This document shows, piece after piece, positions 1-64,000 of a stretch of 64,000 bases of DNA (its first letter is position 1; the number at the start of each line of letters is the position of its first letter). The position numbers were made by a program, and so were the translations under genes. The notes beneath the pieces are model-generated. The model made no database searches and was not told the DNA's origin. It saw only the letters and a program-made list of their open reading frames with translations. Source of the DNA: Pseudomonas putida (GTDB lineage Bacteria > Pseudomonadota > Gammaproteobacteria > Pseudomonadales > Pseudomonadaceae). Location: NCBI GenBank assembly GCA_041879295.1, contig CP047152.1, forward strand, positions 3,477,501-3,541,500, read 5' to 3'.

Positions 1-240
1 GCGCAGGTGCGCGGCAACCAGCATGACGCGCTGTATGACCGGGTGGGTGACGATGCCAAGCAGCAATACCGGCAGAACCGTGCCGGCGAAGCAGCCGCCG
101 CCGGGGCCGCGGTCGGTGGCATGCGCCAGCGTCAGGACCGGCGCCAGGACAGGCGCGGCCAGGACGAGGCAAAAACCCAGGCCCATGCCAGTGCCTACAG
201 CGGTTGCCTGCAGGGGCGCGGCTATCAGGTCAACCCCTGA
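1..240 (+). CDS. Glycine-zipper family protein, C-terminal part
   Basis: The reading frame is open from the first base of the window, so the gene begins upstream and only about 79 C-terminal residues are seen. It has an Asp/Tyr/Gln-rich stretch, a short Ala/Gly-rich segment (AAAAGAAVGG) and an Arg/Gln/Asp-rich run. It ends with a Tyr-Ser-Gly-Cys...Arg-Gly-Tyr motif. That ending and the Gly/Ala segment match small envelope proteins of the YMGG-like glycine-zipper group, whose job is poorly known. The start and any signal peptide lie outside the window. The identification rests on this tail only. Confidence 0.6.
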   Translation, partial: AQVRGNQHDALYDRVGDDAKQQYRQNRAGEAAAAGAAVGGMRQRQDRRQDRRGQDEAKTQAHASAYSGCLQGRGYQVNP

Positions 241-284
241 GCAATGCCACGCCATGCGCCTCCTGCCGGGGAAGCATGGCGTGC

Positions 285-1196
285 TCAGTTCAGGAACTTC
301 GCCAGCTCTTCCCGACAAAATTCCACGAACAACTGCGCCGGTTTGGTCAGCTGGACTCGCTTCAACCGCGCCGCAGCCAGCCCCGACAGCGCCACCGGCT
401 CGGCAATGTCGAGCATTGCCAGGCGCTGGCCGTCATAGGTGTATTCCGAGTGCGGGCGGGTTACCAGCAACGAAAAACCGAAACCCTGACCCACCATTCC
501 ACGCACCATCTCAATTGATGGCGAACTGAAGACAATGTTCGGTGCCAGGCCCATATCGTTGAACAGGCTGACGAAGTATGTGCGGCTAGGGGCCACGTCC
601 AGCAGGATCATCGGTTCCGGGCACAGGTCGCGCAGCGAGACCTGGGCCTGGCCGGCAAAGCGGTGGTTCTCTGGTAGCAGCACATAGGGCTTCTGCGGCG
701 GCATCAGAGGTTCGGCCTCAATGGTGCCGTCCAGGTCGTGGTCATAGAGAAACGCCAGGTCGAAGGTACCGGCGGTCAGGCCCTGGATCAGGTCCTGCTG
801 TTCACCGTCACGCAGGCGAATGTCCACACCCGGGTAACGCTGGCGAAAACCGGCTATCAGGCGAGGCAGGTACAGCGGTGCCACGGTTTCGAAACAGCCG
901 ATGTCGATTTGCCCGGCGACGGTATCGTTGTCGGCCAGGGCGTTCTGTTCGAACTCATGGGCCATCTGCAGCAGCGACTTGGTCTTGGCGTAGAAGCGTT
1001 TGCCGCTGGGCGTCAATGACACGCCCTGGGCGTGGTGGCGGATGAATAGCTGTACACCGAAACTTTCCTCCAGACTCTTGATAGCCGTGGAGATGGACGG
1101 CTGGGCGATATACAGCTGGCGTGACGCTTCGGCCACACTGCCCGCTTCCACGGTGGTGACGAAGTACTTCAGTTGTCGCAAGGTATAAGCAGCCAC
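285..1196 (-). CDS. LysR-family transcriptional regulator
   Basis: A LysR-type activator/repressor of 303 residues. An N-terminal winged helix-turn-helix (roughly residues 5-65, with AQPSISTAIKSLEE as recognition region) is followed by a periplasmic-binding-protein-like effector domain. An ATG 48 bp further upstream (1244) is possible, but the GTG at 1196 is preferred because AGAGAGG lies just ahead of it and because LysR proteins start a few residues before the helix-turn-helix. The effector domain is full length. It points away from the microprotein and VOC genes. The target is unknown, and no operator was recognised nearby. Confidence 0.85.
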   Translation of the reverse strand: MAAYTLRQLKYFVTTVEAGSVAEASRQLYIAQPSISTAIKSLEESFGVQLFIRHHAQGVSLTPSGKRFYAKTKSLLQMAHEFEQNALADNDTVAGQIDIGCFETVAPLYLPRLIAGFRQRYPGVDIRLRDGEQQDLIQGLTAGTFDLAFLYDHDLDGTIEAEPLMPPQKPYVLLPENHRFAGQAQVSLRDLCPEPMILLDVAPSRTYFVSLFNDMGLAPNIVFSSPSIEMVRGMVGQGFGFSLLVTRPHSEYTYDGQRLAMLDIAEPVALSGLAAARLKRVQLTKPAQLFVEFCREELAKFLN

Positions 1197-1320
1197 AGGG
1201 TACCTCTCTGACGCTGGTCTGGGCAGACTGGGATCGTGCCTCACACTTTACCCTTGGCTATAGCTGAGCGGGCGCTGAGCGCTGAAGGATTTACCTATAC
1301 CTTGAACAGTTTTTTTGTAT

Positions 1321-1342
1321 GGGCCGGGTTGCCCCGGCCCGG
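1321..1342. repeat. GC-rich hairpin between LysR and microprotein genes
   Basis: An 8-bp perfect stem (GGGCCGGG/CCCGGCCC) with a four-base loop lies just past the stop of the minus-strand microprotein gene. For that strand the hairpin is followed by A residues, not T residues. It may stabilise the 3' end of the transcript but is not a canonical intrinsic terminator. Confidence 0.4.
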
Positions 1343-1346
1343 TGCA

Positions 1347-1532
1347 TCACTCAAACCCGGGGTTCGCCCGAATGCAGTCGTCACCAATCTGCTTGTACCC
1401 CGACTCACAGGGCATTCCGCAAACTGGAGCCGCGCCGCGCTTACGCCGGGACAGCGTTGCAGGCGGCTCAGTGGTATCTGCCTGATCCTCATCATCGACG
1501 TCTGGCAGGTCTTTCATCGGTTCTTCTTGCAT
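1347..1532 (-). CDS. Cysteine-containing microprotein (61 aa), unknown function
   Basis: A 61-residue protein with no family I recognise. The start ATG at 1532 has a strong Shine-Dalgarno sequence (AAGGAG) about eight bases upstream, which supports translation; longer versions of the frame lack one. The N-terminal half is acidic and Asp/Glu-rich, then comes a short basic RRKRG stretch. The C-terminal third holds three cysteines (C38, C42, C53) around a Gly-Tyr segment, so a disulfide or small metal site is possible. There is no signal peptide or membrane segment. It lies between a LysR gene and a VOC gene and appears to be transcribed alone. Confidence 0.55.
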   Translation of the reverse strand: MQEEPMKDLPDVDDEDQADTTEPPATLSRRKRGAAPVCGMPCESGYKQIGDDCIRANPGFE

Positions 1533-1693
1533 GCATTTCACTCCTTGGTGGGTTGCTAAGGCCAGGCCAACGATAGGTCGTGCGTGCGCTGTCGCGCAGC
1601 TGGAAACAGGTCCCAGAGGCACTGCAGCCACTGGTCAAAAACGCCCGAGCGTCTTTACTGATAGTCATCGGCCCAGGCAAGCGGTGTGCGCTA

Positions 1694-2080
1694 ATGAAGA
1701 TCGTGGTCACCAGCATCCTCGTCGACGACCAGGCCAAGGCCCTGGCTTTCTACCACTACGTACTCGGTTTCGAGCCCAGACACGACATCCCCATGGGCCG
1801 GCACCGCTGGCTGACTCTGACTTCGCCCAACGACCCCAATGGCGTCGAACTGCTGCTGGAACCCGACGCGCATCCGGCAGCCAAGGTGTACAAGGCCGCG
1901 CTCAAGCAGGATGGCATCCCCGCCACCTCGTTCGGCGTGCGTGACATCCAGGCCGAATACATGCGGCTATGTGCAGCAGGTGTGAAGTTCATCCGGCCAC
2001 CTACCCCAATGGGGCCGGTTACCGTGGCGGTGTTCGATGATACGTGCGGCAACCTGATCCAGATTGCCCAGAAGCACTAG
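1694..2080 (+). CDS. VOC-family protein (glyoxalase/bleomycin-resistance fold)
   Basis: A single-module VOC protein of 128 residues, the normal length for one pair of beta-alpha-beta-beta-beta repeats. It opens with a strand and VDDQAKALAFYHYVLGF, typical of the first repeat, and ends with a FDDTCGNLIQIAQ strand carrying the acidic and backbone positions of the second repeat. VOC proteins bind a metal and small ligands, and the family includes lyases, dioxygenases and antibiotic-binding proteins; the substrate cannot be read from sequence. The start is placed at the ATG immediately before the first strand because the upstream extension does not belong to the fold. The next gene follows 41 bp downstream on the same strand. 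Confidence 0.8.
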   Translation: MKIVVTSILVDDQAKALAFYHYVLGFEPRHDIPMGRHRWLTLTSPNDPNGVELLLEPDAHPAAKVYKAALKQDGIPATSFGVRDIQAEYMRLCAAGVKFIRPPTPMGPVTVAVFDDTCGNLIQIAQKH

Positions 2081-2121
2081 CCGGTTGCCCTTACCCCACT
2101 GCGCACCCACAAGGAAAAAAG

Positions 2122-2691
2122 ATGCGCCACGAATTCAGCGAAGTGCTCAACGACCTGGTCGACTACTTTCTGCTCGGCGATATCCAGTTGCTCGAGCGCT
2201 TCAAGCAAGACCATCAACTGCCCGACGACCTGGCCCATGCGTTCACCCACGGTGACAGCGGCGACCAGGCTGTGCGCGAAGGTGTCGTGTTGCCGCTGGC
2301 CGGTGTCGACAACCTGCCCTACCGCATCCTGTTCACCCTCGATAACCACACACCGGCCCTGCGCGAGGCCGGCAGCCGTCTGAAGCACCGGCGCAATGGC
2401 TATGTACTGCGGGTCGAGCACGGTGCGCTGATGCTGTACACCTGGCGCATCCTGCAGCACTTCACGCCCAAGACCCTGGGTGACCTGATGGCGCGTTACC
2501 AGGTGACAGGGCGGCCGATCATCGAACTGGACAATGGCTGGTACGACGTGGAGGTGCTGGCGGGGGCACTGGTGCGCGACGGGTTGTACGAGCCGGCGTT
2601 CGAGTTCGTGTTGAAGAAGCGCTGGAGCCGGGGTGAGGCGACAGCTGTGGATACCGGGTACGCATTCGGGCTACGTGGCTACTTCGACTGA
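2122..2691 (+). CDS. Conserved hypothetical protein (189 aa)
   Basis: A soluble 189-residue protein without signal peptide or membrane helices. I do not recognise a named domain. The sequence is balanced and globular, with an acidic N-terminal helix-rich region and a C-terminal aromatic-rich part. An AAGGAA Shine-Dalgarno lies seven bases before the ATG. It follows the VOC gene by 41 bp on the same strand, so the two may be co-transcribed. Codon use matches its neighbours. No function is proposed. Confidence 0.7.
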   Translation: MRHEFSEVLNDLVDYFLLGDIQLLERFKQDHQLPDDLAHAFTHGDSGDQAVREGVVLPLAGVDNLPYRILFTLDNHTPALREAGSRLKHRRNGYVLRVEHGALMLYTWRILQHFTPKTLGDLMARYQVTGRPIIELDNGWYDVEVLAGALVRDGLYEPAFEFVLKKRWSRGEATAVDTGYAFGLRGYFD

Positions 2692-2697
2692 TTGATC

Positions 2698-2731
2698 GCC
2701 TGTGCTTGCCCGCGAAGGAGCCAGCACAGGC
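2698..2731. repeat. REP-like palindrome between convergent genes
   Basis: A 9-bp perfect stem (GCCTGTGCT/AGCACAGGC) encloses TGCCCGCGAAGGAGCC, which includes the Pseudomonas REP core. It sits between two convergent genes, where REP elements commonly lie and may act as a bidirectional transcript end. Confidence 0.55.
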
Positions 2732-2742
2732 AAACTCGACCT

Positions 2743-4422
2743 TCAGGTGTGATTGATATCCCGATCCTTGGTCTCAGGCAGGAAGAAGATCCCCAGCACT
2801 GCCGTCATCAGGGCAATCACGACCGGGTACCACAAGCCGTAGTAGATATCTCCGGTCGCTGCCACCATGGCAAACGCCACGGTCGGCAGGAAGCCGCCGA
2901 ACCAGCCATTACCGATGTGGTAAGGCAGCGACATTGAGGTGTAGCGGATACGCGCCGGGAACAGCTCCACCAGCCAGGCGGCAATCGGGCCGTAGACCAT
3001 GGTCACGTAGATCACCAGAATGGTCAGCAGTAACAGCACCATCGGGTAGTGGATCTTCGCCGGGTCGGCCTTTTCTGGGTAGCCCGCCTCTTTCAACGCA
3101 CCACTCAAGGCTGCGGTAAACGCTTCGCTCTGCACCTTGAAGTCCGCCGCAGCCAGGCTGCTGCCGTCAAAACTCGGCAGTACTCGCTCACCTATGCGGA
3201 TCTGCGCCACGCTGCCGGGTTCAGCCGCTTCGTTGGTATAGGGAATGGCGCGCTTGGCCAGCAGGCTCTTGGCAATGTCGCAGGAGGTGGTGAATTTGGC
3301 CTTGCCCACCGGGTCGAACTGAAATGCGCACTGATCTGGGTCGGCCACCACCACTACCGGGTTCTGCTCCTGGGCAACGAACACATCCGGGTTGCCGTAC
3401 TCGGTCAGGGCCTTGAAGATCGGGAAGTAGGTCAGCGCGGCGATGATGCAGCCGGCCATGATGATCTTCTTGCGGCCAATCCGGTCGGACAGGCTACCGA
3501 AAATGATGAAGAACGGCGTGCCGATCAGCAGCGAGCCGGCAATCAGCAGGTTGGCAGTCTGCGGATCGATCTTGAGCATCTGCAACAGGAAGAACAACGC
3601 GTAGAACTGCCCCGTGTACCACACCACGGCCTGGCCGGCGGTACCACCGAGCAGCGACATGATCACCACCTTGAGGTTGTCCCAGCGGGCAAACGACTCA
3701 GTCAGCGGGGCCTTGGATGCTTTGCCTTCGGCCTTCATCTTCATGAACACCGGCGACTCGTTGAGCTGCATGCGGATGTACACCGAAATCGCCAGCAACA
3801 GGATCGACAGCAGGAACGGCACCCTCCAGCCCCAGGCTTCGAACACTTCCGTCCCCATGGCCGTGCGGCATGCCATGATCACCAGCAAAGACAGAAACAG
3901 CCCCAACGTGGCAGTGGTCTGGATCCAGGCGGTGAAAAAGCCGCGTCGGCCCTTGGGTGCATGTTCAGCCACATACGTGGCCGCGCCGCCGTATTCGCCA
4001 CCCAAGGCCAGGCCTTGCAGCAAACGCAAGGTAATCAGGATGATCGGCGCAGCCACGCCGATCGCACTGTAGCTTGGTAGCAGGCCCACCAGTGCCGTAG
4101 ACAGGCCCATGATGACTATGGTGATTAGGAAGGTGTGCTTGCGCCCGATCATGTCGCCCAGGCGGCCGAACACGATGGCTCCGAACGGCCGTACGGCGAA
4201 GCCGGCAGCAAAGGCCAGCAAGGCAAAGATGAATGAGGTGGTTTCATTGACGCCTGCAAAGAAATGCCTGGCGATGATCGCGGCGAGTGAGCCATACAGG
4301 TAGAAGTCGTACCACTCGAATACCGTACCAAGGGACGAGGCGAAGATGACCTTGCGCTCCTCCTTGGTGATACCGCGTTGGGGCGCGCTGCTGCCCGTGG
4401 ATGCGCTGTCGAGAACCGCCAT
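2743..4422 (-). CDS. MFS transporter, metabolite:H+ symporter (MHS) family, with extra domain
   Basis: An inner-membrane proton-coupled importer of the MHS group (ShiA, KgtP, YhjE relatives). Typical signatures are VFEWYDFYLYG near residue 35, GRLGDMIGRK (86-95) and the matching SDRIGRKK loop (312-319). At 559 residues it is about 110-130 longer than usual MHS proteins. The excess forms a hydrophilic block at roughly 340-459, between two membrane helices in the C-terminal half, with two cysteines (C365, C381). The block should be soluble and, by the helix count, probably periplasmic. The substrate is unknown; MHS members carry carboxylates, shikimate, betaines and similar compounds. Confidence 0.85.
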   Translation of the reverse strand: MAVLDSASTGSSAPQRGITKEERKVIFASSLGTVFEWYDFYLYGSLAAIIARHFFAGVNETTSFIFALLAFAAGFAVRPFGAIVFGRLGDMIGRKHTFLITIVIMGLSTALVGLLPSYSAIGVAAPIILITLRLLQGLALGGEYGGAATYVAEHAPKGRRGFFTAWIQTTATLGLFLSLLVIMACRTAMGTEVFEAWGWRVPFLLSILLLAISVYIRMQLNESPVFMKMKAEGKASKAPLTESFARWDNLKVVIMSLLGGTAGQAVVWYTGQFYALFFLLQMLKIDPQTANLLIAGSLLIGTPFFIIFGSLSDRIGRKKIIMAGCIIAALTYFPIFKALTEYGNPDVFVAQEQNPVVVVADPDQCAFQFDPVGKAKFTTSCDIAKSLLAKRAIPYTNEAAEPGSVAQIRIGERVLPSFDGSSLAAADFKVQSEAFTAALSGALKEAGYPEKADPAKIHYPMVLLLLTILVIYVTMVYGPIAAWLVELFPARIRYTSMSLPYHIGNGWFGGFLPTVAFAMVAATGDIYYGLWYPVVIALMTAVLGIFFLPETKDRDINHT

Positions 4423-4679
4423 GGGTTGCCTCCGTCATGTTGTCATGCAGGCCGGAGCACCCCACAACCACTTCACCGTCGCACCCAGGCCCTTGAGCTT
4501 GCTTTGTTTGCGCGAAGCACGACGAGGCGGGCCGCCTCGGATCGCAGCAAGGTAAATGAAGCATAATCGGGATTGCCTGAATATCCACCCGCCAGGCCCT
4601 GCACACGAAGGCGGCCTGGACGACACGGCAGCACCGAGTATTGGGCGATATCTGGTCCGCGATTCTGGCGAGGGCGGTT

Positions 4680-5099
4680 TCACCCGCCAGACGTTACCGG
4701 CCCCTTCAACTCGACCTGATTACCATCCGGGTCATAGCAGTACAGCGAAAGCCCCTCGCCTTCGGCACCATAACGCTTCTCGGCAGGCTCCACCTTTACC
4801 CCGGCGGCTTCCAGATAGGCCGTCAACGCGGCCTCGTCGAACGGCTCGATGCGCAGGCAGAAATGGTGCAGGTTGCGCCCCTCCACCCCCGGTGCAGCCC
4901 CACCTGGCTGCCCCAGCGGCCCGTCCAGGGTCACCAGGTCGATCATCGCCGCGCCCGTGGCCAAATGCACCATGCCCAGGTCTTCGCGCACGCGGCTGAC
5001 CGTGCAGCCGAGCAGCTCGGTGTAAAAGGCAACACTGCGCGGCAGGTCGCGGACCCGCAACACAAGGTGGTCGATTTGCTTGATGGTGAACGGTCGCAT
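4680..5099 (-). CDS. VOC-family protein (glyoxalase-like)
   Basis: A 139-residue VOC protein. The first repeat begins IDHLVLRVRDLPRSVAFYTE, with His at the usual first metal-ligand position. The second includes LHHFCLRIEP and ends YDPDGNQVELKG, with Glu at the last ligand position, so the metal site looks complete. A second in-frame ATG nine codons upstream exists, but the ATG at 5099 has AAGGAG seven bases ahead and is preferred. Related proteins are annotated as virulence-associated or fosfomycin-resistance-like VOC proteins; the substrate is not clear. It is followed by the alpha/beta hydrolase gene on the same strand upstream. Confidence 0.8.
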   Translation of the reverse strand: MRPFTIKQIDHLVLRVRDLPRSVAFYTELLGCTVSRVREDLGMVHLATGAAMIDLVTLDGPLGQPGGAAPGVEGRNLHHFCLRIEPFDEAALTAYLEAAGVKVEPAEKRYGAEGEGLSLYCYDPDGNQVELKGPVTSGG

Positions 5100-5174
5100 G
5101 CCAGGCTCCTTGTGGCGTGTTTGCAAAAGCGTGCGCCACCATAGCGCAGGTTCACGCGGCGTGACCAGAATCAG

Positions 5175-6101
5175 CTATTCGTTCACCAAGCGTTGCAGTA
5201 CACCCCCTTCATGGCGCGTCAGGATACGCAGCAGTTGGTCGACCAGCGCCCGGTCTGGCGCATCCAGGTGGAAGTGGTGCCCGCCTGGGTGCCAGGAGAC
5301 TTTCGCGTGGCTGGGCAAGGCGGCCTGACGCCGGGTAAAGGCCTCGCCGGTGAACGCCCCCTGGCGGCCGAACAGCAGGTACAACGGGCAGCGGATCTGG
5401 CTGAGCAGGTCGCATGCTTCGCGCTCGGTCAGTGGCATGGGCTCGGGCAATACCAGGCGCGGGTCGTGGCGCCAGCAATAGCCATCGCCCAGCTGAAGCA
5501 GGTCGCGCAGCGCCAGCAGCCGAGCGGCATCTTCCGACAGTTCGGTGTCCAGACGCTCGCGGCGTTGTGCCAAAGCGGTGTCCAGGTCGTCGAAGCGACC
5601 GACATCGGGCTCGGCAAAACCCGGCAACTGGCTGCGCTGTACCATGCGCTTGAGCCGGTAGGCCCGCGCCAGGTGCTGCACGCGGTCATCCTCGGCCACC
5701 GTGAACGGTGCACCCATGCCGTCGAGGAAGGTCATGCTGGCAATGCCACTGGTCATGGCCGCCAGCAGCGACGCTATACCGGTGCCCATACCATGGGCCA
5801 GCACATGAAATTGCGCCAGGCCCAGGCTGTCGGTCACCGCCAACATGTCTTCGGCATGCTCCCACAGGTAATAGCCACTGTCGTGGCGACGATGGCCAGA
5901 ACGGCCATGGCCGATCAGGTCGGGGGCCACCACGAAGCAGCCGTCCAGCATCGGTGCCAGGCGCTCGAACGAGGCAGCGTTATCTAGCCAGCCATGCAAG
6001 GCCAATATGGGAATACCGTCTTCTTGCCCCCAGGTGCGGACCGCTATTTCAATACCATCGAGGTCTAGCAGGTGGTCTTTCGGACTGCACAGCGAACGCA
6101 T
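5175..6101 (-). CDS. Alpha/beta-hydrolase-fold protein, nucleophile Ser replaced by Gly
   Basis: A full-length alpha/beta hydrolase (308 residues). The oxyanion-side HGWLDNAASF (36-45), the DLIGHGRSGH strand/turn (61-70) and a C-terminal HPGGHHFHLD (271-280) are all present. At the nucleophile elbow, where active members have GxSxG, this protein reads AHGMG (102-106), so the catalytic serine is glycine (GGT codon, one transition from AGT). The usual acidic residue after strand 6/7 is also not obvious (LLFGRQGAF). The frame is intact, so the fold is kept while esterase/lipase chemistry is probably lost. Upstream on the same strand of the VOC gene, 75 bp away. Confidence 0.85.
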   Translation of the reverse strand: MRSLCSPKDHLLDLDGIEIAVRTWGQEDGIPILALHGWLDNAASFERLAPMLDGCFVVAPDLIGHGRSGHRRHDSGYYLWEHAEDMLAVTDSLGLAQFHVLAHGMGTGIASLLAAMTSGIASMTFLDGMGAPFTVAEDDRVQHLARAYRLKRMVQRSQLPGFAEPDVGRFDDLDTALAQRRERLDTELSEDAARLLALRDLLQLGDGYCWRHDPRLVLPEPMPLTEREACDLLSQIRCPLYLLFGRQGAFTGEAFTRRQAALPSHAKVSWHPGGHHFHLDAPDRALVDQLLRILTRHEGGVLQRLVNE

Positions 6102-6284
6102 TGCAATTCTCCTTGGCTGAGGCCTGCACCATGACCTGTCCCACCCTCTCGCAGATCCTCCCTCGCTGCCAGCCCCTCACCGACCCGCACATGCGCAGGA
6201 CCGACCGCTGCCAAACAACTATCTACCGCACACCGACGCCTTGATCAGCGTGGACTATCTCACTCCACAAAAGAGATGGTTACC

Positions 6285-9200
6285 ATGACAACCCCGACAC
6301 CGTTGCATCAAAGCCAGATAACCCGATCGTTACCGAAATGGAGCAAGGCGCTCCAACCCACGCATACACGCAAAGTGGTGCAGAGCCTGTACAAGGAGTA
6401 TCTCGATGAAGATGGCAGCCCTTACGCGTGGTATGCCACTGCCGATGAGCCAACGCGCGAGCAGTTGCACAACGCGTTGCAAACCCGTAACAAACGGCTG
6501 GCGCAAGTCAAGCAGGCGCTGGGCGAGTTCAAGGACATCATTGCGTTCTGCGGCCCTCTGCTGACCGAGCGGTTGGGGGTGAATGTGCCCGTAGACAGGG
6601 CGCAGTATGTGTTCCAGCCCTTTGAGTCAGAGGCCAACATCTGGGTCGGCGTTCCCGATGTGGAAACACCTTTGGTCCCGGACGTGGATGCGGATGTGCT
6701 GGCTACTCGCCCGGCAGGCCAGCCGCAAACACGCAGCTTGCTGGAGGCTGCCCTGCACAACTTCGAGGGGCTGGACGAAGTCGGCCCCTACAGCAGGCTC
6801 ACCAACGCCGCAGGCAGCGACACCCCCCTGGCAGGCCTGACGATGGCGGACTTCGTCAGGCATTGTCGGGCGCTGGACCTTGGCAAACGCTATCAAGACC
6901 ATCTGCTTGCAACCCATGAAGGCGCCAATCGCGCTGAGATCCAGCGCCTGTCGATTGCAGCGAACCGTGAGACGTTGAGGGTCCAGGCATTGATCGCCAA
7001 GCTCAAAGGCCTGCTGAGCAAGGCCGGGCTCGATGCGCTTGCGCAACTGTGCGACGGCAGCCCTCACCCCACCTATGACAACGAGGCGTTGCATTGCTGG
7101 AACTTCAACCTCTTCGATGTCCCCGTCCACGAAGTACTGTTCATTGGGCCAGACAACCCTTACCGCCAGAACCCCTGCATCGTGTATATCCCTGGCGACA
7201 GAGAGCACCCGATAAGGGAGTTCGCTTCTCGTCAGGAAGCGGGCAAGCACCTGCGCAGTCGGCTATTGCAAAGCGAGTTTCGTCGAGCCTTGGTGCATTT
7301 CGCCTACAAGGACAGGCAAAAAGAACTCGCCGGAAAGCTGGAAATCGCGCTGTTCGAAGAGAATGAAGCGGGCATACGCAAACCCCGAATCATGCCAGTG
7401 ATCCCTTTCACGCTCTCGCCAATCAGAATCGACCCTTGGGCGACCTTGTACAACGCACACCTTGCGCGCATGAAGGCCGACGCAAAAACCATTGCAGTCC
7501 CTACCGCCGAAGTCGACGCCAACGCCCGCCACGAGCGCCTGAAGTACTGGTTCGACCTGGGTATGAACGTGCTGAATGTCGCCGCGTTCTTCGTGCCGGG
7601 GCTGAACACGGTCATGCTAGGCGTTTTTGCTTACGACCTGATGAGCTCGGTTTTCACCGGGTTCGAGGCCTGGGAAGAAGGAGATACCCGTCAGGCACTG
7701 GCACAGCTGGAATCGTTGGCCATCAACGCGGGGGTGATTGCCGGCTTTGCAGCGGGCGCCAGGGTTGTCCAGGCCTCTGGCTTTGTAGATGCTTTGAAGA
7801 GTGTGTGGCATGAAGACAAGGAAGTGCTTTGGCACCCCGACATGAAACCCTATGCGAGCACGGTGGCTATTCCTGAGGGGGCTCAACCCGATTTGCTCGG
7901 CCATGTGCACGTCGACGGGAAGACCTACCTGAAGCTGGATGGGACCCTGTACGAGGTGTTTCAGGACGCTGATCAGCAGTGGCGCGTGCGCCACCCAGAG
8001 GATGCGCAGGCCTATGCCCCACGTTTGCTGCATCATGGTGATGCCCGCTGGCAACTGGCCCATGAACAGCCTCTGGAATGGGACCGCGAACAGCTCGCGC
8101 GCCGCCTCGGCAGCCATGGCGCAGGCCTGGACGACAGCGAACTGGACCATGCCATGCGCAGTACCGGTACCGATCCAGACGTACTGCGACGCGCCCAGGC
8201 AGCGGGCCTGCGTCCACCCGCCTTGTTGCTCGACACGCTGCAGCGGTTGCAACTGGACAATCAGACACAACAAATCATCAACTGTGTACGCCATGGGTTG
8301 CCGCTAGCTGCGTACAAGAACTTTGCCTTGCCCGAGTTGCTGCGCCTGCCGGGGTGGCCCGAGGGGAAGGTGCTGAAGGTTTACCAAGGGCCAGAGCCCT
8401 GGGGCGAATCGGTGCGCTACGGCCCTCCTGACACGCTGGGCCAAGTAGAAATCGAGGTTACCCGAACCGATCTGGACAATGGCCAGTTGAGCCAGACCGT
8501 GCTGGATCAGATGGATGAAGACGCCATTGAGCAGTTGCTCGGTGACACACCAACCGAGCACCGAGCGTCCGCACTGAACAACAAGCTCGCGCAACACCTG
8601 GAACAGCATCGCAAGGCGCTGTTCGAGAGCCTGCACCAAAGACGCCGTCCCACACGCCCGCCAATCGCACAAACCCTCGCCCGGCAGTTTCCCGGGCTAC
8701 CGGACAGCGCGCTTGAAGAATTGCTTGCCAACATCAGCAACGCTGAACGGGAACGCCTGACCAACGGACGGGTGCCGCTGCGCATTGCCGAGGAAGCACG
8801 CCTTCTGCAAGCTCGAGCGCGGCTTGACCGCGCCCTCCTCGGCCTGTTCAGGCCCAGCCTGGCCAACGACGACAGCCTACGCATCAAACAGGCGCTGCAA
8901 GCCACGCACCCGCAGGCTGACCCGGCCCGGTTGCTGCAACTTGCCCTTGACGATCGCCAGCACTGCGCCTCACTGATCGGCCAACAACCCATCAACCCCA
9001 GGTTCCGCTCCCCTTTGCGGTTGGCCAACGGCCAGCTGGGCTATCCCCTGAGCGGCCGTGGCCTGCAAGGACGAGCCTTGCCGGCTGCACGTCGACTCCG
9101 GGCGCTCTACCCCGAACTCAGCAGAGAGCAAATCAGTGGGCTGCAAGCCGAACTGGCTCGAGGAGGCGACCTGGGTAGCGCGATCAACCAGCTGGAAGTC

Positions 9201-11174
9201 GAGCAGCGTACCCTCAACCGGGATCTCAACCGCTGGGTAAGCACCGCCCGCACCCTTGAAGAGCGCTTTGATCGCCAGCAATGCACCGAGCGACTGATGA
9301 GTGCTTCGCGCCGTGAAGGCGGCGTGCAAGCCGAAACACTGGTTCTGGACCGAATGCAACTCGAAGCGCTACCCGCTTTCACTGCACGCATGCCGCATAT
9401 CCGCAATCTCAGGCTCGAGGGGCTGCAGATGCGGCACCTGGAGGGCAGCTTCCTGGCAAACTTCCCTAACCTGGAAACCCTGGAAATCGTCGGCAACCCG
9501 GACATCGATGCCGAAACATTGTTCGAGGCGCTCAGGTCAGCACCGCGGCTGCGCGAGCTGGGCCTGACTGACAATGGCTTGACCACCCTTTCACCCACCG
9601 CCCAACAGGCCATCGGGGCAATGCCCGGCCTGCGGCTACTGTGGCTCAGCCGCAACCGGCTGCAACTCGACACCAACAGTTTAGGCTTCCTGACGCGCTT
9701 GCCCCTGGACGCCCTCGGCCTGGGCCACAATCAAATCACCCTCGACGAAAGCCTTGCCGCCCAGTTTCAGGACATGATCCACCCCACTGTACTGCACCTG
9801 TCAGGCAACCCACTGCGACTGGCGCCCGACCTGCGCTTCATGGCGCGTCTTGTCCACCTGGAACTTGAGCGTTGCGAACTGCAGCAATGGCCCGACAGCC
9901 TGACAGTCCTGATGAGCCAGCCCCAGTACCAACTGCGCTATCTGAACCTTTCGTCCAACCGCATTCGTACCCTGCCAGACTTGCCTGGCGTGCTGCGTAC
10001 CCCTTTTGCCCGCGATGTCGCCGCGCACTTGCCGGAGCGCCGCTGGCTGTTCAACTACAACACCCTGGAAGCCCAGACTCGTGCACGCCTGGGCAGCAGC
10101 GGCGTCAACGTATTCGAGCACGCAGAAGACGTGCCACTGTGGCAAGGCATTTTCCGTGGCGAGGCGAGCAGTGCCGAGGAGCAACTGTGGAGCGACCTGT
10201 TCGACCAAGGTGAAAACGCAGCGCTGCTGGGGGTACTCGAACGCCTTGCCCAATCGGCCGAAGCGCAGCGTGATGGCGAGGCCCTGAGGGCACGCGTCTG
10301 GAAGCTGTTGGATGACGCGGCCCACGACACGGCCCTGCGTGAACGCCTCGCCACCGTGGCCGGCGACTTCCCGCCAACCTGTGGTGACGCAGGTGCCGAC
10401 GCGTTCAGTGCCCTGGAGATAGAAGTGCTGGCCCACGAAGCAGCAGCCGCCGCCGGTAGTCGACCGGCTGATCTACTGAGCCTGTATGGCAAGTTGTATC
10501 GACGCAGTCAGGTCAATCAACTGGCCGACCGCATCAGCTGGAGAAGGTCCTTGCGCAAACAGGCACTGCTCGATGGGGTCTTCGATGAAAACCTCCCCGC
10601 TTACGATGAGCTCGACGATCCCTCAGCCTTTCCAGACAGCGAACTTCAGACGGGGCTGGTGGACGATATCGAGGTACGCCTGGCCTTGCGCCAGTCCTTG
10701 GCCAGCGCGCTGGACTATCCTGAGCCGAGCCGAGGCATGCTGTACCGCCATACGGCCAGAATCAACGATACAGTCATCGAAAGGGTGCAAGCTGCGGTCC
10801 TTTCCCTGGACAGGGATGCCACCGCCCGGGAGCAATGGTTGAACCAGCAGCCGGGCTGGGCCGAGTACTTGAAACGAGAGCATGCGGCACAGTTCAGCCT
10901 GATCACCGACTTTTGGCGGCCGGGCCTTGATTATCTCTATTACTGCCTGGATGAAACCGCCGACCCGGTCACGTCCCTGGACAGCTCTGTGCTCCGAGCC
11001 TTGGCCACGGTCATGCCTGAAAGCCCTGTGGATGCTCAAGGCGTTCTGCGTCGCGTCGTGATCAACGAGCAGCAGTATCGCCAGGGCGTGGACGCGCTGA
11101 CTGCCGAGCAGCAGCAGGTTGAAACGGGTCTGCTGACCAGTCTCACCCGCCAGACGCAAACAATCGGCCGCTAA
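6285..11174 (+). CDS. Giant toxin-like protein: DUF6543-like N-terminus, leucine-rich repeats, NEL E3 ubiquitin-ligase domain
   Basis: A 1,629-residue protein. The N-terminal ~700 residues resemble the DUF6543 dermonecrotic-toxin-like region, with a hydrophobic stretch near 425-495 (VAAFFVPGLNTVMLG and following). Leucine-rich repeats occupy about 1025-1230 (LRNLRLEGL, LRELGLTDNGL, LRLLWLSRNRL, LRYLNLSSNRI). The remainder matches the NEL domain of IpaH/SspH-type ligases, including FPPTCGDAGADAF, where Cys1366 is the predicted ubiquitin-accepting cysteine with the typical Asp two residues later. NEL enzymes act on eukaryotic ubiquitin after delivery into host cells. There is no Sec signal, and no secretion-system or chaperone gene is nearby. 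The ATG at 6285 is preferred over 6276 because AAGAG is nine bases upstream. Confidence 0.9.
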   Translation: MTTPTPLHQSQITRSLPKWSKALQPTHTRKVVQSLYKEYLDEDGSPYAWYATADEPTREQLHNALQTRNKRLAQVKQALGEFKDIIAFCGPLLTERLGVNVPVDRAQYVFQPFESEANIWVGVPDVETPLVPDVDADVLATRPAGQPQTRSLLEAALHNFEGLDEVGPYSRLTNAAGSDTPLAGLTMADFVRHCRALDLGKRYQDHLLATHEGANRAEIQRLSIAANRETLRVQALIAKLKGLLSKAGLDALAQLCDGSPHPTYDNEALHCWNFNLFDVPVHEVLFIGPDNPYRQNPCIVYIPGDREHPIREFASRQEAGKHLRSRLLQSEFRRALVHFAYKDRQKELAGKLEIALFEENEAGIRKPRIMPVIPFTLSPIRIDPWATLYNAHLARMKADAKTIAVPTAEVDANARHERLKYWFDLGMNVLNVAAFFVPGLNTVMLGVFAYDLMSSVFTGFEAWEEGDTRQALAQLESLAINAGVIAGFAAGARVVQASGFVDALKSVWHEDKEVLWHPDMKPYASTVAIPEGAQPDLLGHVHVDGKTYLKLDGTLYEVFQDADQQWRVRHPEDAQAYAPRLLHHGDARWQLAHEQPLEWDREQLARRLGSHGAGLDDSELDHAMRSTGTDPDVLRRAQAAGLRPPALLLDTLQRLQLDNQTQQIINCVRHGLPLAAYKNFALPELLRLPGWPEGKVLKVYQGPEPWGESVRYGPPDTLGQVEIEVTRTDLDNGQLSQTVLDQMDEDAIEQLLGDTPTEHRASALNNKLAQHLEQHRKALFESLHQRRRPTRPPIAQTLARQFPGLPDSALEELLANISNAERERLTNGRVPLRIAEEARLLQARARLDRALLGLFRPSLANDDSLRIKQALQATHPQADPARLLQLALDDRQHCASLIGQQPINPRFRSPLRLANGQLGYPLSGRGLQGRALPAARRLRALYPELSREQISGLQAELARGGDLGSAINQLEVEQRTLNRDLNRWVSTARTLEERFDRQQCTERLMSASRREGGVQAETLVLDRMQLEALPAFTARMPHIRNLRLEGLQMRHLEGSFLANFPNLETLEIVGNPDIDAETLFEALRSAPRLRELGLTDNGLTTLSPTAQQAIGAMPGLRLLWLSRNRLQLDTNSLGFLTRLPLDALGLGHNQITLDESLAAQFQDMIHPTVLHLSGNPLRLAPDLRFMARLVHLELERCELQQWPDSLTVLMSQPQYQLRYLNLSSNRIRTLPDLPGVLRTPFARDVAAHLPERRWLFNYNTLEAQTRARLGSSGVNVFEHAEDVPLWQGIFRGEASSAEEQLWSDLFDQGENAALLGVLERLAQSAEAQRDGEALRARVWKLLDDAAHDTALRERLATVAGDFPPTCGDAGADAFSALEIEVLAHEAAAAAGSRPADLLSLYGKLYRRSQVNQLADRISWRRSLRKQALLDGVFDENLPAYDELDDPSAFPDSELQTGLVDDIEVRLALRQSLASALDYPEPSRGMLYRHTARINDTVIERVQAAVLSLDRDATAREQWLNQQPGWAEYLKREHAAQFSLITDFWRPGLDYLYYCLDETADPVTSLDSSVLRALATVMPESPVDAQGVLRRVVINEQQYRQGVDALTAEQQQVETGLLTSLTRQTQTIGR

Positions 11175-11181
11175 ACCCCAC

Positions 11182-13686
11182 TCACTGCCCGCGCAGGTCT
11201 TCGAAGAAGGCCTGCTTGCCATCCACCTGGCTGGACGCCCTTGGAGCCGCTGCGGCGTCACCGCTGGCGGCCTCCACATGCCAATAGCAGTGCCGCACTG
11301 CGCGGGTCACCGCCACGTAGGCCAAGCGCTGCACTTCGTCCTTCTGTGCCGAATCGAACGGTTGGGTATCACCTGCCTTGCCCAGCCCGGCCTGGCGGTA
11401 TACCTGGTTCTTGTAGGGTGAGCTGGTCAGGTACTGGCAGTCACCCAGCATGAACACCGCATCGGCCTGCAAACCCTTGGCACTGTGATAGGTCAGCTGA
11501 CGCAGCCGGCGCTGGTCGGCCGGCAGCGCCGCGTCGGCGTGCAACACGCTTTGCAGATGCTCGTTCATCAAGGCCCTGTCGCTGCCCTTGCGGTAGAGCA
11601 TCATGACCGTCTCTCCCCGCTGGTAGTGCTCGACAAGCGTTTCGCCCAATGCAGCCTCGTCACGGTCGAACACCTTGACCGGCGAGCTGGGCAACTCGGC
11701 CGCCGGGCCACTGGCGCGCGCTTTCTTGCCGGCAATCGCCGGGGTGCCCTTGACCAGGTGTTCGGCCGCGTCGATCACCTGCTGCTGGCATCGGTAGTTG
11801 TCGACCAGCATCACCCGCGTGTTGGCCGGCGACGGGAATGCCTTGGTGAACTCCATGAAATACTTGGGCGAGCTGCCACGCCAGCCGTAGATCGATTGCC
11901 AGTCGTCCCCCACGCACAGCAACGACGAATGCTGGGCATGGCGCCCGGTGTGCATGGCCGGGCCGCGGCGCCGTATTTCAGCGAGGCTGGCACGCAACCA
12001 GCTGACGATCTGCGGCGACACGTCCTGGAACTCGTCGATCATCAGGTGCGCCAGCGGCCGCAGCAACGGATCGGGCAGCAGGTGCAGGTTTTCCGGGTTG
12101 TTCTCGCCAAACAGGGCGAACATGCGGTTGTAGCTCATCACCGGTGGCGACTGGTCCAGCAGGTGCGCTTCCAGGGCTTTCCAGTAAAGTGCCAGGGCCT
12201 CGAAGAACAGTGCATCGCTATCGCCAGACGGGAAGCTCATCGCCGCCACCGCTTTGTTCACCTCCAACCCAAGGTTTTCGATGAAATTGGCCGCACTGAC
12301 GAACGCATCCAGCAGCGGCGCCGGGGCCAGTTCACCCTTGACCTTGTACTCAAAGCCAGGGCCGGCCACAGCATCGCCCGCCAACGATGCCGCCAGGCGC
12401 CTGGCCATGGCGTAGTTGTCGAGCCAGATCAGCGGCCTGTCGCAGAACGCCTGCAGCAGCGTGCGCTTGACCGCCCACTCGGCACGCACCGTCAGCTTGG
12501 CGCCGGGGCGCTGGTACTGCGCACTTTGTGCGGGATCGAAACCCAGCACCACCAAAGGCCCCTGGCCTTCCAGGCGGCCATGCACATAAAAGCGGCTGCC
12601 ACGGATGTCGACCGTTTCGCGGCTGGGCTCGATGCCCTTGATCGGCCAGACGCCAGCGGCGAACCACAGGTCCTCGATCACGTCGCACAGTTCTTCGTCG
12701 CGCTGGGCCGCCAATTGGGTCACCTGTGCGCGCTTCTGCACATCGGGGTTGTTCGGGTCCAGCGGCTTCAGTTGCAAGGCTTCGCTGCGCAACTGGCTGA
12801 CCAGTTCGGCAAAACGCGGGCTCTCGCCCAGCAAGCTGCTGTAGCACTGGTTCAGTTGCTGGCGCTGGGCATCGTTCAGGCGCAGGTCGAACGGGTTGCT
12901 GTCGGCCTCGGCCTCACGCCCGGCAGGCATCTCGTGGCCCAGTGTTTCAAATGCACGCACCTGGCCGAAGCCCGGCAGGCTGCGCACCAGCGGCAGGATG
13001 CGCGAATGGAACGTGCGCACCAGCTCGCGGGCCTGCACAGGCTGCAGGTTGATCTGCCACAGGGCGAACACCTGCAACAGCCGCTTGATGAAGTCTTTGC
13101 GCGATTCGCGGGTGAAGGTGACCACGGTCATCGCATCCAGCTCGTAACCCAGGTAATGACGCAGCAGCAGGATGCGCAGCACCAGCGAAGTGGACTTGCC
13201 TGCCCCGGCGCCGGCCACCACGCAGGTAGACGGGGTGTCACTGAAGATCAGCTTCCATTGCGCGGGGCTGGGCTGGGCTTCGGCAGGCAGGCGCTGGGCG
13301 ACATCGGCCTTGAAGCGCTTTTTCAACTCGGCCGTCAACGGCAGGCGCCAGTCGTCGAACAAGTTGTCATCCTGGCCTGGCACGGCGGCGCTGTCGGGGC
13401 GCGTATCGCGGATCACCAGCACCTGACGCCCAGCCTCATAGCCCTCCACCCGACCACGCTCGAACCCTTCACGCACGCCATCGGCATGGCCAGTGCGCTG
13501 GCCTGTGGCGTGGCCGAGGAACCACGAGTCGCGGTGCTGGGCTTGCAGGCGGGTCAGGCCACGGCCCAGCAGACGGGCGGCCAGCCGGCGAAACCAGGGC
13601 AACTGGGCAGGAGGGGTAAGGTCGGCGGGGGCCAGGGGTTGCTCGTGGGCCACGGTCACTCCGTTGAAAATCAAAACAGCAGGCAT
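11182..13686 (-). CDS. UvrD/Rep-family (superfamily 1) DNA helicase
   Basis: An 834-residue SF1A helicase. After an N-terminal extension of ~140 residues, motif I (Walker A) is AGAGAGKS at 158-165. Motif Ia is VVTFTRESR, motif II MIDEFQDVSPQ, motif III VGDDWQSIYGWRG, motif IV/V VDNYRC and TYHSAKGLQAD, and motif VI LAYVAVTRAV. All ATP- and DNA-contacting motifs are present, so it should be an active 3'-5' ATP-dependent helicase or translocase in the cytoplasm. The N-terminal region (basic, Gly/Arg repeats around 57-88) is not part of UvrD. It converges with the NEL gene (7 bp apart) and is transcribed away from pirin. Confidence 0.9.
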   Translation of the reverse strand: MPAVLIFNGVTVAHEQPLAPADLTPPAQLPWFRRLAARLLGRGLTRLQAQHRDSWFLGHATGQRTGHADGVREGFERGRVEGYEAGRQVLVIRDTRPDSAAVPGQDDNLFDDWRLPLTAELKKRFKADVAQRLPAEAQPSPAQWKLIFSDTPSTCVVAGAGAGKSTSLVLRILLLRHYLGYELDAMTVVTFTRESRKDFIKRLLQVFALWQINLQPVQARELVRTFHSRILPLVRSLPGFGQVRAFETLGHEMPAGREAEADSNPFDLRLNDAQRQQLNQCYSSLLGESPRFAELVSQLRSEALQLKPLDPNNPDVQKRAQVTQLAAQRDEELCDVIEDLWFAAGVWPIKGIEPSRETVDIRGSRFYVHGRLEGQGPLVVLGFDPAQSAQYQRPGAKLTVRAEWAVKRTLLQAFCDRPLIWLDNYAMARRLAASLAGDAVAGPGFEYKVKGELAPAPLLDAFVSAANFIENLGLEVNKAVAAMSFPSGDSDALFFEALALYWKALEAHLLDQSPPVMSYNRMFALFGENNPENLHLLPDPLLRPLAHLMIDEFQDVSPQIVSWLRASLAEIRRRGPAMHTGRHAQHSSLLCVGDDWQSIYGWRGSSPKYFMEFTKAFPSPANTRVMLVDNYRCQQQVIDAAEHLVKGTPAIAGKKARASGPAAELPSSPVKVFDRDEAALGETLVEHYQRGETVMMLYRKGSDRALMNEHLQSVLHADAALPADQRRLRQLTYHSAKGLQADAVFMLGDCQYLTSSPYKNQVYRQAGLGKAGDTQPFDSAQKDEVQRLAYVAVTRAVRHCYWHVEAASGDAAAAPRASSQVDGKQAFFEDLRGQ

Positions 13687-13774
13687 GTTCGCCGCATCGA
13701 CGAAAAATCGCCAGCGAATGCTTGCAGATCAGTGGATTAGGCGATGAAGCGAATAAAGCGCAGCAGGAAAAAAC

Positions 13775-13789
13775 ATCTACCAAATAGAT
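13775..13789. promoter_or_regulatory. 15-bp palindrome upstream of pirin gene (LysR-box-like)
   Basis: ATCTA-N5-TAGAT is a perfect inverted repeat containing a T-N11-A core, in an AT-rich stretch 84 bp before the pirin start. Pirin genes in Pseudomonas are often controlled by CrgA-like LysR proteins that bind this kind of site. Binding here is inferred. Confidence 0.4.
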
Positions 13790-13872
13790 TATTTTAAGCC
13801 GATATTTACGCTTATTTTCGATGTTTCTTTAGCGCATCATGGCGCCATTCCACTGATTCAAGGAGCACGACC

Positions 13873-14571
13873 ATGCTGCAACTGCGACCCTTCGAAAGCC
13901 TCGGCCACGCTAACCATGGCTGGCTCGACGCCCACCACCATTTCTCGTTTGCCGAGTACTACGACCCGGCACGCATGCACTGGGGTAACCTGCGGGTTTG
14001 GAACGACGACCTGATCGCGGCCGGCAGCGGCTTCCCGCCGCACCCGCACCGCGACATGGAAATCATCACTTATGTGCGTGAAGGCGCGATCAGCCACCAG
14101 GACAGCCTGGGCAACAAGGGCCGCACCGAAGCCGGTGATGTTCAGGTAATGAGCGCCGGTACCGGCATCGTGCACAGCGAGTACAACCTGGAGGACATCG
14201 ACACACGTATTTTCCAGATCTGGATTGTGCCGGAGCGCACCGGTGAAGCACCGCAGTGGGGTAGCCGGCCGTTTCCCAAAGGCGAGCGCGGCGAAGGCTT
14301 CGTGACCCTGGCCAGCGGCCGCACCGGTGACGAGGACAGCCTGCAGATCCGTACCGATGCCCGCCTGGTGGCTGCCACCCTGCAGGCAGGTGAAACCGCC
14401 GAGTACCGCTTCGATGCCGCACGCCGGGGTTACCTGGTGCCGGCCAAGGGGCTGGTGGAAGTCAACGGGCTGCGGGCCAAGGCGCGCGATGGCGTGGCGA
14501 TCGAGCAGGAAGCGGTGCTGCGGGTGACCGCCATCGAGGACAGCGAGATCGTGCTCGTGGACGTGGCCTGA
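13873..14571 (+). CDS. Pirin-family protein (bicupin; YhhW/quercetinase-like)
   Basis: A 232-residue bicupin of normal YhhW length. The N-terminal cupin carries the pirin metal ligands PPHPHRDME (His57, His59 region) and GTGIVHSEYN (His and Glu). YhhW-type pirins show quercetin 2,3-dioxygenase activity in vitro, and other pirins act as redox sensors. The ATG has GGAGC about eight bases upstream. The gene stands alone; it is divergent from the helicase with 186 bp of AT-rich spacer holding a LysR-box-like palindrome. Cytosolic, no signal peptide. Confidence 0.88.
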   Translation: MLQLRPFESLGHANHGWLDAHHHFSFAEYYDPARMHWGNLRVWNDDLIAAGSGFPPHPHRDMEIITYVREGAISHQDSLGNKGRTEAGDVQVMSAGTGIVHSEYNLEDIDTRIFQIWIVPERTGEAPQWGSRPFPKGERGEGFVTLASGRTGDEDSLQIRTDARLVAATLQAGETAEYRFDAARRGYLVPAKGLVEVNGLRAKARDGVAIEQEAVLRVTAIEDSEIVLVDVA

Positions 14572-14611
14572 ACATCCGGCCAGGGATAATCCATATCGCA
14601 GTGCAAGGCTG

Positions 14612-14651
14612 CCCCCATAGACCAACCCGGTTTAGCAGGGTTTTGTGGGGG
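14612..14651 (+). terminator. Stem-loop after pirin gene
   Basis: CCCCCA pairs with TGGGGG and an inner AACCC pairs with GGGTT, forming an interrupted hairpin 40 bp downstream of the pirin stop. There is no clean T-tract, so it may be a weak terminator or a degenerate repeat. Confidence 0.35.
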
Positions 14652-14777
14652 CTGGCTTGCGGCCCTGGACCGCCCCGGCTATCGCAAGGTAGCCATCAAA
14701 CATTGGCGCCATCAGCCAGCCTGCACTAGCGTTGTGCTACCAGCCAGCCCAACGTTCCTGCGGAGCACTCGATCATC

Positions 14778-17549
14778 ATGCCGGACCTGCGCCCGAATCC
14801 AACGCTGTGCCTGGAGTACCGTGCCGAACAACCCATTCACCACGCCTTCATCAAGCAGGCCGACCGCTGCCCGGCGGCCATTGCCATCATTGGCCAGCAC
14901 ACAATCTGCAGCTATTCCCAACTGGAGCAGATCAGCGCGGGCATTGCCGCGTTTCTGGTTAAAAACGCCGCCAGCGGTACCGATCGTGTAGTCATCGTCA
15001 CCCACCGCAGCGCCGCCCTGGTGTACGCCATGCTCGGCTGCCTGCGTGCCGGCCTGGCCTTCACTGTGGCTGACGCCGCTTACCCTGCCGCGCGTATCGA
15101 GCAAATCGTCAGCACCCTGAAGCCTGCGGTGGTCCTGCGCTGTGCCGAGGCAACCGTCGACGTCGGCCAACCCATGGTCGTCACGGTGCCTGAAGCCCCC
15201 GCTGAAGCGCTGCTGGCCTTCCCTCGCCAACCTGTCGCGCTGCCTGCTGTCAGCCCTGAGCAGGCGGCCTACATCACCTTCACCTCGGGCAGCACCGGTG
15301 AACCCAAGGGCATCGTTACCCACCACGCACCGCTGGTGCACTTCATCGACTGGCATGTGCGCCAGCACGGCTTTACCCAGGCCGACACCTTCTCGCTGCT
15401 TTCTGGCCTGGGCCACGACCCGGTATACCGGGACGTGTTCACGCCACTGTCGCTTGGCGCGACCATTGCCTGCCCGGCGCAGTCGACCCTGACCGACCCC
15501 TCACGGCTAGCCAGCTGGCTTCACCAGCACGGTGTGAGCGTGATCCATCTCACCCCGCCGCTGGGCAAGCTGATCGAAACTGGCGCACACCTGAACGGCC
15601 AGGTTCTCGACCACCTGCGCTACCTGTTCTGGGGTGGCGATGCACTCAGCCCGACGCAGTACCAGCAGGTCCGCGCCATCGCACCGAATGCCATCAATGT
15701 GAACTTCTACGGCACCACCGAAACCCCACAGGCCATGGCTTTCCACACCCTCGACCCGGAAATGGATAATGCCCGGGTGCCCCTGGGCAAAGGCATTGCC
15801 GATGCACAATTGCTGGTGATAAACCCAGACAACCAGCTGGTCAGCGAGGGCGAGACAGGCGAAATCCTGATCCGCAGCCCCTATCTGTCACGGGGTTACT
15901 GGGGCGACCCAGGGCTGACCGAAGCCAAATTCATCGCCAACCCGTTCACCGCTGACGCGGCCGACCGCTGTTATCGCACGGGCGATCTAGGCACCTACCT
16001 GGCCGATGGCAGCGCCAGTTTTCTGGGGCGCGCTGACAGCCAGGTGAAGATCCGTGGGCATCGCATCGAGCTGGCGGAAATCGAGAACGCCATCTGCCGT
16101 CACCCGCACATAGGGCAATGCGTGGTCCTGGCCAACCACGACAGTGCATCGACCCGGCTGGTTGCCTATTGCGTCGCACAGCAGCCCACCCGAGCTGACG
16201 AACTGCGCCAGACGCTCGCCGGCCAGCTGCCTGACTACATGGTACCGGCGCTGTTCGTGTTCCTTGATACCCTGCCGCTCACCCCCAACGGCAAGGTCGA
16301 CAAACGCGCGCTGCCTGCTGCATTTGACGACAGTATCAACCTACCCTTGTCACCCCTGGCCGAAAAGCTGAGTACAGCCTGGGCACGCATCCTCCAGGTG
16401 CCGCGCCTGGACGCCAGGTTGAGCTTTGTCGAGCTGGGCGGCGACTCGCTGTCGTTTGTGCAGGCCTCGCGCGTGCTCGAGGCGCTCATCGGCCACCTGC
16501 CTGAACGTTGGGAAACCCTGCCGGTGTGCCAGCTGGCCGAGCTGAGTACGCCGCCCAAGGGCACGTGGCGGGTAATGGAAATGCCGGTGTTCATACGCAT
16601 GCTCGCCATCATCCTGATTGTGGTCGGCCACCTGGGCGAGTTCGACCACTGGATGATCGTCGGCGAAACCTCGGTGCTGTTCCTGGTCTCTGGCATCGCC
16701 CTGGCGCGCTTTCAGCTCAAGGCCATCGAAACGCGCGGTGATGCACGCACGCTGCTCACGTCACTGGCAGCCATCGTGGTGCCAACACTGCTGTACACCG
16801 CATTGATCCAGCTGGTATTCGACCGCCTGCACTGGCAATCGCTGCTGCTGGTTTCCAACTGGTTCCCCGCCAGCGAGGTCAGCCTGTTCAACTATTGGTA
16901 CATCGAAGTGTTGGTGCAGATGATCGTGATCATTAGCCTGGTGCTGTCGATCAGGCGCGTGCGCCAGGTGCTGCTTGCCGACCCGTTTCGCTGGCTGATC
17001 ATCGCTGCCTGTGCACTGGTGGCGCTGGATGTGTTCCTCAACCAGTTCGTATTCGATGCCAGTGCCCTGCTCAACCGGGTTCCTCAGCACTTCCTGGCGG
17101 TGATGGTGCTGGGCATGGCCGTGCACCATGCCGATACGGCCTCACGCAAATGGGTGGCCAGTGTGGTGGCCGTGCTGGTGGTGGGTGAGCTGGACCTGAT
17201 GGCGGTTGCCCATGTTGGCTGGCAAGCCTTGACACACTATGTCGACATCGCCCTGCCAGCGATACTGGCGCTTGTCTGGTTCCGCTCGGTGCCAGTGCCC
17301 GCCCTGGTTGCACGGGCAGGTACGGTGATCGCTTCGTCAACCTTGTATATTTACTTGACGCATTTCCAATTCGAATCGGTAGCGGAGCATGTTTTCAGGC
17401 ACCCGCTGTTCGAGGTGGCCCTGGCACTCGCTGGTGGTGTACTGGTGAGCTATTGCTGGAACACCCTGTTGCGTCTGCTGTTTACCCGCAGGCGCAAGCA
17501 GCACCAGGCGCCGGAAGCCGATCCAGCTGAACGCGTCACCTCTGCCTGA
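14778..17549 (+). CDS. Single-protein NRPS-like fusion: Lys2-type adenylation domain, carrier domain, acyltransferase-3 membrane domain
   Basis: A 923-residue three-part protein. Residues ~20-510 are an adenylation domain with TFTSGSTGEPKG, NFYGTTETPQ, YRTGDLG and NGKVDKR motifs. The core LSGLGHDPVYRDVFTPLSLGA (around Asp214) resembles the A domain of fungal alpha-aminoadipate reductase Lys2 more than ordinary NRPS modules. Asp214 aligns with the acidic residue that holds the substrate amino group in amino-acid-activating A domains. Residues ~530-600 are a carrier domain with the phosphopantetheine Ser557 in LGGDSL. Residues ~610-900 form about ten membrane helices of the acyltransferase-3 family (VGHLGEF, YIYLTHF). 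There is no condensation, reductase or thioesterase domain. The design suggests activation, tethering and transfer of one acyl or aminoacyl group to a membrane or exported acceptor, as DltA/C/B do with three proteins. Confidence 0.9.
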   Translation: MPDLRPNPTLCLEYRAEQPIHHAFIKQADRCPAAIAIIGQHTICSYSQLEQISAGIAAFLVKNAASGTDRVVIVTHRSAALVYAMLGCLRAGLAFTVADAAYPAARIEQIVSTLKPAVVLRCAEATVDVGQPMVVTVPEAPAEALLAFPRQPVALPAVSPEQAAYITFTSGSTGEPKGIVTHHAPLVHFIDWHVRQHGFTQADTFSLLSGLGHDPVYRDVFTPLSLGATIACPAQSTLTDPSRLASWLHQHGVSVIHLTPPLGKLIETGAHLNGQVLDHLRYLFWGGDALSPTQYQQVRAIAPNAINVNFYGTTETPQAMAFHTLDPEMDNARVPLGKGIADAQLLVINPDNQLVSEGETGEILIRSPYLSRGYWGDPGLTEAKFIANPFTADAADRCYRTGDLGTYLADGSASFLGRADSQVKIRGHRIELAEIENAICRHPHIGQCVVLANHDSASTRLVAYCVAQQPTRADELRQTLAGQLPDYMVPALFVFLDTLPLTPNGKVDKRALPAAFDDSINLPLSPLAEKLSTAWARILQVPRLDARLSFVELGGDSLSFVQASRVLEALIGHLPERWETLPVCQLAELSTPPKGTWRVMEMPVFIRMLAIILIVVGHLGEFDHWMIVGETSVLFLVSGIALARFQLKAIETRGDARTLLTSLAAIVVPTLLYTALIQLVFDRLHWQSLLLVSNWFPASEVSLFNYWYIEVLVQMIVIISLVLSIRRVRQVLLADPFRWLIIAACALVALDVFLNQFVFDASALLNRVPQHFLAVMVLGMAVHHADTASRKWVASVVAVLVVGELDLMAVAHVGWQALTHYVDIALPAILALVWFRSVPVPALVARAGTVIASSTLYIYLTHFQFESVAEHVFRHPLFEVALALAGGVLVSYCWNTLLRLLFTRRRKQHQAPEADPAERVTSA

Positions 17550-17584
17550 GCGAAGATGAGCCGCCACCCCATGCGCTACTCTTG

Positions 17585-18061
17585 TCAGGCCAGTTCGGCC
17601 AGCACCTCGGCCGAGGTGGTGACCTGCCGGAAGTGGTGCTTCCACAGGTCGGTACCCAACTTGCCCGAGCGGTCCAGCGATGACCCTATTGTCATGTCTG
17701 TCACCAGCGTGGGCATCAGCCCTGCGTCGAACAGGGCAAAGCCTGCGGCCAGCACGCAGGTTTCGGTCTGCAACCCGCACACCAGCACCCGCTCTACACC
17801 CAGTTGCCGGATGTAGTCGATAGCTTCGGCACTTTGCCCATAGCCATGCTTGACGAACACCTGGTCGGCCTCGACCAGGCTCTCGTCCTCGGCCGCCGGG
17901 TGCCAGCCAAGCTGGCGCTCGAACGGCGTGATCTGTTCATCGTGCAACTCGACCGAGGCTATGGTGGGAATGTTCGCTGACAACCGGCGCAAACCATCGA
18001 CCAGCCACTCGGGCGGGCTGAAGGTGGACTGAACATCGACGATGAGCAAAACCTGGCGCAT
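17585..18061 (-). CDS. Isochorismatase-like cysteine hydrolase
   Basis: A compact 158-residue member of the cysteine hydrolase superfamily (isochorismatase, nicotinamidase and relatives). The catalytic triad can be placed at Asp in LIVDVQ (residue ~9), Lys in VFVKHGYG and Cys in LQTETCVLAAGFALFD. The length is shorter than the usual 180-210, fitting the small YcaC-like members. The substrate is unknown; the family hydrolyses amides and vinyl ethers. It converges with the adenylation-fusion gene (35 bp apart), so it is not in the same operon. Confidence 0.82.
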   Translation of the reverse strand: MRQVLLIVDVQSTFSPPEWLVDGLRRLSANIPTIASVELHDEQITPFERQLGWHPAAEDESLVEADQVFVKHGYGQSAEAIDYIRQLGVERVLVCGLQTETCVLAAGFALFDAGLMPTLVTDMTIGSSLDRSGKLGTDLWKHHFRQVTTSAEVLAELA

Positions 18062-18311
18062 AGCGTACTCCGGCCATCATGCAAAATGGCGCGGAGTATA
18101 ACGCGTGGCACCGGGCCTTGATCACCCATCGTTGCTCCCCCCACCGACAAGGCCGGCGCAAGTTGGGCAAATACCTTGGCGAGCAGCACAAGGCAGCTTC
18201 TGCAAGCACTGGACTGTGACGACAATCGGCGCCCTGGCCCTGCAGGCTGCCGTAGCTGCGACGTATTCCTTCAGGCTATGATCGGTCACCCTGCCGCGGA
18301 CCCCCTGAACC

Positions 18312-19175
18312 ATGCCCGTAGACCTGCAAGCGTTGTACCCCAGGCTGATCCACCTGATGCTGGACACGGTATTCGTGGTCGACAGGGACAACCAGATCGT
18401 GTTCGTCAGTGATGCCTGCAAGACGCTGCTGGGCTATGAAGCCTGCGAACTGATCGGCACACCGATCACCCGCTACATGCACCCTGACGACCTCCCGGCT
18501 ACGCGCGCCTCGATCATGCGGGTGATGAACGGCCAGCCGCACTACGACTTTAGCAACCGTTACCTTCGCAAGGATGGCAGCGTGGTGCACATACTGTGGG
18601 CGGCCTGCTGGTCCGACGAGGCCCAGGCGCGTATCGGCGTGGCACGGGACGTTACCGCCCTGCGCGAGGCCGAAGACGAACTGCGCTTCCTCGCCCATCA
18701 TGACCCACTGACCCGGCTGGCCAACCGCGCCATGTTCAATGAGCGGCTGGACACCGCCCTGGCCGCGGCCCGGCGTCACAACCGCAGGCTGGCCTTGCTG
18801 TTCCTCGATATCAATGACTTCAAGCAGATCAACGACAACCACGGCCACAGCGTGGGTGACCGGGTACTGTGCACACTGGCCCGACGCCTGGAAAGCTGCG
18901 TGGGGGCGGCTGGCACGGTAGCGCGGATGGGCGGTGACGAATTCACCGTGCTGTTACCCGATTGCCCGTCGCCGGAGGCCATTGCCACGCACGTACAGCA
19001 CATTCTCGCGGTCATGGCCAAACCGCTCGACGCCGAATTTTCCGGCATCGAGGCACCTTCCTGCAGTATTGGCGTGGCCTGCTTTCCCGAAGACGGCAAC
19101 GATGCCGACATGCTACTGCGCCATGCTGACGGGCACATGTACCGAATCAAGCGCCAACGCGCTGCGACGGGCTGA
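18312..19175 (+). CDS. PAS-GGDEF diguanylate cyclase
   Basis: A 287-residue cytoplasmic protein. A PAS/PAC sensor domain (about 12-125, with DNQIVFVSDACKTLLGYE and the PAC-like YLRKDGSVVHILW) is followed by a GGDEF domain beginning HHDPLTRLANRAMF. The active-site loop is intact GGDEF at 207-211, so synthesis of cyclic di-GMP is expected. An RxxD inhibitory site five residues before the loop is not seen (AGTVARM). No membrane segment is present, so the PAS ligand would be intracellular. It precedes chrA by 17 bp on the same strand and may be co-transcribed with it. Confidence 0.88.
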   Translation: MPVDLQALYPRLIHLMLDTVFVVDRDNQIVFVSDACKTLLGYEACELIGTPITRYMHPDDLPATRASIMRVMNGQPHYDFSNRYLRKDGSVVHILWAACWSDEAQARIGVARDVTALREAEDELRFLAHHDPLTRLANRAMFNERLDTALAAARRHNRRLALLFLDINDFKQINDNHGHSVGDRVLCTLARRLESCVGAAGTVARMGGDEFTVLLPDCPSPEAIATHVQHILAVMAKPLDAEFSGIEAPSCSIGVACFPEDGNDADMLLRHADGHMYRIKRQRAATG

Positions 19176-19192
19176 AGGCAAGGGCACACCGC

Positions 19193-20545
19193 ATGGCTGA
19201 ACACCTGCAAGCAACTGCCGGGCAAACACCCGCCTCTGTCGGCCTGGGCCAGGCATTGCTGTTCTGGCTGAAGCTGGGTTTCGTCAGTTTCGGTGGCCCG
19301 GCCGGGCAGATTGCGATCATGCACCAGGAGCTGGTGGAGCGGCGCCGCTGGATCAGTGAGCGGCGTTTTCTGCATGCCCTCAACTACTGCATGTTGCTGC
19401 CCGGGCCGGAGGCCCAGCAACTGGCCACCTACATCGGCTGGCTGACGCACCGTACCTGGGGCGGGGTGATTGCCGGCGCTCTGTTCGTGCTCCCGTCGCT
19501 GTTCATTCTGATCGGCCTGTCGTGGGTGTACCTGACCTGGAGCGAAGTACCGGTGGTAGCCGGGATTTTCGAAGGGATCAAGCCGGCCGTGACCGCCATC
19601 GTCGTGCATGCCGCCCACCGCATTGGCACGCGGGCGCTAAAGAATGGCTGGTTATGGGCCATTGCCGCGGCCTCGTTCGTGGCCATTTTCGCGCTCGACG
19701 TCCCCTTTCCGCTGATCGTGCTGGCGGCCGCACTGCTGGGGTATGTCGGTGGCCGGGTGCTGCCGGCACAGTTCGCGCCAGGTGGTGGCCACAGCGCAGC
19801 CAGGGCCCGCCAGCGCCCGGCGCTGATCGACGACGAGACCCCGATACCCTCGCACGCCCGCTTCAGCTGGGGCCGTCTGGTGACCTTGCTGCTGGCAGTG
19901 GCGGCGCTTTGGCTTCTGCCCATGGGCCTGCTGACGGCGGCCTTTGGCTGGCAAGGCACACTGACGCAAATGGGCTGGTTCTTCACCAAGGCGGCGCTGC
20001 TGACCTTCGGAGGTGCCTATGCAGTGCTGCCCTATGTCTATCAAGGGGCTGTCAGCCACTATGGCTGGCTGTCGCCCACGCAGATGATCGATGGCCTGGC
20101 GCTGGGCGAGACCACGCCCGGGCCGCTGATCATGGTGGTGGCCTTCGTCGGTTTCGTCGGTGGCTACCTGCAGCCGATGTTCGGCGCCAACCAGGCGTTC
20201 CTCGCGGGCGCTGTGGCGGCGGGCCTGGTGACCTGGTTCACCTTCCTGCCCTCGTTCCTGTTCATCCTCGCCGGAGGGCCGCTGGTGGAGTCGACCCACA
20301 ACGAACTGAAATTCACCGCCCCGTTGACCGCGATAACTGCGGCTGTAGTGGGGGTAATCCTCAACCTTGCGCTGTTCTTCGGCTACCACGTGCTGTGGCC
20401 GGCCGGGTTCGATGGCGCGTTCCACTGGTCCTCGGCTGCGATAGCGCTCGCGGCGGCTGTGGCACTGTTCCGTTACAAGCGCGGGGTGATACACGTGTTG
20501 ATCGGCTGCGCCGTTGCCGGGCTCGCCCTTCACCTTTTCCGCTGA
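19193..20545 (+). CDS. chrA: Chromate transporter ChrA, long-chain type
   Basis: A 450-residue inner-membrane protein with the two homologous halves of long-chain CHR transporters. The first half has GFVSFGGPAGQIA and LLPGPEAQQLATYIGW; the second has LLTFGGAYAVLP and GETTPGPLIMVVAFVGF. ChrA expels chromate from the cytoplasm using the membrane potential and confers chromate resistance. Start at 19193, 17 bp after the PAS-GGDEF stop. The methyltransferase gene begins next to its stop codon, so these genes probably form one transcript. No ChrB regulator is seen. Confidence 0.9.
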   Translation: MAEHLQATAGQTPASVGLGQALLFWLKLGFVSFGGPAGQIAIMHQELVERRRWISERRFLHALNYCMLLPGPEAQQLATYIGWLTHRTWGGVIAGALFVLPSLFILIGLSWVYLTWSEVPVVAGIFEGIKPAVTAIVVHAAHRIGTRALKNGWLWAIAAASFVAIFALDVPFPLIVLAAALLGYVGGRVLPAQFAPGGGHSAARARQRPALIDDETPIPSHARFSWGRLVTLLLAVAALWLLPMGLLTAAFGWQGTLTQMGWFFTKAALLTFGGAYAVLPYVYQGAVSHYGWLSPTQMIDGLALGETTPGPLIMVVAFVGFVGGYLQPMFGANQAFLAGAVAAGLVTWFTFLPSFLFILAGGPLVESTHNELKFTAPLTAITAAVVGVILNLALFFGYHVLWPAGFDGAFHWSSAAIALAAAVALFRYKRGVIHVLIGCAVAGLALHLFR

Positions 20546-20556
20546 TGGAGCCGATC

Positions 20557-21225
20557 ATGCGCAACCCTGAAGACGCCTTGCTCGACAGTTGGCACCATAA
20601 CGCCCAAGCCTGGATCGACGCCGTACGCAACGGCGCCATCGAGAGCCGTCGCCAGGTCACTGACCAGGCCATCCTGCTGGCCATCCTTGGCCGCCAGCCC
20701 GAACGGGTGCTCGACCTGGGTTGCGGTGAGGGCTGGCTGCTGCGCGCGCTGGCCGACCGGGGTATCGAGGCCGTGGGCGTCGACGGCGACAGAACGCTGG
20801 TAGATGCAGCGCGAGCCGCGGGCGCGGGTGAGGTGCACCTGGCCAGCTATGCGCAGTTGGCTGAGGCGAAGGTGCATGTTGGCAAAAACTATGACCTGAT
20901 CTGCGCCAACTTCGCACTGTTGCACCAGGACATCATTGAACTGTTGTCGGCAATGCGTGCTTTGCTGGTGCCAGGCGGTGCGCTGGTGATCCAGACCCTG
21001 CACCCGTGGAGCGTGGCCGACGGGGATTATCAGGATGGCTGGCGAGAGGAGTCTTTTGCCGGGTTCGTCGGGGATTGGCAACCGATGCCTTGGTATTTCC
21101 GCACCTTGGCCAGCTGGCTGATTGCGCTGGACATGGCGGGGTTGCGACTGGTCAGTCTGCAGGAACCGCAGCATCCGCAGAGCGCGGTGCCGCAGTCATT
21201 GTTGATGGTGGCTGAGCGTCACTGA
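20557..21225 (+). CDS. Class I SAM-dependent methyltransferase
   Basis: A 222-residue Rossmann-fold methyltransferase. The SAM-binding motif I is VLDLGCGEGWLLRAL, with an acidic end of strand 2 (AVGVDGD). Motif post-I is YDLICANFALLHQ and motif III LVPGGALVIQTLHPW. The substrate is unknown; the fold resembles small-molecule methyltransferases of the UbiE/Tam type. The ATG at 20545 overlaps the chrA stop, but the ATG at 20557 has GGAG six bases upstream and is preferred. The tight junction suggests translational coupling to chrA. Confidence 0.82.
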   Translation: MRNPEDALLDSWHHNAQAWIDAVRNGAIESRRQVTDQAILLAILGRQPERVLDLGCGEGWLLRALADRGIEAVGVDGDRTLVDAARAAGAGEVHLASYAQLAEAKVHVGKNYDLICANFALLHQDIIELLSAMRALLVPGGALVIQTLHPWSVADGDYQDGWREESFAGFVGDWQPMPWYFRTLASWLIALDMAGLRLVSLQEPQHPQSAVPQSLLMVAERH

Positions 21226-21293
21226 ATCGGGCCGTAATAATCCTGTGGAAGCAGGGTTCACCCCACTCCCACAAGACAGGCCAGTGCAGGCGA

Positions 21294-23201
21294 CTACAGC
21301 ACCGGCTTGCGCGCCGCTCCGCTACGGGCCTTGGCCATGGCTGCCAGGCGCACCGCAACGTTGGCAGCGCCGTAACCGGCGTACCCTGCCTTGCGCTGGA
21401 TGATCTCGAAGAAGAAACGCTCCTCGAACGGCTCGGTATAGACGTGGAACAGCTCGCCACCTTGAGCGTCGCGGTCATACAGCACGTTGTAGTACGCCAG
21501 TTCGCTGAGGAACTCGTCGTCGAAATCGAAACGCGCCGCCAGGTCGTCGTAGTAATTCAGCGGGATTTCCAGCAGTGGCACCCCTGCCAGCTTGGCCCGC
21601 GCCACTTCGCGGAAGATGTCGTCACAATCGAAGGCGATGTGATGCACGCCCGAACCACGGTAGCTTGAAAGCGCATGGGCGATGGCGGTGTTGCGGTTTT
21701 CCGAGATATTCAGCGGCAGGCGCAAGGTGCCGCACTGGCTGCGCAGCGCGCGGCTCTTGACCAAGCCGTACGGGTCGGGGAGCACCACTTCGTCGTCGGC
21801 GGCGAAGTCGAACAAACTCTTGTAGAACAGCACCCAGCTGTCCAGCGACTCGGCCGGCAGGGCCAGGGCCATGTGGTCGATGCGGCGCAGGCCGCCGGTC
21901 GCGGCTGCGTTCTTGTCCAGGCTGAAGTCGGTGTCGTACAGGGAGTGGCCGGCAGTGCCCTGCTCTACCAGGTACAGCAGGCTGCCATCGGGCGCACGCA
22001 CGGCCGGCACTTCACATTCGTTGGGGCCGACCAGGCCGCGGAACGGCTGGCCACGGAACGCAGTGGCACGCTTCAGGGCCGCTTGCTGGTCCTTGACCCG
22101 CAGCGCAGTGGCGCACAGCGACGGGCCATGGGCCTCGAAGAAGTTGTGGCCGAAGGAATACGGTTCAGCGTTCAGCACAATGTTGATATCACCCTGACGC
22201 AGCAGTTGCACTTCTTTGCTGCGGTGCTTGCCGGCTTCGGCAAAGCCCAGGCGCTTCAACCAGTTGCCCAGGCGCGCGCCGACGGCTTCGTCGACCGCGA
22301 ACTCCAGGAACTCCACGCCGTCGTAAGCGCTGGCCGGCGGAGGGGTGAACAGTACGCCAGGTTCGATCGGCGTGTTTTCCTGCTCCAGGCGCAAGCGAGT
22401 CTGCTCTTCGAGGTACAGCAGCGAACGCAAGCCGTCGGCGGCATTCTGCCGGGTTGGTGCGGCGCGGAAGCCGTCATTGAAGATTTCCAGCGACAGCGGG
22501 CCACGGTAGCCCGTGGCGAGGATCGGCGCCAGGAAACCCGCCATGTCCATTTCGCCCTGCCCCGGGAAGCAGCGAAAGTGGCGGCTCCACTCCAGCACAT
22601 CCATGGCCAGGATCGGCGCATCGGCCATTTGCACGAAGAAGATCTTGTCGCCGGGGATGTCGCGGATCGCGCTTGGGTCACCTTTGAGCGACAAGGTGTG
22701 GAAGCTGTCGAGGATCACCCCGAGTGCCGGGTGGTCGGCCTGGCGCACCAGGTTCCACACTTGCTGGTATGTGTTGACGTGGCGGCCCCAGGCCAGCGCT
22801 TCGTAACCAATGCGCAGGCCGCGCTTGCCGGCATGTTCGCCCAGCAGGCGCAGGTCGTCGACCAACAGTTGCTCGTCACCCAGGGCATCGGCCTGGACGT
22901 TGCTGCACACCAGCACCAGGTCAGTACCCAGCTCCTGCATCAGGTCGAACTTGCGTTCGGCGCGGTCGAGGTTTCTCTGCAGGCGGTCGCGGCGGCAGCC
23001 TTCAAAGTCGCGGAACGGCTGGAACAAGGTGATGGCAATACCCAGGTCGGCGCACATCTGGCGCACCTGGCGCGGGCTGCCAGCGTAATAGAGCAGATCG
23101 TTTTCGAAGATCTCGACGCCGTCAAAACCGGCGGCGGCGATGGCTTCGAGCTTTTCCGGCAGAGTGCCGCTCAAGGACACGGTAGCGATCGAACGCTGCA
23201 T
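21294..23201 (-). CDS. quiC1: 3-Dehydroshikimate dehydratase fused to an HPPD-like domain (QuiC1 type)
   Basis: A 635-residue two-domain protein. Residues 1-~280 form a TIM-barrel sugar-isomerase/AP-endonuclease-2 fold with metal-ligand positions in GYEALAWGRH, LDSFHTLS, VQMADAP and LEIFNDGF. This is the dehydratase converting 3-dehydroshikimate to protocatechuate. Residues ~300-620 are a double VOC module related to 4-hydroxyphenylpyruvate dioxygenase, with His in RIDHMALALP and VHHIAFDCDD and Glu in RFFFEIIQR, so this second metal site looks complete too. The same fusion is known from P. putida QuiC1. The ATG at 23201 has AAGGAA upstream. A divergent transporter gene shares its control region. 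Confidence 0.88.
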   Translation of the reverse strand: MQRSIATVSLSGTLPEKLEAIAAAGFDGVEIFENDLLYYAGSPRQVRQMCADLGIAITLFQPFRDFEGCRRDRLQRNLDRAERKFDLMQELGTDLVLVCSNVQADALGDEQLLVDDLRLLGEHAGKRGLRIGYEALAWGRHVNTYQQVWNLVRQADHPALGVILDSFHTLSLKGDPSAIRDIPGDKIFFVQMADAPILAMDVLEWSRHFRCFPGQGEMDMAGFLAPILATGYRGPLSLEIFNDGFRAAPTRQNAADGLRSLLYLEEQTRLRLEQENTPIEPGVLFTPPPASAYDGVEFLEFAVDEAVGARLGNWLKRLGFAEAGKHRSKEVQLLRQGDINIVLNAEPYSFGHNFFEAHGPSLCATALRVKDQQAALKRATAFRGQPFRGLVGPNECEVPAVRAPDGSLLYLVEQGTAGHSLYDTDFSLDKNAAATGGLRRIDHMALALPAESLDSWVLFYKSLFDFAADDEVVLPDPYGLVKSRALRSQCGTLRLPLNISENRNTAIAHALSSYRGSGVHHIAFDCDDIFREVARAKLAGVPLLEIPLNYYDDLAARFDFDDEFLSELAYYNVLYDRDAQGGELFHVYTEPFEERFFFEIIQRKAGYAGYGAANVAVRLAAMAKARSGAARKPVL

Positions 23202-23275
23202 GGCGGGAGTTCCTTGTTGTTGGAGGAATACGGTGCCATTCGGGCAAATAACCCCTGTCACAGTTTATGGCACGA

Positions 23276-23348
23276 TCGATTATTCGCAGGTAAAGTCGAC
23301 GCTTCAATATCTTTGTACGGAATGGTTAGTTTTGCGTTCGATTATCGC
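23276..23348. promoter_or_regulatory. Two direct copies of TCGATTAT(T)CGC between quiC1 and its divergent transporter
   Basis: TCGATTATTCGC at 23276-23287 recurs as TCGATTATCGC at 23338-23348, 62 bp apart (about six helical turns), in the 289-bp divergent spacer. The spacing and placement suit one regulator binding two sites on one DNA face. No regulator gene is adjacent. Confidence 0.4.
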
Positions 23349-23490
23349 ACAAAACCCGTTTTAGCGAATTGCTAGACCGCGGGCCCGTGGTCAACATGGA
23401 CCACAGACGCAGGCACACCGACCGTTGCCTCCTGCCTTGGCATAACCTCTGGCGGAACCTGCGCAAACAACAATAACAACGGAGACAACG

Positions 23491-24864
23491 ATGGCTCACT
23501 CCAGCTCGCAAGCAAAGAAAGCGACCGCCAGTGGATGGATAGGCTCGGCACTCGAGTACTACGACTTCTTCATCTACGCCCAGGCCGCTGCGCTGATTTT
23601 CCCGCAGATTTTCTTCCCCAACACCGACCCGAAAATGGCCATCATTGCCTCGTTGGCCACCTATGGCGTGGGCTACCTGGCACGTCCGGTCGGCGCCTTC
23701 GTACTGGGCCACTGGGGTGACACCCGCGGTCGCAAGAACGTACTGCTGCTGTGCATGTTCCTGATGGGCCTGTCGACCATGGCTGTCGGCCTGCTACCCA
23801 CCTACCACGACATCGGCTACCTCGCACCGGCCTTGCTAGTTGTGCTGCGCCTGATCCAGGGCTTTGCCGTGGCCGGGGAAATTTCGGGTGCCAGTTCCAT
23901 GATCATGGAGCATGCGCCGTTTGGCCGAAGGGGCTACTACGCCAGTTTCACCCTGCAAGGTGTGCAAGCGGGCCAGGTACTGGCGGCGGCGGTATTCCTG
24001 CCACTGGCTTACTTCATGCCCAGCGAAGCCTTTACCGAATGGGGCTGGCGCATTCCGTTCCTGATGAGCGCCATCGTGCTGATTGCCGGCTTCATCATCC
24101 GTAAGGAAGTGCACGAAACCCCGGCGTTCGTTCAAGAAGAGAAACAGGACAAGGTTGTCAAATCGCCCATCAGCGAAGCCTTCCGCCACAGCTGGAAGCA
24201 CATGGTGCTGGTGATGTTCATGGCCCTGATGAACGTGATCCCGGTCGTGGCCACCATCTTCGGTGCGGCCTACGCGGTACAGCCGGCGTATGGCATCGGC
24301 TTCGACAAGAGCGTCTACCTGTGGATTCCGGTGGTCGGTAACATCGTCGCGGTGCTGGTGATCCCGTTCGTGGGCAACCTGTCGGACAAGATCGGCCGCC
24401 GCCCGACCATGATCGCTGGCTGCCTGGGCTCAGGCCTGCTGGCCTTCGTCTACCTGTATGCGATCAGCATCCAGAACGTGCCAATGGCGTTCGCCGCCTC
24501 GATCGTCATGTGGGGCATGGTTTACCAGGGTTACAACGCGGTGTTCCCAAGCTTCTACCCAGAGCTGTTCCACACCCGCTACCGCGTTACCGCCATGGCC
24601 ATCGCGCAGAACATCGGCACCATGCTGACCGCCATGCTGCCCGCGCTGTTCGCAATGGTTGCCCCACCTGGCTCGGACAACATTCCGCTGGTAGTCGGTG
24701 GGCTGGCCTTCTTCATCACCGGCGTGTGCGCCCTGGCGGCCTACATTGCCCCCGAAACCCACCGCCTGGCGATGGAAGACCTGGGCAACCCAGAGGCCAA
24801 GCCGATGGAAAAGGCAGCCTATGAAGCCAGCCGTAAAGATAGCTTTCAGGCAGTAAGTCACTGA
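23491..24864 (+). CDS. MFS transporter, MHS family (probable shikimate/quinate-type substrate uptake)
   Basis: A 457-residue MHS-type proton symporter of normal length. It starts with the family hallmark GSALEYYDFFIYAQAAAL, has HWGDTRGRKN after helix 2 and SDKIGRRPT in the second half, and twelve expected membrane helices. ShiA and related MHS proteins import shikimate and dehydroshikimate. Divergent placement from quiC1 with a shared control region suggests it brings in the substrate for that enzyme; this is inferred from context. A good Shine-Dalgarno (GGAGAC) lies upstream of the ATG at 23491. Confidence 0.88.
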   Translation: MAHSSSQAKKATASGWIGSALEYYDFFIYAQAAALIFPQIFFPNTDPKMAIIASLATYGVGYLARPVGAFVLGHWGDTRGRKNVLLLCMFLMGLSTMAVGLLPTYHDIGYLAPALLVVLRLIQGFAVAGEISGASSMIMEHAPFGRRGYYASFTLQGVQAGQVLAAAVFLPLAYFMPSEAFTEWGWRIPFLMSAIVLIAGFIIRKEVHETPAFVQEEKQDKVVKSPISEAFRHSWKHMVLVMFMALMNVIPVVATIFGAAYAVQPAYGIGFDKSVYLWIPVVGNIVAVLVIPFVGNLSDKIGRRPTMIAGCLGSGLLAFVYLYAISIQNVPMAFAASIVMWGMVYQGYNAVFPSFYPELFHTRYRVTAMAIAQNIGTMLTAMLPALFAMVAPPGSDNIPLVVGGLAFFITGVCALAAYIAPETHRLAMEDLGNPEAKPMEKAAYEASRKDSFQAVSH

Positions 24865-24871
24865 TAGATTG

Positions 24872-24893
24872 CAGGGGCTGCTTTGCAGCCCCT
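24872..24893. terminator. Bidirectional terminator between transporter and ddc
   Basis: GGGGCTGC-TTT-GCAGCCCC, an 8-bp perfect stem followed by TTC, lies eight bases after the transporter stop and 39 bases before the convergent ddc stop. Confidence 0.6.
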
Positions 24894-24931
24894 TCGCGGT
24901 CAAGCCCGCTCACACACGTACCGTACAGGCT

Positions 24932-26344
24932 TCAGCCTTTGATCACGTCCTGCAGACGTGCCCACAGCCGCTGCACATCCCCCCGCTCGGTCGGCAGCGC
25001 ACCAATCGACACCCGCACCATCCACCGCCCGTCCAGTGTAGCCGGCGTCACATAAGCATCGCCGGATGCATTCAGCCGCTCGGCCCAGCCCTTGGTATGC
25101 GCATCCAGCGCCTCCCCTTCAAGCCCCGCCGGTCGATGGCGAATGCACAAGGTTTGCAGCTGTACTGGCGCCAACACTTCCCACTCCGCCGCCGCCTCGA
25201 CCTGCCCCGCCAGCCACTGGGCATTGTCCAGGTCACGCCGCAGCCGTGCCTGCAATGCGTCGACACCCTCGCTGCGCAACATGAACCACAGCTTCAAGGC
25301 GCGGAACCGACGACCCAGCGGAATGCCCCAGTCGCGCAGGTTCTTCACCTCGCCATCCACCGCCGACTGCAGGTAGCTGGGATTGGTGCTCATCACCCGG
25401 ATCAGGTGCTGCGGATCGCGCACGTAATAGATCGAGCAATCGAAGGCCACACCCAGCCATTTGTGCGCGTTGACCACCACCGAATCGGCCAGCTCGATGC
25501 CGTCCCACATCCAGCGGCACTCGGGCAGGATCATCGCCGAACCGGCCATGGCCGAGTCAACGTGCAACCACAGCCCATTGGCCCGGGCAATTTCGCCCAC
25601 CGGGCGCAGCGGGTCGAGGGCAGTGGTCGTCGTAGTGCCGGTGGTGGCAACCACGGCGCAGGGCTGGTTGCCGGCGGCCAGGTCCTGTTCGATCGCCGCC
25701 TGGAGTGCCTCTGGGCGCAGGGCGTAGCGTTCGTCGGTGGGGATCAGGCGGATATTGTCGCGCCCAAAACCTGCCAGCAGTGCAGCCTTGTCCACCGAGC
25801 TGTGGGCATGAGCGCTGACATATACGATCAAAGGCTTGGCTTCGGCCTGCAGGCCGCCGCGTACCAAGGCGTAGTCGGTGGCACGTTCACGGGCGCTGAT
25901 CAGCGCCACCAGGGTGCTGGTCGAGGCGGTGTCCTGGATCACGCCACTCCATTGGCCAGACAGGCCGAGCAGCTGGCGCAGCCAGTCGAGGGTGGTTTCT
26001 TCCAGTTCGCTGAGGGCCGGGCTGGATTGCCACGACAGGCCCAGCACGCCCAGACCGGTACTGAGGAAGTCACCCAGCACCGAGGACAGGGTGCCGTTGG
26101 AGGGGAAGTAGCCGTAGAAGTCCGGGTGCTGCCAATGGGACAGGCCAGGCATGACCAGGTTGTTGACGTCGTCGAGAATGGCCGCGAAAGGTTCGCCTTG
26201 TTGAGGGGCAGTTGCGGGCAAGGCGGCCTTGAGATAGCCAGGTTCGACCTGGGCCATGACCGGGCGTTCGCCCACGGTCTGGCGGTAGTCGGCGATCAGA
26301 TCGATCAGCTGGTGGCCGTACTGGCGGAATTGTTCGGGGGTCAC
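24932..26344 (-). CDS. ddc: PLP-dependent aromatic-amino-acid (DOPA-type) decarboxylase
   Basis: A 470-residue group II decarboxylase. The PLP lysine lies in the signature VVNAHKWLGVAFDCS (near residue 303), preceded by WLHVDSAMAGSAMI with the cofactor-binding Asp and Ala. The N-terminal HPDFYGYFPSNG and WQSSPALSELE segments are typical of DOPA/aromatic-L-amino-acid decarboxylases. A DOPA-specific enzyme of this kind has been reported in P. putida. The product would be dopamine or a related amine plus CO2, in the cytoplasm. A LysR gene lies 81 bp upstream on the same strand, which could place it first in the same transcript. Confidence 0.87.
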   Translation of the reverse strand: MTPEQFRQYGHQLIDLIADYRQTVGERPVMAQVEPGYLKAALPATAPQQGEPFAAILDDVNNLVMPGLSHWQHPDFYGYFPSNGTLSSVLGDFLSTGLGVLGLSWQSSPALSELEETTLDWLRQLLGLSGQWSGVIQDTASTSTLVALISARERATDYALVRGGLQAEAKPLIVYVSAHAHSSVDKAALLAGFGRDNIRLIPTDERYALRPEALQAAIEQDLAAGNQPCAVVATTGTTTTTALDPLRPVGEIARANGLWLHVDSAMAGSAMILPECRWMWDGIELADSVVVNAHKWLGVAFDCSIYYVRDPQHLIRVMSTNPSYLQSAVDGEVKNLRDWGIPLGRRFRALKLWFMLRSEGVDALQARLRRDLDNAQWLAGQVEAAAEWEVLAPVQLQTLCIRHRPAGLEGEALDAHTKGWAERLNASGDAYVTPATLDGRWMVRVSIGALPTERGDVQRLWARLQDVIKG

Positions 26345-26425
26345 ACTCGCTCTCCTGTGGGTTACGTATCGCCCCCAGTCTAGGCACCTATCCCCAGCCG
26401 AATAACCCCGCTTCCCGCATAGCTG

Positions 26426-27370
26426 CTATGGCGAACCCGCATGCCCGCCCTGCACACCAAACTGCGACTGGCGCCACAACTCGAATACCCGGTTACGCAA
26501 CCAGCGGTGCTCGGCCGAGGCCTGCAGGCGCTGGTGCCACACAACCCAGTACCGCTGGCTGTGGTCGATAAAGCCCAGTGGCCGCCAGGCCAGATCATGC
26601 AAACGGCTCAACTGCCGGGCGATGTGCTCGGGGACCGTGGCCACGGCCTGGCTGCTGGCAATCACGTTGACCGTGGCGGAGAAAAACGGCACTTCCAGGC
26701 TGACCCGCCGCTGCAGGCCCTGCGCGCGCAGATGGCGGTCGATGAAGCTGTCCTTGTCCCCGCCGCCGGAGATACGTACGTGCTTGTGCGCCAGGTAGTC
26801 GGCCTGGCTGAGCGCGCCATGTGCAGTCAGCGGGTGATCGCGGCGCATCAGGCACACTGCGCGGTCCTCCCCCAGCAGGCGCCCGTGCAGGTTGGGCGGC
26901 GACTCGTCGAACAATGTGGTCGCCAGGTCGATTTCGCCACTGGCCAGCAAGGCATACTGGCCGGCTTGCCAGGTGCGATACTCCAGCGAAACGCAGGGCG
27001 CTTCGTGCTCCAGCGCAGCGACCAGCAACGGCAGCATGTGCTCGGCCACATAGTCCGAGGCAGCCAGGCAGAAGCGCCGCTCGCAGCGGGCCGGGTCGAA
27101 TACGGCAGGTTGGCGCAGCGCCTGCAGTTCTTCGAGCACTTGGCGCAAAGGCTCGACCAGGGCTTCGGCGTGCTCGCTAAGCACGTAACCACGCCCTTGG
27201 CGCACCAGCAATGGATCATCGAAGGCTTCGCGCAGGTGGGCCAACTGGCGGCTAAGGGCCGATTGGCTGACGCCTAGGCGCTCGGCCGCGTGGCTGAGGT
27301 TTTTAAGCTGCAACAGGTGGTCGAGGGTACGCAGGTGGGCGAGGCTGAGGGAGGCGAAGGTGGGGTTCAT
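26426..27370 (-). CDS. LysR-family transcriptional regulator upstream of ddc
   Basis: A 314-residue LysR protein of standard length. The helix-turn-helix lies at about 10-70 (LSHAAERLGVSQSALSRQLAHLREAF). The effector domain is of the NodD/PcpR-like group that often ends with LR..W....H..HRWLR, seen here as WHQRLQASAEHRWLRN. It is encoded directly before ddc on the same strand, so ddc is its likely target or co-transcribed partner. The start ATG at 27370 is the first reasonable one. No operator was identified. Confidence 0.85.
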   Translation of the reverse strand: MNPTFASLSLAHLRTLDHLLQLKNLSHAAERLGVSQSALSRQLAHLREAFDDPLLVRQGRGYVLSEHAEALVEPLRQVLEELQALRQPAVFDPARCERRFCLAASDYVAEHMLPLLVAALEHEAPCVSLEYRTWQAGQYALLASGEIDLATTLFDESPPNLHGRLLGEDRAVCLMRRDHPLTAHGALSQADYLAHKHVRISGGGDKDSFIDRHLRAQGLQRRVSLEVPFFSATVNVIASSQAVATVPEHIARQLSRLHDLAWRPLGFIDHSQRYWVVWHQRLQASAEHRWLRNRVFELWRQSQFGVQGGHAGSP

Positions 27371-27403
27371 GCAGGCTCCCTGCGGTGGAATTCAAGGGCC
27401 CTC

Positions 27404-27484
27404 TCGCGGGCAAGCCCGCTCTCACAGGGTTCTCACATCGTAAAGCATCGTGAAAAACCTGCGGGAGCGGGCTTGCCCGCGAAC
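27404..27484. repeat. Inverted pair of Pseudomonas REP sequences
   Basis: TCGCGGGCAAGCCCGCTC at 27404-27421 is repeated in reverse complement as GAGCGGGCTTGCCCGCGA at 27464-27481. Each is itself a hairpin. This is the usual two-copy (BIME-like) arrangement of putida-group REP elements, lying between the LysR and YebC-like genes. Confidence 0.8.
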
Positions 27485-27507
27485 AGGCCGCAACGCGGCC
27501 CGGACGA

Positions 27508-28221
27508 TTACTCGGTCAGGCCAACATAGACGTTCTGCACGTCATCGTGCTCGTCGATCGCTTCGAGGAACGCTTCAACCTCAGCCAGTGCTTCTGCACT
27601 CAGGCTCGCCGCGCTTACCGGGTTTTTAGGGGTGTAGCCGATTTTCGCCGCGGTCACGGTGAAACCATGCTCTGGCAGGGCCTTCTGCACCGCGTCCAGG
27701 TCGGTGGTGTCGGTGATGAACAGGGTCGAGCCCTCTTCTTCACCTTCCTCGAAGTCCTGGGCACCGGCTTCGATCGCGGCCATTTCCGGATCAGCGTCAG
27801 CGCTCGCAGGCGTGGCTTCGATCAGGCCTACATGGTTGAAGTCCCACGCTACCGAACCGCTGGCACCCAGCTGGCCCTTGCGGAACAGCACGCGGATCTG
27901 CGCGACGGTGCGGTTGATGTTGTCGGTCAGGCACTCGACGATCAGCGGTACCTGGTGCGGTGCGAAACCTTCATAGCTCACCGCATGGTATTGCACGGCA
28001 TCACCGTCCAGGCCTGCGCCCTTGCGGATTGCCCGATCCAGGGTCTCGCGGGTCATCGAAGCCTTCTTGGCTTGCACGATGGCCAGGCGCAGGCGCGGGT
28101 TCATGTCGGGATCGGCACCCGACTTGGCCGCGATCTGGATTTCCTTGGACAGCTTGCCCATGATCTTGCCTTTGGCATTGGCCGCTGTTTCTTTATGTTT
28201 GGCTTTCCACTGTGCGCCCAT
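27508..28221 (-). CDS. YebC/PmpR-family protein, YeeN-type paralogue
   Basis: A 237-residue member of the YebC/PmpR family. It begins [11 protein letters not shown] rather than the MAGHSKWANIKH of the canonical ruvC-linked YebC, which marks the YeeN-type paralogue. The three-domain layout is kept: basic N-terminal [24 protein letters not shown] helix pair, [17 protein letters not shown] central segment, and an acidic C-terminal domain. Family members act as DNA-binding regulators and, for some, assist translation of proline stretches. It stands alone, flanked by REP elements. Confidence 0.87.
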
Positions 28222-28318
28222 GTCGACTCTCTTGTTTCAGCGGCCGGTTCAGGAAGCGACCGGCCAAAAGTGGGTGCATTTTATACGCCCTCGAGCATGG
28301 GATCGACAAGAAATCTCA

Positions 28319-29710
28319 TCAGCCTTTATCGGCCTTGCCCGCCGCCGCGGCAAACCGCGCCAACCGCACGTCCAGCCTTCGCGGGCGCACACCACGATCT
28401 TCGGCCTGCTCCTTGCGGCGGATGGCATTGCGCACCATCAGCGAACCCAGGTAGCGGATCGGCTCGGGCGGGAACAGCCCCAGCGGCCCCTTGACCAGCG
28501 GCGACCGGGTCCACGGGTTGTCCAGCCCCAGCGCCAGCGACGAAAGAATCTGCCCGCCCATGTGGCACGGGCCAACGCCGCTGCCGGAGTAACCGAAGCC
28601 GTAGAACACGTTGCCCTGCCCGTCCAACCGGCCAAAGAATGGCAAGCCGGTCACCGAGCGATCCGACGGCCCGTTCCAGCTGGCCGCCAGTGGCACCTCG
28701 GCCAAGGCCGGGAAAAAGCCGCCAAGGCTTTCGCCCAGCAACCGCCGATACGGCGACGGCTGGTCGAACACCGGCAACATGCGCCCGCCATAGGCAAACG
28801 TGTTGCCGCCCTTGCCGAGCATCAGCCGGCCATCGGAGGTGTTGTGGTAGTAGTGCACGAAAATACGCGAGTCGAGCACGCTGATCCCGCTGTCCAGGCC
28901 GATCTGGCGCAGCAGCTCGGGGCACGGTTCGGTAATGACCATGTCGCTGGAAACGATCGCCACACTGCGCTCGAACTGCGGGAAGACGCGCGCCATCCAG
29001 GCATTGAGGCCCAGCACTACACGGTCGGCGCGCAGCGTGCCGTGGGCCGTGCGGACCTGCACCGGGGCACCGTGCTCCAGGCCGGTCATGGCGGTGCCTT
29101 CGTAGAGGCGCACGCCGCGCTGCAAGGCCACCCGGCGCAGGCCGCGCACCAGTTTGCCCGGCTGCACGGTGGCGGCGGCCGGCGAGAACCAGCCTTCCAG
29201 GTGCCGTGCCGAACCGGCCAGGCGCTGCACCTGCTCCAGCGGCAAGCGGCGGAACGAGTTGATGCCCTTGCGCTCCAGCGCGGCGATCACCGCGTCGGTG
29301 GCACCCACCTGGGCTGCATTGGTGGCCGTGTACAGCGTGCCGTCCAAGCGGAAGTCGCAGTCGATGCCATTGGCCGCGCAGAACACACCGATGTCTGTGA
29401 TGCTGCGCTCCGACTCGCGCACCAGCCGTACCGCCTCCTCCTCCCCGAACAGGCGTTCGAGGGTGAAGTACTTGGCCGACCAGGACAACGCACAGCCCCC
29501 ATTGCGGCCGCTGGCACCAGCACCGCAGATGTCGGCCTCGATCAGCACCACATCCAGGGCCGGTACCGCCTCCTTGAGCATCAGCGCTGTCCACAGACCG
29601 GTGTAGCCACCGCCCACAATGCACACATCGCAACGGGTATCGCCTTGCAGCGGCGGGCATACCGCCTCCTGCGCCGAATCCAGGGCCTGTTGCAGCCAGA
29701 AGGGTCTCAT
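28319..29710 (-). CDS. FAD-dependent oxidoreductase, aminophosphonate-oxidase type
   Basis: A 463-residue DAO-family flavoprotein. The FAD-binding motif is CIVGGGYTGLWTALML, followed by VLIEADICGAGASGRNGG. The N-terminus MRPFWLQQAL and overall length match the group annotated as putative aminophosphonate oxidoreductase (related to glutamylputrescine oxidase PuuB). The reaction would be oxidative deamination of an amine side chain, releasing aldehyde and H2O2; an N-substituted aminoethylphosphonate is a reasonable substrate guess from family and neighbours. The ATG at 29710 has AAAGGA upstream. An OPA-type transporter gene ends 14 bp before this start, so the two form an operon. Confidence 0.82.
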   Translation of the reverse strand: MRPFWLQQALDSAQEAVCPPLQGDTRCDVCIVGGGYTGLWTALMLKEAVPALDVVLIEADICGAGASGRNGGCALSWSAKYFTLERLFGEEEAVRLVRESERSITDIGVFCAANGIDCDFRLDGTLYTATNAAQVGATDAVIAALERKGINSFRRLPLEQVQRLAGSARHLEGWFSPAAATVQPGKLVRGLRRVALQRGVRLYEGTAMTGLEHGAPVQVRTAHGTLRADRVVLGLNAWMARVFPQFERSVAIVSSDMVITEPCPELLRQIGLDSGISVLDSRIFVHYYHNTSDGRLMLGKGGNTFAYGGRMLPVFDQPSPYRRLLGESLGGFFPALAEVPLAASWNGPSDRSVTGLPFFGRLDGQGNVFYGFGYSGSGVGPCHMGGQILSSLALGLDNPWTRSPLVKGPLGLFPPEPIRYLGSLMVRNAIRRKEQAEDRGVRPRRLDVRLARFAAAAGKADKG

Positions 29711-29724
29711 TCGCTCGCTTTCCT

Positions 29725-31041
29725 TTAAGTACGCAGTGGCTTGATTGCCATGCTGGTGTTCGGTGCCACGTCGGTGCCTTGCGCGCTGCTGGCCGGGCGG
29801 CTGTTCCAGTGCGGCAGCAACACCAGCGCCGAGAACAGCGCGCAGCCCGCGAACACGATGAACACCGTGACGCCGTCGAAATAACCCGGCAGCAGCCCGC
29901 CCAGCACCGCGCCCACCGACCCACAGCCGTTGACGAAACCTGCTGCGGTAGCGCCGGCCTTGGCGGTGCCGAAGTCGATGGCCGCAGCGCCGCTGATCAT
30001 CGAGTCCGGCCCGTACAGGGTCAGGCCCATGACGAACAGCAAGGCCACCACCAGCAGCACGCTGCCGGTGTGCATGGCCGCCATGAACAACGCCAGTGTC
30101 ACGGTCAGCAGCACCAGGCTGATCACGCAGGCCGGCATGCGGCGGGCGCCAAACAGTTTGTCCGAGGCCAGGCCGATCATGATCGGGCCAAGCAGCCCGG
30201 CCAGTTCGAAAGCGGTCGGGATGATTGCCGCGCCCACCTTGCCCACCGAGGGCATCTGCTCGAAGACGATCACAGGGCCCCACAGCAAGATGGCGTAGCG
30301 CGCCGGCTTCAGCAGGAAGTACGCCAGGCCCAGGGTCAACACCGTGCGGTTGCGCAGGATTTCCCGCAGTGGCGCCCACACGCTGCACAGGTTGTCGGCC
30401 GGGGCCATGCTTTGCGGCTCGGGCTCAACCGCCGGCAAGCCGACGTCCTCAGGTTTGTTGCGCTGCAGGAAGAAGAACAGCACCGCCACCAGCGCCACCA
30501 CGACCGCGCTGGAGAAAAACGCCGCATGCCAGGTGCCCACCAGGGTGTAGGCCCACCAGCCCGCGAACGGCGAGGCTACCAGGCCGCCGAAGGCATAGCA
30601 GGAACTCCACAGGCCCAGCACCCGCCCACGCTGCGAAGCCGGGAAGAAGCTGCCGATGTTCTTGCACAAGCCGGCCCAGCCAGTGGATTGCGCCAGCCCC
30701 TGTACCAGCATGCAGGTGGCGAAGATCGGGAAGGTTGCGTAACTGCCCATCACCACTGCCGCCGCCGCAGAGATCAGCAACCCGCCCAGTACGACCACGC
30801 GAGGGCCGAAGCGGTCGGCAAGCATGCCCCAGGTGAACTGGCCCACGGCATAGGCGGCCAGGTAGATGGCGTCCAGGTTGGCCATGGCGGCCTTGTCGAG
30901 CATGAAACCTGGGTCTTCGGCGATGCCCAGCTTGGCCACCGAGAAGGCTTTGCGGGTGAAGTAGAAGGCGGCGTAAGCCAGCCAGGTGATGGCGAAAATC
31001 TGGATGCGCCAGCGTTTGAACGCGGCTAGGGAATGGTTCAT
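29725..31041 (-). CDS. MFS transporter of the OPA (organophosphate:phosphate antiporter) type
   Basis: A 438-residue twelve-helix transporter. It has the OPA/GlpT-UhpT-PgtP layout: WLAYAAFYFTRKAFSVAK in helix 1, GMLADRFGPR after helix 2, and the GWAGLCKNIGSFFP and WSSCYAFGGLVASP segments typical of the group. OPA proteins exchange phosphorylated compounds for phosphate, and homologues serve phosphonates. The gene is directly upstream of the FAD oxidase (14 bp) and divergent from a LysR gene. This fits uptake of an aminophosphonate; the substrate is inferred from context only. Confidence 0.83.
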   Translation of the reverse strand: MNHSLAAFKRWRIQIFAITWLAYAAFYFTRKAFSVAKLGIAEDPGFMLDKAAMANLDAIYLAAYAVGQFTWGMLADRFGPRVVVLGGLLISAAAAVVMGSYATFPIFATCMLVQGLAQSTGWAGLCKNIGSFFPASQRGRVLGLWSSCYAFGGLVASPFAGWWAYTLVGTWHAAFFSSAVVVALVAVLFFFLQRNKPEDVGLPAVEPEPQSMAPADNLCSVWAPLREILRNRTVLTLGLAYFLLKPARYAILLWGPVIVFEQMPSVGKVGAAIIPTAFELAGLLGPIMIGLASDKLFGARRMPACVISLVLLTVTLALFMAAMHTGSVLLVVALLFVMGLTLYGPDSMISGAAAIDFGTAKAGATAAGFVNGCGSVGAVLGGLLPGYFDGVTVFIVFAGCALFSALVLLPHWNSRPASSAQGTDVAPNTSMAIKPLRT

Positions 31042-31225
31042 GTAAGTCTGACCTCTTGCTCAAGTGTGCCGGCAGAATGTGAAGAAACGCCTGTCTTGTT
31101 CTTGTGTTACGCACAGCGATGACGAGGCTGTCATCGGGTCAGGTGGCGCCGTGTGAGCGCCATGGCCCTGGCGGCATTCGTGGTGCCAGCGTCGGGCTGA
31201 AATCCATGGAAACAGTTGCTGTAAG

Positions 31226-31246
31226 ATAAATAAAATCGATTTATCG
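31226..31246. promoter_or_regulatory. Palindromic operator GATAAAT-N7-ATTTATC between OPA transporter and LysR gene
   Basis: A perfect 7-bp inverted repeat with 7-bp spacer lies 39 bp before the LysR start in the 243-bp divergent spacer. It is flanked by GTAA and, three bases out, TTAC. Site, symmetry and position suit autoregulation by the LysR protein and control of the transporter-oxidase operon. Confidence 0.5.
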
Positions 31247-31284
31247 TATTACACACATAAGCTCAGCTTGTTACTGAGGTCGTC

Positions 31285-32154
31285 ATGTCGGTTTCCCACG
31301 CTCAACTCAAGGCTTTCCACGCGGTGGCCGTGCACGGTAGCTTTACCCGCGCCGCAGAAAAGTTGTTTCTTACCCAGCCTGCGGTGTCCGACCAGGTGCG
31401 CAAACTGGAGGAGCGCTTCGGCGTATTGCTGTTCCACCGCAACAAACGCTCGGTGCAGCTCACCGACCTTGGCGAGCGGCTGCTGGGCATCAGCCAGCGC
31501 CTGTTCGCCTGCGAGGCCGAAGCCCAGGAGCTGCTGCACGACTCGCGTGCACTGCAGACCGGCAGCCTGGTGCTGGCAGTGGATGCGCCGGTGCACGTGC
31601 TGCCGCAGATCGCCCGCTTCTGCCAGCGCTATCCGGGGATCCAGGTGAAGATCGAAACCGGCAACACCGACGAATCATTGGCGCGGCTGTTCAGCTATCA
31701 GGCTGACCTGGCCCTGCTGGGCCGGGATGTCGATGACGAGCGCCTGCATTGCCTGCCGCTGCGTCGTGACCCGATGGTGGCGTTCGTTTCCCACCACCAC
31801 CCATGGGCCAGCCGCGGCTCGATCAGCCTGGCCGACCTGGACGACACGCCACTGGTGCTGCGCGAGCCCGGCTCGGTGACGCGGCAGACGCTGGAAGAAG
31901 AGATGCAACGTGCCGGCCTGCGGATGCGCGCAGCGATCCAGGTGGAGGGGCGGGAAGCGGCGCGTGAAGCAGTGGTGGTAGGGATTGGTGTGGGCGTGGT
32001 GTCTGCGGCGGAGTTTGGTGCCGATGCGCGGGTATGTGCGTTACCGATAGTGGATTGCCAGCGCCATTTGACCGAGACCCTGGTGTGCCTGAGCGAGCAG
32101 CGAACCCGCCGGGTGGTGGCGACTTTCCTGCAGATGGTCGAGGAAAGGGTGTAG
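31285..32154 (+). CDS. LysR-family regulator, aminophosphonate-catabolism type
   Basis: A 289-residue LysR protein. It starts SHAQLKAFHAVAVHGSFTRA with helix-turn-helix through residue ~65, and then a substrate-binding domain of the CysB-like fold. The N-terminal sequence is close to the LysR group associated with 2-aminoethylphosphonate catabolism. It is divergent from the OPA transporter and FAD oxidase genes and very likely controls them; a strong palindrome lies in the shared spacer. The assignment to phosphonate metabolism depends on family resemblance recalled from memory. Confidence 0.82.
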   Translation: MSVSHAQLKAFHAVAVHGSFTRAAEKLFLTQPAVSDQVRKLEERFGVLLFHRNKRSVQLTDLGERLLGISQRLFACEAEAQELLHDSRALQTGSLVLAVDAPVHVLPQIARFCQRYPGIQVKIETGNTDESLARLFSYQADLALLGRDVDDERLHCLPLRRDPMVAFVSHHHPWASRGSISLADLDDTPLVLREPGSVTRQTLEEEMQRAGLRMRAAIQVEGREAAREAVVVGIGVGVVSAAEFGADARVCALPIVDCQRHLTETLVCLSEQRTRRVVATFLQMVEERV

Positions 32155-32163
32155 GCCTGTGCT

Positions 32164-32257
32164 GGCCTTTTCACGGGCTCGCCCGCTCCCACAGGTCCTG
32201 CGCAGCATCCACAATCCGCGGTGAAGCTGTGGGACCGGGCGAGCCCGCGAAGGGGCC
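32164..32257. repeat. Inverted pair of REP sequences
   Basis: GGGCTCGCCCGCTCCCACAG at 32175-32194 recurs in inverted form as CTGTGGGACCGGGCGAGCCC at 32227-32246, flanked by GGCC(TTTTC) and (GAAGG)GGCC. This is a second two-copy REP (BIME-like) element, here downstream of the LysR gene. Confidence 0.75.
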
Positions 32258-32310
32258 AGTTCAGGCAACCCAACTATGCTGGGATAACCTCGATCCGTGG
32301 GCACCCACCC

Positions 32311-32682
32311 ATGCTCTACCGCCTTGCCGCCGACACCTTGGTGCTGCTGCACCTGGCCTTCATTCTGCTGGTGCTGTTCGGCGGCCTGCTGGTGCTGCGC
32401 TGGCGCCCTGCCCTGTTGCTGCACTTGCCGGCCCTGGCCTGGGGCCTGGCGGTGGAGTGCCTGCATCTGGGCTGCCCGCTCACCACCTGGGAAAACCGCA
32501 TGCGCAATGCCGCCGGTGACGCAGGTTACCGGGGCGGTTTCGTCGAGCACTACATCTGGCCACTGATCTACCCCGCCGGCCTCACCCCGCAGACCCAGCT
32601 GCTGCTGGGCACCCTCGTGCTGGCGCTGAACCTCGGCATCTACAGCTACGTGGCCTGGCGCTGGCGCCGTCCTAGCGGGTAG
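32311..32682 (+). CDS. DUF2784 family small membrane protein
   Basis: A 123-residue inner-membrane protein with three predicted helices (about 8-28, 33-50 and 97-118). The conserved CPLTTWENRMR motif (50s-60s) and GGFVEHYIWPLIYPAGLT segment define DUF2784. Family function is unknown. It overlaps the tail of the convergent tam gene by 11 bp. The start ATG at 32311 is chosen because the first helix begins right after it. Confidence 0.82.
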   Translation: MLYRLAADTLVLLHLAFILLVLFGGLLVLRWRPALLLHLPALAWGLAVECLHLGCPLTTWENRMRNAAGDAGYRGGFVEHYIWPLIYPAGLTPQTQLLLGTLVLALNLGIYSYVAWRWRRPSG

Positions 32683-33448
32683 CGATCACGAACAACCGCG
32701 GGAAGGGCAACAGGACCTTGCCATCAGAGGCCGGCGGGTAATCGCGCTGCATGGCCTGCAGGTACATCTGCAGGAAGTCAGCCTGCTCCTGCTCATCAAG
32801 CCTGGCCAGATAAGGCCGCAACGCCGAGCCCTTGAACCATTCCACTACCGCTTCGGCGCCGCCCATCAACGGGTGATGATAGGTGGTGCGCCAAACGTCC
32901 ACCCGTGCGCACAGCGGGCTGAGCAAGTCGTAGTAGAACGCCGCGTTGTGCCGTGGCGGCAACTGCAAGTCGGCGAACTTCGCCGCCCAGGGGCCTTGGC
33001 TTGCGATCTCGCGCAACTGCCGGTGGGCCGGTTCGTCGAGGTTGTCCGGGGTCTGCACGGCCAGGCTGGCGCCCTCGCTGAGCTGGCGCACCAGGTGCGG
33101 ATACAGCAAGGCGTGGTCAGGCACCCATTGCAGCGAGGCATTGGCCAGGATCAAGTCCTGCGGCTCGGGGGCAGTCCAGCCGGCAATGTCGGCAATGACC
33201 GTGCGCACACGCGGGATGCACAGCCGCTTGCGCTCACGGGCCTTGTCGATCATGTCCGGGTCGCTGTCCAGTGCCGTCACCTGGGCATCGGGGTAACGTT
33301 GCAGCAGCACCTCGGTCGAGTTGCCGGGGCCGCACCCCAAGTCAGTGGCGTGGCGCACCGGCCGTGGCGGGATGGCGGCAATCAGGTCGCGTACGGCGCG
33401 CGTGCGTTCGTCTTCGAACAGGGAATACTGGGTGGCGGACCAGGCCAT
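32672..33448 (-). CDS. tam: Trans-aconitate 2-methyltransferase
   Basis: A 258-residue SAM-dependent methyltransferase matching Tam in length and motifs. It opens WSATQYSLFEDERTRAVRDL; the SAM motif is ATDLGCGPGNSTEVL, then TALDSDPDMI, and the family signature NASLQWVPDH with Trp follows. Tam methylates trans-aconitate, an inhibitor of aconitase, in the cytoplasm. The ATG at 33448 has AAAGGAG eight bases ahead. The 11-bp overlap with the convergent DUF2784 gene is at the 3' end. Confidence 0.88.
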   Translation of the reverse strand: MAWSATQYSLFEDERTRAVRDLIAAIPPRPVRHATDLGCGPGNSTEVLLQRYPDAQVTALDSDPDMIDKARERKRLCIPRVRTVIADIAGWTAPEPQDLILANASLQWVPDHALLYPHLVRQLSEGASLAVQTPDNLDEPAHRQLREIASQGPWAAKFADLQLPPRHNAAFYYDLLSPLCARVDVWRTTYHHPLMGGAEAVVEWFKGSALRPYLARLDEQEQADFLQMYLQAMQRDYPPASDGKVLLPFPRLFVIATR

Positions 33449-33574
33449 GTGCGGCTCCTTTGGGCGGGCAATGTGCCTAGCATATGCCATCTGTCGCCCG
33501 GCGGGACGGTTGCGCAGGGATAACACCGGAACTGATCACCTATGCTTGAAGTCAGTCCTTCCATGCGCACGCCC

Positions 33575-33742
33575 ATGAAGACCTACATCGCCCTCGCCAT
33601 CCTGGCCCTGATCGCCGCGGCCGCCCTGCTCGGTTCACCGTGGATGAACCAGCGTTTCCACATGCCCGCAGAAAAAGCCCAGGCCCAACAACGCGAAACG
33701 GCCGGGTCCCCAAGGGAGCCGGCCGTTTCCAGACGCGAGTGA
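33575..33742 (+). CDS. Possible small membrane-anchored protein (55 aa)
   Basis: A short frame with a hydrophobic segment (IALAILALIAAAALLG, residues 4-19) followed by a polar Gln/Arg/Glu-rich tail. It could be a single-pass small protein. No clear Shine-Dalgarno precedes any of its ATGs (33542, 33563, 33575), and its last third overlaps the inverted repeat that looks like the terminator of the convergent permease gene. It may therefore be a chance frame. No family is recognised. Confidence 0.3.
   Translation: MKTYIALAILALIAAAALLGSPWMNQRFHMPAEKAQAQQRETAGSPREPAVSRRE
33697..33731 (-). terminator. Terminator hairpin of the gabP-type permease gene
   Basis: GAAACGGCCGG and CCGGCCGTTTC form an 11-bp perfect inverted repeat about 15 bases past the permease stop. 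On the minus strand the hairpin begins just after the stop codon. It lacks a long T-tract beyond the TTTC of the stem. Confidence 0.55.
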
Positions 33743-33745
33743 CGC

Positions 33746-35158
33746 TTAGTGCTGCTTGCTACCAGAGCGGATCTGGTGCACCACACCCATTGCCACCACG
33801 ACCGCCGCAGCGATACCGGTGGAAATGACCAGGATCTGATAGTCAGGCATGAAGGCCATGGTGACCAGGGCAGCCACGATGAACGCGATCACCAGGTAGG
33901 TCAGCCACGGGAACAGCCACATCTTCAGGCGTACTTCCTTACCTTGGGCAATCAGCTTGCGGCGCATGCGCAGTTGCGAGAAGGCGATGACCAGGTACAC
34001 CAGCAGGGCGATCATGCCGGTGGTGTTCATCAGGGTGTCCAGCACGTCTTTCGGGCGCAGGGTCTCGCTGAAGTTGATCAACGCACATACCACGGCCACG
34101 GCGCACGAACCCATGATCGCGTACACCGGTACACCGGTACCGGCGCGGGTGATCTTGAAGAACGACGGCGCGTCGCCACGCTGGGCCAGGGAGAACAGCA
34201 TGCGCGATGCGGTGTAGTGGCCAGAGATCAGGCAGCTGCTCACCGAAGTCAGCACCACGAAGTTCATCAGCAGCTCGGCATACGGCACGCCCAGCAGTTC
34301 CAGGGTACGGCGGTAAGCGCCATAGCCAGAAACCCCCAGGTGCGGGTCGTTCCACGGTACCAGGCAGACGATCAGGAAGATCGAACCGACGTAGAACAGG
34401 CACACACGCCAGACCACCGAGTTGGTTGCCTTGACGATCTGCGCAGCCGGGTCTTTGGCTTCGGAAGCGGCGATGGTGACGATTTCGGCGCCGAGGAAGG
34501 CGAACATCACCCCGAGCAAGGCACCGATCACCGTGGTGATGCCATTGGGCATGAAGCCTTCGGCAGTGAGGTGGCTGATGCCACGCACTTCACCGAACTG
34601 CCAGATGTTCATCACGGCAGCGGTACACACGATCAGGAAGCAGACGATCGCAATCACCTTGATCAAGGCGAACCAGAACTCGAACTCACCGTAGTGCTTG
34701 ACGTTGAAGAAGTTGACGGTGATCAGCAACAGGGTCGTGGCCAGCACGAACACGTTGACGCTAACGTCGGGGAAGAAGCCATGCAGGATCTTGCCCGCCA
34801 CATAGGCTTCCCAGGCCATGAGGATGACCCAATACCACCAGTACAGCCAGCCGATGGTAAAACCGGCCCAACGGCCAATGGCGCGGTCGGCGTAGGTTGA
34901 GAACGAGCCGGTGTCAGGCGAGGAAGTCGCCATTTCACCCAGCATGCGCATGATCAGCACCACCAGGATGCCGCCTGCCAGGTAGGCCAGGACAGCGGCT
35001 GGGCCGGCACTGTGGATCACGCTGCCGGATCCGACGAACAAGGCGCCGCCAATAACCCCGGCGATCGACATCATCGTCAGGTGGCGCGACTTCAGCGAGG
35101 CACTGAGCTTGCTCTCGTGCCCGCTTTTCGCGGTGGTGGTTGTGGATGTTGCGTCCAT
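33746..35158 (-). CDS. gabP: Amino-acid permease, GABA-permease type
   Basis: A 470-residue APC-superfamily transporter with twelve expected helices. The N-terminal SRHLTMMSIAGVIGGALFVGSG and GEMATSSPDTGSFSTYADRAIG motifs are the AAT-family signature. The whole resembles GabP more than aromatic or proline permeases. It imports 4-aminobutyrate or similar with protons. A MocR-type regulator is encoded divergently 325 bp away, which suits GABA-related control, although no gabT/gabD is nearby. Substrate assignment is by resemblance. Confidence 0.82.
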   Translation of the reverse strand: MDATSTTTTAKSGHESKLSASLKSRHLTMMSIAGVIGGALFVGSGSVIHSAGPAAVLAYLAGGILVVLIMRMLGEMATSSPDTGSFSTYADRAIGRWAGFTIGWLYWWYWVILMAWEAYVAGKILHGFFPDVSVNVFVLATTLLLITVNFFNVKHYGEFEFWFALIKVIAIVCFLIVCTAAVMNIWQFGEVRGISHLTAEGFMPNGITTVIGALLGVMFAFLGAEIVTIAASEAKDPAAQIVKATNSVVWRVCLFYVGSIFLIVCLVPWNDPHLGVSGYGAYRRTLELLGVPYAELLMNFVVLTSVSSCLISGHYTASRMLFSLAQRGDAPSFFKITRAGTGVPVYAIMGSCAVAVVCALINFSETLRPKDVLDTLMNTTGMIALLVYLVIAFSQLRMRRKLIAQGKEVRLKMWLFPWLTYLVIAFIVAALVTMAFMPDYQILVISTGIAAAVVVAMGVVHQIRSGSKQH

Positions 35159-35483
35159 CAGTTGTGTACCCCGTGCTTCTTTTTATCCAAGGAAAACTGT
35201 GAAACCCCGATGGCTGGCGATTTCACCTGTACATCAGTGCTAATGCGGGCAGGATGGTGTGAACGAACACACGCAGGCCTTCCATGGCGGCCTGCTGACG
35301 CGCCCCAGGGCGACTGCCTGAGGCGAACTGAACATGCTTTATGTGGCGATATCCGACACCTAATGTAAAAATGTACGACGCAGAGAGCCATGCACAGTGG
35401 CATGAATCTCGCACTGCACTGTATAGGTCGCCCATGCAGTACACCCTGCAAACGCCAGGCGATACGCACCCTGAAGGCCCCGA
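35159..35483. other. 325-bp divergent spacer between gabP and mocR-type genes
   Basis: No reading frame here looks coding. It must hold both promoters. Short related words recur (for example TGCACTGTATAGG near 35415 and TGCAGTACACC near 35436, about 20 bp apart), but none is clean enough to call an operator. Relatively AT-rich around 35340-35375. Confidence 0.4.
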
Positions 35484-36908
35484 ATGTTCGAATTACATCC
35501 AGACTCCTCAACCCCGCTGGTCAACCAGATCATCGACGGGCTGCGCGATCTGATCGACAACCAAACCCTCAAGCCAGGCGCCAAGGTCCCGTCGATCCGC
35601 GCCTTTGCCGCAAGCTATTCGGTGAGTACCTTCACCGTGGTCGAAGCCTACGACCGCCTTGTCGCCCAAGGGCTGCTGGTGAGCCGTGGCAATGCGGGGT
35701 TCTTCGTCAACCGTGCGGCGGGCGACCTGTTGGAGCAGCACAACGCCGAGGCCGACACCAGTCGACCAATGTTCAACTCCGAGTGGTACCTGCAGCAGAT
35801 CTTCGAAATCCGCCAGTTGCCTTACAAGCCGGGGTGCGGTTGGCTGCCCAACGACTGGATGTACGAAGACGGCCTGCGCCGCGGCCTGCGCCAAGTGGCC
35901 GGCAGCCCGCTGGAGTTGTCGGGGTACGGCGACCCCATGGGCCTGATGGAGCTGCGTGCGCTGACCGCCCAGAACCTGCAGCAAGAGCTGTCGATCGTCG
36001 CCAACCCGGCACAGCTGATGCTCACCCACGGCGCCAGCCAGGCCCTGGACCTGGCCGCACGCACACTGGTGCGCCCAGGCGATGTGGTGCTGGTGGACGA
36101 CCCCGGCTACCCGAACCTCATGAGCATCCTGCGCACCCAAGGCGCAACCCTGGTAGGCGTGCCACGTACACCGGCCGGCTACGACCTGAACCAGCTGGAG
36201 CAATTGCTCACCCACCACCGCCCGACGGCGTTCTTCACCCAGCCGCACCTGCACAGCCCGACGTGCTCGCGCACCCCGCTACCGCAGTTGCACCGCCTGC
36301 TGCAGCTTGCCAGCCAGCATGGCTTCCGCCTGGTGGAGAACAACCTGTACGCCGACATGGTCGCCGAGCCGCAGCCATGCCTGGCCAGCCTCGACCATCT
36401 GCAGCAGGTGGTGTACGTGGGCAGCTATTCCAAGAGCATTTCGCCCAACGTGCGGGTCGGCTACATGCTGGCCAACCCCGAGTTGATGCAAAAACTGCTG
36501 CACCTGAAGATGCGCTCAGGCCTGACCACCTCGCAGGTGATGGAGCGCGTGGTGTATGCGGCGATCATCGACGGGCGCTGGCGCAAGCACCTCAAGCGCC
36601 TGCGCCAGCGCCTGGCCGAGGCGCATCAGGAAGTTGGCCGGCACCTGCACCGATTGGGCTTCGAACTGTTCACCGAGTCGGATGAAGGCATGTACATCTG
36701 GACCCGCCACCCGGCGATTCCCGATAGCGCCGCGTTGCTGGATGATGCGCTGGAGAAAGGCATCATGCTTGGGCCTGGGCAGTTGTTCATGGTCGACGCC
36801 AAGGCGACCGGGTGGATGCGCTTCAATGTGGCGTTCAGTACGGACCCGGCGATGTGGGAGTTGTTGGAGAAGGTGTTGGTGAAGCATGTGCGGCGGGGCG
36901 GGATGTAA
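35484..36908 (+). CDS. MocR/GabR-type regulator (GntR helix-turn-helix plus aminotransferase-like domain)
   Basis: A 474-residue two-domain protein. A GntR winged helix lies at ~10-75 (LKPGAKVPSIRAFAASYSVSTFTVVEAYDRL). A fold-type I aminotransferase-like domain follows from ~110, with the PLP-binding lysine in YVGSYSKSISPNVRVGY and the Asn/Tyr cofactor contacts in place. MocR/GabR proteins sense amino compounds through PLP and regulate adjacent catabolic or transport genes. Divergent position from the GABA-type permease makes that gene the likely target. AAGG lies about eight bases before the ATG. Confidence 0.86.
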   Translation: MFELHPDSSTPLVNQIIDGLRDLIDNQTLKPGAKVPSIRAFAASYSVSTFTVVEAYDRLVAQGLLVSRGNAGFFVNRAAGDLLEQHNAEADTSRPMFNSEWYLQQIFEIRQLPYKPGCGWLPNDWMYEDGLRRGLRQVAGSPLELSGYGDPMGLMELRALTAQNLQQELSIVANPAQLMLTHGASQALDLAARTLVRPGDVVLVDDPGYPNLMSILRTQGATLVGVPRTPAGYDLNQLEQLLTHHRPTAFFTQPHLHSPTCSRTPLPQLHRLLQLASQHGFRLVENNLYADMVAEPQPCLASLDHLQQVVYVGSYSKSISPNVRVGYMLANPELMQKLLHLKMRSGLTTSQVMERVVYAAIIDGRWRKHLKRLRQRLAEAHQEVGRHLHRLGFELFTESDEGMYIWTRHPAIPDSAALLDDALEKGIMLGPGQLFMVDAKATGWMRFNVAFSTDPAMWELLEKVLVKHVRRGGM

Positions 36909-37088
36909 GGCCGCTCCACATCAGTTTTGGGCCACACCTTCCTGTGAGGGCCCGCTGTCCGCCTAGTTTGTTCCCTTGATATCGAAGGTTCCCCGCTGCA
37001 CCTCATCATTTCCAGCCATGCCCCCGGGGGAGGCTCGCGGGGCGCAATGGCAAGGTGAAATAACACCTGGCTTTTTTACCAATAGCGC

Positions 37089-37364
37089 ATGACGCTTGAT
37101 TCAGATGACCCCATAACTAACCGGACAACAAAGGAACGGGGGCCTCGCAAAGCATGCGAAGCACTGGTAGTCGAACGTGGGGGTTCAATCGCCGCGGGGG
37201 TGAGCAAGAAGATCCACTATCTGGTCATTGGCAGTATTGGCAACGAGCAGTGGCTGCACAGCAGTTACGGCACGAAGATCAAGAAAGCAGTGGAAATCAG
37301 GGAAGCGGGTGCGAACATTGCGATTGTGAGCGAGGCGCATTGGCAGCGTGCGGCGTTTGGTTGA
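37089..37364 (+). pseudogene. C-terminal fragment of a BRCT-domain protein
   Basis: A 91-codon frame whose last ~75 residues read like the second half of a BRCT domain: GPRKACEALVVERGG, then KKIHYLVIGSIGNEQW, HSSYGTKIKKAVEIREAG and a final VSEAHWQ. The first strand of BRCT and all preceding domains are missing, and the first 16 residues fit nothing. Intact relatives in Pseudomonas are longer proteins ending in this domain. It is most likely the surviving 3' end of a deleted gene. Confidence 0.65.
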
Positions 37365-37379
37365 TGACCATGATGGCGT

Positions 37380-37494
37380 TCACCGCTTCTGAGCAGATCG
37401 ATAGACCTCGCTACGCTCGCGCTTGCCAACCGATACCACCCACTACAACGATACGCTCGTCTTCGACGCGATAGGCGAGGCCTTTGTGGGACAT
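37380..37494 (-). pseudogene. Frameshifted 3' remnant of a RelE/ParE-family toxin gene
   Basis: On the minus strand GLAYRVEDERIVV is followed, after a one-base shift in a G-rich run near 37438-37442, by VVSVGKRERSEVYRSAQKR and a stop at 37380. Joined, these give the typical C-terminus of RelE/ParE toxins. Upstream of LAYRVEDERI nothing matches the family, so the 5' two-thirds are gone. No antitoxin gene is adjacent. The fragment ends 15 bp from the BRCT fragment. Confidence 0.6.
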
Positions 37495-37725
37495 CGCCCA
37501 ACCCCTTGGACTGCGCAGTCGCGCAGAAAACTCAGCGCGCAAGCGGTCCGCGTACCATGTGGGAGCGAGCCCTTGTGGGATTGGTAGTTGTGGCAAGACA
37601 GTGACACGCCTCAAGCCAAGAGCGCGTCCGGGAACTTGGATCCCATTCCTGGAAAAGGTATGCTGGGCAATAGCTAAACGCCACTACCCAGGCAGGCTTG
37701 GTGCCTGTCTTCAAGGACGAACCCT

Positions 37726-38277
37726 TTGCCCAGCCACCCGACCCGCCATACCATCGCCCGCCAGTGGCAACTGCTCAAGTTACTGCCCGGCCGCCACCCG
37801 GGTATGAGCTCCACCCAGTTGCAGGCTGCCCTAACAGCCGTGGGCCATACCACCAGCAAACGCACCGTCGAGCGCGACCTGGTCGAGCTCGCCGCACTGT
37901 TCCCGCTACAGTGCAACAGTAAAGGCATGCCTTATGGCTGGTACTGGCAACCGGGCTTGAGCCTGGGCGAAGCGCAGCAGCTGCAACCCGACACACTTGC
38001 GCCCCCGACACACGTTGTACTGTATGCCTGGGTCGATGACGCGCTGGCCCGCCGGCTGGAACAGTCACCACTATCCCTCGACATGCAACTGACGCCGCAG
38101 GCTAGCGGCGGTGCCGCGCTGGTGGCCACCGTCGTCGACAACCGTGCGCTGATGGGCTGGCTGCTGTCCCAGGCGGGTTCGATCCGCATCCAGGCCCCGC
38201 AGGCGCTGCGCGCGGCCATGATTGAACAATTGCGCCAGAGCCTGGCGCTGCATGATGGAGAGAGCTGTAAGCAATAA
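37726..38277 (+). CDS. Helix-turn-helix regulator, WYL/YafY-like
   Basis: A 183-residue protein with an N-terminal winged helix (RQWQLLKLLPGRHPGMSS, then TTSKRTVERDLVELAALFPL) typical of the YafY/WYL regulator group and a short C-terminal region. The first in-frame ATG would cut through the helix-turn-helix. The TTG at 37726 with AAGGA eight bases upstream gives a complete domain and is taken as the start. WYL proteins bind ligands or nucleic acids and are frequent regulators in accessory regions; the C-terminal part here is shorter than a full WYL domain. It follows the decayed BRCT/RelE stretch. Confidence 0.75.
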   Translation: MPSHPTRHTIARQWQLLKLLPGRHPGMSSTQLQAALTAVGHTTSKRTVERDLVELAALFPLQCNSKGMPYGWYWQPGLSLGEAQQLQPDTLAPPTHVVLYAWVDDALARRLEQSPLSLDMQLTPQASGGAALVATVVDNRALMGWLLSQAGSIRIQAPQALRAAMIEQLRQSLALHDGESCKQ

Positions 38278-38352
38278 CGCCAACGGCGTCAGTAGGTTCC
38301 GGGATACGCTACGGCATCGCCAAAACGCGACGCCGGAATGGCTCAGGTCGCT

Positions 38353-39075
38353 TTACCGCGGGTCACGACGTGCCAGGCAAGCATAGGCCAGGCCCAGTAC
38401 GCTGGCCGCCAGTATGCCAAGCAGTATCATCAGCTCACGGCTGTAACGGGCCACCATGGCCGGAAAACCGATGACCTCGCGGTACACCTGCACTTTGGCC
38501 TCACCATCGGCATGGCTGATACTGACCCCGCCATGGCGGATCTGTGAGTAGTCGGCATCGAAATACACCCACACCTTGCATGTGCCACCTGGCTCGATGG
38601 CCGGTATATCAACCTGGGCGGTGGGGGTTTCCAGCAGCGTGTCGTTGCCGGCAGCATTTCGCACCTGCACCAGGCCCTTGGCTGGCAGGCGGATTTTCAC
38701 CTGCCGGACCTGCGCATCACCACTGTTGTGCAGTTCGACCAGCAGGCCGGTACGGTGGTCGACCAGCCCGGCCTCGAAAGGCTTGGCGAACAGCTGAGCA
38801 TAAGGTGCCTGCGCCATTTCGATGAGCCGCTCGACCTGATCATGGCCCAGCTGGCCTTGAACGATACCGTTGATTTGCCCCTGCAACTGCTCGTACTTCA
38901 GCTGTTCGCTGGCTTTGCTGATCCGCTCGCTGAACTGGCCGGGGTAAGTGAGGTAGGCATAGGTGAGGGACGCCTCAAGACGCGGATTGCCCCTGAGCAA
39001 CGCGTAGGCGGCCAACAGGACCATCAGGCCGATCAGCACGGCGACGAGAAGCTTTCCCACCTTGTCCCAGCTCAA
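38353..39075 (-). CDS. Hypothetical protein with N- and C-terminal membrane helices
   Basis: A 240-residue protein with one membrane helix at ~8-28 (LLVAVLIGLMVLLAAYALL) and another at ~214-232 (LMILLGILAASVLGLAYAC). Between them lies a soluble, probably periplasmic, domain with a predicted helical first half and a beta-rich second half (VRQVKIRLPAKGLVQV, CKVWVYFDADY). I do not recognise the family. It is transcribed in the same direction as the small DUF3077-like gene upstream (79 bp apart) and may share a transcript. Confidence 0.72.
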   Translation of the reverse strand: MSWDKVGKLLVAVLIGLMVLLAAYALLRGNPRLEASLTYAYLTYPGQFSERISKASEQLKYEQLQGQINGIVQGQLGHDQVERLIEMAQAPYAQLFAKPFEAGLVDHRTGLLVELHNSGDAQVRQVKIRLPAKGLVQVRNAAGNDTLLETPTAQVDIPAIEPGGTCKVWVYFDADYSQIRHGGVSISHADGEAKVQVYREVIGFPAMVARYSRELMILLGILAASVLGLAYACLARRDPR

Positions 39076-39154
39076 TGCATGCTTCCTTCTGTCGTGTTAC
39101 AGACGATTAAAACCGCCCAAGGGTGCCAAGTTCGCGCCCCCCAGGCAAGCCTGG

Positions 39155-39463
39155 CTAGGCTTCGCCCTCGCCTTCGCGTGCCTGACGTATCTGCAGCAGC
39201 TGGCCGTCGATCAGTGACTTGGCCATCCCGGCCAGATAGTACGTGGCCTTCATCATCACCTGGCGGTCGCCAGGCCTGTCGATGGCCTTGCGAGTGATTT
39301 CGGTGATGCAGCCCATGATGCCCGAAGCTTCCATCAGTGCGGTGCGTATTGGCAGCTGCGGTTTCATTTGCACCAGTTCGGCATCGCTGTTGCCAAAGCG
39401 GCTCGCTGCACGCACGACAGTGGGTTTGCTGCTGTTTTTCGGCGTTTCGCTGTCCATGTCCAT
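39155..39463 (-). CDS. Small DUF3077-like protein (102 aa)
   Basis: A 102-residue protein, polar at the N-terminus and helical after residue ~40. The second half ([15 protein letters not shown], then [16 protein letters not shown]) has the same pattern as the DUF3077 protein encoded at 59711-59974 (AREQASELMGY, ASHYLCALAKALMD), so the two are likely distant paralogues. DUF3077 proteins are small, abundant in Pseudomonas and of unknown function. No signal peptide or membrane segment. Confidence 0.65.
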
Positions 39464-39654
39464 TCCTCAAGGTTAGGCGCGTGCAGAGGCTAGGCCGCTG
39501 TCTACCCCATTACAATGACAAAGGCCTGGAAACGGTCACTTTAGGAAATGGACTACAAGAACCCTGCAAAGGGAGCGCCGAGCCACCGCTCAGCCCCTTG
39601 ACCCGCCCCCGGCAGTGGCGGACGATCAACCTCCCCCACACAAGGACGAACACC

Positions 39655-40278
39655 ATGCTGCGGATACTGGGAAGAGCCTCTTCCATCAATGTGCGAAAAG
39701 TCATGTGGGCCTGTGCCGAATTCGAGATCGCATTCGAACGCGAAGACTGGGGCTCTGGCTTCAAGGCCACTGACAGCGCCGAGTTCCTCGGGTTGAACCC
39801 CAACGCCATGATCCCGGTGATCCAGGACGGCGACTTCACTTTGTGGGAATCCAACAGCATCATCCGCTACCTGGCCAACCGCTACGGCGCCACCGCGTTC
39901 TATCCCGGCGAGGCCCAGGCGCGGGCCAGGATCGATCAGTGGATCGACTGGCAGGCCTCGGACCTGAACCGCTCATGGAGCTACGCGTTCATGTCGCTGG
40001 TCAGGCACTCACCCGCTCACCAGGACCCGCAAGCACTGGCTGCCGGTTGTGCCGAGTGGTCACGCTACATGCGCATCCTCGACCGCCAACTGGCGAGCAC
40101 CGGCGCCTATGTGGCCGGCAGCCAGTTCACCCTGGCCGACATCCCTATCGGCCTGTCGGTCAACCGCTGGTTCGAAACGCCGTTCGAGCACCCGCACCTG
40201 CCTGCTGTGCGCGATTATTACGAGCGACTCAGCGAGCGCCCTGCCTATCACTTGCATGGCCGAAACGGTACTCCGTAG
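39655..40278 (+). CDS. Glutathione S-transferase family protein
   Basis: A 207-residue cytosolic GST of standard length. The thioredoxin-like N-terminal domain begins [20 protein letters not shown] with Ser-Ile-Asn-Val at the catalytic helix. The glutathione-binding Pro-Val and Glu-Ser appear as MIPVIQDG and [12 protein letters not shown]. The all-helical C-terminal domain includes the conserved FTLADIPIG. It resembles theta/beta-like bacterial GSTs used in detoxification or ring-compound catabolism. AAGGA lies eight bases before the ATG at 39655. The decayed MFS/LysR pair follows. Confidence 0.87.
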
Positions 40279-40299
40279 TACCGCCAGGAAGTGTGTCGA

Positions 40300-40316
40300 G
40301 GGGCGCAAAGCGCCCC
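40300..40316. terminator. Hairpin between GST gene and the decayed MFS gene
   Basis: GGGGCGC-AAA-GCGCCCC, a 7-bp perfect stem, lies 21 bp after the GST stop and just past the stop of the convergent MFS remnant. There is no T-tract. Confidence 0.45.
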
Positions 40317-40330
40317 AAGGTTCCGGCCTG

Positions 40331-40775
40331 TTACAGCGCAACCTGCCGCGCAGCTACCCCCCCTCGCCCTCGCCAGGCAAACAGCAGCACCAACACCAGC
40401 CCCAGCGCCGCCATCGCAGCCCCCGCCAGGGAGATCGCCGGGTAGCCCAGCCCCGCGTTGATCACCGCGCCGCCCAGTGCCGCACCGATTGCATTGCCCA
40501 GATTGAACGCGCCGATGTTGACTGCCGAGGCCAGGTTGGCCGCCTCCATTACCCGCATTTGCAGCGGCGGCACCAGGGCAAAACTGGCCGCCCCCCCAAA
40601 CCAGGATCGCCAGGGCGGTCGGCAATGGCCAGTCCAGTACCAGCGGGAACACCAGCAGCACGGCAATCAGCCCAGCCAGTGACAGGATCAGGGTGCGATC
40701 GATGGAGCGGTCCGCCGCCTTGCCGCCCCACACGTTGCCCAAGGTCAGGCCGACACCGAACAGCACCAGCATCAC
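40331..40775 (-). pseudogene. MFS transporter remnant: 5' end deleted and frameshifted
   Basis: Only the C-terminal ~145 residues of an arabinose-efflux-type MFS protein remain. Reading on the minus strand, LVLFGVGLTLGNVWGGKAAD through LAILVWG is in one frame, and ASFALVPPLQMRVMEAAN to the stop is in another. The switch falls at a run of seven C residues (40591-40597). The upstream half of the gene is absent: the sequence runs directly into a LysR gene that is itself truncated. Confidence 0.8.
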
Positions 40776-41578
40776 CCTCGGCGGTCAGCCGCATTCTCGC
40801 CCGCACCGAACAGCGCCTGGGTACCCGCCTGCTACTGCGCACGACCCGAGCGCTCGCCCTCACCCCCGAGGGAGAGGCCTACCTGCGCGGCGCACGGCGA
40901 GTGCTGGCGGACATGCTCGAAGTGGAAGAAGCCATCACTGACCAAGGCGTGCCACGCGGGCGCTTGCGGGTCAGCGCTGCGCTGGGCCATGCCCGGTTGA
41001 CCGTAGTGCCCCTGCTGGCGGCCTTCAGCGCACGCTACCCGCAAGTGCTGGTTGACCTGACCCTCAGCGACGAGGTGGCCGACATTCTCAGCGGCCAGGC
41101 CGACGTGGCGCTGCGCTTCGGTCACCTGCCGGACAGCTCGTTGAGCGCCCGCGCCATCGGCGAGACCGGCCAGGTAGCGGTGGCCTCGCCCGATTACCTG
41201 CAACGCCACGGTACCCCGCTTGCGCCTGAAGACCTTGCCAGGCACAACTGCCTGCGCTTCAACTTCCGCCGTGCGATGCCCGACTGGCCGTTTCACCGCG
41301 ACGGGCATACGTTCTCACTGAAGGTTAAAGGGAATATCGAATGCAGCAGTGGCGAGGCGCTGGCGCAACTGGCCAGGCTGGGCGCCGGCGTGGCGCGTAT
41401 CGGCACCTTTACCGTGGCCGATGACCTGGCCAACGGGCAGCTGGTGCCGTTGCTGGAGGCTTACAACCCTGGTGATCGGGAACCGATTCATGCGGTGTTC
41501 GTCGGCGGCCCGGCGATGCCGGCGCGGGTACGGGTGTTTGTGGACTTTCTGGTGGAGCAGCTATCTGGCGGCCTGTAG
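40768..41578 (+). pseudogene. LysR regulator lacking its N-terminal part
   Basis: From SPSAVSRILARTEQRLG (the recognition helix region) to the stop the sequence is a good LysR protein, with a full substrate-binding domain (SGQADVALRFGHLPDSS). The first ~30 residues, including the start codon and first HTH helices, are missing. The frame runs back into the truncated, oppositely oriented MFS gene at about 40768-40775, so no functional DNA-binding domain can be made. One deletion spanning both 5' ends explains this. Confidence 0.8.
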
Positions 41579-41630
41579 AGCCGGCCTCATGTCGCGACAA
41601 GGCCGCCCACACGCCCCCTGGTCAGTCTCA

Positions 41631-42251
41631 TCACGCTTGCATGCCGGCCAGGATAAAGCCCATGAACCGCCGCACATCCGCCCGGTGTGCCGCCATGTCC
41701 AGCGGCTCGCGGCTGCAAAGGCGCAGCAACTGAAGGTGCCCGTAATCGTTGATCAGGAACGCCGCATACCCCACGTCCAGCCCAGCCGACAGCCTGCCGC
41801 TGTCGCACAAGTCCTGTAGCAGGCACTTCAACTCGTTGACCAGCGCGTCATTGACCCGCCTGTAGGCATCCGGCACGCCCTGCTGCTCAGCCCCCAGCAA
41901 CGGCAGCAACGGCGGCAATATCTCGCGCCAGAGCGGTGCAGGCAGCACCTCGAATGCGTAATCGGTCAAGTGCGCTTCGTAGCAACACAGGGCCTCCAGC
42001 GCATCGTCGAATTCCGGCAGGCGCCGCCGGGCTTCGGTCACCGCCCGGTGGTCGGCCTCGCGGAGCTTCTCCAGCAAAATCTCCTGCTTGCTGCCGAAGT
42101 AGGCAAACACCGTGGGCACCGACACTGCGGCCAGGCGCGCGATCTGTTCCATGGTGGTGGTCTGGTAACCCTGCGTTTCAAACAGGCCTAGCGCCGTTCG
42201 GCTGATGGTTTCACGACGCATCGCCTTCTGCTGCTCGCGCAATCCGCTCAC
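41631..42251 (-). CDS. TetR-family regulator
   Basis: A TetR protein of 206 residues. The N-terminal helix-turn-helix reads SRTALGLFETQGYQTTTMEQIARLAAVSVPTVFAYFGSKQ in the family pattern (residues ~12-52). The C-terminal ligand-binding domain is helical. The ATG at 42293 has no Shine-Dalgarno; the GTG at 42251 is preceded by AAGG at suitable distance and begins near the usual distance from the helix-turn-helix. It is divergent from the amidohydrolase gene, with a strong 21-bp palindrome between them, so it probably represses that unit and itself. Confidence 0.82.
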   Translation of the reverse strand: MSGLREQQKAMRRETISRTALGLFETQGYQTTTMEQIARLAAVSVPTVFAYFGSKQEILLEKLREADHRAVTEARRRLPEFDDALEALCCYEAHLTDYAFEVLPAPLWREILPPLLPLLGAEQQGVPDAYRRVNDALVNELKCLLQDLCDSGRLSAGLDVGYAAFLINDYGHLQLLRLCSREPLDMAAHRADVRRFMGFILAGMQA

Positions 42252-42323
42252 ATTCACACCTTTTTTCGATCCGTACACGTCGGCGCCCAGCATAACGCAA
42301 AGCTGTGTCGTAAAAATATTTTA

Positions 42324-42344
42324 TTGACTAAAGGTTTTAATCAA
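42324..42344. promoter_or_regulatory. TetR operator palindrome TTGACTAAA-GGT-TTTAATCAA
   Basis: A 21-bp inverted repeat with 9-bp arms and one mismatch lies midway in the 131-bp AT-rich spacer between the TetR and amidohydrolase genes. Its length and symmetry are those of TetR operators. It contains TTGACT, a good -35 for the amidohydrolase direction, so a bound repressor would block that promoter. Confidence 0.6.
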
Positions 42345-42382
42345 CTCAAAACTAATGTTCTATTCTGACCCCGGGAGTTGCC

Positions 42383-44065
42383 ATGTCCACCGCCGCAGAC
42401 CTCATCATCCACAATGCCCGCATTTACACGGTCGACCCGCACAGGCCCTGGGCCGAGGCGGTGGCCATTTGCGGCGAACGCATCGTTTGCGTGGGCGACC
42501 GCGGCAGCGTCATGGCATACGCCGGCCCTGCCACACGGCTGCTGGATGCCGGCGGCAAACTGGTGCTGCCGGGCTTCGTCGAGTCTCACTGGCACTTTTC
42601 CTCTACCGCCTTTGCCTTTCAGGCGCTGGTCAACCATACAGACCCACAACAGGTGCTGGCCCTGCTCAAGGCCTACGTCGAGGCCAACCCCTCTGAAAAA
42701 GCCATTACCGGCATGGGCTGGATCCAGCCGTTGATGCCTGGGCACATGTTGCGCCGCGAAGTACTGGATGCCATCTGTCCGGACAAGCCCGTGTGCCTGC
42801 TGTCCACCGACTATCACACCATGTGGGTCAACAGCTTCGCCCTGAACGCTGCCGGCATCGACCGCAACACCCCGGCGGTAGAAGAAGGCGCCAGCTGGTT
42901 CGAAAAGGACCCGATCACCGGCGAGCCAACGGGCCTGATCATTGACTGCGCAGCCTATTCGCTACTGATGCAACGCCTGAGCGAAGCCGGCTACCTGCCG
43001 ACAGGCATCGACCTGTACCTGCGCTCGATCCCCTTCTGGCAGGAGAAACTGGTGGCGGCCGGAATTACCACAGTATTCGATGCCGGTTTCCTCGACCCCG
43101 CCGGCGACCAGTCGCTGCTGTATGAAACCTTGCAGCAACTGGAGCGTGAGGAGCGCCTTAAACTGCGGGTAGTCGGCAGCTACATCAACATGGGCACCGA
43201 GGACGACCCGGTCACTCGGCTGCAGGCCCTGCGCGAACGCTACGACTCGCCGCTGGTCAAGGCGCAGACCCTCAAGCTGATGCTGGACGGGACCGAGCTG
43301 AACCACACCGCATTCCTGCTCGAGCCCTATTGCGACAAGCCACACAGCTGCGGTTCGACGACCATGCCCGAGGAAGTGTTCGAGGGCCATGTACGCAAGG
43401 CCGACGCCCTCGGTATCGACGTGATGGTGCATGCAGTGGGCGATGCCGCCGTGCGCATGGCGCTGGACGTGTTTGAGCGCACGTTCTCCAGCAACCCGCC
43501 CCGCGACCGTCGCCACGTCATCACTCACGCCTTCCTCACCCACCCCGACGACATCCCGCGCTTTCGCCGTATCGGCGTCATGGCCAACACCCAGTTGCAG
43601 TGGGGCGTGGTCGACGCCTACGCCGAGGCCATCCAGCAGGCCTATGGCTACCCGCGCTGGGCGTCGATGTACAAATTCCGCAGCTTCATCGACCAGGGTG
43701 TGACCGTGTCCATCGGCATGGACGGCCTGGTGTGCCAATGCCGATGCCAGCACAAGCCGGTGGAACACATCGAATCGGGCCACACCCGCCAGCTCAGTGG
43801 CGAACCCGATGCCCCTGTGATGCCCGATGCCGACGAGCGCCTGAGCATCCCGCAACTGATCGCCGCCTATACCCTCAACGGTGCCTACCAACTGGGCCTG
43901 GAACGGGAAATCGGTTCGATCACCGTTGGCAAGCGTGCCGACATCATCGTGCTGGAGCAGGACCTGTTCGAACTGGACCGCTACCAGATCGGCAATACCG
44001 AAGTAGCGCTGACCGTGATGAACGGCCGCATCACCCACGACGCAGGTACCCTGCCCCGCGCCTGA
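42383..44065 (+). CDS. Amidohydrolase family protein (YtcJ-like)
   Basis: A 560-residue metal-dependent hydrolase of the amidohydrolase-3/YtcJ group. The N-terminal composite beta domain begins DLIIHNARIYTVDP. The first metal site is VESHWHF (His-x-His), and further ligand positions appear in VMVHAVGDAA, HVITHAFL and the terminal SIGMDGL Asp. Family members hydrolyse C-N bonds in cyclic or N-acyl compounds; the substrate is unknown. No signal peptide, so cytoplasmic. It is first in a unit with the MFS gene 14 bp downstream and is probably repressed by the divergent TetR. Confidence 0.85.
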   Translation: MSTAADLIIHNARIYTVDPHRPWAEAVAICGERIVCVGDRGSVMAYAGPATRLLDAGGKLVLPGFVESHWHFSSTAFAFQALVNHTDPQQVLALLKAYVEANPSEKAITGMGWIQPLMPGHMLRREVLDAICPDKPVCLLSTDYHTMWVNSFALNAAGIDRNTPAVEEGASWFEKDPITGEPTGLIIDCAAYSLLMQRLSEAGYLPTGIDLYLRSIPFWQEKLVAAGITTVFDAGFLDPAGDQSLLYETLQQLEREERLKLRVVGSYINMGTEDDPVTRLQALRERYDSPLVKAQTLKLMLDGTELNHTAFLLEPYCDKPHSCGSTTMPEEVFEGHVRKADALGIDVMVHAVGDAAVRMALDVFERTFSSNPPRDRRHVITHAFLTHPDDIPRFRRIGVMANTQLQWGVVDAYAEAIQQAYGYPRWASMYKFRSFIDQGVTVSIGMDGLVCQCRCQHKPVEHIESGHTRQLSGEPDAPVMPDADERLSIPQLIAAYTLNGAYQLGLEREIGSITVGKRADIIVLEQDLFELDRYQIGNTEVALTVMNGRITHDAGTLPRA

Positions 44066-44079
44066 CCCCGGACCCGACC

Positions 44080-45237
44080 ATGCACAACAATAACAACACC
44101 TTGCTTCTGCGTGCCGCGTTGATCTACATCGCCGCCACGGCGCTGATCATCATTGGCGTACAACCCATCTTCATCGGCCTGCTGGCCGAGCGGTTGCATC
44201 TGGACCTGAGCCAACAGGGCTGGGTACTTTCCAGTGAAATGAGCGGAACCCTGCTCGGTTGCCTGCTGCTGTCGATACCCAGGCGTCACCCGAGTGGCCG
44301 TGGGCTGTACCTGGCGGCAGCCTTTGCAGCGCTGATGTTGAACGTCCTCAGCGCTACGCTGGACACTTTGACGACGTTGATTCTGTGCCGTTTTGCCTGT
44401 GGTATCGCTGCAGGTCTGCTGTATGCCGGGTCGATCAGCGGGCTCGGCCGGCTGCCGGGCCAGGATCGCTCGTACGGCCTGTCGCTGCTGATTCAAACCG
44501 CTGTCTTTGCCCTGTACGCGACGTGCCTGCCACAACTGGCAGAGCAGTTCGGTCACCGCACGGCGATTGCATCACTGGGTTTCTGGTTCGTGCTGATCGC
44601 TATGGCTGCGTTGTTCATTCCGGTACGGCTGCAGCATGCAACACCCGTGCGCCTGGCGCAGCCAGGCGGTGGCTCGGCGATTATCGGGCACTACGCCCTG
44701 CTGGGGATGCTGTGCCTGCAGCTGGCCATCTATTCGTTGTGGGGGTTTGTCGAACAGTTGGCGCGCGAACGCGGCATAGACGCGGTGGATGTGGGCTGGG
44801 CGTTCGGGCTGGGAATACTGGGTGGCTTGCCTGGCGGTGCCCTGCCCAGCCTGCTGGGTGCACGGGTGAGCCGTGGCCCTATGATCGGCCTGGGCTCGCT
44901 GGTAGTGCTGGTGTCAATCACCCTGCTGGCGCGCTATACGCATGATGCCGATCAGCTGTGCATGGCACTGTTTCTGATGAACTTCGGCTGGGTGCTGGCG
45001 CTAACCTACTACATGGGGGCAATTGCCACCAATGACCCACGCGGCACGTTAACGCCCTGGGTCAGTGCGCTGCAACTGGGGGCCGCGGCGGCAGCGCCGG
45101 CGTTAGTGGCCTTGCAGCAACAGAGTGCCGGGCGGGAAATGATCTTTGCCAGTGCAGGGACGGCGGTGGTGTTGGGGTGTGCGCTGAAGTGCGTGGCCGG
45201 CGTGGTTCATCGGCGGGCAGTTCGTGAAGCTGGTTGA
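44080..45237 (+). CDS. MFS transporter linked to the amidohydrolase
   Basis: A 385-residue transporter with about twelve hydrophobic segments, starting LLLRAALIYIAATALIIIG. It lacks the strong GRLGD-type loop motif, so its subfamily is unclear. It begins 14 bp after the amidohydrolase stop, which implies co-transcription and either uptake of the amidohydrolase substrate or export of its product. The last ~16 codons overlap, in another frame, a short stretch that looks like the tail of a different protein. Confidence 0.78.
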   Translation: MHNNNNTLLLRAALIYIAATALIIIGVQPIFIGLLAERLHLDLSQQGWVLSSEMSGTLLGCLLLSIPRRHPSGRGLYLAAAFAALMLNVLSATLDTLTTLILCRFACGIAAGLLYAGSISGLGRLPGQDRSYGLSLLIQTAVFALYATCLPQLAEQFGHRTAIASLGFWFVLIAMAALFIPVRLQHATPVRLAQPGGGSAIIGHYALLGMLCLQLAIYSLWGFVEQLARERGIDAVDVGWAFGLGILGGLPGGALPSLLGARVSRGPMIGLGSLVVLVSITLLARYTHDADQLCMALFLMNFGWVLALTYYMGAIATNDPRGTLTPWVSALQLGAAAAAPALVALQQQSAGREMIFASAGTAVVLGCALKCVAGVVHRRAVREAG

Positions 45238-45286
45238 TGGGGCGCATGAGCCGGTGATGGTGTGCAACGACTGCAGCCTGATCTGA
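45188..45286 (+). pseudogene. Possible 3' remnant of an unidentified gene overlapping the MFS stop
   Basis: A 32-codon open stretch, in a different frame from the MFS gene, ends FIGGQFVKLVDGAHEPVMV then CNDC and a stop. Composition, a Cys-x-x-Cys pair and the hydrophobic-polar alternation look protein-like. No start codon or upstream part exists. I cannot name the family, and it may be chance. Confidence 0.25.
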
Positions 45287-45347
45287 CACCGATACCGCCA
45301 GTTAGGTTATCTTCGACGCTTCACTGTACCGCCCGGGCCAGACCACC

Positions 45348-46343
45348 ATGCGCATTGTCATTCCCGACGACTACCAGGATGTAATCCGTACGCTCGATTG
45401 CTTCGGCAAGCTGAGCGGGCATGCTGTCAGCGTCCTTCATGAGCACGCACCTGCCACGCTGGAACAACTTGCAGCACGCTTTGCCGATGCCGACGCCCTG
45501 GTACTCACCCGTGAACGCACACGCATCGACGCCGCCTTGCTCGACCGCCTGCCCAACCTCAAGCTGATCAGCCAGACCGGCAAGGTGTCCAGCCACCTCG
45601 ACCTGGCTGCCTGCACCGCGCGCGGCATTGCCGTGACCGAGGGGCGGGGATCGCCGGTAGCGCCTGCCGAACTGGCCTGGGCGCTGATCCTCAATGCCCG
45701 CCGGCAACTGGTGCCGGCCATTGATGCCTTCCGCCAAGGTCAATGGCAGGTCAACCTGGGTCAGGCGCTGGCCGGGCAGACGCTGGGCATCTGGGGCTAT
45801 GGCAAGATCGGCCAGCGCCTGGCGCGTTATGCGCAGGCCTTCGACATGCCCGTGCTGGTGTGGGGCAGCGACAGCAGCCGCGCCGCAGCCAAAGCCGATG
45901 GCCACTCTGCTGCCGCCTCGCGCGAGGCGTTTTTTGCCGAGGCGGATATTGTCAGCCTGAACCTGCGCCTTTCGGATCAGACACGCCATGGGGTGACCTT
46001 CGACGACCTGTCCCACATGAAGCCCGACGCCTTGCTGGTGAACGTCAGCCGCGCGGAACTGATTGCACCAGGCGCATTACTGCAGGCATTGGATGCCGGG
46101 CGGCCGGGCTACGCGGCGGTGGATGTTTATGAGGAAGAGCCGTTACTCGACCCGGCCCATCCCCTGCTGCGCCACCCACGTGTACTCAGCACGCCCCACT
46201 TGGGGTATGTGGAGAAGAACGGCTACGAGCTGTACTTCGGTGACGCCTTCGACAATGTGCTGGCGTTTTTCGAAGGGGTGCCGAAGAACGTCGCCAACCC
46301 GCAAGCTTTGGCACTTCAACGCTTGAACCCAGTGCAGCCTTGA
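45348..46343 (+). CDS. D-2-hydroxyacid dehydrogenase family protein
   Basis: A 331-residue NAD(P)-dependent dehydrogenase of the PGDH/formate-dehydrogenase fold. The Rossmann motif is LGIWGYGKIGQRLARY. The catalytic Arg lies in LVNVSRAELI (where SerA-like enzymes have NxxRG), Glu in VDVYEEEPL and His in LSTPHLGYVE, so the Arg-Glu-His triad is complete. It reduces 2-keto acids or oxidises 2-hydroxyacids; the substrate is unknown. The tail differs from SerA (no ACT domain). It stands alone. Confidence 0.85.
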   Translation: MRIVIPDDYQDVIRTLDCFGKLSGHAVSVLHEHAPATLEQLAARFADADALVLTRERTRIDAALLDRLPNLKLISQTGKVSSHLDLAACTARGIAVTEGRGSPVAPAELAWALILNARRQLVPAIDAFRQGQWQVNLGQALAGQTLGIWGYGKIGQRLARYAQAFDMPVLVWGSDSSRAAAKADGHSAAASREAFFAEADIVSLNLRLSDQTRHGVTFDDLSHMKPDALLVNVSRAELIAPGALLQALDAGRPGYAAVDVYEEEPLLDPAHPLLRHPRVLSTPHLGYVEKNGYELYFGDAFDNVLAFFEGVPKNVANPQALALQRLNPVQP

Positions 46344-46350
46344 GGTTGCA

Positions 46351-46836
46351 CTACCCAAGCAGGTGCAGCCCCAGCGTAAACACAGCCACGGCCAAGGCGA
46401 CCAACGACACTCCATGACGTTCCAGATACGCTGACCAACCGGGCGCTGACTGCGACGCGCATCCACATTGGTGCTTGGCCAGGCCGGTCAACCGCGTCTC
46501 CACACTGTCCATGCGGTCTGCCTGGGCGCTGGTTGCCAGTACGAGCTTCTTCAGCGCCGTGGTCACCGTGATGGACAGCTCCTCCCGAGCCTGGTTGCTG
46601 GCGGCCAGTTGCTGCTGGCACTGCTCAAGGCTCTTGCGGATCGCCCCTTCTTTCTGCACGCGGGCCAGGGTACTTGCCACCAGCTTTTTGTTCAGCGCCT
46701 CGATACTGGCCTGCAGTGCTTCGTGTTCGGTGGCCCGCAGGGTCGAAGCGTCCGCCTCAAGGTGGGGCTCGTGCATCCTGTTCCCACTCGCCTCGGCAAG
46801 CGGAGTCAGGGTGCCGTGTTCATGTAGCTGGTTCAT
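46351..46836 (-). CDS. Coiled-coil protein with C-terminal membrane anchor
   Basis: A protein of about 161 residues. Residues ~35-115 are Gln/Ala/Leu/Lys-rich with heptad-like spacing, predicting a coiled coil. The final ~20 residues (VSLVALAVAVFTLGLHLLG) form one membrane helix ending at the C-terminus, a tail-anchored layout. A Cys-x-Cys pair precedes the helix. I recognise no family. Convergent with the dehydrogenase gene, 8 bp apart. Of two adjacent ATGs the second (46836) is used; neither has a strong Shine-Dalgarno. Confidence 0.65.
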   Translation of the reverse strand: MNQLHEHGTLTPLAEASGNRMHEPHLEADASTLRATEHEALQASIEALNKKLVASTLARVQKEGAIRKSLEQCQQQLAASNQAREELSITVTTALKKLVLATSAQADRMDSVETRLTGLAKHQCGCASQSAPGWSAYLERHGVSLVALAVAVFTLGLHLLG

Positions 46837-46978
46837 CAATCACTATCCGGATACTGCGGTAAGGGGCGAGAAGCTATCAAATTGACATCATCGGATCCAC
46901 TGATGAGTCGCGCAATTCGCGGCTTTCGTCAGAACGTGCGCGTACACTTGCCTTCATGCCACTCGCAGGAGCCGCTTC

Positions 46979-47974
46979 ATGCCCTACCCCATTGAAGAAA
47001 AACTGGTCATCGGCGTTGCCTCGAGTGCGCTGTTCGACCTCTCCGTTTCCGATGACATCTACCAGACACAAGGTGTCGAGGCCTACCGCCAACATCAGGA
47101 ACAGAACCTGGACGAGCCGTTTCCCAGGGGGGTGGCGCTGCCGTTCATTCGCCGCTTCCTGAGCATCAACAAGGCATTCCCCGACCAGTTGCCGGTGGAA
47201 GTGGTGCTGCTCTCGCGCAACTCGCCGGAAACCGGCCTGCGGGTGTTCCGCTCCATCAGCCACTATCAGCTGGACATCACCCGTGCGGCATTCATGTCAG
47301 GTCGCTCGCCCTACGAGTACATCCCCGCGTTCAATGCTTCGCTGTTCCTCAGTGCCAACGAGGAAGATGTGCAAAAGGCCATCGACGCCAACTACCCTGC
47401 CGGGCGTGTGCTGCCTACGCGCATCTACGATGATGAAATCGACACCGAGCTGCGGGTGGCCTTCGACTTCGATGGCGTGATTGCCGACGACGAGGCAGAG
47501 AGTGTGTACAAGCGCAACGACAACCTGGACGACTTTCAGGAACACGAGCGCGTGCACAAGGGCACCCCGCATTCGCCGGGGCCTTTGGCAGACCTTTACC
47601 GCAAGCTCTCGCGGATACGCATGCTGGAGGACCGCAAGCTGTCCGAAGACCCGACGTACCAGCGGATCCTGCGCATTGCCATCGTCACGGCGCGCAACGC
47701 ACCTTCGCATGAGCGAGTAGTGACGACCTTGAAGGATTGGGGCGTATCGCCGGATGAGTGCTTTTTTCTAGGCGGTATGGATAAACCCAGAGTGTTGTCG
47801 ATATTGAAGCCACATGTGTTTTTCGACGACCAGCGCACGCACTTGCAATCGCCAGCGGGGAACCTGCCGATGGTGCATGTACCGTTCGGGGTGGCGAACA
47901 GGGTGCGCTCGCCTCAGGCACCAGACCCGCAGCAGGAACAACTGTCAATTTGCGAATTGTCACGCGAGCCATAA
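46979..47974 (+). CDS. 5'-Nucleotidase, cytosolic NT5C1-like
   Basis: A 331-residue HAD-like protein matching the bacterial 5'-nucleotidase family related to eukaryotic cytosolic 5'-nucleotidase 1. The nucleophile motif is VAFDFDGVIADDEAE (Asp-Phe-Asp), motif II Thr lies in AIVTARNAP, and the acidic motif IV is HVFFDDQRTH. It should dephosphorylate nucleoside monophosphates in the cytoplasm. The ATG follows AGGAGC. No operon partner is evident; the metY gene starts 82 bp downstream. Confidence 0.85.
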   Translation: MPYPIEEKLVIGVASSALFDLSVSDDIYQTQGVEAYRQHQEQNLDEPFPRGVALPFIRRFLSINKAFPDQLPVEVVLLSRNSPETGLRVFRSISHYQLDITRAAFMSGRSPYEYIPAFNASLFLSANEEDVQKAIDANYPAGRVLPTRIYDDEIDTELRVAFDFDGVIADDEAESVYKRNDNLDDFQEHERVHKGTPHSPGPLADLYRKLSRIRMLEDRKLSEDPTYQRILRIAIVTARNAPSHERVVTTLKDWGVSPDECFFLGGMDKPRVLSILKPHVFFDDQRTHLQSPAGNLPMVHVPFGVANRVRSPQAPDPQQEQLSICELSREP

Positions 47975-48056
47975 ACCGCCAGAGCGACACCCTTGACCCA
48001 CGCCCGCTCGCCGCCGCATGCTCGAGCGCTTCCACCCACGCTCAAGGAACGATTGC

Positions 48057-49334
48057 ATGAAGCTGGAAACGCTTGCCATCCATGCGGGCTTCAGCCCCGA
48101 CCCGACCACCAAGGCGGTGGCCGTACCGATCTACCAGACCACCTCCTTCGCCTTCGATGACACCCAGCACGGCGCCGATCTGTTTGACCTGAAGGTTGCC
48201 GGCAACATCTACTCGCGCATCATGAACCCCACCAACGACGTGCTCGAGCAGCGCATGGCCGCCCTGGAAGGCGGGGTTGGCGCGCTGGCCGTTGCCTCGG
48301 GCATGGCGGCTATCACCTACGCCATCCAGACCGTCGCCGAAGCCGGCGACAATATCGTCTCGGTGGCCAAGCTGTACGGTGGCACCTACAACCTGCTGGC
48401 GCACACCCTGCCGCGCATGGGTATCCACACCCGCTTCGCGGCCCATGACGACATCGCCGCCCTCGAAGCGCTGATCGACGCGCGTACCAAAGCGGTATTC
48501 TGCGAGTCCATCGGCAACCCCGCCGGCAATATCGTCGATATCGCCGCGCTGGCCGAAGCTGCCCACCGCCACGGGGTACCGCTGATCGTCGACAATACCG
48601 TGGCCACCCCGGTGCTGTGCCGGCCGTTCGAGCACGGCGCCGACATCGTCGTGCACTCGCTGACCAAGTACATCGGCGGTCACGGCACCAGCATCGGCGG
48701 TATCGTCATCGACTCCGGCAAATTCCCCTGGGCCGAAAACAAGGAACGCTTCGCCCTGCTCAACACCCCCGACCCGTCCTACCACGGCGTCACCTACACC
48801 GAAGCCTTCGGGCCTGCCGCCTTCATCGGCCGCTGCCGTGTGGTGCCCTTGCGCAACACGGGCGCCGCGCTGTCGCCGTTCAATGCTTTCCTGATCCTGC
48901 AAGGCCTGGAAACCCTGGCCCTGCGCATGGAGCGCCATACCGAGAACGCGCTAAAGGTCGCCCATTACCTGCAAGCCCACGAGCAGGTGGCCTGGGTGAA
49001 GTTCGCCGGGCTGCCCGACCACCCCGAACATGAACTGGCCCAGCGCTACACCGGCGGCAAGCCGGCGTCGATCCTGTCGTTCGGTATCAAGGGTGGCCAA
49101 GCGGCTGGCGCGCGCTTCATCGACGCGTTGCAGTTGGTGGTACGCCTAGTGAACATCGGCGACGCCAAGTCACTGGCCTGCCATCCCGCTTCCACTACTC
49201 ATCGTCAGCTCAACGACGAGGAACTGGAGAAGGCCGGCGTGCCACGGGACATGGTGCGCCTGTCGATCGGCATCGAACACAGTGACGACATCATCGCCGA
49301 CCTGGCCCAGGCCTTGGAGGCCAGCCGCGGCTGA
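48057..49334 (+). CDS. metY: O-acetylhomoserine aminocarboxypropyltransferase (sulfhydrylase)
   Basis: A 425-residue Cys/Met-metabolism PLP enzyme of MetY length. The PLP lysine is in VVHSLTKYIGGHGTS, with upstream ASGMAAITYAI and IVDNTVATPVLCRP. It makes homocysteine from O-acetylhomoserine and sulfide, or methionine with methanethiol. The extension DPSYHGVTYTEAFG distinguishes MetY from MetB/MetC. The ATG at 48057 has AAGGA eight bases upstream; a longer frame from 48018 lacks support. Soluble, cytoplasmic. Confidence 0.92.
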   Translation: MKLETLAIHAGFSPDPTTKAVAVPIYQTTSFAFDDTQHGADLFDLKVAGNIYSRIMNPTNDVLEQRMAALEGGVGALAVASGMAAITYAIQTVAEAGDNIVSVAKLYGGTYNLLAHTLPRMGIHTRFAAHDDIAALEALIDARTKAVFCESIGNPAGNIVDIAALAEAAHRHGVPLIVDNTVATPVLCRPFEHGADIVVHSLTKYIGGHGTSIGGIVIDSGKFPWAENKERFALLNTPDPSYHGVTYTEAFGPAAFIGRCRVVPLRNTGAALSPFNAFLILQGLETLALRMERHTENALKVAHYLQAHEQVAWVKFAGLPDHPEHELAQRYTGGKPASILSFGIKGGQAAGARFIDALQLVVRLVNIGDAKSLACHPASTTHRQLNDEELEKAGVPRDMVRLSIGIEHSDDIIADLAQALEASRG

Positions 49335-49398
49335 TTCCTCCGCGCCCTACCCAATGTCGAAGGCGGGCGCACCTTCATCAAGCCTGGATGCACCCGCA

Positions 49399-50163
49399 AT
49401 GACCCTGTTTTACCTGAAACTCACCATCACCCCCCTGCTGATGTGGGCCATCTCCCTCGCCTCCCGGCGCTGGGGCGGCCTGCTAGGCGGTTTGCTGTCC
49501 GGCCTGCCGATCACCTCGGCGCTGGTGATGACCTTCCTGTGCCTGGAACAGGGCACGGCCTTCGCCCTGGGCGCGTTGCCCGGCGCACTGGGCGGCCTGG
49601 CGGCGGTGCAGGCCACCTACACCGTCTACCTGCTGGCCACGCGCACACTCGGCATCGCCGTGGCCGTACTGCTGGCGTTGCTGTTCTATGGCCTGGCGGC
49701 CTATGCCTTTACCCACTGGGGCAGCCTGTACCTGTCGATTGCAGTGGCGTTGGCGCTGATCGGCGTGCTGATCCGCGCCAGCAGCCGCGAGCCCAAACCT
49801 GATACCTTGGCCCGCCCCCGGCACCGGCACTGGGAAATCCCGTTGCGCATGGTATCTGCCACTTCCCTGCTGATGATCACCACCAGCCTGGCCAGTTGGC
49901 TGGGCCCGGCGACCAGTGGGATGCTGGCGCCCATTCCGGTGATTGCGTGGCCACTGGTGGTGTTCGCCCATGTGCAGGGCGGGCGAGCCGGGATGGCGGC
50001 GATGGTGCGGGGCAATGCGATCGGCGCGGTGGGAGTGATTGCGTTCTATCTGGTCTTGGCGGGGCTGCTGGAAACGTGGGGCGTTGGTGTGACCATCGGG
50101 CTGGCCATGCTGTGCGCTGTGGTGCTGACCATTGGGCTGGCCGCTGTGTTGCGGCGACGTTGA
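49399..50163 (+). CDS. Multi-pass membrane protein of unknown function (254 aa)
   Basis: A very hydrophobic 254-residue protein with about eight predicted helices and a short charged cytoplasmic loop near 134-147 (ASSREPKPDTLARPRHRH). The Gly-rich GGLLGGLLSGLPITSALV near the N-terminus and the related SGMLAPIPVIAWPL in the second half hint at two repeated halves, as in small transporters. I recognise no named family. The start ATG at 49399 lies just before the first helix. It follows metY by 64 bp on the same strand. Confidence 0.72.
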   Translation: MTLFYLKLTITPLLMWAISLASRRWGGLLGGLLSGLPITSALVMTFLCLEQGTAFALGALPGALGGLAAVQATYTVYLLATRTLGIAVAVLLALLFYGLAAYAFTHWGSLYLSIAVALALIGVLIRASSREPKPDTLARPRHRHWEIPLRMVSATSLLMITTSLASWLGPATSGMLAPIPVIAWPLVVFAHVQGGRAGMAAMVRGNAIGAVGVIAFYLVLAGLLETWGVGVTIGLAMLCAVVLTIGLAAVLRRR

Positions 50164-50173
50164 TAGCCCGTTG

Positions 50174-50190
50174 GGGCTGCTTCGCAGCCC
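50174..50190. terminator. Hairpin between convergent membrane-protein and CigR-like genes
   Basis: GGGCTGC-TTC-GCAGCCC, a 7-bp stem eleven bases after the stop of the membrane-protein gene. No T-tract follows; position between convergent genes supports a transcript end. Confidence 0.45.
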
Positions 50191-50244
50191 ATCACAGGCA
50201 GCCAGCGCCTGCAGGAACCGAGCGCACTGCTCGCACCTGCGGTC

Positions 50245-50724
50245 TTAGTCGAACGCCCCGTTCAACACCTCATAGATGATCCCGGTCGCCACGGCGACCA
50301 GAATCAGGTCTGCGCCCGCTTGCATCCACTCATACCCGTCGTAGTGAGGCAGCTGCCCCAACAGACGGCCATCCAGTTTCTTGGCGATACCAGGTGGCAG
50401 GGGCTTGCCGCGGGCCAGGTTCTTCTGAATGCCTGGAGGCAATGCCGGGCCCGGGCTCCAGTAGTTGCGGTGGCCACCGAGGATACCCAATACATCGCCA
50501 CGGTCGATGGACGGGCCGCCGTGCCAGTCATTGCCGCCGGCGCTCTGCTTGTGGCCGCCCGAATTGCCCTGGCCCTGGGCGTGCGGCGCCTGGCCCTTGC
50601 CGTGCCCCTGACCTTGGCCCTGGCCCTGGCCTTTGCCATTACCCGGGTCGGCGAGCACCGGGCCAGAGGCCAAGGCCACCGCCAATGAGGTGACAACGGC
50701 TGTCATGATTGTTGATCTGGCCAT
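50245..50724 (-). CDS. CigR-family secreted protein
   Basis: A 159-residue protein with a Sec signal peptide (SLAVALASGPVLA, cleavage near residue 25). A low-complexity Gly/Gln/Lys/His region follows (residues ~27-65). The conserved C-terminal part has LPPGIQKNLARGKPLPPGIAKKL and a hydrophobic ILVAVATGIIYEVL tail. The doubled LPPGI...K motif is the signature of the CigR/RcnB-like family; CigR was described as an anti-virulence regulator in Salmonella, and its role in Pseudomonas is unknown. Expected in the periplasm, perhaps membrane-associated. Confidence 0.78.
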   Translation of the reverse strand: MARSTIMTAVVTSLAVALASGPVLADPGNGKGQGQGQGQGHGKGQAPHAQGQGNSGGHKQSAGGNDWHGGPSIDRGDVLGILGGHRNYWSPGPALPPGIQKNLARGKPLPPGIAKKLDGRLLGQLPHYDGYEWMQAGADLILVAVATGIIYEVLNGAFD

Positions 50725-50869
50725 GTGAGCATCCTTTGCGAGAGAGGTTGCCCCACACTATAGACGGTGCGCACGCCTGCTTCACTTGCAACAGCCTCAG
50801 CAGGGAGGCTGACAAGGCAGGCACGCTTCGGCCACAATCGGTCGCCTGGTCCACGCTGGGAAGCACTGC

Positions 50870-52033
50870 ATGCTCACTACCCTCGCCATCGGCAACTACC
50901 GCTCGATCAACCACCTGGTCCTGCCGCTGGGCCAACTCAACCTGGTGACCGGTGCCAACGGCAGCGGCAAATCCAACCTGTACAAGGCGCTGCGCCTGCT
51001 GGCCGAAACCGCACAGGGCGGTGTGGTCGAAGCCCTCGCCCGTGAAGGCGGGCTGGATTCGACCTGGTGGGCCGGCCCAGAAACCAGCGCACGAATGCGG
51101 CGCGGCGAAGTGCCCATCCAAGGCCAGCATCCGAGCGAAGCCAGGCGCCTGCGCCTGGGCTTTGCCACCGAGGACCTCGGGTTTGCCATCACACTCGGCC
51201 TGCCAATTCCCCTGCCGTATCCGACCGCGTTCATGCTCGACCCCGAAATAAAGTGCGAGGCCATCTGGGGCGCTGGCGCCTATCGGCCCTCGTCCTTGCT
51301 GGTCGAGCGCAAGAACGCCTTGGTGCGGGCCCGCGAGGGCAACAGCTGGGCGGTGCTTGATCAGCATGCTGACAGCGGCGAGAGCTTCTTCAACATCGTC
51401 GGCCGGCCCCGCCAGGCACCGGAAATCGGTGACCTGCGCGCATTCATCAATAGCTGGCGGTTTTACGATCACTTCCGGATTGACCGTGATGCGCCTTGCC
51501 GTCAACCCCAACTGGGCACTCGCTCGCCGGTACTGCATCACGACGGGCGCAACCTGGCCTCGGCGTTGCAGACCATTATCGAAATTGGCGATGTGGAGGA
51601 TCTGGTGGAAGCGCTGAATGACGCGTTTCCCGGCAGCCGTCTGGAGATCAATGCGCCACCTGGCGGGCTGTTCAGTGTAAGGCTGCACCAGCACGGTCTT
51701 TTGCGCCCGCTCGAGGGTGCTGAATTGTCGGACGGCACCCTGCGTTATCTTCTGCTGATGGCCGCCCTGCTTACACCACGGCCGCCATCGCTGATGGTCT
51801 TGAACGAACCGGAAACCAGTCTGCACGCGGACCTGCTTCCGGCCTTGGCGCGGCTGATCATTCGTGCATCACGCCGTAGCCAGGTTTGGGTGGTATCGCA
51901 CAGTGCGCCATTAATCAACGCGCTGGCAGCCTGTGACGGGTGCAATGTGCTAGAGCTGGAAAAAATACAAGGGCAAACCCAGCTGCGGGGGGTTGGGTTG
52001 CTGGATGAGCCGCTGTGGCGCTGGGCTGACTGA
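50870..52033 (+). CDS. AAA-family ATPase, RecF/OLD-like
   Basis: A 387-residue ATPase. Walker A is GANGSGKSN at ~29-37, directly after an RSINHLVLPLG strand typical of RecF/SMC-like heads. The signature-like ELSDGTLRYLLLMAALL comes near 283-300, and Walker B is LMVLNEPETSLH, followed by a WVVSHSAPLI switch His. It has no coiled-coil hinge and no C-terminal TOPRIM nuclease, so it is a lone ATPase of the AAA_21 type. Such proteins occur alone in many Pseudomonas genomes and also in defence systems with a nuclease partner, which is not seen here. Confidence 0.83.
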   Translation: MLTTLAIGNYRSINHLVLPLGQLNLVTGANGSGKSNLYKALRLLAETAQGGVVEALAREGGLDSTWWAGPETSARMRRGEVPIQGQHPSEARRLRLGFATEDLGFAITLGLPIPLPYPTAFMLDPEIKCEAIWGAGAYRPSSLLVERKNALVRAREGNSWAVLDQHADSGESFFNIVGRPRQAPEIGDLRAFINSWRFYDHFRIDRDAPCRQPQLGTRSPVLHHDGRNLASALQTIIEIGDVEDLVEALNDAFPGSRLEINAPPGGLFSVRLHQHGLLRPLEGAELSDGTLRYLLLMAALLTPRPPSLMVLNEPETSLHADLLPALARLIIRASRRSQVWVVSHSAPLINALAACDGCNVLELEKIQGQTQLRGVGLLDEPLWRWAD

Positions 52034-52061
52034 ATTCAAGGACGGTATGAGCCCGGCATGA

Positions 52062-52718
52062 CTAACCGGCCCCGGTAATCTCATCCATGAACTGGGTAAG
52101 AAAGGTTTCAAGCCGGGTATGACGCTCGGCAGCAAGGCGAGCCCCTTCTTGGGTTTTAAAGCCCGAGGCGAGCTTGAGCAGTTTGGTCTGGAAGTGGTCG
52201 ATGGCATACGCCCCGTCCTGGTACGCCCTCTGCTGCGCGAAAGGATTCTCGAAGTCATAGAGCGCCGACCCCATTCGCCCGGAGACGTAAAAACACCGGG
52301 CAATACCCACCGCGCCTATGGCGTCAAGCCGGTCACTGTCCTGAAGGATGCAGGCCTCAAGTGTCAGCGGTTCGAGTCCTGCCGAGTAACTGTGTGTTTT
52401 GATCGCATGCACTACTTGCTCAACGCGCCCACTCGGCCAGCCCATCTCAGCAAGGGCTGATGCAGCCTTGTTCGCCGACAACGTCGAAGCCTGCCCACGT
52501 AACGGCGAATGCTTTTCCACTGCCACACAGTCGTGCAGCACCGTCGCCGCAAGCAAGATTTCAAGGTCGCCACCCTCTACCCGCTGGATCCGGTGCGCAT
52601 TGACCCACACGCGCTGAATATGGGCCAAGTCGTGGGAGCCATCACGCTGGTCGGACGGCAGATACTTCAGCAAGTCAGTGGCAAGAGACTGATAAGGGGC
52701 AAACGCTTCGCGGGTCAT
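52062..52718 (-). CDS. HD-domain phosphohydrolase
   Basis: A 218-residue HD-superfamily protein. The metal-binding HD site shows as DGSHDLAHIQRVWVNA, then TVLHDC, and a distal Asp in ILQDSDRLDAIGAVG, giving the H...HD...D pattern. This layout matches the YedJ/YpgQ-like group that hydrolyses nucleotides or phosphorylated metabolites. The ATG at 52718 is chosen because the 51-residue upstream extension has no conserved character and is Cys/basic-rich. It converges with the ATPase gene (28 bp apart). Confidence 0.82.
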   Translation of the reverse strand: MTREAFAPYQSLATDLLKYLPSDQRDGSHDLAHIQRVWVNAHRIQRVEGGDLEILLAATVLHDCVAVEKHSPLRGQASTLSANKAASALAEMGWPSGRVEQVVHAIKTHSYSAGLEPLTLEACILQDSDRLDAIGAVGIARCFYVSGRMGSALYDFENPFAQQRAYQDGAYAIDHFQTKLLKLASGFKTQEGARLAAERHTRLETFLTQFMDEITGAG

Positions 52719-52972
52719 CTTCGGTAGATTCCATTTCCGGTGAATGCACGGGTTCACGGGTGCCGTCCGGACGCTGCCTTGGGCAAGTACCGAGAGCCTG
52801 CATGTCGGTTTCAAAGCCTGTACAGCACTGGCAGGAGCAGCCTTGTGCTGCAATGAGGATGTTACTGCCAAAGTAATTCCTCAGTCCTATCAGCACCTTG
52901 CTACTAAGTATTTCCGTCAACAACACGTTTGTTACTGGGAGCACTTGTATTCGATCAGCAAGGAGTCAATGG

Positions 52973-55201
52973 ATGTCCGCTCGCTTTTCCTCCCCCGCCA
53001 CCCGTATTCGCCAAACCGCACTAGCGGTCAGCTTCGCGGGCTCGCTGCTGGGCACTGCAAATGCCAGGGCTGAGCCAGTGGATTACAGCACCCCGGCAGA
53101 TTCGTTAGCCAGCGCTGAACAGGATGGCGCCATGGAGCTTGCGGCAACCACCGTCTCCAGCATGGCCCTGGGTGCCACCACCGAAGGCACCGGCAGCTAC
53201 ACCACCGGCTCGGTCAATACCGCAACCGGGCTGCGGCTGTCTGCACGCGAGACACCCCAATCGGTCAGCGTGGTCACCCGCCAGCAGATTGAAGACCAGA
53301 ACCTGAACGATGTTGCCCAAGTGCTTGAACAGACACCAGGCGTGGTCGTTGACAGCATGGGGCCCGCCGGAAGCGACGCCAACCATATCTACGTGCGCGG
53401 CTTCGAGGTCGGCAGCATCCAGGTGGACGGCATCAACCGCCCCGATACCTTTGGCTTCAGGGACGACCTCTCCGACATGGTGTCGTATGACCGGGTAGAG
53501 GTAGTGCGCGGTGCCACGGGCCTGATGTCCGGCACTGGCGACCCGGGCGCCACCGTCAACCTGATCCGCAAGAAGCCGACCCTGGAAACACAACGCAAGC
53601 TGACCTTGAAAGCGGGCTCGTGGGACAACTACCGCACCGAACTAGACGTTTCTGGCAAGTTGACGCAAAGCGGCAATGTCCGCGGGCGTTTTGTCGCCTC
53701 CAATACCGACAGCCAGAGCTACGTCGACCGCCAATCGCTGGAACGGCAGGTGGCCTATGGGGTGCTGGAGTGGGACATCACCGACAGCACGATGCTGACA
53801 GCGGGTGCGGAATATCAGGAGATGGACAACGACGGGGCAGGCAACCACGGCTTCCCGATGTTCAATTCAGATGGCAGTCACTTCAGCCCCTCCCGCACGT
53901 TCAATTCAGCTTCGGACTGGAGCTATCACAAGCGTCGCACCAAGACGGTATTCACTACGCTGGAGCATCAACTGGACAACGGCTGGCAGTTGAAAGTGAA
54001 TGCCGAACACAGCCGTCGCAGCTATGACGACACCTTTGCCACGGCTGCCAGCGGCACCGTCAAGCCCGATGGCAGTGGCATCAGCACCTGGACGGGGCGT
54101 TGGGCCGGCGAGCCCCGGCAGACCTCGTTCGACCTGTCGGCGTCGGGCCCGTTCGAGCTGTTTTCACGCGAGCACCAGGCCTACCTCGGGGCCAGTCACT
54201 ACCGCGCCTACTACCGCAACGACGGTTACCCACTGTGGACGATCCAGACCATCGACAACATTTACACCTGGGACGGTTCGCTGGCGATACCAGACGCCAT
54301 CCATGCCAAGTCCTCGGAGGACGCGCTGGATGAAACCCAGGACGGCCTGGTGGCTTCGGTACGCTGGAGCCTGGCCGATGACCTGTCGCTGATTACCGGG
54401 GCGCGGCTGATCGACTGGAAACGCGACGAAACCTCTACCACCCTGTCGTCCGGCGCGACAAGCCGCACTTCGCGTAGCGAAACCGGAGTCGTCACGCCCT
54501 ACCTTGGCCTGGTGTATGACCTCAACGAGCACTGGTCGGCGTATGCCAGTTACACCACCATTTTCAAACCGCAGAGCAACAAGGATATCAACGGGACCTA
54601 CCTGGACCCGTTGGAAGGCGTTAACTACGAGCTCGGTCTGAAGAGTGAGTTCTGGGACCAGCGCCTGACCGCGGCTTTCAGCGTTTTCGAGGTACACCAG
54701 GACAACCTGGCGGTAGCCGACGGAAGCAACCTGGCGCCAGACGGCAACCAGGCCTACCGTGCCGAGTCGGGTACCAAGACACGCGGTTTCGAGATGGAAA
54801 TGGCGGGCGAGGTTTTGCCTGATTGGCAGGTCTCGGCCAGCTACACCTATGCGGTGAGCAAGGATTCGGATGGCGACCGCCTGAACACTGAAATACCGCG
54901 AGACACCTTGAAACTGTTCACCAGCTACCGCCTGCCGACCCTGCCACAGTTGAAGGTCGGGGGTGGTGTGCGCTGGCAGGGTACCGAGTATTACAAGAGC
55001 GCCGGGCCCAACAACGAAACGTTCACCCAGGACCCCTACAGCGTGGTCGACCTGATGGCTCAATATGCCTTCACGCCGCAGACCAGCGTTTCACTGAACC
55101 TCAACAACGTGTTTGACAAAACCTACTACACGGCGATTGGCGCGCGCGGCTGGTATGGCAGCCCACGCAGCGCCACGGCCACGTTGGTGTACGCGTTCTG
55201 A
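52973..55201 (+). CDS. TonB-dependent siderophore receptor
   Basis: A 742-residue outer-membrane receptor. A signal peptide covers the first ~30 residues (VSFAGSLLGTANARA). The plug domain runs ~60-200 (RETPQSVSVVTRQQIED, NHIYVRGFEVGSIQVDGI, VEVVRGATGLMSGTGDPGA), then a beta barrel ends in the C-terminal Phe. There is no N-terminal STN signalling domain and no adjacent sigma/anti-sigma pair, so it transports without cell-surface signalling. It resembles ferric-siderophore (FhuE/FpvA-like) receptors; the ligand is unknown. The start has AAGGAG eight bases upstream. I saw no convincing Fur box in the upstream 250 bp. Confidence 0.9.
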   Translation: MSARFSSPATRIRQTALAVSFAGSLLGTANARAEPVDYSTPADSLASAEQDGAMELAATTVSSMALGATTEGTGSYTTGSVNTATGLRLSARETPQSVSVVTRQQIEDQNLNDVAQVLEQTPGVVVDSMGPAGSDANHIYVRGFEVGSIQVDGINRPDTFGFRDDLSDMVSYDRVEVVRGATGLMSGTGDPGATVNLIRKKPTLETQRKLTLKAGSWDNYRTELDVSGKLTQSGNVRGRFVASNTDSQSYVDRQSLERQVAYGVLEWDITDSTMLTAGAEYQEMDNDGAGNHGFPMFNSDGSHFSPSRTFNSASDWSYHKRRTKTVFTTLEHQLDNGWQLKVNAEHSRRSYDDTFATAASGTVKPDGSGISTWTGRWAGEPRQTSFDLSASGPFELFSREHQAYLGASHYRAYYRNDGYPLWTIQTIDNIYTWDGSLAIPDAIHAKSSEDALDETQDGLVASVRWSLADDLSLITGARLIDWKRDETSTTLSSGATSRTSRSETGVVTPYLGLVYDLNEHWSAYASYTTIFKPQSNKDINGTYLDPLEGVNYELGLKSEFWDQRLTAAFSVFEVHQDNLAVADGSNLAPDGNQAYRAESGTKTRGFEMEMAGEVLPDWQVSASYTYAVSKDSDGDRLNTEIPRDTLKLFTSYRLPTLPQLKVGGGVRWQGTEYYKSAGPNNETFTQDPYSVVDLMAQYAFTPQTSVSLNLNNVFDKTYYTAIGARGWYGSPRSATATLVYAF

Positions 55202-55241
55202 CCCGCCAAGGCGACGCCTGATTGCCCCCTGAGTTCGCTGA

Positions 55242-56150
55242 TCAGAACACCGACCATCCGATCCGCGAACTGAGCAGCTCAAGCGCCGCCATCCCGGCCA
55301 GGGAGTTGCCCGCAGCATTCAGCTCTGGCGACCACACGCATACGGTAAATTGCCCCGGCACGATCGCCACGATACCGCCACCCACGCCACTCTTGCCAGG
55401 CAAACCCACCCTGAAGGCAAAATTCCCCGCCTCGTCATACAGCCCGCTGGTGGCCATGATCGAGTTCACTTGTTGGGTCTGGCGCCGCGTCAGGATCTGC
55501 TCACCGCTGTGCTTGCAGAACCCATCATTGGCCAGGAAGCAGAATGCCCGCGCCAGGTCCAGGCAGTTCATTTGCAGTGCGCAGTAACTGAAGTAACTGC
55601 GCAGCACCGTCTCGACCTCGTTGTGGAAGTTGCCAAATGACTGCATCAGGTACGCCATGGCAGCGTTGCGCGCGCGAAACTGATATTCCGAATCAGCGAC
55701 CCGGGTATTGATCGAGATGTGAGGGTTGCCTGAAAGCCGTCGGACAAAATCGCGCATCGACAACGTGGGGGCCGCGAAGCGCGACTGATTGATATCGCAG
55801 ATCACCAATGCCCCGGCATTGATGAACGGGTTACGCGGCCGCCCGCGCTCGAACTCCAGCTGCACCAACGAGTTGAACGGCTGCCCCGAAGGCTCATGCC
55901 CCAGCCGCTCCCAAATGGCTTCCCCCGAATGGCCAATGGCCTGAACCAGGCTGAACACCTTGGAAATGCTCTGCACCGAGAATGGCACCTGCGCGTCGCC
56001 TGCGCAGTGATAACTGCCATCGTTGCCATAGACAGCGATGCCCAGCTGGTTCGCCGGCACGTCCGCCAGCGCGGGAATGTAGTCAGCGACTTTGCCCTTG
56101 CCGATCAAGGGACGTACTTCTTCGAGAATCTCGTTCAACAGCGTTTGCAT
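55242..56150 (-). CDS. glsA: Glutaminase
   Basis: A 302-residue serine-dependent glutaminase (YneH/YbaS family), normal length. The nucleophile lies in the [14 protein letters not shown] motif (Ser-x-x-Lys), with Tyr/Asn partners in PFINAGALV and [13 protein letters not shown], and the conserved [15 protein letters not shown] near the C-terminus. It hydrolyses glutamine to glutamate and ammonia. The ATG at 56150 fits family length; upstream residues to 56228 are basic and unlike the family. Convergent with the TonB receptor, 40 bp apart. Confidence 0.9.
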
Positions 56151-56239
56151 GGAAGGCCCTGTATCAATCCCCAGACGACGGCGAGGGGCAGTCTTCTTGA
56201 CGAAGACCGAGCGGGAGAGATCACACATTCAGAAACAAA

Positions 56240-56307
56240 TCACCGTAAGCGTCGTCATCGCCAGGAAGATCGCCGCGCGTTACGGCCGTGAAGGCAGCTG
56301 TAAAAAG
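56240..56307 (+). pseudogene. Decayed copy of the small membrane-protein gene at 58664
   Basis: About 66 bp read ITVSVVIARKIAARYGREGSC in the same phase as TIFVSVIITGKIAEHYGLEGSW of the protein encoded at 58664. About 80 percent of the bases agree by eye. The copy has no start codon and loses similarity after the Lys following Cys, where the second membrane helix should be. It looks like a truncated duplicate. Confidence 0.5.
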
Positions 56308-56413
56308 CTGCGAGGGCCGGCCACGCGCCGCACCGATGTTGTGGGAATTTCCCCAACGATCCGGCCATCACGCGGCTGGCTGGGTAAAACGGATCGAAGC
56401 GTGGATTGGGGTT

Positions 56414-56872
56414 TCAAAAATCAATGAATACGGCGAGTGCACTGAGCAGCAAACAGAGGCTCGCGACAGCCGTTAAATGCACGCGCATCGGCAGATACCA
56501 CCCAGGCACCGCTTGCGCCAGTTTGCGATCCTGCCAAAGATGGCCGATAAAACCAAAGGTCAACACTAGACACCCCACCGGCACAGGCAGCAACGCGCCA
56601 ACCCAACCGATCAGGGCCGGTATAACGCTCCACACCAGTCGCTCTTGACGCTGCTTCGCGGGCAACCCCTGCAACGTCATGGCGAACCCCCAGTGCAGGG
56701 CACCGACGAAGCTCAATATCACCGCGCCATAGCCAACCAGCATCATCGAGAAAAACGCTCGATACTCAGCCCAAAAAAGGATGAGCAGCGTCAAACCAAT
56801 AAACGGCAGCAGACCGCCGTACCCCAGGGCAGCGAAGCGGCTTGGAGATAACGCAGTAGCATCGGTATTCAT
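56414..56872 (-). CDS. DUF3429 family membrane protein
   Basis: A 152-residue inner-membrane protein with four to five helices. The family features are the opening LGYGGLLPFIGLTLLILF, a central GAVILSFVGALHWGFAM, and WSVIPALIGWVGALLPVPVG. DUF3429 proteins are of unknown function and occur in light- or stress-induced gene groups of proteobacteria. The ATG at 56872 has AAGGGG eight bases upstream. It lies just downstream of folE on the same strand (35 bp), so it is probably part of the dcc-folE transcript. Confidence 0.8.
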   Translation of the reverse strand: MNTDATALSPSRFAALGYGGLLPFIGLTLLILFWAEYRAFFSMMLVGYGAVILSFVGALHWGFAMTLQGLPAKQRQERLVWSVIPALIGWVGALLPVPVGCLVLTFGFIGHLWQDRKLAQAVPGWYLPMRVHLTAVASLCLLLSALAVFIDF

Positions 56873-56907
56873 CTGGGCGCCCCTTCGCGACGGTTCAGGA
56901 CCGGACG

Positions 56908-57468
56908 TCAACTGTGTCGTCCAATGAGGTTAAGGAATTCGTGCCGCGTAGAGGGGTCGTCGCGAAATTCACCTAACATCACGGATGTCATCATCACCGA
57001 GTTCTGCTTCTCTACCCCGCGCATCATCATGCACATATGCTTGGCTTCGATCACGACCGCCACTCCTGCAGCATCCGTGACTTCCTGCACGGCATACGCG
57101 ATTTGCCGCGTGAGGTTTTCCTGTATCTGTAAACGACGAGCGAACATGTCCACCACGCGTGCAACCTTGGAAAGGCCTAACACGCGTCCTGTTGGCAGGT
57201 ACGCGACATGAGCCTTGCCAATAAACGGCAGCATGTGGTGTTCGCACAATGAGTAGAGCTCAATGTCACGCACCACAATCATTTCATCGTTTTCACTCTC
57301 GAACAGAGCACCGTTTACAACCTCGTGAAGATCCTGGGCATACCCGTTGCACAAGTACTGCATCGCTTTTGCCGCACGCTGGGGTGTGTCCAGAAGCCCT
57401 TCGCGCTGCGGGTTCTCACCAATGCCGACGAGGATTTCATGAAAGTGCTCGGCTAACGAATGTGACAT
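56908..57468 (-). CDS. folE: GTP cyclohydrolase I
   Basis: A 186-residue FolE of standard length. Zinc ligands are in [11 protein letters not shown] (Cys75, His78) and HMCMMMRG (Cys146). The substrate loop [17 protein letters not shown] and the C-terminal FLNLI are complete. It converts GTP to dihydroneopterin triphosphate, first step of folate and tetrahydropterin synthesis. Pseudomonas often carries more than one folE; this copy sits in an unusual operon. Its start overlaps the stop of the DCC gene by 16 bp, and DUF3429 follows, so all three are likely one transcript controlled from the palindrome at 57882. Confidence 0.93.
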
Positions 57469-57866
57469 TTGGACTCCTCACCGCTACAGCGGTGCCCGCC
57501 ATCGGGATGTGGTAGCCAGGCCAAGCGTGGCCTCAATCGACAGAACAGCCTGTAAAGAACCGAAAACAGGGGACGTAGCGGGCGCCAGGCCAGTGGCGCG
57601 ACCCACAGGCCCACATCGGCAGCACGCCAACTCCACAAGGTGGCGTCCAAGCCTGTAACCCAGTGCCCGCTCGCGAACCTTCCATGCAGGCATGACCTCA
57701 GTTGTTCAACCGTGAAGCCCAATGCCCCTGCATCGAAATCATCAGCACTGATGTCAACCAGGGTGAGCTTTCCACCGGTCGAGTGCCTGCGCAGGAAGGC
57801 GATCTCCCGAGCGCACAATGGGCAGGCGCCGTCGAAGTACAGGGTGAAGGGCCACTTGCAATACAT
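57453..57866 (-). CDS. DCC-family thiol-disulfide oxidoreductase (DUF393)
   Basis: A 137-residue DUF393 protein. The hallmark [12 protein letters not shown] carries the Cys15-x-x-Cys18 redox pair after a beta strand, as in thioredoxin-like folds, and VDISADDF follows. The ATG at 57866 has AGAGG six bases upstream, which rules out the long frame running back into the repeats. The last codons overlap folE by 16 bp, giving translational coupling. DCC proteins are frequent partners of photolyase, folE and DUF3429 genes; their substrate is unknown. Confidence 0.82.
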
Positions 57867-57881
57867 GTACAACCTCTCATG

Positions 57882-57903
57882 CTTGTACAGATTTTTGTAT
57901 AAG
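57882..57903. promoter_or_regulatory. Palindromic operator CTTGTACA-N6-TGTATAAG ahead of the dcc-folE-DUF3429 operon
   Basis: Eight-base arms with one mismatch surround a six-base AT spacer 16 bp before the dcc start. A further TGTACATGTA lies over the start codon itself. TGTACA-type half-sites are the kind bound by MerR-family light regulators of the LitR/CarH group. The minus strand gives a TATACA -10 within the dyad. Confidence 0.5.
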
Positions 57904-58233
57904 TTAGCTGAAACCAGGAAATTCGCAATGGGGGGGGTTATAGGGGGGCTGGGGGGTGTTCGCCGGTGGATTTGTGTTGCCGGTGAGATCGAGCGCCGCC
58001 CGCGCGGCGCATCGCGAGCTGCGCTCGCTCCTACGTTTGTTTCGGGCCAGTAATGCCTGTGAGAGGCGCGCGCGACCGCCTTGTTTGTACGACGCGATAT
58101 CGCGCCATGCGCCAAGGCGTTCGCGCGCAAATCCCCAGGAATCATTGGCCCGAAACAAACGTAGGAGCGAGCGCAGCTCGCGATGCGCCGCGCGGGCGGC
58201 GCGCGATCTCACTGCCACCAAACCTCCCATGGC
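57902..58233. repeat. Tandem repeat unit 1 (332 bp) with long inverted arms
   Basis: The unit runs from AGTTAGCTGAAACCAGG to CTCCCATGGC and is followed at once by a second copy. Inside it, a ~66-bp arm at 57984-58049 is matched in inverted orientation at 58145-58210, with a ~95-bp centre containing CGCGATATCGCG. The unit overlaps the operator region of the dcc operon at its left edge. Confidence 0.85.
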
Positions 58234-58561
58234 AGTTAGCTGAAACCAGGAAATTCGCAATGGGGGGTATAGGGGGCTGGGGTGCTCGCCGGTGGATTTG
58301 TGTTGCCGGTGAGATCGAGCGCCGCCCGCGCGGCGCATCGCGAGCTACGCTCGCTCCTACGTTTGTTTCGGGCCAGTAATGCCTGTGAGAGGCGCACGCG
58401 ACCGCCTTGTTTGTACGACGCGATATCGCGCCATGCGCCAAGGCGTTCGCGCGCAAATGCCCCAGGAATAATTGGCCCGAAACAAACGTAGGAGCGAGCG
58501 CAGCTCGCGATGCGCCGCGCGGGCGGCGCTCGATCTCACTGCCACCAAACCTCCCATGGCA
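58234..58561. repeat. Tandem repeat unit 2 (328 bp)
   Basis: Near-identical copy of the preceding unit. The differences are shorter G-runs after the common start (58261-58285) and scattered single bases in the arms and centre. It ends with the same CTCCCATGGC. No protein-coding frame in either unit is believable; the frames seen are the same peptide repeated on both strands. Confidence 0.85.
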
Positions 58562-58663
58562 GGCACCCTCCACTCGCCGCAACCAGATTTGCTAAGATCG
58601 CGGCATTCCCGCTGGGTGAACTGCGTATTCACTCGAGCCCTTTGCAGCCTGCTGGAACACCCG

Positions 58664-58843
58664 ATGAACAAACTGATCCTGCCTTTCACCATCTTCGTTA
58701 GCGTCATCATCACAGGGAAGATCGCCGAGCATTACGGCCTGGAGGGCAGCTGGAAAGTCGGCCTACTGTGCCTCGTTGCAGCTGCCGTCCAGATCGCGGT
58801 TACCCGCTTTCAGCGCCACCAGCGGCACAAAGCCGAGCTTTAA
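58664..58843 (+). CDS. Small membrane protein (59 aa)
   Basis: A 59-residue protein with two membrane helices: about 4-17 (LILPFTIFVSVIIT) and 31-46 (VGLLCLVAAAVQIAV), joined by a conserved-looking KIAEHYGLEGSWK loop, and ending in a basic tail (RFQRHQRHK). GGAA lies ten bases before the ATG. I do not know the family. A decayed partial copy of the same gene lies at 56240-56307, which shows that the sequence has been mobile or duplicated and supports it as a real gene. Confidence 0.6.
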   Translation: MNKLILPFTIFVSVIITGKIAEHYGLEGSWKVGLLCLVAAAVQIAVTRFQRHQRHKAEL

Positions 58844-59117
58844 AGGGCGCGGGGCCCTCTGGATGATCACGTTATGGGGACCTTTCTTTCACCCAATTTT
58901 TACAGTGGCTTGGGCAGGATGAAGCTATCCCTACGTGATAGTACTTAGCCCGCCTCGGCGGGCTTTCTTTTGCCCGCATATTTCCTATCGACGTTTTGAG
59001 GAACGGGAGCGGGTCGAAAAATCAGAAATTACCCCTTCCTTGTAGGCCATTTCCCAAAGATACTCCTCGCGCCTGATTTTCGTTGCACATGGAAATAGTC
59101 AGCCCTAGTCTCGATCC
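58844..59117. other. Non-coding stretch before the structured leader
   Basis: No credible gene. It contains the strong terminator at 58947 and, just ahead of it, a nine-codon frame ATG AAG CTA ... TAG (58931-58960 region) that overlaps the terminator stem, as leader peptides can. From 58975 to 59117 I see no recognisable element. Confidence 0.4.
58947..58971 (+). terminator. Strong intrinsic terminator
   Basis: AGCCCGC-CTCG-GCGGGCT followed by TTCTTTTT. It lies 100 bp past the small membrane-protein gene. It either ends that transcript or ends a separate short RNA starting between 58850 and 58940. Confidence 0.75.
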
Positions 59118-59258
59118 GTCGCTGCCAATTCAGCGACCGGTTTTGACAGACCGCTGACGTTGTCCTCATGTGCTCGCTTTCATGGCGGCTGTACGTGTGG
59201 GCACCCTGTGGTGCGCCGAGTGCCAACGTCTCGGTCTGTCAACCCGCGTACAGCTGCC
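59118..59258 (+). ncRNA. Candidate structured 5' leader with mutually exclusive pairings
   Basis: Four pairings are visible. GTCGCTG/CAGCGAC (59118-59124 with 59131-59137) is followed by CGGTTTT, terminator-like. TTGACAGACCG (59143-59153) pairs with CGGTCTGTCAA (59232-59242). GGCGGCTGTACG (59184-59195) pairs with CGTACAGCTGCC (59247-59258), and a small GGCACC/GGTGCGCC hairpin lies within. The second and third helices cross, so they form a pseudoknot or alternatives. The leader ends 59 bp before the gene at 59318. Confidence 0.5.
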
Positions 59259-59317
59259 ACCATCTTGTTTGACAGCAAGGTTGAGGTAGCTCCACTTTCC
59301 GACGTTGGAGTTACGCC

Positions 59318-59560
59318 ATGCTCAAGATCGTTCCAGATCCACCCCACAGAACCCTCTGCCTTGAAGACACCCTGATCCAGGCCACGGATTACGCGCTTTG
59401 CGCGGCGACCGTCGTGCATCAGGCAATGCTGCTGCAGCCCAAGTCACCCGCGTCGATTCTGATGATGGCCTCGATGCATGAACTGGAGACCTTGAGAGCT
59501 TTACTCGAGTCCGCAATAGCCCAAGTGCAGATGCCCAGTGAGCCTCGGACTATGCATTGA
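59318..59560 (+). CDS. Small Pseudomonas-specific protein (80 aa), unknown function
   Basis: An 80-residue soluble, helical protein starting MLKIVPDPPHR, an opening that recurs in a large family of small proteins seen only in Pseudomonas. The remainder (LIQATDYALCAATVVHQAM, then LMMASMHELETLRALLESAI) predicts two helices. GGAG eight bases before the ATG supports the start. It is preceded by a highly structured leader, which suggests post-transcriptional control. No function is known to me. Confidence 0.7.
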   Translation: MLKIVPDPPHRTLCLEDTLIQATDYALCAATVVHQAMLLQPKSPASILMMASMHELETLRALLESAIAQVQMPSEPRTMH

Positions 59561-59644
59561 CGTGTCGCTGATGTACTGCCTGGGCCGGCCTCTCTGCGGA
59601 TACCCCCTCCCAGGCACTCCCTCAGCCTTGAAGACTGCCGTGCT

Positions 59645-59683
59645 CCTGTAGGAGCGGTTCACCCGCGAATAGGCCCGTACAGG
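59645..59683. repeat. Single REP sequence
   Basis: CCTGTAGGAGCGGTTCACCC followed by GCGAATAGGCCCGTACAGG, the common putida-group REP with outer CCTGTA/TACAGG arms, between two small-protein genes. Confidence 0.7.
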
Positions 59684-59710
59684 CTGAAGCAATCTTGGGG
59701 AAACTGAACA

Positions 59711-59974
59711 ATGTCCACAGAAGAAACCAAATTCACCGTCGGCAAAACCACCTTCTACCAAGGTGAAAACCAGACCCATCCCCTCTTCCGCATCGAAGCC
59801 GGTATCCCTTGCCAAAGCGCACGTGAACAGGCGTCCGAGCTGATGGGCTATGCACGGGACATGACCCTGGATGGATTGATGGAAGACAAACCTCAGTTGA
59901 TCTGGGCTTCGCACTACCTTTGCGCTTTGGCCAAGGCGCTCATGGATGATGCTGAACTGGGCATGATGCGCTGA
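59711..59974 (+). CDS. DUF3077 family protein (87 aa)
   Basis: An 87-residue protein that begins with polar residues (MSTEETKFTVGKTTF). The family core follows: FRIEAGIPCQSAREQASELMG and ASHYLCALAKALMDDAELG. DUF3077 proteins are short, abundant in Pseudomonas and of unknown function. It is a distant paralogue of the protein encoded at 39155-39463. GGGGAAA lies about nine bases before the ATG. No membrane segment or signal peptide. Confidence 0.75.
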   Translation: MSTEETKFTVGKTTFYQGENQTHPLFRIEAGIPCQSAREQASELMGYARDMTLDGLMEDKPQLIWASHYLCALAKALMDDAELGMMR

Positions 59975-60143
59975 ATGACTCATTTTTGACTGGGTGCCTT
60001 CAAGACCTATGCGACTCCCGGTTTTGAAGGCGACTCAGCGACCTAACCCCTGCCCCTTTCTTGCTAGACGTGATCCAAGATTCAGCTCCATCGATTGCGA
60101 CATCAAAGCCGAACCCACACGCAAAGGCTCCGGTGCTTTGGCC

Positions 60144-60860
60144 TCAGAAGCGCTCATCACCGATAGCCGGCAAGATCAGCTCCCGTACGAACGAAGCCCC
60201 GGACAAGCGCAACAGCGCGTCGACCATAGTGACCACATCATGCACCGGTACCTGGCGCCGCTCGCCACGTGCTGCGGCTTGTGCCAATGGAGTGTTCAGG
60301 GAGTCGTCGGTATTCAGATAACCCAGTTGAAGCACGGTCACCGCCAGGTTGTCATCCCTAAAACCTTCGCGCAGCGCATCAGCCATGCCGTTGAGGGCGA
60401 ACTTTGAGGCGCCAAACGCTACCTCCGGGCGCCCACTCTGGCGAAGAGCTGAGGTCGAACCGGTGAGGATCAACTGCGGCCGGGGCGCGCCAAGCAACTT
60501 GGGCACCAGGCGCTTGAGCAGAAGCAGCGTGGCCGTGATATTCACCTCGACCAGCCTGGTGATCGATTCGTCGCTGTCGTCAAGGAATGCATAGTGCTCA
60601 CTGAAGGCGTGTTCTTCCCAGATGCCAACGTTGTAGATCAGGACATCCAGATCGGCAGGAGTCCGATCCGCGATCTGTGCTACAGCCGCCGTTGGCTTGG
60701 CAAGGTCGGCATCGACCCACTGCAGATCGATGCCCGGGGCAAGGGCCAAGTCTGGCGGCTGATTGCGTGATACGCCGATCAGCGTGTCCCCTGGCTTGCC
60801 GAGCCCTTCGAGCAAAGCCCGGCCCAACCCTCTGCCGGCGCCTACGATCATCATCTTCAT
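60144..60860 (-). CDS. SDR-family protein with catalytic Tyr replaced by Phe
   Basis: A 238-residue short-chain dehydrogenase/reductase-fold protein. The nucleotide-binding motif is VGAGRGLGRAL (residues 6-16), Asn-x-x-Gly appears as YNVGI, and the catalytic serine region is TGSTSALR. The YxxxK pair reads F149-G-A-S-K153 (codon TTT), so the proton-donor tyrosine is missing. Reduction chemistry may be weak or absent, and a binding or regulatory role is possible. It lies 45 bp downstream of the DUF2165 gene, and both follow a MerR-type promoter. Confidence 0.83.
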   Translation of the reverse strand: MKMMIVGAGRGLGRALLEGLGKPGDTLIGVSRNQPPDLALAPGIDLQWVDADLAKPTAAVAQIADRTPADLDVLIYNVGIWEEHAFSEHYAFLDDSDESITRLVEVNITATLLLLKRLVPKLLGAPRPQLILTGSTSALRQSGRPEVAFGASKFALNGMADALREGFRDDNLAVTVLQLGYLNTDDSLNTPLAQAAARGERRQVPVHDVVTMVDALLRLSGASFVRELILPAIGDERF

Positions 60861-60905
60861 CTGTTGCTCCTTTTAACTGAAATGCTCCAAGCTTCCCTGG
60901 GCCGC

Positions 60906-61391
60906 TCAACTCCACCGGACATTCAGTACGACGAAGTGCAGCAGGATCCAGACCATCAACAGCAGATGGGTCAGTTGCAACCCTTCCTGGCGGATCCAGT
61001 AGCCGAACCATATCCCGCCCAGCAGCATCGCGAGCAGGAACCCGAGCGCTGCGCTCAAGGCCAGGTTCAACCAGGGCCGCGCCACCTCCAAGCCGGCGCC
61101 AAGCAGCAGTTCATAGCACCCGACCCAGGCCGCGAGAGCGGCGGCTGCCTGTGTCAGCACTATGATCGACAAGGCCAAGCGATGGATGGCGTGAGAGGTC
61201 ATCGCTCGCACCAGCAGAGGGAGGCTGATTCCGGGAGGTTGGGCCAGCGGCGCCATCGACATGGTCTCCCCGATCGCCCCGGCTGAGCTGGCAAAGGCCT
61301 GCAGGTTGTTGATCAGGCTGATACTCAGCCACAGGCTCAAGCCAACGCAGCAGGTGATCTGGAAAATCAGCAGTGAAGTCGGAGTGTCCAT
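60906..61391 (-). CDS. DUF2165 family membrane protein
   Basis: A 161-residue inner-membrane protein with four predicted helices. The LWLSISLINNLQAFASSAGAIGETMSM segment (near 20-46) is the DUF2165 signature, and the C-terminal GGIWFGYWIRQEGLQ pattern agrees. Function is unknown. The ATG at 61391 has AAAGGA eight bases upstream. It is the first gene after a MerR/SoxR-like promoter and shares the transcript with the SDR gene. Confidence 0.8.
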   Translation of the reverse strand: MDTPTSLLIFQITCCVGLSLWLSISLINNLQAFASSAGAIGETMSMAPLAQPPGISLPLLVRAMTSHAIHRLALSIIVLTQAAAALAAWVGCYELLLGAGLEVARPWLNLALSAALGFLLAMLLGGIWFGYWIRQEGLQLTHLLLMVWILLHFVVLNVRWS

Positions 61392-61443
61392 TCCTGGTCC
61401 TTTGTGAGTTCGTTTCCGAAAGCAGCGAGAGCGTCCGGACGCC

Positions 61444-61474
61444 ACTCTAAAACCTTGACTTAACTCGAGGTCAA
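61444..61474 (-). promoter_or_regulatory. MerR/SoxR-type promoter with 19-bp spacer and dyad
   Basis: On the minus strand, -35 TTGACC (61469-61474) and -10 TAGAGT (61444-61449) are separated by 19 bp. The spacer is filled by CCTCGAGTTAAGTCAAGG (61453-61470), an 18-bp imperfect dyad matching the SoxR box at 14 of 18 positions. Long spacers with central dyads are diagnostic of MerR-family activated promoters. No merR gene is adjacent. Confidence 0.65.
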
Positions 61475-61757
61475 TACCGGTTTTCCAATAAGGCAGCCAG
61501 GGGCGACAACCTCAACCGTTTGTTCAAGCCGCCTGTAAGTCTTAGAAGTTTGTCGAGGTCTTGGGCGACCGACCGAGCCGCGCCGATCAACGCCACAGGT
61601 ATTACCCACTGGAGGATCCGGGATAGAGCCAACCGGTTTGCTATGCTCTCTACTTCGGCTGGCCTGAAGGCGCCGAGCGTGTGCGGCATTGGCCAAGATG
61701 CTTGAGATTTTTCTATCCGCGTTTGTGAAAAACGAATCAAGGAGTGGAGTAACAGAC
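61475..61757. other. Spacer between DUF2165 promoter and GAF-GGDEF gene
   Basis: About 280 bp with no convincing gene; frames on both strands lack Shine-Dalgarno sequences and family character. The last 70 bp are AT-rich and should hold the promoter of the GGDEF gene. Confidence 0.4.
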
Positions 61758-62795
61758 ATGCCAGCTTGCCCCCTACCCTCTGATGAAGCACTTCGTCAGC
61801 GCACACTTGATGACATGAACTTGGTCGATACGCCGGCCGAGCATTATCTTGATACCTTGGTACGACTCACCCAAGAACTAGCCCAGGTCGAGACCGTTCT
61901 GATCAGCCTAATCGATCAGGATCGGCAGTGGTTCAAGGCTCGGATCGGCATCGAGGTAAGCGAGACGAAACGCAATGTGTCCTTTTGCGGCTACGCGATT
62001 CTCGGCGAAGATACCTTGATGGTTTCCGACGCCAGGTGCGACTCACGCTTCGAGGACAATCCCCTCGTGCTGAACCCACCCTATATCCGGTTCTATGCGG
62101 GCCACCCGTTACGTGCCTCAAATGGCAAAGCCATTGGCACCCTGTGCATGTTCGATCCTCGGCCGCGGAAGCTCAGCGAAGCGCAACAGGCTAATTTTCG
62201 GGACTTAGCCACGCTCACCGAGGGTTATTTGCAACTGCGGAGCCTAGCTCAGGTCAATCGCGCCTTGCGTGTTGAAATGGATCGCGGGCAGCGCAGGGCT
62301 TTGCTTGATCCTTTGACACAACTATGGAACCGCGGGGCGTTGGCAGCATTTCAGAATCGAGAGCTTCGTTTGGCTGAAGAGCGAGGTTTACAGCTAGGTG
62401 CCGTATACGCAGACCTCGACCGTTTCAAATCCGTCAATGACGAGCATGGCCACGATGCCGGCGATAAAGTGCTCTGCGAGTGTGCCCGCCGACTGCGGGC
62501 TACGCTTCGGCCAGATGACCTGCTGGTACGCCAGGGAGGAGAGGAGTTCGTGGCCCTGCTACGGGTTAAAGATAGCCAAGAATTAACGCAGATTGCGGAG
62601 CGCTTGCGTCAGTCAATCGGCAGCGCGCCGTTTTTGATACCCGGCGGCCCTCGGAAAATGACCATCAGCATTGGATGCACCCTGCTTACCCCTGGTGAGC
62701 AGATTGATGATGCAATAAAGCGCGCTGACGGCGGTCTCTATGCGGCCAAACATGGGGGGCGTGACCAAGTTGTCTATGTGCCAGCGTTATCCTGA
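61758..62795 (+). CDS. GAF-GGDEF diguanylate cyclase
   Basis: A 345-residue soluble protein. A GAF domain at about 20-165 (ETVLISLIDQDRQWFKARIG, SFCGYAILGEDTLMV, YAGHPLRASNGKAIGTLCMFD) is followed by a GGDEF domain starting DPLTQLWNRGAL. The catalytic loop is GGEEF at 260-264, which is active in many cyclases, so c-di-GMP synthesis is expected. There is no membrane helix. The start at 61758 follows GGAG eight bases upstream; a 23-codon upstream extension is not needed. Some GAF domains of this type (CGY motif) bind small ligands or sense redox. Confidence 0.86.
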   Translation: MPACPLPSDEALRQRTLDDMNLVDTPAEHYLDTLVRLTQELAQVETVLISLIDQDRQWFKARIGIEVSETKRNVSFCGYAILGEDTLMVSDARCDSRFEDNPLVLNPPYIRFYAGHPLRASNGKAIGTLCMFDPRPRKLSEAQQANFRDLATLTEGYLQLRSLAQVNRALRVEMDRGQRRALLDPLTQLWNRGALAAFQNRELRLAEERGLQLGAVYADLDRFKSVNDEHGHDAGDKVLCECARRLRATLRPDDLLVRQGGEEFVALLRVKDSQELTQIAERLRQSIGSAPFLIPGGPRKMTISIGCTLLTPGEQIDDAIKRADGGLYAAKHGGRDQVVYVPALS

Positions 62796-62952
62796 GGAAG
62801 TTAAGACTCGGTAACATGGGGCGAGACTCTACCTATACGAGATGCGCTAGCGTATTGGCCACCCCGGTCTCCAAGTGGGTTCTCCTTCGCAAGCGTGTCG
62901 AGCCAAGGCCGCCCTGGAGGCGCTGATTCGCGCCGCCGGGGCAGTTCGCAGC

Positions 62953-63162
62953 TCATCCCTGAGTTTTTTTGCTGCGGTACTCGGTGGTGGTCATGCCGGC
63001 GTAGCCCCAGTTATCGGTGTCGACCTCCTCGATCACGATATGGGTGAGCTCAGGTTTCTTTCCGAGCACTCGCTGCAAGGTCTCGGTGATTTCCTTGATG
63101 ACCTGGGCTTTCTGATCACGGGTGACGCCGTCGCGAGTGATGCGGACGCTGACGAAGGGCAT
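62953..63162 (-). CDS. Tautomerase family protein (4-oxalocrotonate tautomerase-like)
   Basis: A 69-residue protein, normal size for 4-OT. It begins Met-Pro-Phe-Val, so processing exposes the catalytic Pro1. Arg near residue 8-11 (RITRDGVTRDQK) and the C-terminal WGYAGM segment complete the expected pocket. Such enzymes tautomerise enol/keto acids or related compounds. It is encoded 69 bp downstream of an SDR gene on the same strand and probably belongs to the same transcript. Confidence 0.83.
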   Translation of the reverse strand: MPFVSVRITRDGVTRDQKAQVIKEITETLQRVLGKKPELTHIVIEEVDTDNWGYAGMTTTEYRSKKTQG

Positions 63163-63231
63163 GGTATTACTCCTATGGGCTGGGGAAATCAGGGCACGGA
63201 GGCGGGATGCCTCCCCGTTACGTTCAGCCTA

Positions 63232-63963
63232 TTACCATTTGCCGACACTCATACCGCCGTCGACCGGCAACACCACGCCCGTGGTGAACCCGGCGTTGGC
63301 CAGGTAAAGCACGGCGTCGGCAATGTCGCTTACGCGGCCGATGTGTCCGGCCGGTTGCAGGCCGTTGAGGAAGTCGAAGCTGGCCGGATCGTGCATCGGC
63401 GTCTCGATGATGCCGGGAGCCACCGCGTTAACCTGGATGTTGTGCGACGACAGCTCCAGCGCCAGCGCGCGGGTGACCTGGTTGAGCCCCCCCTTGATCA
63501 GCACCGGCAGGGCGGCGGGCACGGCGATGTTGGGTTGCAGCGCCACAGCGGCGGTGATGTTGATGATGTGGCCCTGACGCCGCTCGATCATGTGCGCGGC
63601 GGCGGCCTGGGAGGCGTAGACCACGCCCTTGAGGTTGGTCTCCAGCATGCCTTGGATGTCTTCCGGGCTGTATTCGATGAAGGGTTTGGGCAGGAAGAAG
63701 CCAGCATTGTTGACCAACACGTCGACCTGGCCGAAGGCATCGATGCTGGCCTGAATCAGGCGGCGGGCGGTCTCAGGCTTGGCGATATCGCCGGCCACGC
63801 CGATGAAGGCGGGGCTGTCCAGTTGTGCCTTGGCCTCGGCGAGGCGTTCGGCGGAGCGAGCATTGCCGACCACATTGAAGCCACTGGCGAGGAAAGCCTT
63901 GGCCAGGCCGAAGCCGATGCCGCTGGAGGCGCCGGTGATCACTACCGTTTTGCTGTTGCTCAT
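63232..63963 (-). CDS. SDR-family protein lacking the catalytic Ser and Tyr
   Basis: A 243-residue SDR. The cofactor motif TGASSGIG (10-17) and NNAG (85-88) are intact, as is the structural VAPGIIETPM. At the active site the sequence reads NITAAVALQ then VPAALPVLIKGGLN. Lys157 is kept, but Pro153 stands where Tyr should be, and Thr/Ala replace the serine. Nucleotide binding should persist while classic oxidoreductase chemistry is doubtful. The start has GGGAG seven bases upstream. It is upstream of the tautomerase gene in the same direction. Confidence 0.83.
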   Translation of the reverse strand: MSNSKTVVITGASSGIGFGLAKAFLASGFNVVGNARSAERLAEAKAQLDSPAFIGVAGDIAKPETARRLIQASIDAFGQVDVLVNNAGFFLPKPFIEYSPEDIQGMLETNLKGVVYASQAAAAHMIERRQGHIINITAAVALQPNIAVPAALPVLIKGGLNQVTRALALELSSHNIQVNAVAPGIIETPMHDPASFDFLNGLQPAGHIGRVSDIADAVLYLANAGFTTGVVLPVDGGMSVGKW

Positions 63964-64000
63964 GTCGTATCTCCCAATCAGGTGGCGCCGAAGAGCGCCG

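Follow-up and report, generated by a model that had tools for sequence, protein, structure and literature searches.

A Pseudomonas putida protein that joins adenylation, carrier and acyltransferase-3 domains in one chain: a candidate carrier-coupled membrane acyltransferase

The window analysed here, a stretch of 64,000 nucleotides of Pseudomonas putida DNA, encodes a protein whose relatives bear the name "amino acid adenylation domain-containing protein" (Table 1). Pfam recognizes AMP-binding at residues 26-375 (218.8 bits) and AMP-binding_C at residues 434-506 (53.3 bits), followed by a carrier (T) domain and a membrane acyltransferase-3 (AT3) domain, and no condensation, reductase or thioesterase profile matched the protein in a Pfam hmmscan at E ≤ 1e-3. 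The earlier note on this DNA had described the same layout, with Asp214 and Ser557 at the same places and none of the three missing parts, and the profile searches bear it out. The AT3 domain is a divergent member of PF01757, given that this profile scores above its cut-off at the place of the open reading frame in a search of the genome (38.7 bits; cut-off 31) and is not listed for the whole 923-residue protein by hmmscan at 1e-3; for many close relatives, PF01757 is precomputed.

Table 1. Features of the A-T-AT3 gene and its upstream region (positions in the window).
Feature	Positions	Strand	Basis or remark
Conserved box TTGGCGC-N14-CACTAGC, probable promoter element travelling with the gene	14703..14730	+	14/30 loci
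A-T-AT3 protein, open reading frame	14778..17549	+	923 aa; one chain
Adenylation (A) domain, residues 26-506	14853..16295	+	Pfam; TIGR01733 366.7 bits, cut-off 317.4
Pocket residues Asp214, Pro215, Arg218 (first three of DPRHFGFQAK)	15417..15431	+	alignment-derived code
Carrier (T) domain, about residues 529-590	16362..16547	+	PF00550, 23.8 bits, cut-off 20.8, matched 529-569
Ser557, expected phosphopantetheine site (LGGDSLSF)	16446..16448	+	invariant in 148/148 and in 61-row superfamily alignment
Pro575-x-x-Trp578, conserved T/AT3 link	16500..16511	+	invariant columns, 61-row alignment
Membrane acyltransferase-3 (AT3) domain, about residues 598-905	16569..17492	+	PF01757; helices in model
Arg607-x10-His618, AT3 catalytic motif in TM1	16596..16631	+	148/148; motif per PMC9833829 (excerpt)
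TM3 place of AT3 RXXR, here LTSLAAIVVP	16755..16784	+	motif absent; alignment with other AT3s

Conservation was assessed in a family set of 148 distinct sequences that share 59-95% identity with the window protein, in all of which Asp214, Arg218, Lys506, Ser557, Arg607 and His618 are retained. A model of the whole protein (pLDDT 78.1) has 10-12 helical segments in the AT3 part; modelled alone, the AT3 domain came out poorly (pLDDT 46.7). Matches in fold searches were taken up by the A domain, solved structures included none closer than general NRPS A domains, and no solved AT3 relative was found by sequence at E ≤ 1.

The full-length gene is present in 24 of 298 Pseudomonas genomes, and a class-wide search with the whole protein at 1e-95 retrieved the window's own genome only (1/369). 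The plant-associated P. capeferrum WCS358 also has a homologue. In Pseudomonas the gene is solo: sorted by the genes next to them, the 30 loci form 13 groups, with no conserved operon partner among them, in keeping with the earlier description of the neighbours as not biosynthetic. That description had been coupled to the idea of a housekeeping acceptor in the envelope, which now appears weak, because the gene is accessory and the modification hence optional; what survives is that the acceptor itself may be common, as no partner gene travels with the A-T-AT3 gene. With regard to a phage origin, megablast gave no match in the phage collection, and a fold search of viral models returned AMP-binding enzymes at the top and nothing named AT3 among the best 50 matches.

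The A domain is of the amino-acid type, scoring above the cut-off of TIGR01733 (Table 1), and its Asp214 and Lys506 are the equivalents of Asp235 and Lys517 of NRPS-type A domains. In a tree that included 10 acyl-CoA synthetases of the window's genome and left out fungal Lys2 and true DltA rows, it falls within a 32-row set of NRPS, stand-alone carrier-loading and Lys2-like A domains, split from the synthetases with support of 100/99; together with the TIGR01733 score, this placement led us to reject an acyl-CoA synthetase. The likeness to alpha-aminoadipate reductase (Lys2) that had been seen in the A core also holds up: TIGR03443 (Lys2) is the top-scoring equivalog-type NCBIfam model for the domain. 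It gives the protein 326.3 bits and the A core 213.6, well short of its cut-off of 1030.1, and it is absent at E ≤ 1e-40 from all four NRPS A domains of the window's genome. Lys2, however, ends in a reductase, whereas the window protein is without a reductase Pfam domain and has AT3 in its place. Membership in the DltA family is not indicated (TIGR01734, 249.7 bits against a cut-off of 559.85). The alignment-derived pocket code, DPRHFGFQAK, is invariant, its Asp214, Pro215 and Arg218 being kept in all 148 family sequences, and reads DMRHFGFQAK in Pseudorhodobacter; its start, DPRHF, appears Lys2-like. Arg218 occupies the Asp+4 position of the pocket. In the lysine-activating Pls_A, the residue at this position, at the base of the pocket (E217 after D213), forms a salt bridge with the side-chain amine of the substrate (PMC11253843, in the part available). 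Because a glutamate there pairs with an amine, the arginine fits an acid, and it suggests an acidic substrate, a class that we infer from the pocket residues.

AT3 proteins have been described as a pore for acyl-CoA (excerpts of PMC12423673 and PMC9833829), and the arginines of their RXXR motif are reported to be essential, Arg74 contacting the 3'-phosphate of CoA in simulations of OafB (PMC9833829, excerpt). The window protein shares the R-x10-H motif with OafB-type AT3s, but these use an acyl-CoA donor and conserve RXXR (same excerpt), whereas here a carrier is fused and the TM3 motif is absent: by the mark of the CoA-dependent type, RXXR at the cytoplasmic end of TM3, the protein falls outside that type. 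RXXR is missing from the 18 residues before Pro669 in 148/148 family sequences. With the TM3 place defined by a first Arg 4-8 residues ahead of the conserved Pro, the motif occurs in 0 of 26 fused rows versus 22 of 29 other AT3 rows. If RXXR holds the 3'-phosphate of CoA, carrier-fused AT3s should not need it, and the fused sequences agree. The picture is not clear-cut, as in nine of the 26 fused rows an RXXR stands 11-17 residues ahead of the Pro, within the preceding loop, and those of Rhodococcus and Arthrobacter retain an Arg at the fourth residue ahead of this Pro. Moreover, loss of the motif is not exclusive to fused AT3s, because six other rows lack it (L144, L146, L154, L165, L169 and L171), whose loci show neither an A-domain motif nor a carrier motif.

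The T-AT3 unit is common to Pseudomonas, Rhizobium, Rhodococcus, Mycolicibacterium and others, where it stands under three types of A domain. Across the 61-row superfamily alignment, in which the third A-domain type is represented by one row, S557, P575, W578, R607 and H618 are invariant, and R-x10-H is retained in 25 of 26 fused AT3s. The fused AT3s form a branch, with an SH-aLRT of only 85 in a rapidly built tree, some of whose rows had been misread. Non-fused relatives occur as well: in an exopolysaccharide cluster, one comes immediately after a gene that encodes A-T separately (L096), and another follows a carrier-like gene (L177). The AT3 of the L096 pair retains RFAR near the TM3 place, which counts against coupling to a carrier, though the usual Ile-x-Pro does not follow it. 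The exchangeable loading domains on T-AT3, the lack of RXXR in TM3, the split version and the pairing with a ferric-type transporter in Actinobacteria, described below, go beyond the earlier note.

These comparisons suggest that the carrier-plus-membrane unit is a reusable module, which may do without the usual acyl-CoA donor. We lean slightly towards a general, undescribed branch of AT3 enzymes in Proteobacteria and Actinobacteria, whose donor would be not CoA but a loaded carrier of their own, which would have shed the CoA-binding motif of TM3 when fused, and which would occur behind varied loading enzymes as a fusion, as A-T plus AT3 or as carrier-like plus AT3, in polysaccharide as well as iron settings. 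A literature search of limited reach found no described product for the A-T-AT3 architecture. The accessible text of PMC9558356 names no AMP-binding partner for AT3, using "carrier protein" twice and mentioning neither AMP-binding nor phosphopantetheine; that of PMC12423673 likewise names no such partner and mentions none of phosphopantetheine, carrier protein, AMP-binding and non-ribosomal. Such a branch, if real, would widen the range of groups that bacteria can place beyond the membrane to amino acids and dicarboxylic acids and would explain how a charged group can be delivered by one self-contained gene; carrier-fused AT3s would also provide a test of the role of RXXR in the proposed AT3 mechanism.

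For the window protein itself, we favour, with a probability of roughly 0.57, a carrier-coupled membrane acyltransferase. The A domain would adenylate an acidic substrate (candidates are alpha-aminoadipate, glutamate and dicarboxylic acids like them), with Asp214 contacting the amino group, Lys506 the activated carboxylate and Arg218 the second carboxylate, and would attach it through a thioester bond to the phosphopantetheine arm at Ser557. On the cytosolic side, the T domain would then dock on AT3 and insert the arm into the AT3 pore, as the acyl-CoA arm is proposed to do in ordinary AT3s, and Arg607 and His618 would catalyse transfer to an acceptor at the outer face. The likeliest acceptor group is a hydroxyl or an amine, carried by an envelope glycan, a lipid or an exported small molecule. 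Whereas the set of domains, the degree to which they are conserved and the absence of RXXR from TM3 are read directly from sequences, we infer the docking, the direction of transfer and the acceptor. Activation, tethering and transfer by one chain, as the earlier note proposed, thus find support at the sequence level.

Several known systems perform comparable work. Epsilon-poly-lysine synthetase Pls and delta-poly-ornithine synthetase also combine A, T and membrane parts in one chain, but in them the part in the membrane polymerises and does not belong to PF01757; the A domain of the latter (8g97) is among the structural matches, and Pls has Glu at Asp+4 where the window protein has Arg. In the D-alanylation of teichoic acids, an amino acid is similarly activated, tethered to a carrier and passed by a membrane acyltransferase to an acceptor on the outside, but three proteins (DltA, DltC and DltB) share the task and the substrate is D-Ala. 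In AlmE-AlmF-AlmG, which places glycine on Vibrio lipid A, an A domain likewise activates the amino acid that is to modify LPS, but the substrate is glycine, AlmF and AlmG are proteins separate from AlmE, and the transferase is unrelated to AT3. AlmE and DltA are described in PMC11253843, and DltB is an MBOAT, not an AT3 (PMC9558356; both in excerpt).

As to the acceptor of a carrier-coupled acyltransferase, the main variant, which we put forward tentatively, is an envelope polysaccharide (exopolysaccharide, O-antigen or periplasmic glucan) to which the acid would add negative charge. Known AT3s acylate surface sugars (PMC9558356, excerpt), and the L096 pair has glycosyltransferases and a bacterial sugar transferase nearby; beside the fused versions in Pseudomonas, where few neighbours are domain-annotated, no recognizable glycan operon was seen.

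We consider it unlikely that the protein instead produces a metallophore for release, a small iron-binding molecule in which the acid is joined to a soluble acceptor, and leaves the envelope undecorated. One argument for this comes from actinobacterial plasmids, in which A-T-AT3 adjoins, before or after, an ABC transporter composed of a substrate-binding protein (SBP), permease and ATPase in eight of the ten loci examined (Rhodococcus 5/5, Mycolicibacterium 3/3, Arthrobacter/Pseudarthrobacter 0/2). Among solved structures, those nearest to the Rhodococcus opacus SBP are SfuA, YfuA and further proteins that bind ferric iron (1xvy, E 7.6e-136), and a metal role is therefore possible; the actinobacterial A domains, however, are of another type, those loci are related and not independent, and the only NCBIfam matches of the SBP and permease, to phosphonate, sulfate and other transporters, stay below cut-off. 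In Pseudomonas, genes for ECF sigma, FecR and a TonB receptor directly follow A-T-AT3 in 6/30 loci, save for a single intervening gene in L044; their domains were confirmed for L039 and L044. In Sphingomonas such genes lie 2.2 kb behind a carrier-like/AT3 pair. Yet the six loci represent one genomic site, and FecR genes number 8-40 per genome in five genomes, such that neighbours of this kind are common and the iron link is weak; at the window locus, no iron gene adjoins. The upstream region of the window gene has a 13/19 match to the Fur box, above all 50 shuffles, but in the other 21 of 22 scanned upstream regions (from 22 of the 30 loci) the match is at most 10/19, no better than shuffles, and Fur regulation was rejected on this ground.

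That the protein is a truncated or stray NRPS module, a relic with AT3 as a passive membrane anchor, is very improbable: an NRPS link does exist, in that a condensation-domain open reading frame (10667-11869) directly precedes A-T-AT3 in Pseudorhodobacter (L071), but the catalytic residues of all three domains are invariant across the 148 distinct sequences, which would not be so in a relic or an anchor.

The conserved upstream box has an identical 14-nt spacing wherever it was found, covering 4 of the 13 neighbour groups, and is probably a promoter element; the pattern has one forward match genome-wide, as does a backwards control pattern.

The A-T-AT3 protein joins an adenylation (A) domain, a carrier (T) domain and an acyltransferase-3 (AT3) membrane domain, and the mechanism that we favor in outline, with a probability somewhat below 0.6, is a predicted carrier-coupled AT3 acyl transfer. 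The AT3 model PF01757 was not listed for this protein by hmmscan at E 1e-3; a profile search of the genome gave 38.7 bits at the gene (cut-off 31), many close relatives carry precomputed PF01757 matches, and both the hydropathy profile and the AlphaFold model (mean pLDDT 78.1, pTM 0.58, 78 rows) indicate ten to twelve helical segments beyond residue 600. In the model, the A domain matches GrsA PheA (1amu) over 513 columns with a TM-score of 0.82 by target length. The family alignment (150 rows, 148 distinct full-length sequences with 59-95% identity to the window protein) shows no variation in the pocket residues or at Lys506, Ser557 (the expected phosphopantetheine site), Pro575, Trp578, Arg607 and His618. 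Judged by these domains and residues, the one-chain activation-carrier-transfer machine described in an earlier note is real at the sequence level.

Coordinates of the A-T-AT3 gene, its domains and related features
Feature	Sequence	Position	Strand	Details
A-T-AT3 ORF	window	14778-17549	+	923 aa
AMP-binding	window protein	residues 26-375		Pfam
AMP-binding_C	window protein	residues 434-506		Pfam
PP-binding	window protein	residues 529-569		Pfam
Pirin-isochorismatase site	window	14571-17585		also L039-L054
Fur-box match	window	14579-14597	+	13/19
NEL protein gene	window	6276-11174	+	1632 aa
Non-fused AT3 gene	L096	9255-10271
Condensation-domain ORF	L071	10667-11869
A-T-AT3 gene	L071	11869-14703
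A-T-AT3 gene, two ORFs	L089	8424-11035
ECF sigma, FecR, TonB receptor	L177	12199-16218

The A domain exceeds the cut-off for amino-acid A domains (366.7 versus 317.4 bits), and among the best 25 of 104 models, the top scores from acyl-CoA ligase models are 192.3 bits (cut-off 592.35) and 182.1 bits (cut-off 476). In a 44-row tree, built without fungal Lys2 or true DltA (a search with the DltA model supplied its six stand-alone rows, none above the cut-off), it forms one clade (100/100) with the A domain of Pseudorhodobacter, within a group of 32 rows that comprises NRPS, stand-alone and Lys2-like A domains. Set apart from this group (100/99) are two A domains of a second type and 10 acyl-CoA synthetases encoded by the window's genome. 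The Lys2 model TIGR03443 gives 213.6 bits on the A core and, at 1e-40, no match in the four NRPS A domains of the same genome. The alignment gives the pocket code DPRHFGFQAK; that of Lys2 is DPRHFVMRAK. Arg218 occupies the Asp+4 position, where Pls_A is described as having Glu217 in a salt bridge to the lysine side chain (PMC11253843), which suggests an acidic substrate, with alpha-aminoadipate or glutamate as first candidates.

Searches with just the AT3 part matched 85 plasmid records (31 of 40 listed rows annotated as 'AMP-binding protein') and 7 further genomes among 398 of the phylum; six of these genomes have open frames of 869-944 aa, and the seventh has a 342-aa frame. Judged from the alignment and the A3-A4 cores of 26 fused proteins, three A-domain types precede one T-AT3 unit: Lys2-like (Pseudomonas and Pseudorhodobacter, 7 rows), YGLSVxxSHL (Rhizobium, Leisingera, Rhodococcus, Mycolicibacterium, Arthrobacter and others, 17 rows) and shortened (Paracoccus zhejiangensis and Novosphingobium, 2 rows). 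In the last two fusions (L084, L085), the N-terminal part is the one shortened. Outside the A domain, residues invariant over 61 rows include Ser557, Pro575, Trp578, Arg607 and His618. In the AT3 tree, the fused protein L090, with an A domain of the second type, joins Pseudomonas (SH-aLRT 82), whereas the A domain closest to that of Pseudomonas is the one in Pseudorhodobacter; this discordance suggests that loading domains were swapped in front of T-AT3. The evidence allows a stronger claim, a putative carrier-fed AT3 branch with exchangeable loading enzymes. On the Pseudorhodobacter plasmid (L071), a condensation-domain ORF directly precedes the A-T-AT3 gene, with transposase-like ORFs, by eye, on both sides.

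AT3s are described as having two conserved motifs, R-x10-H and an RXXR in TM3, with all four residues essential where tested in OafB and others; in simulations, Arg74 of RXXR touches the CoA 3'-phosphate (PMC9833829). By pattern matching, R-x10-H is present in 25 of the 26 fused rows, with Lys replacing Arg in L092. The stricter RXXR[ILVA]xP occurs in none of these rows but in 20 of a comparison set of 29 AT3 rows taken from 8 genomes; a looser RXXR, its first Arg 4-8 residues before the Pro669 column, is likewise absent from the fused rows and occurs in 22 of that set. Nor does any of the 148 family sequences contain RXXR within 18 residues before Pro669. Nine of the fused rows have RXXR farther off, 11-17 residues before the Pro, and the Rhodococcus and Arthrobacter rows retain an Arg four residues before it. 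Among the seven other rows lacking the looser motif, L152 is a misread 72-aa frame, another reading of which shows RXXR; the loci of the remaining six (L144, L146, L154, L165, L169, L171) yielded neither an A-domain nor a carrier motif, so RXXR loss is not exclusive to carrier-linked AT3s. The fused rows form one branch (SH-aLRT 85) of a quick AT3 tree containing several misread or long rows.

The sole non-fused AT3 gene among the 7 further genomes (L096; L155 and L174 are the same gene) shares 8 bases, as called, with the end of the gene for a 655-aa AMP-binding protein. The C-terminus of this protein (AGGDSLSYM...VPEGW) is a carrier that has the P-x-x-W link of the fused proteins; close by are glycosyltransferases and a bacterial sugar transferase. 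This AT3 retains RFAR at about the TM3 place, with no Ile-x-Pro behind it, which speaks against a simple coupling of carrier and motif loss. A relative in Sphingomonas hankookensis has R-x10-H and lacks RXXR before its C-terminus; its gene overlaps the preceding one, for a 125-aa protein ending TDSLSFVNAS...IPPRW, in which no Pfam domain was recognized and which we call carrier-like on its motif.

Full-length A-T-AT3 proteins (60-100% identity) occur in 24 of 298 sampled Pseudomonas genomes, the window's own included; the remaining matches, among those listed, span no more than A and T. In a class-wide sample, the window's own genome alone matched at 1e-95 (1 of 369). The gene is flanked by a same-strand pirin gene and a convergent isochorismatase-family gene, and immediate neighbors sort 30 context loci into 13 groups, the biggest of 10 loci. 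In 14 of the 30 loci, across 4 groups, the gene is preceded by a box, TTGGCGC-N14-CACTAGC (one match in the whole genome, as for a backwards control pattern). Given this distribution, the gene is solo and accessory in Pseudomonas and seems to have moved together with its promoter region. Four loci without the box (L056, L060, L063, L065) share another upstream sequence, CTCGTATNGAT, then NNNNCGGAG at the ribosome site. The pirin-isochorismatase site varies between strains. For Rhizobium bangladeshense (L089), the annotation divides the gene into two adjoining ORFs, with the break within the A domain.

Of the 10 actinobacterial loci examined, 8 have an SBP-permease-ATPase operon next to the gene, ahead of it in Mycolicibacterium and behind it in Rhodococcus; the two Arthrobacter-type loci have none. 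The closest solved structures to the R. opacus SBP are the ferric-binding SfuA and YfuA; NCBIfam matches to the SBP and permease were all below cut-off and to other transporter types. The Pseudomonas loci give a weak iron signal. At the pirin-isochorismatase site, six loci have FecI-FecR-TonB genes immediately after A-T-AT3, and a Sphingomonas plasmid (L177) has ECF sigma, FecR and TonB receptor genes 2.2 kb behind a carrier-like/AT3 pair. The match to the Fur-box consensus just behind the pirin gene scored above all 50 shuffles and is not retained in relatives. Elsewhere in the window, a protein that combines ToxA_N and leucine-rich repeats with a C-terminal NEL (novel E3 ligase) domain resembles an effector that is injected or secreted.
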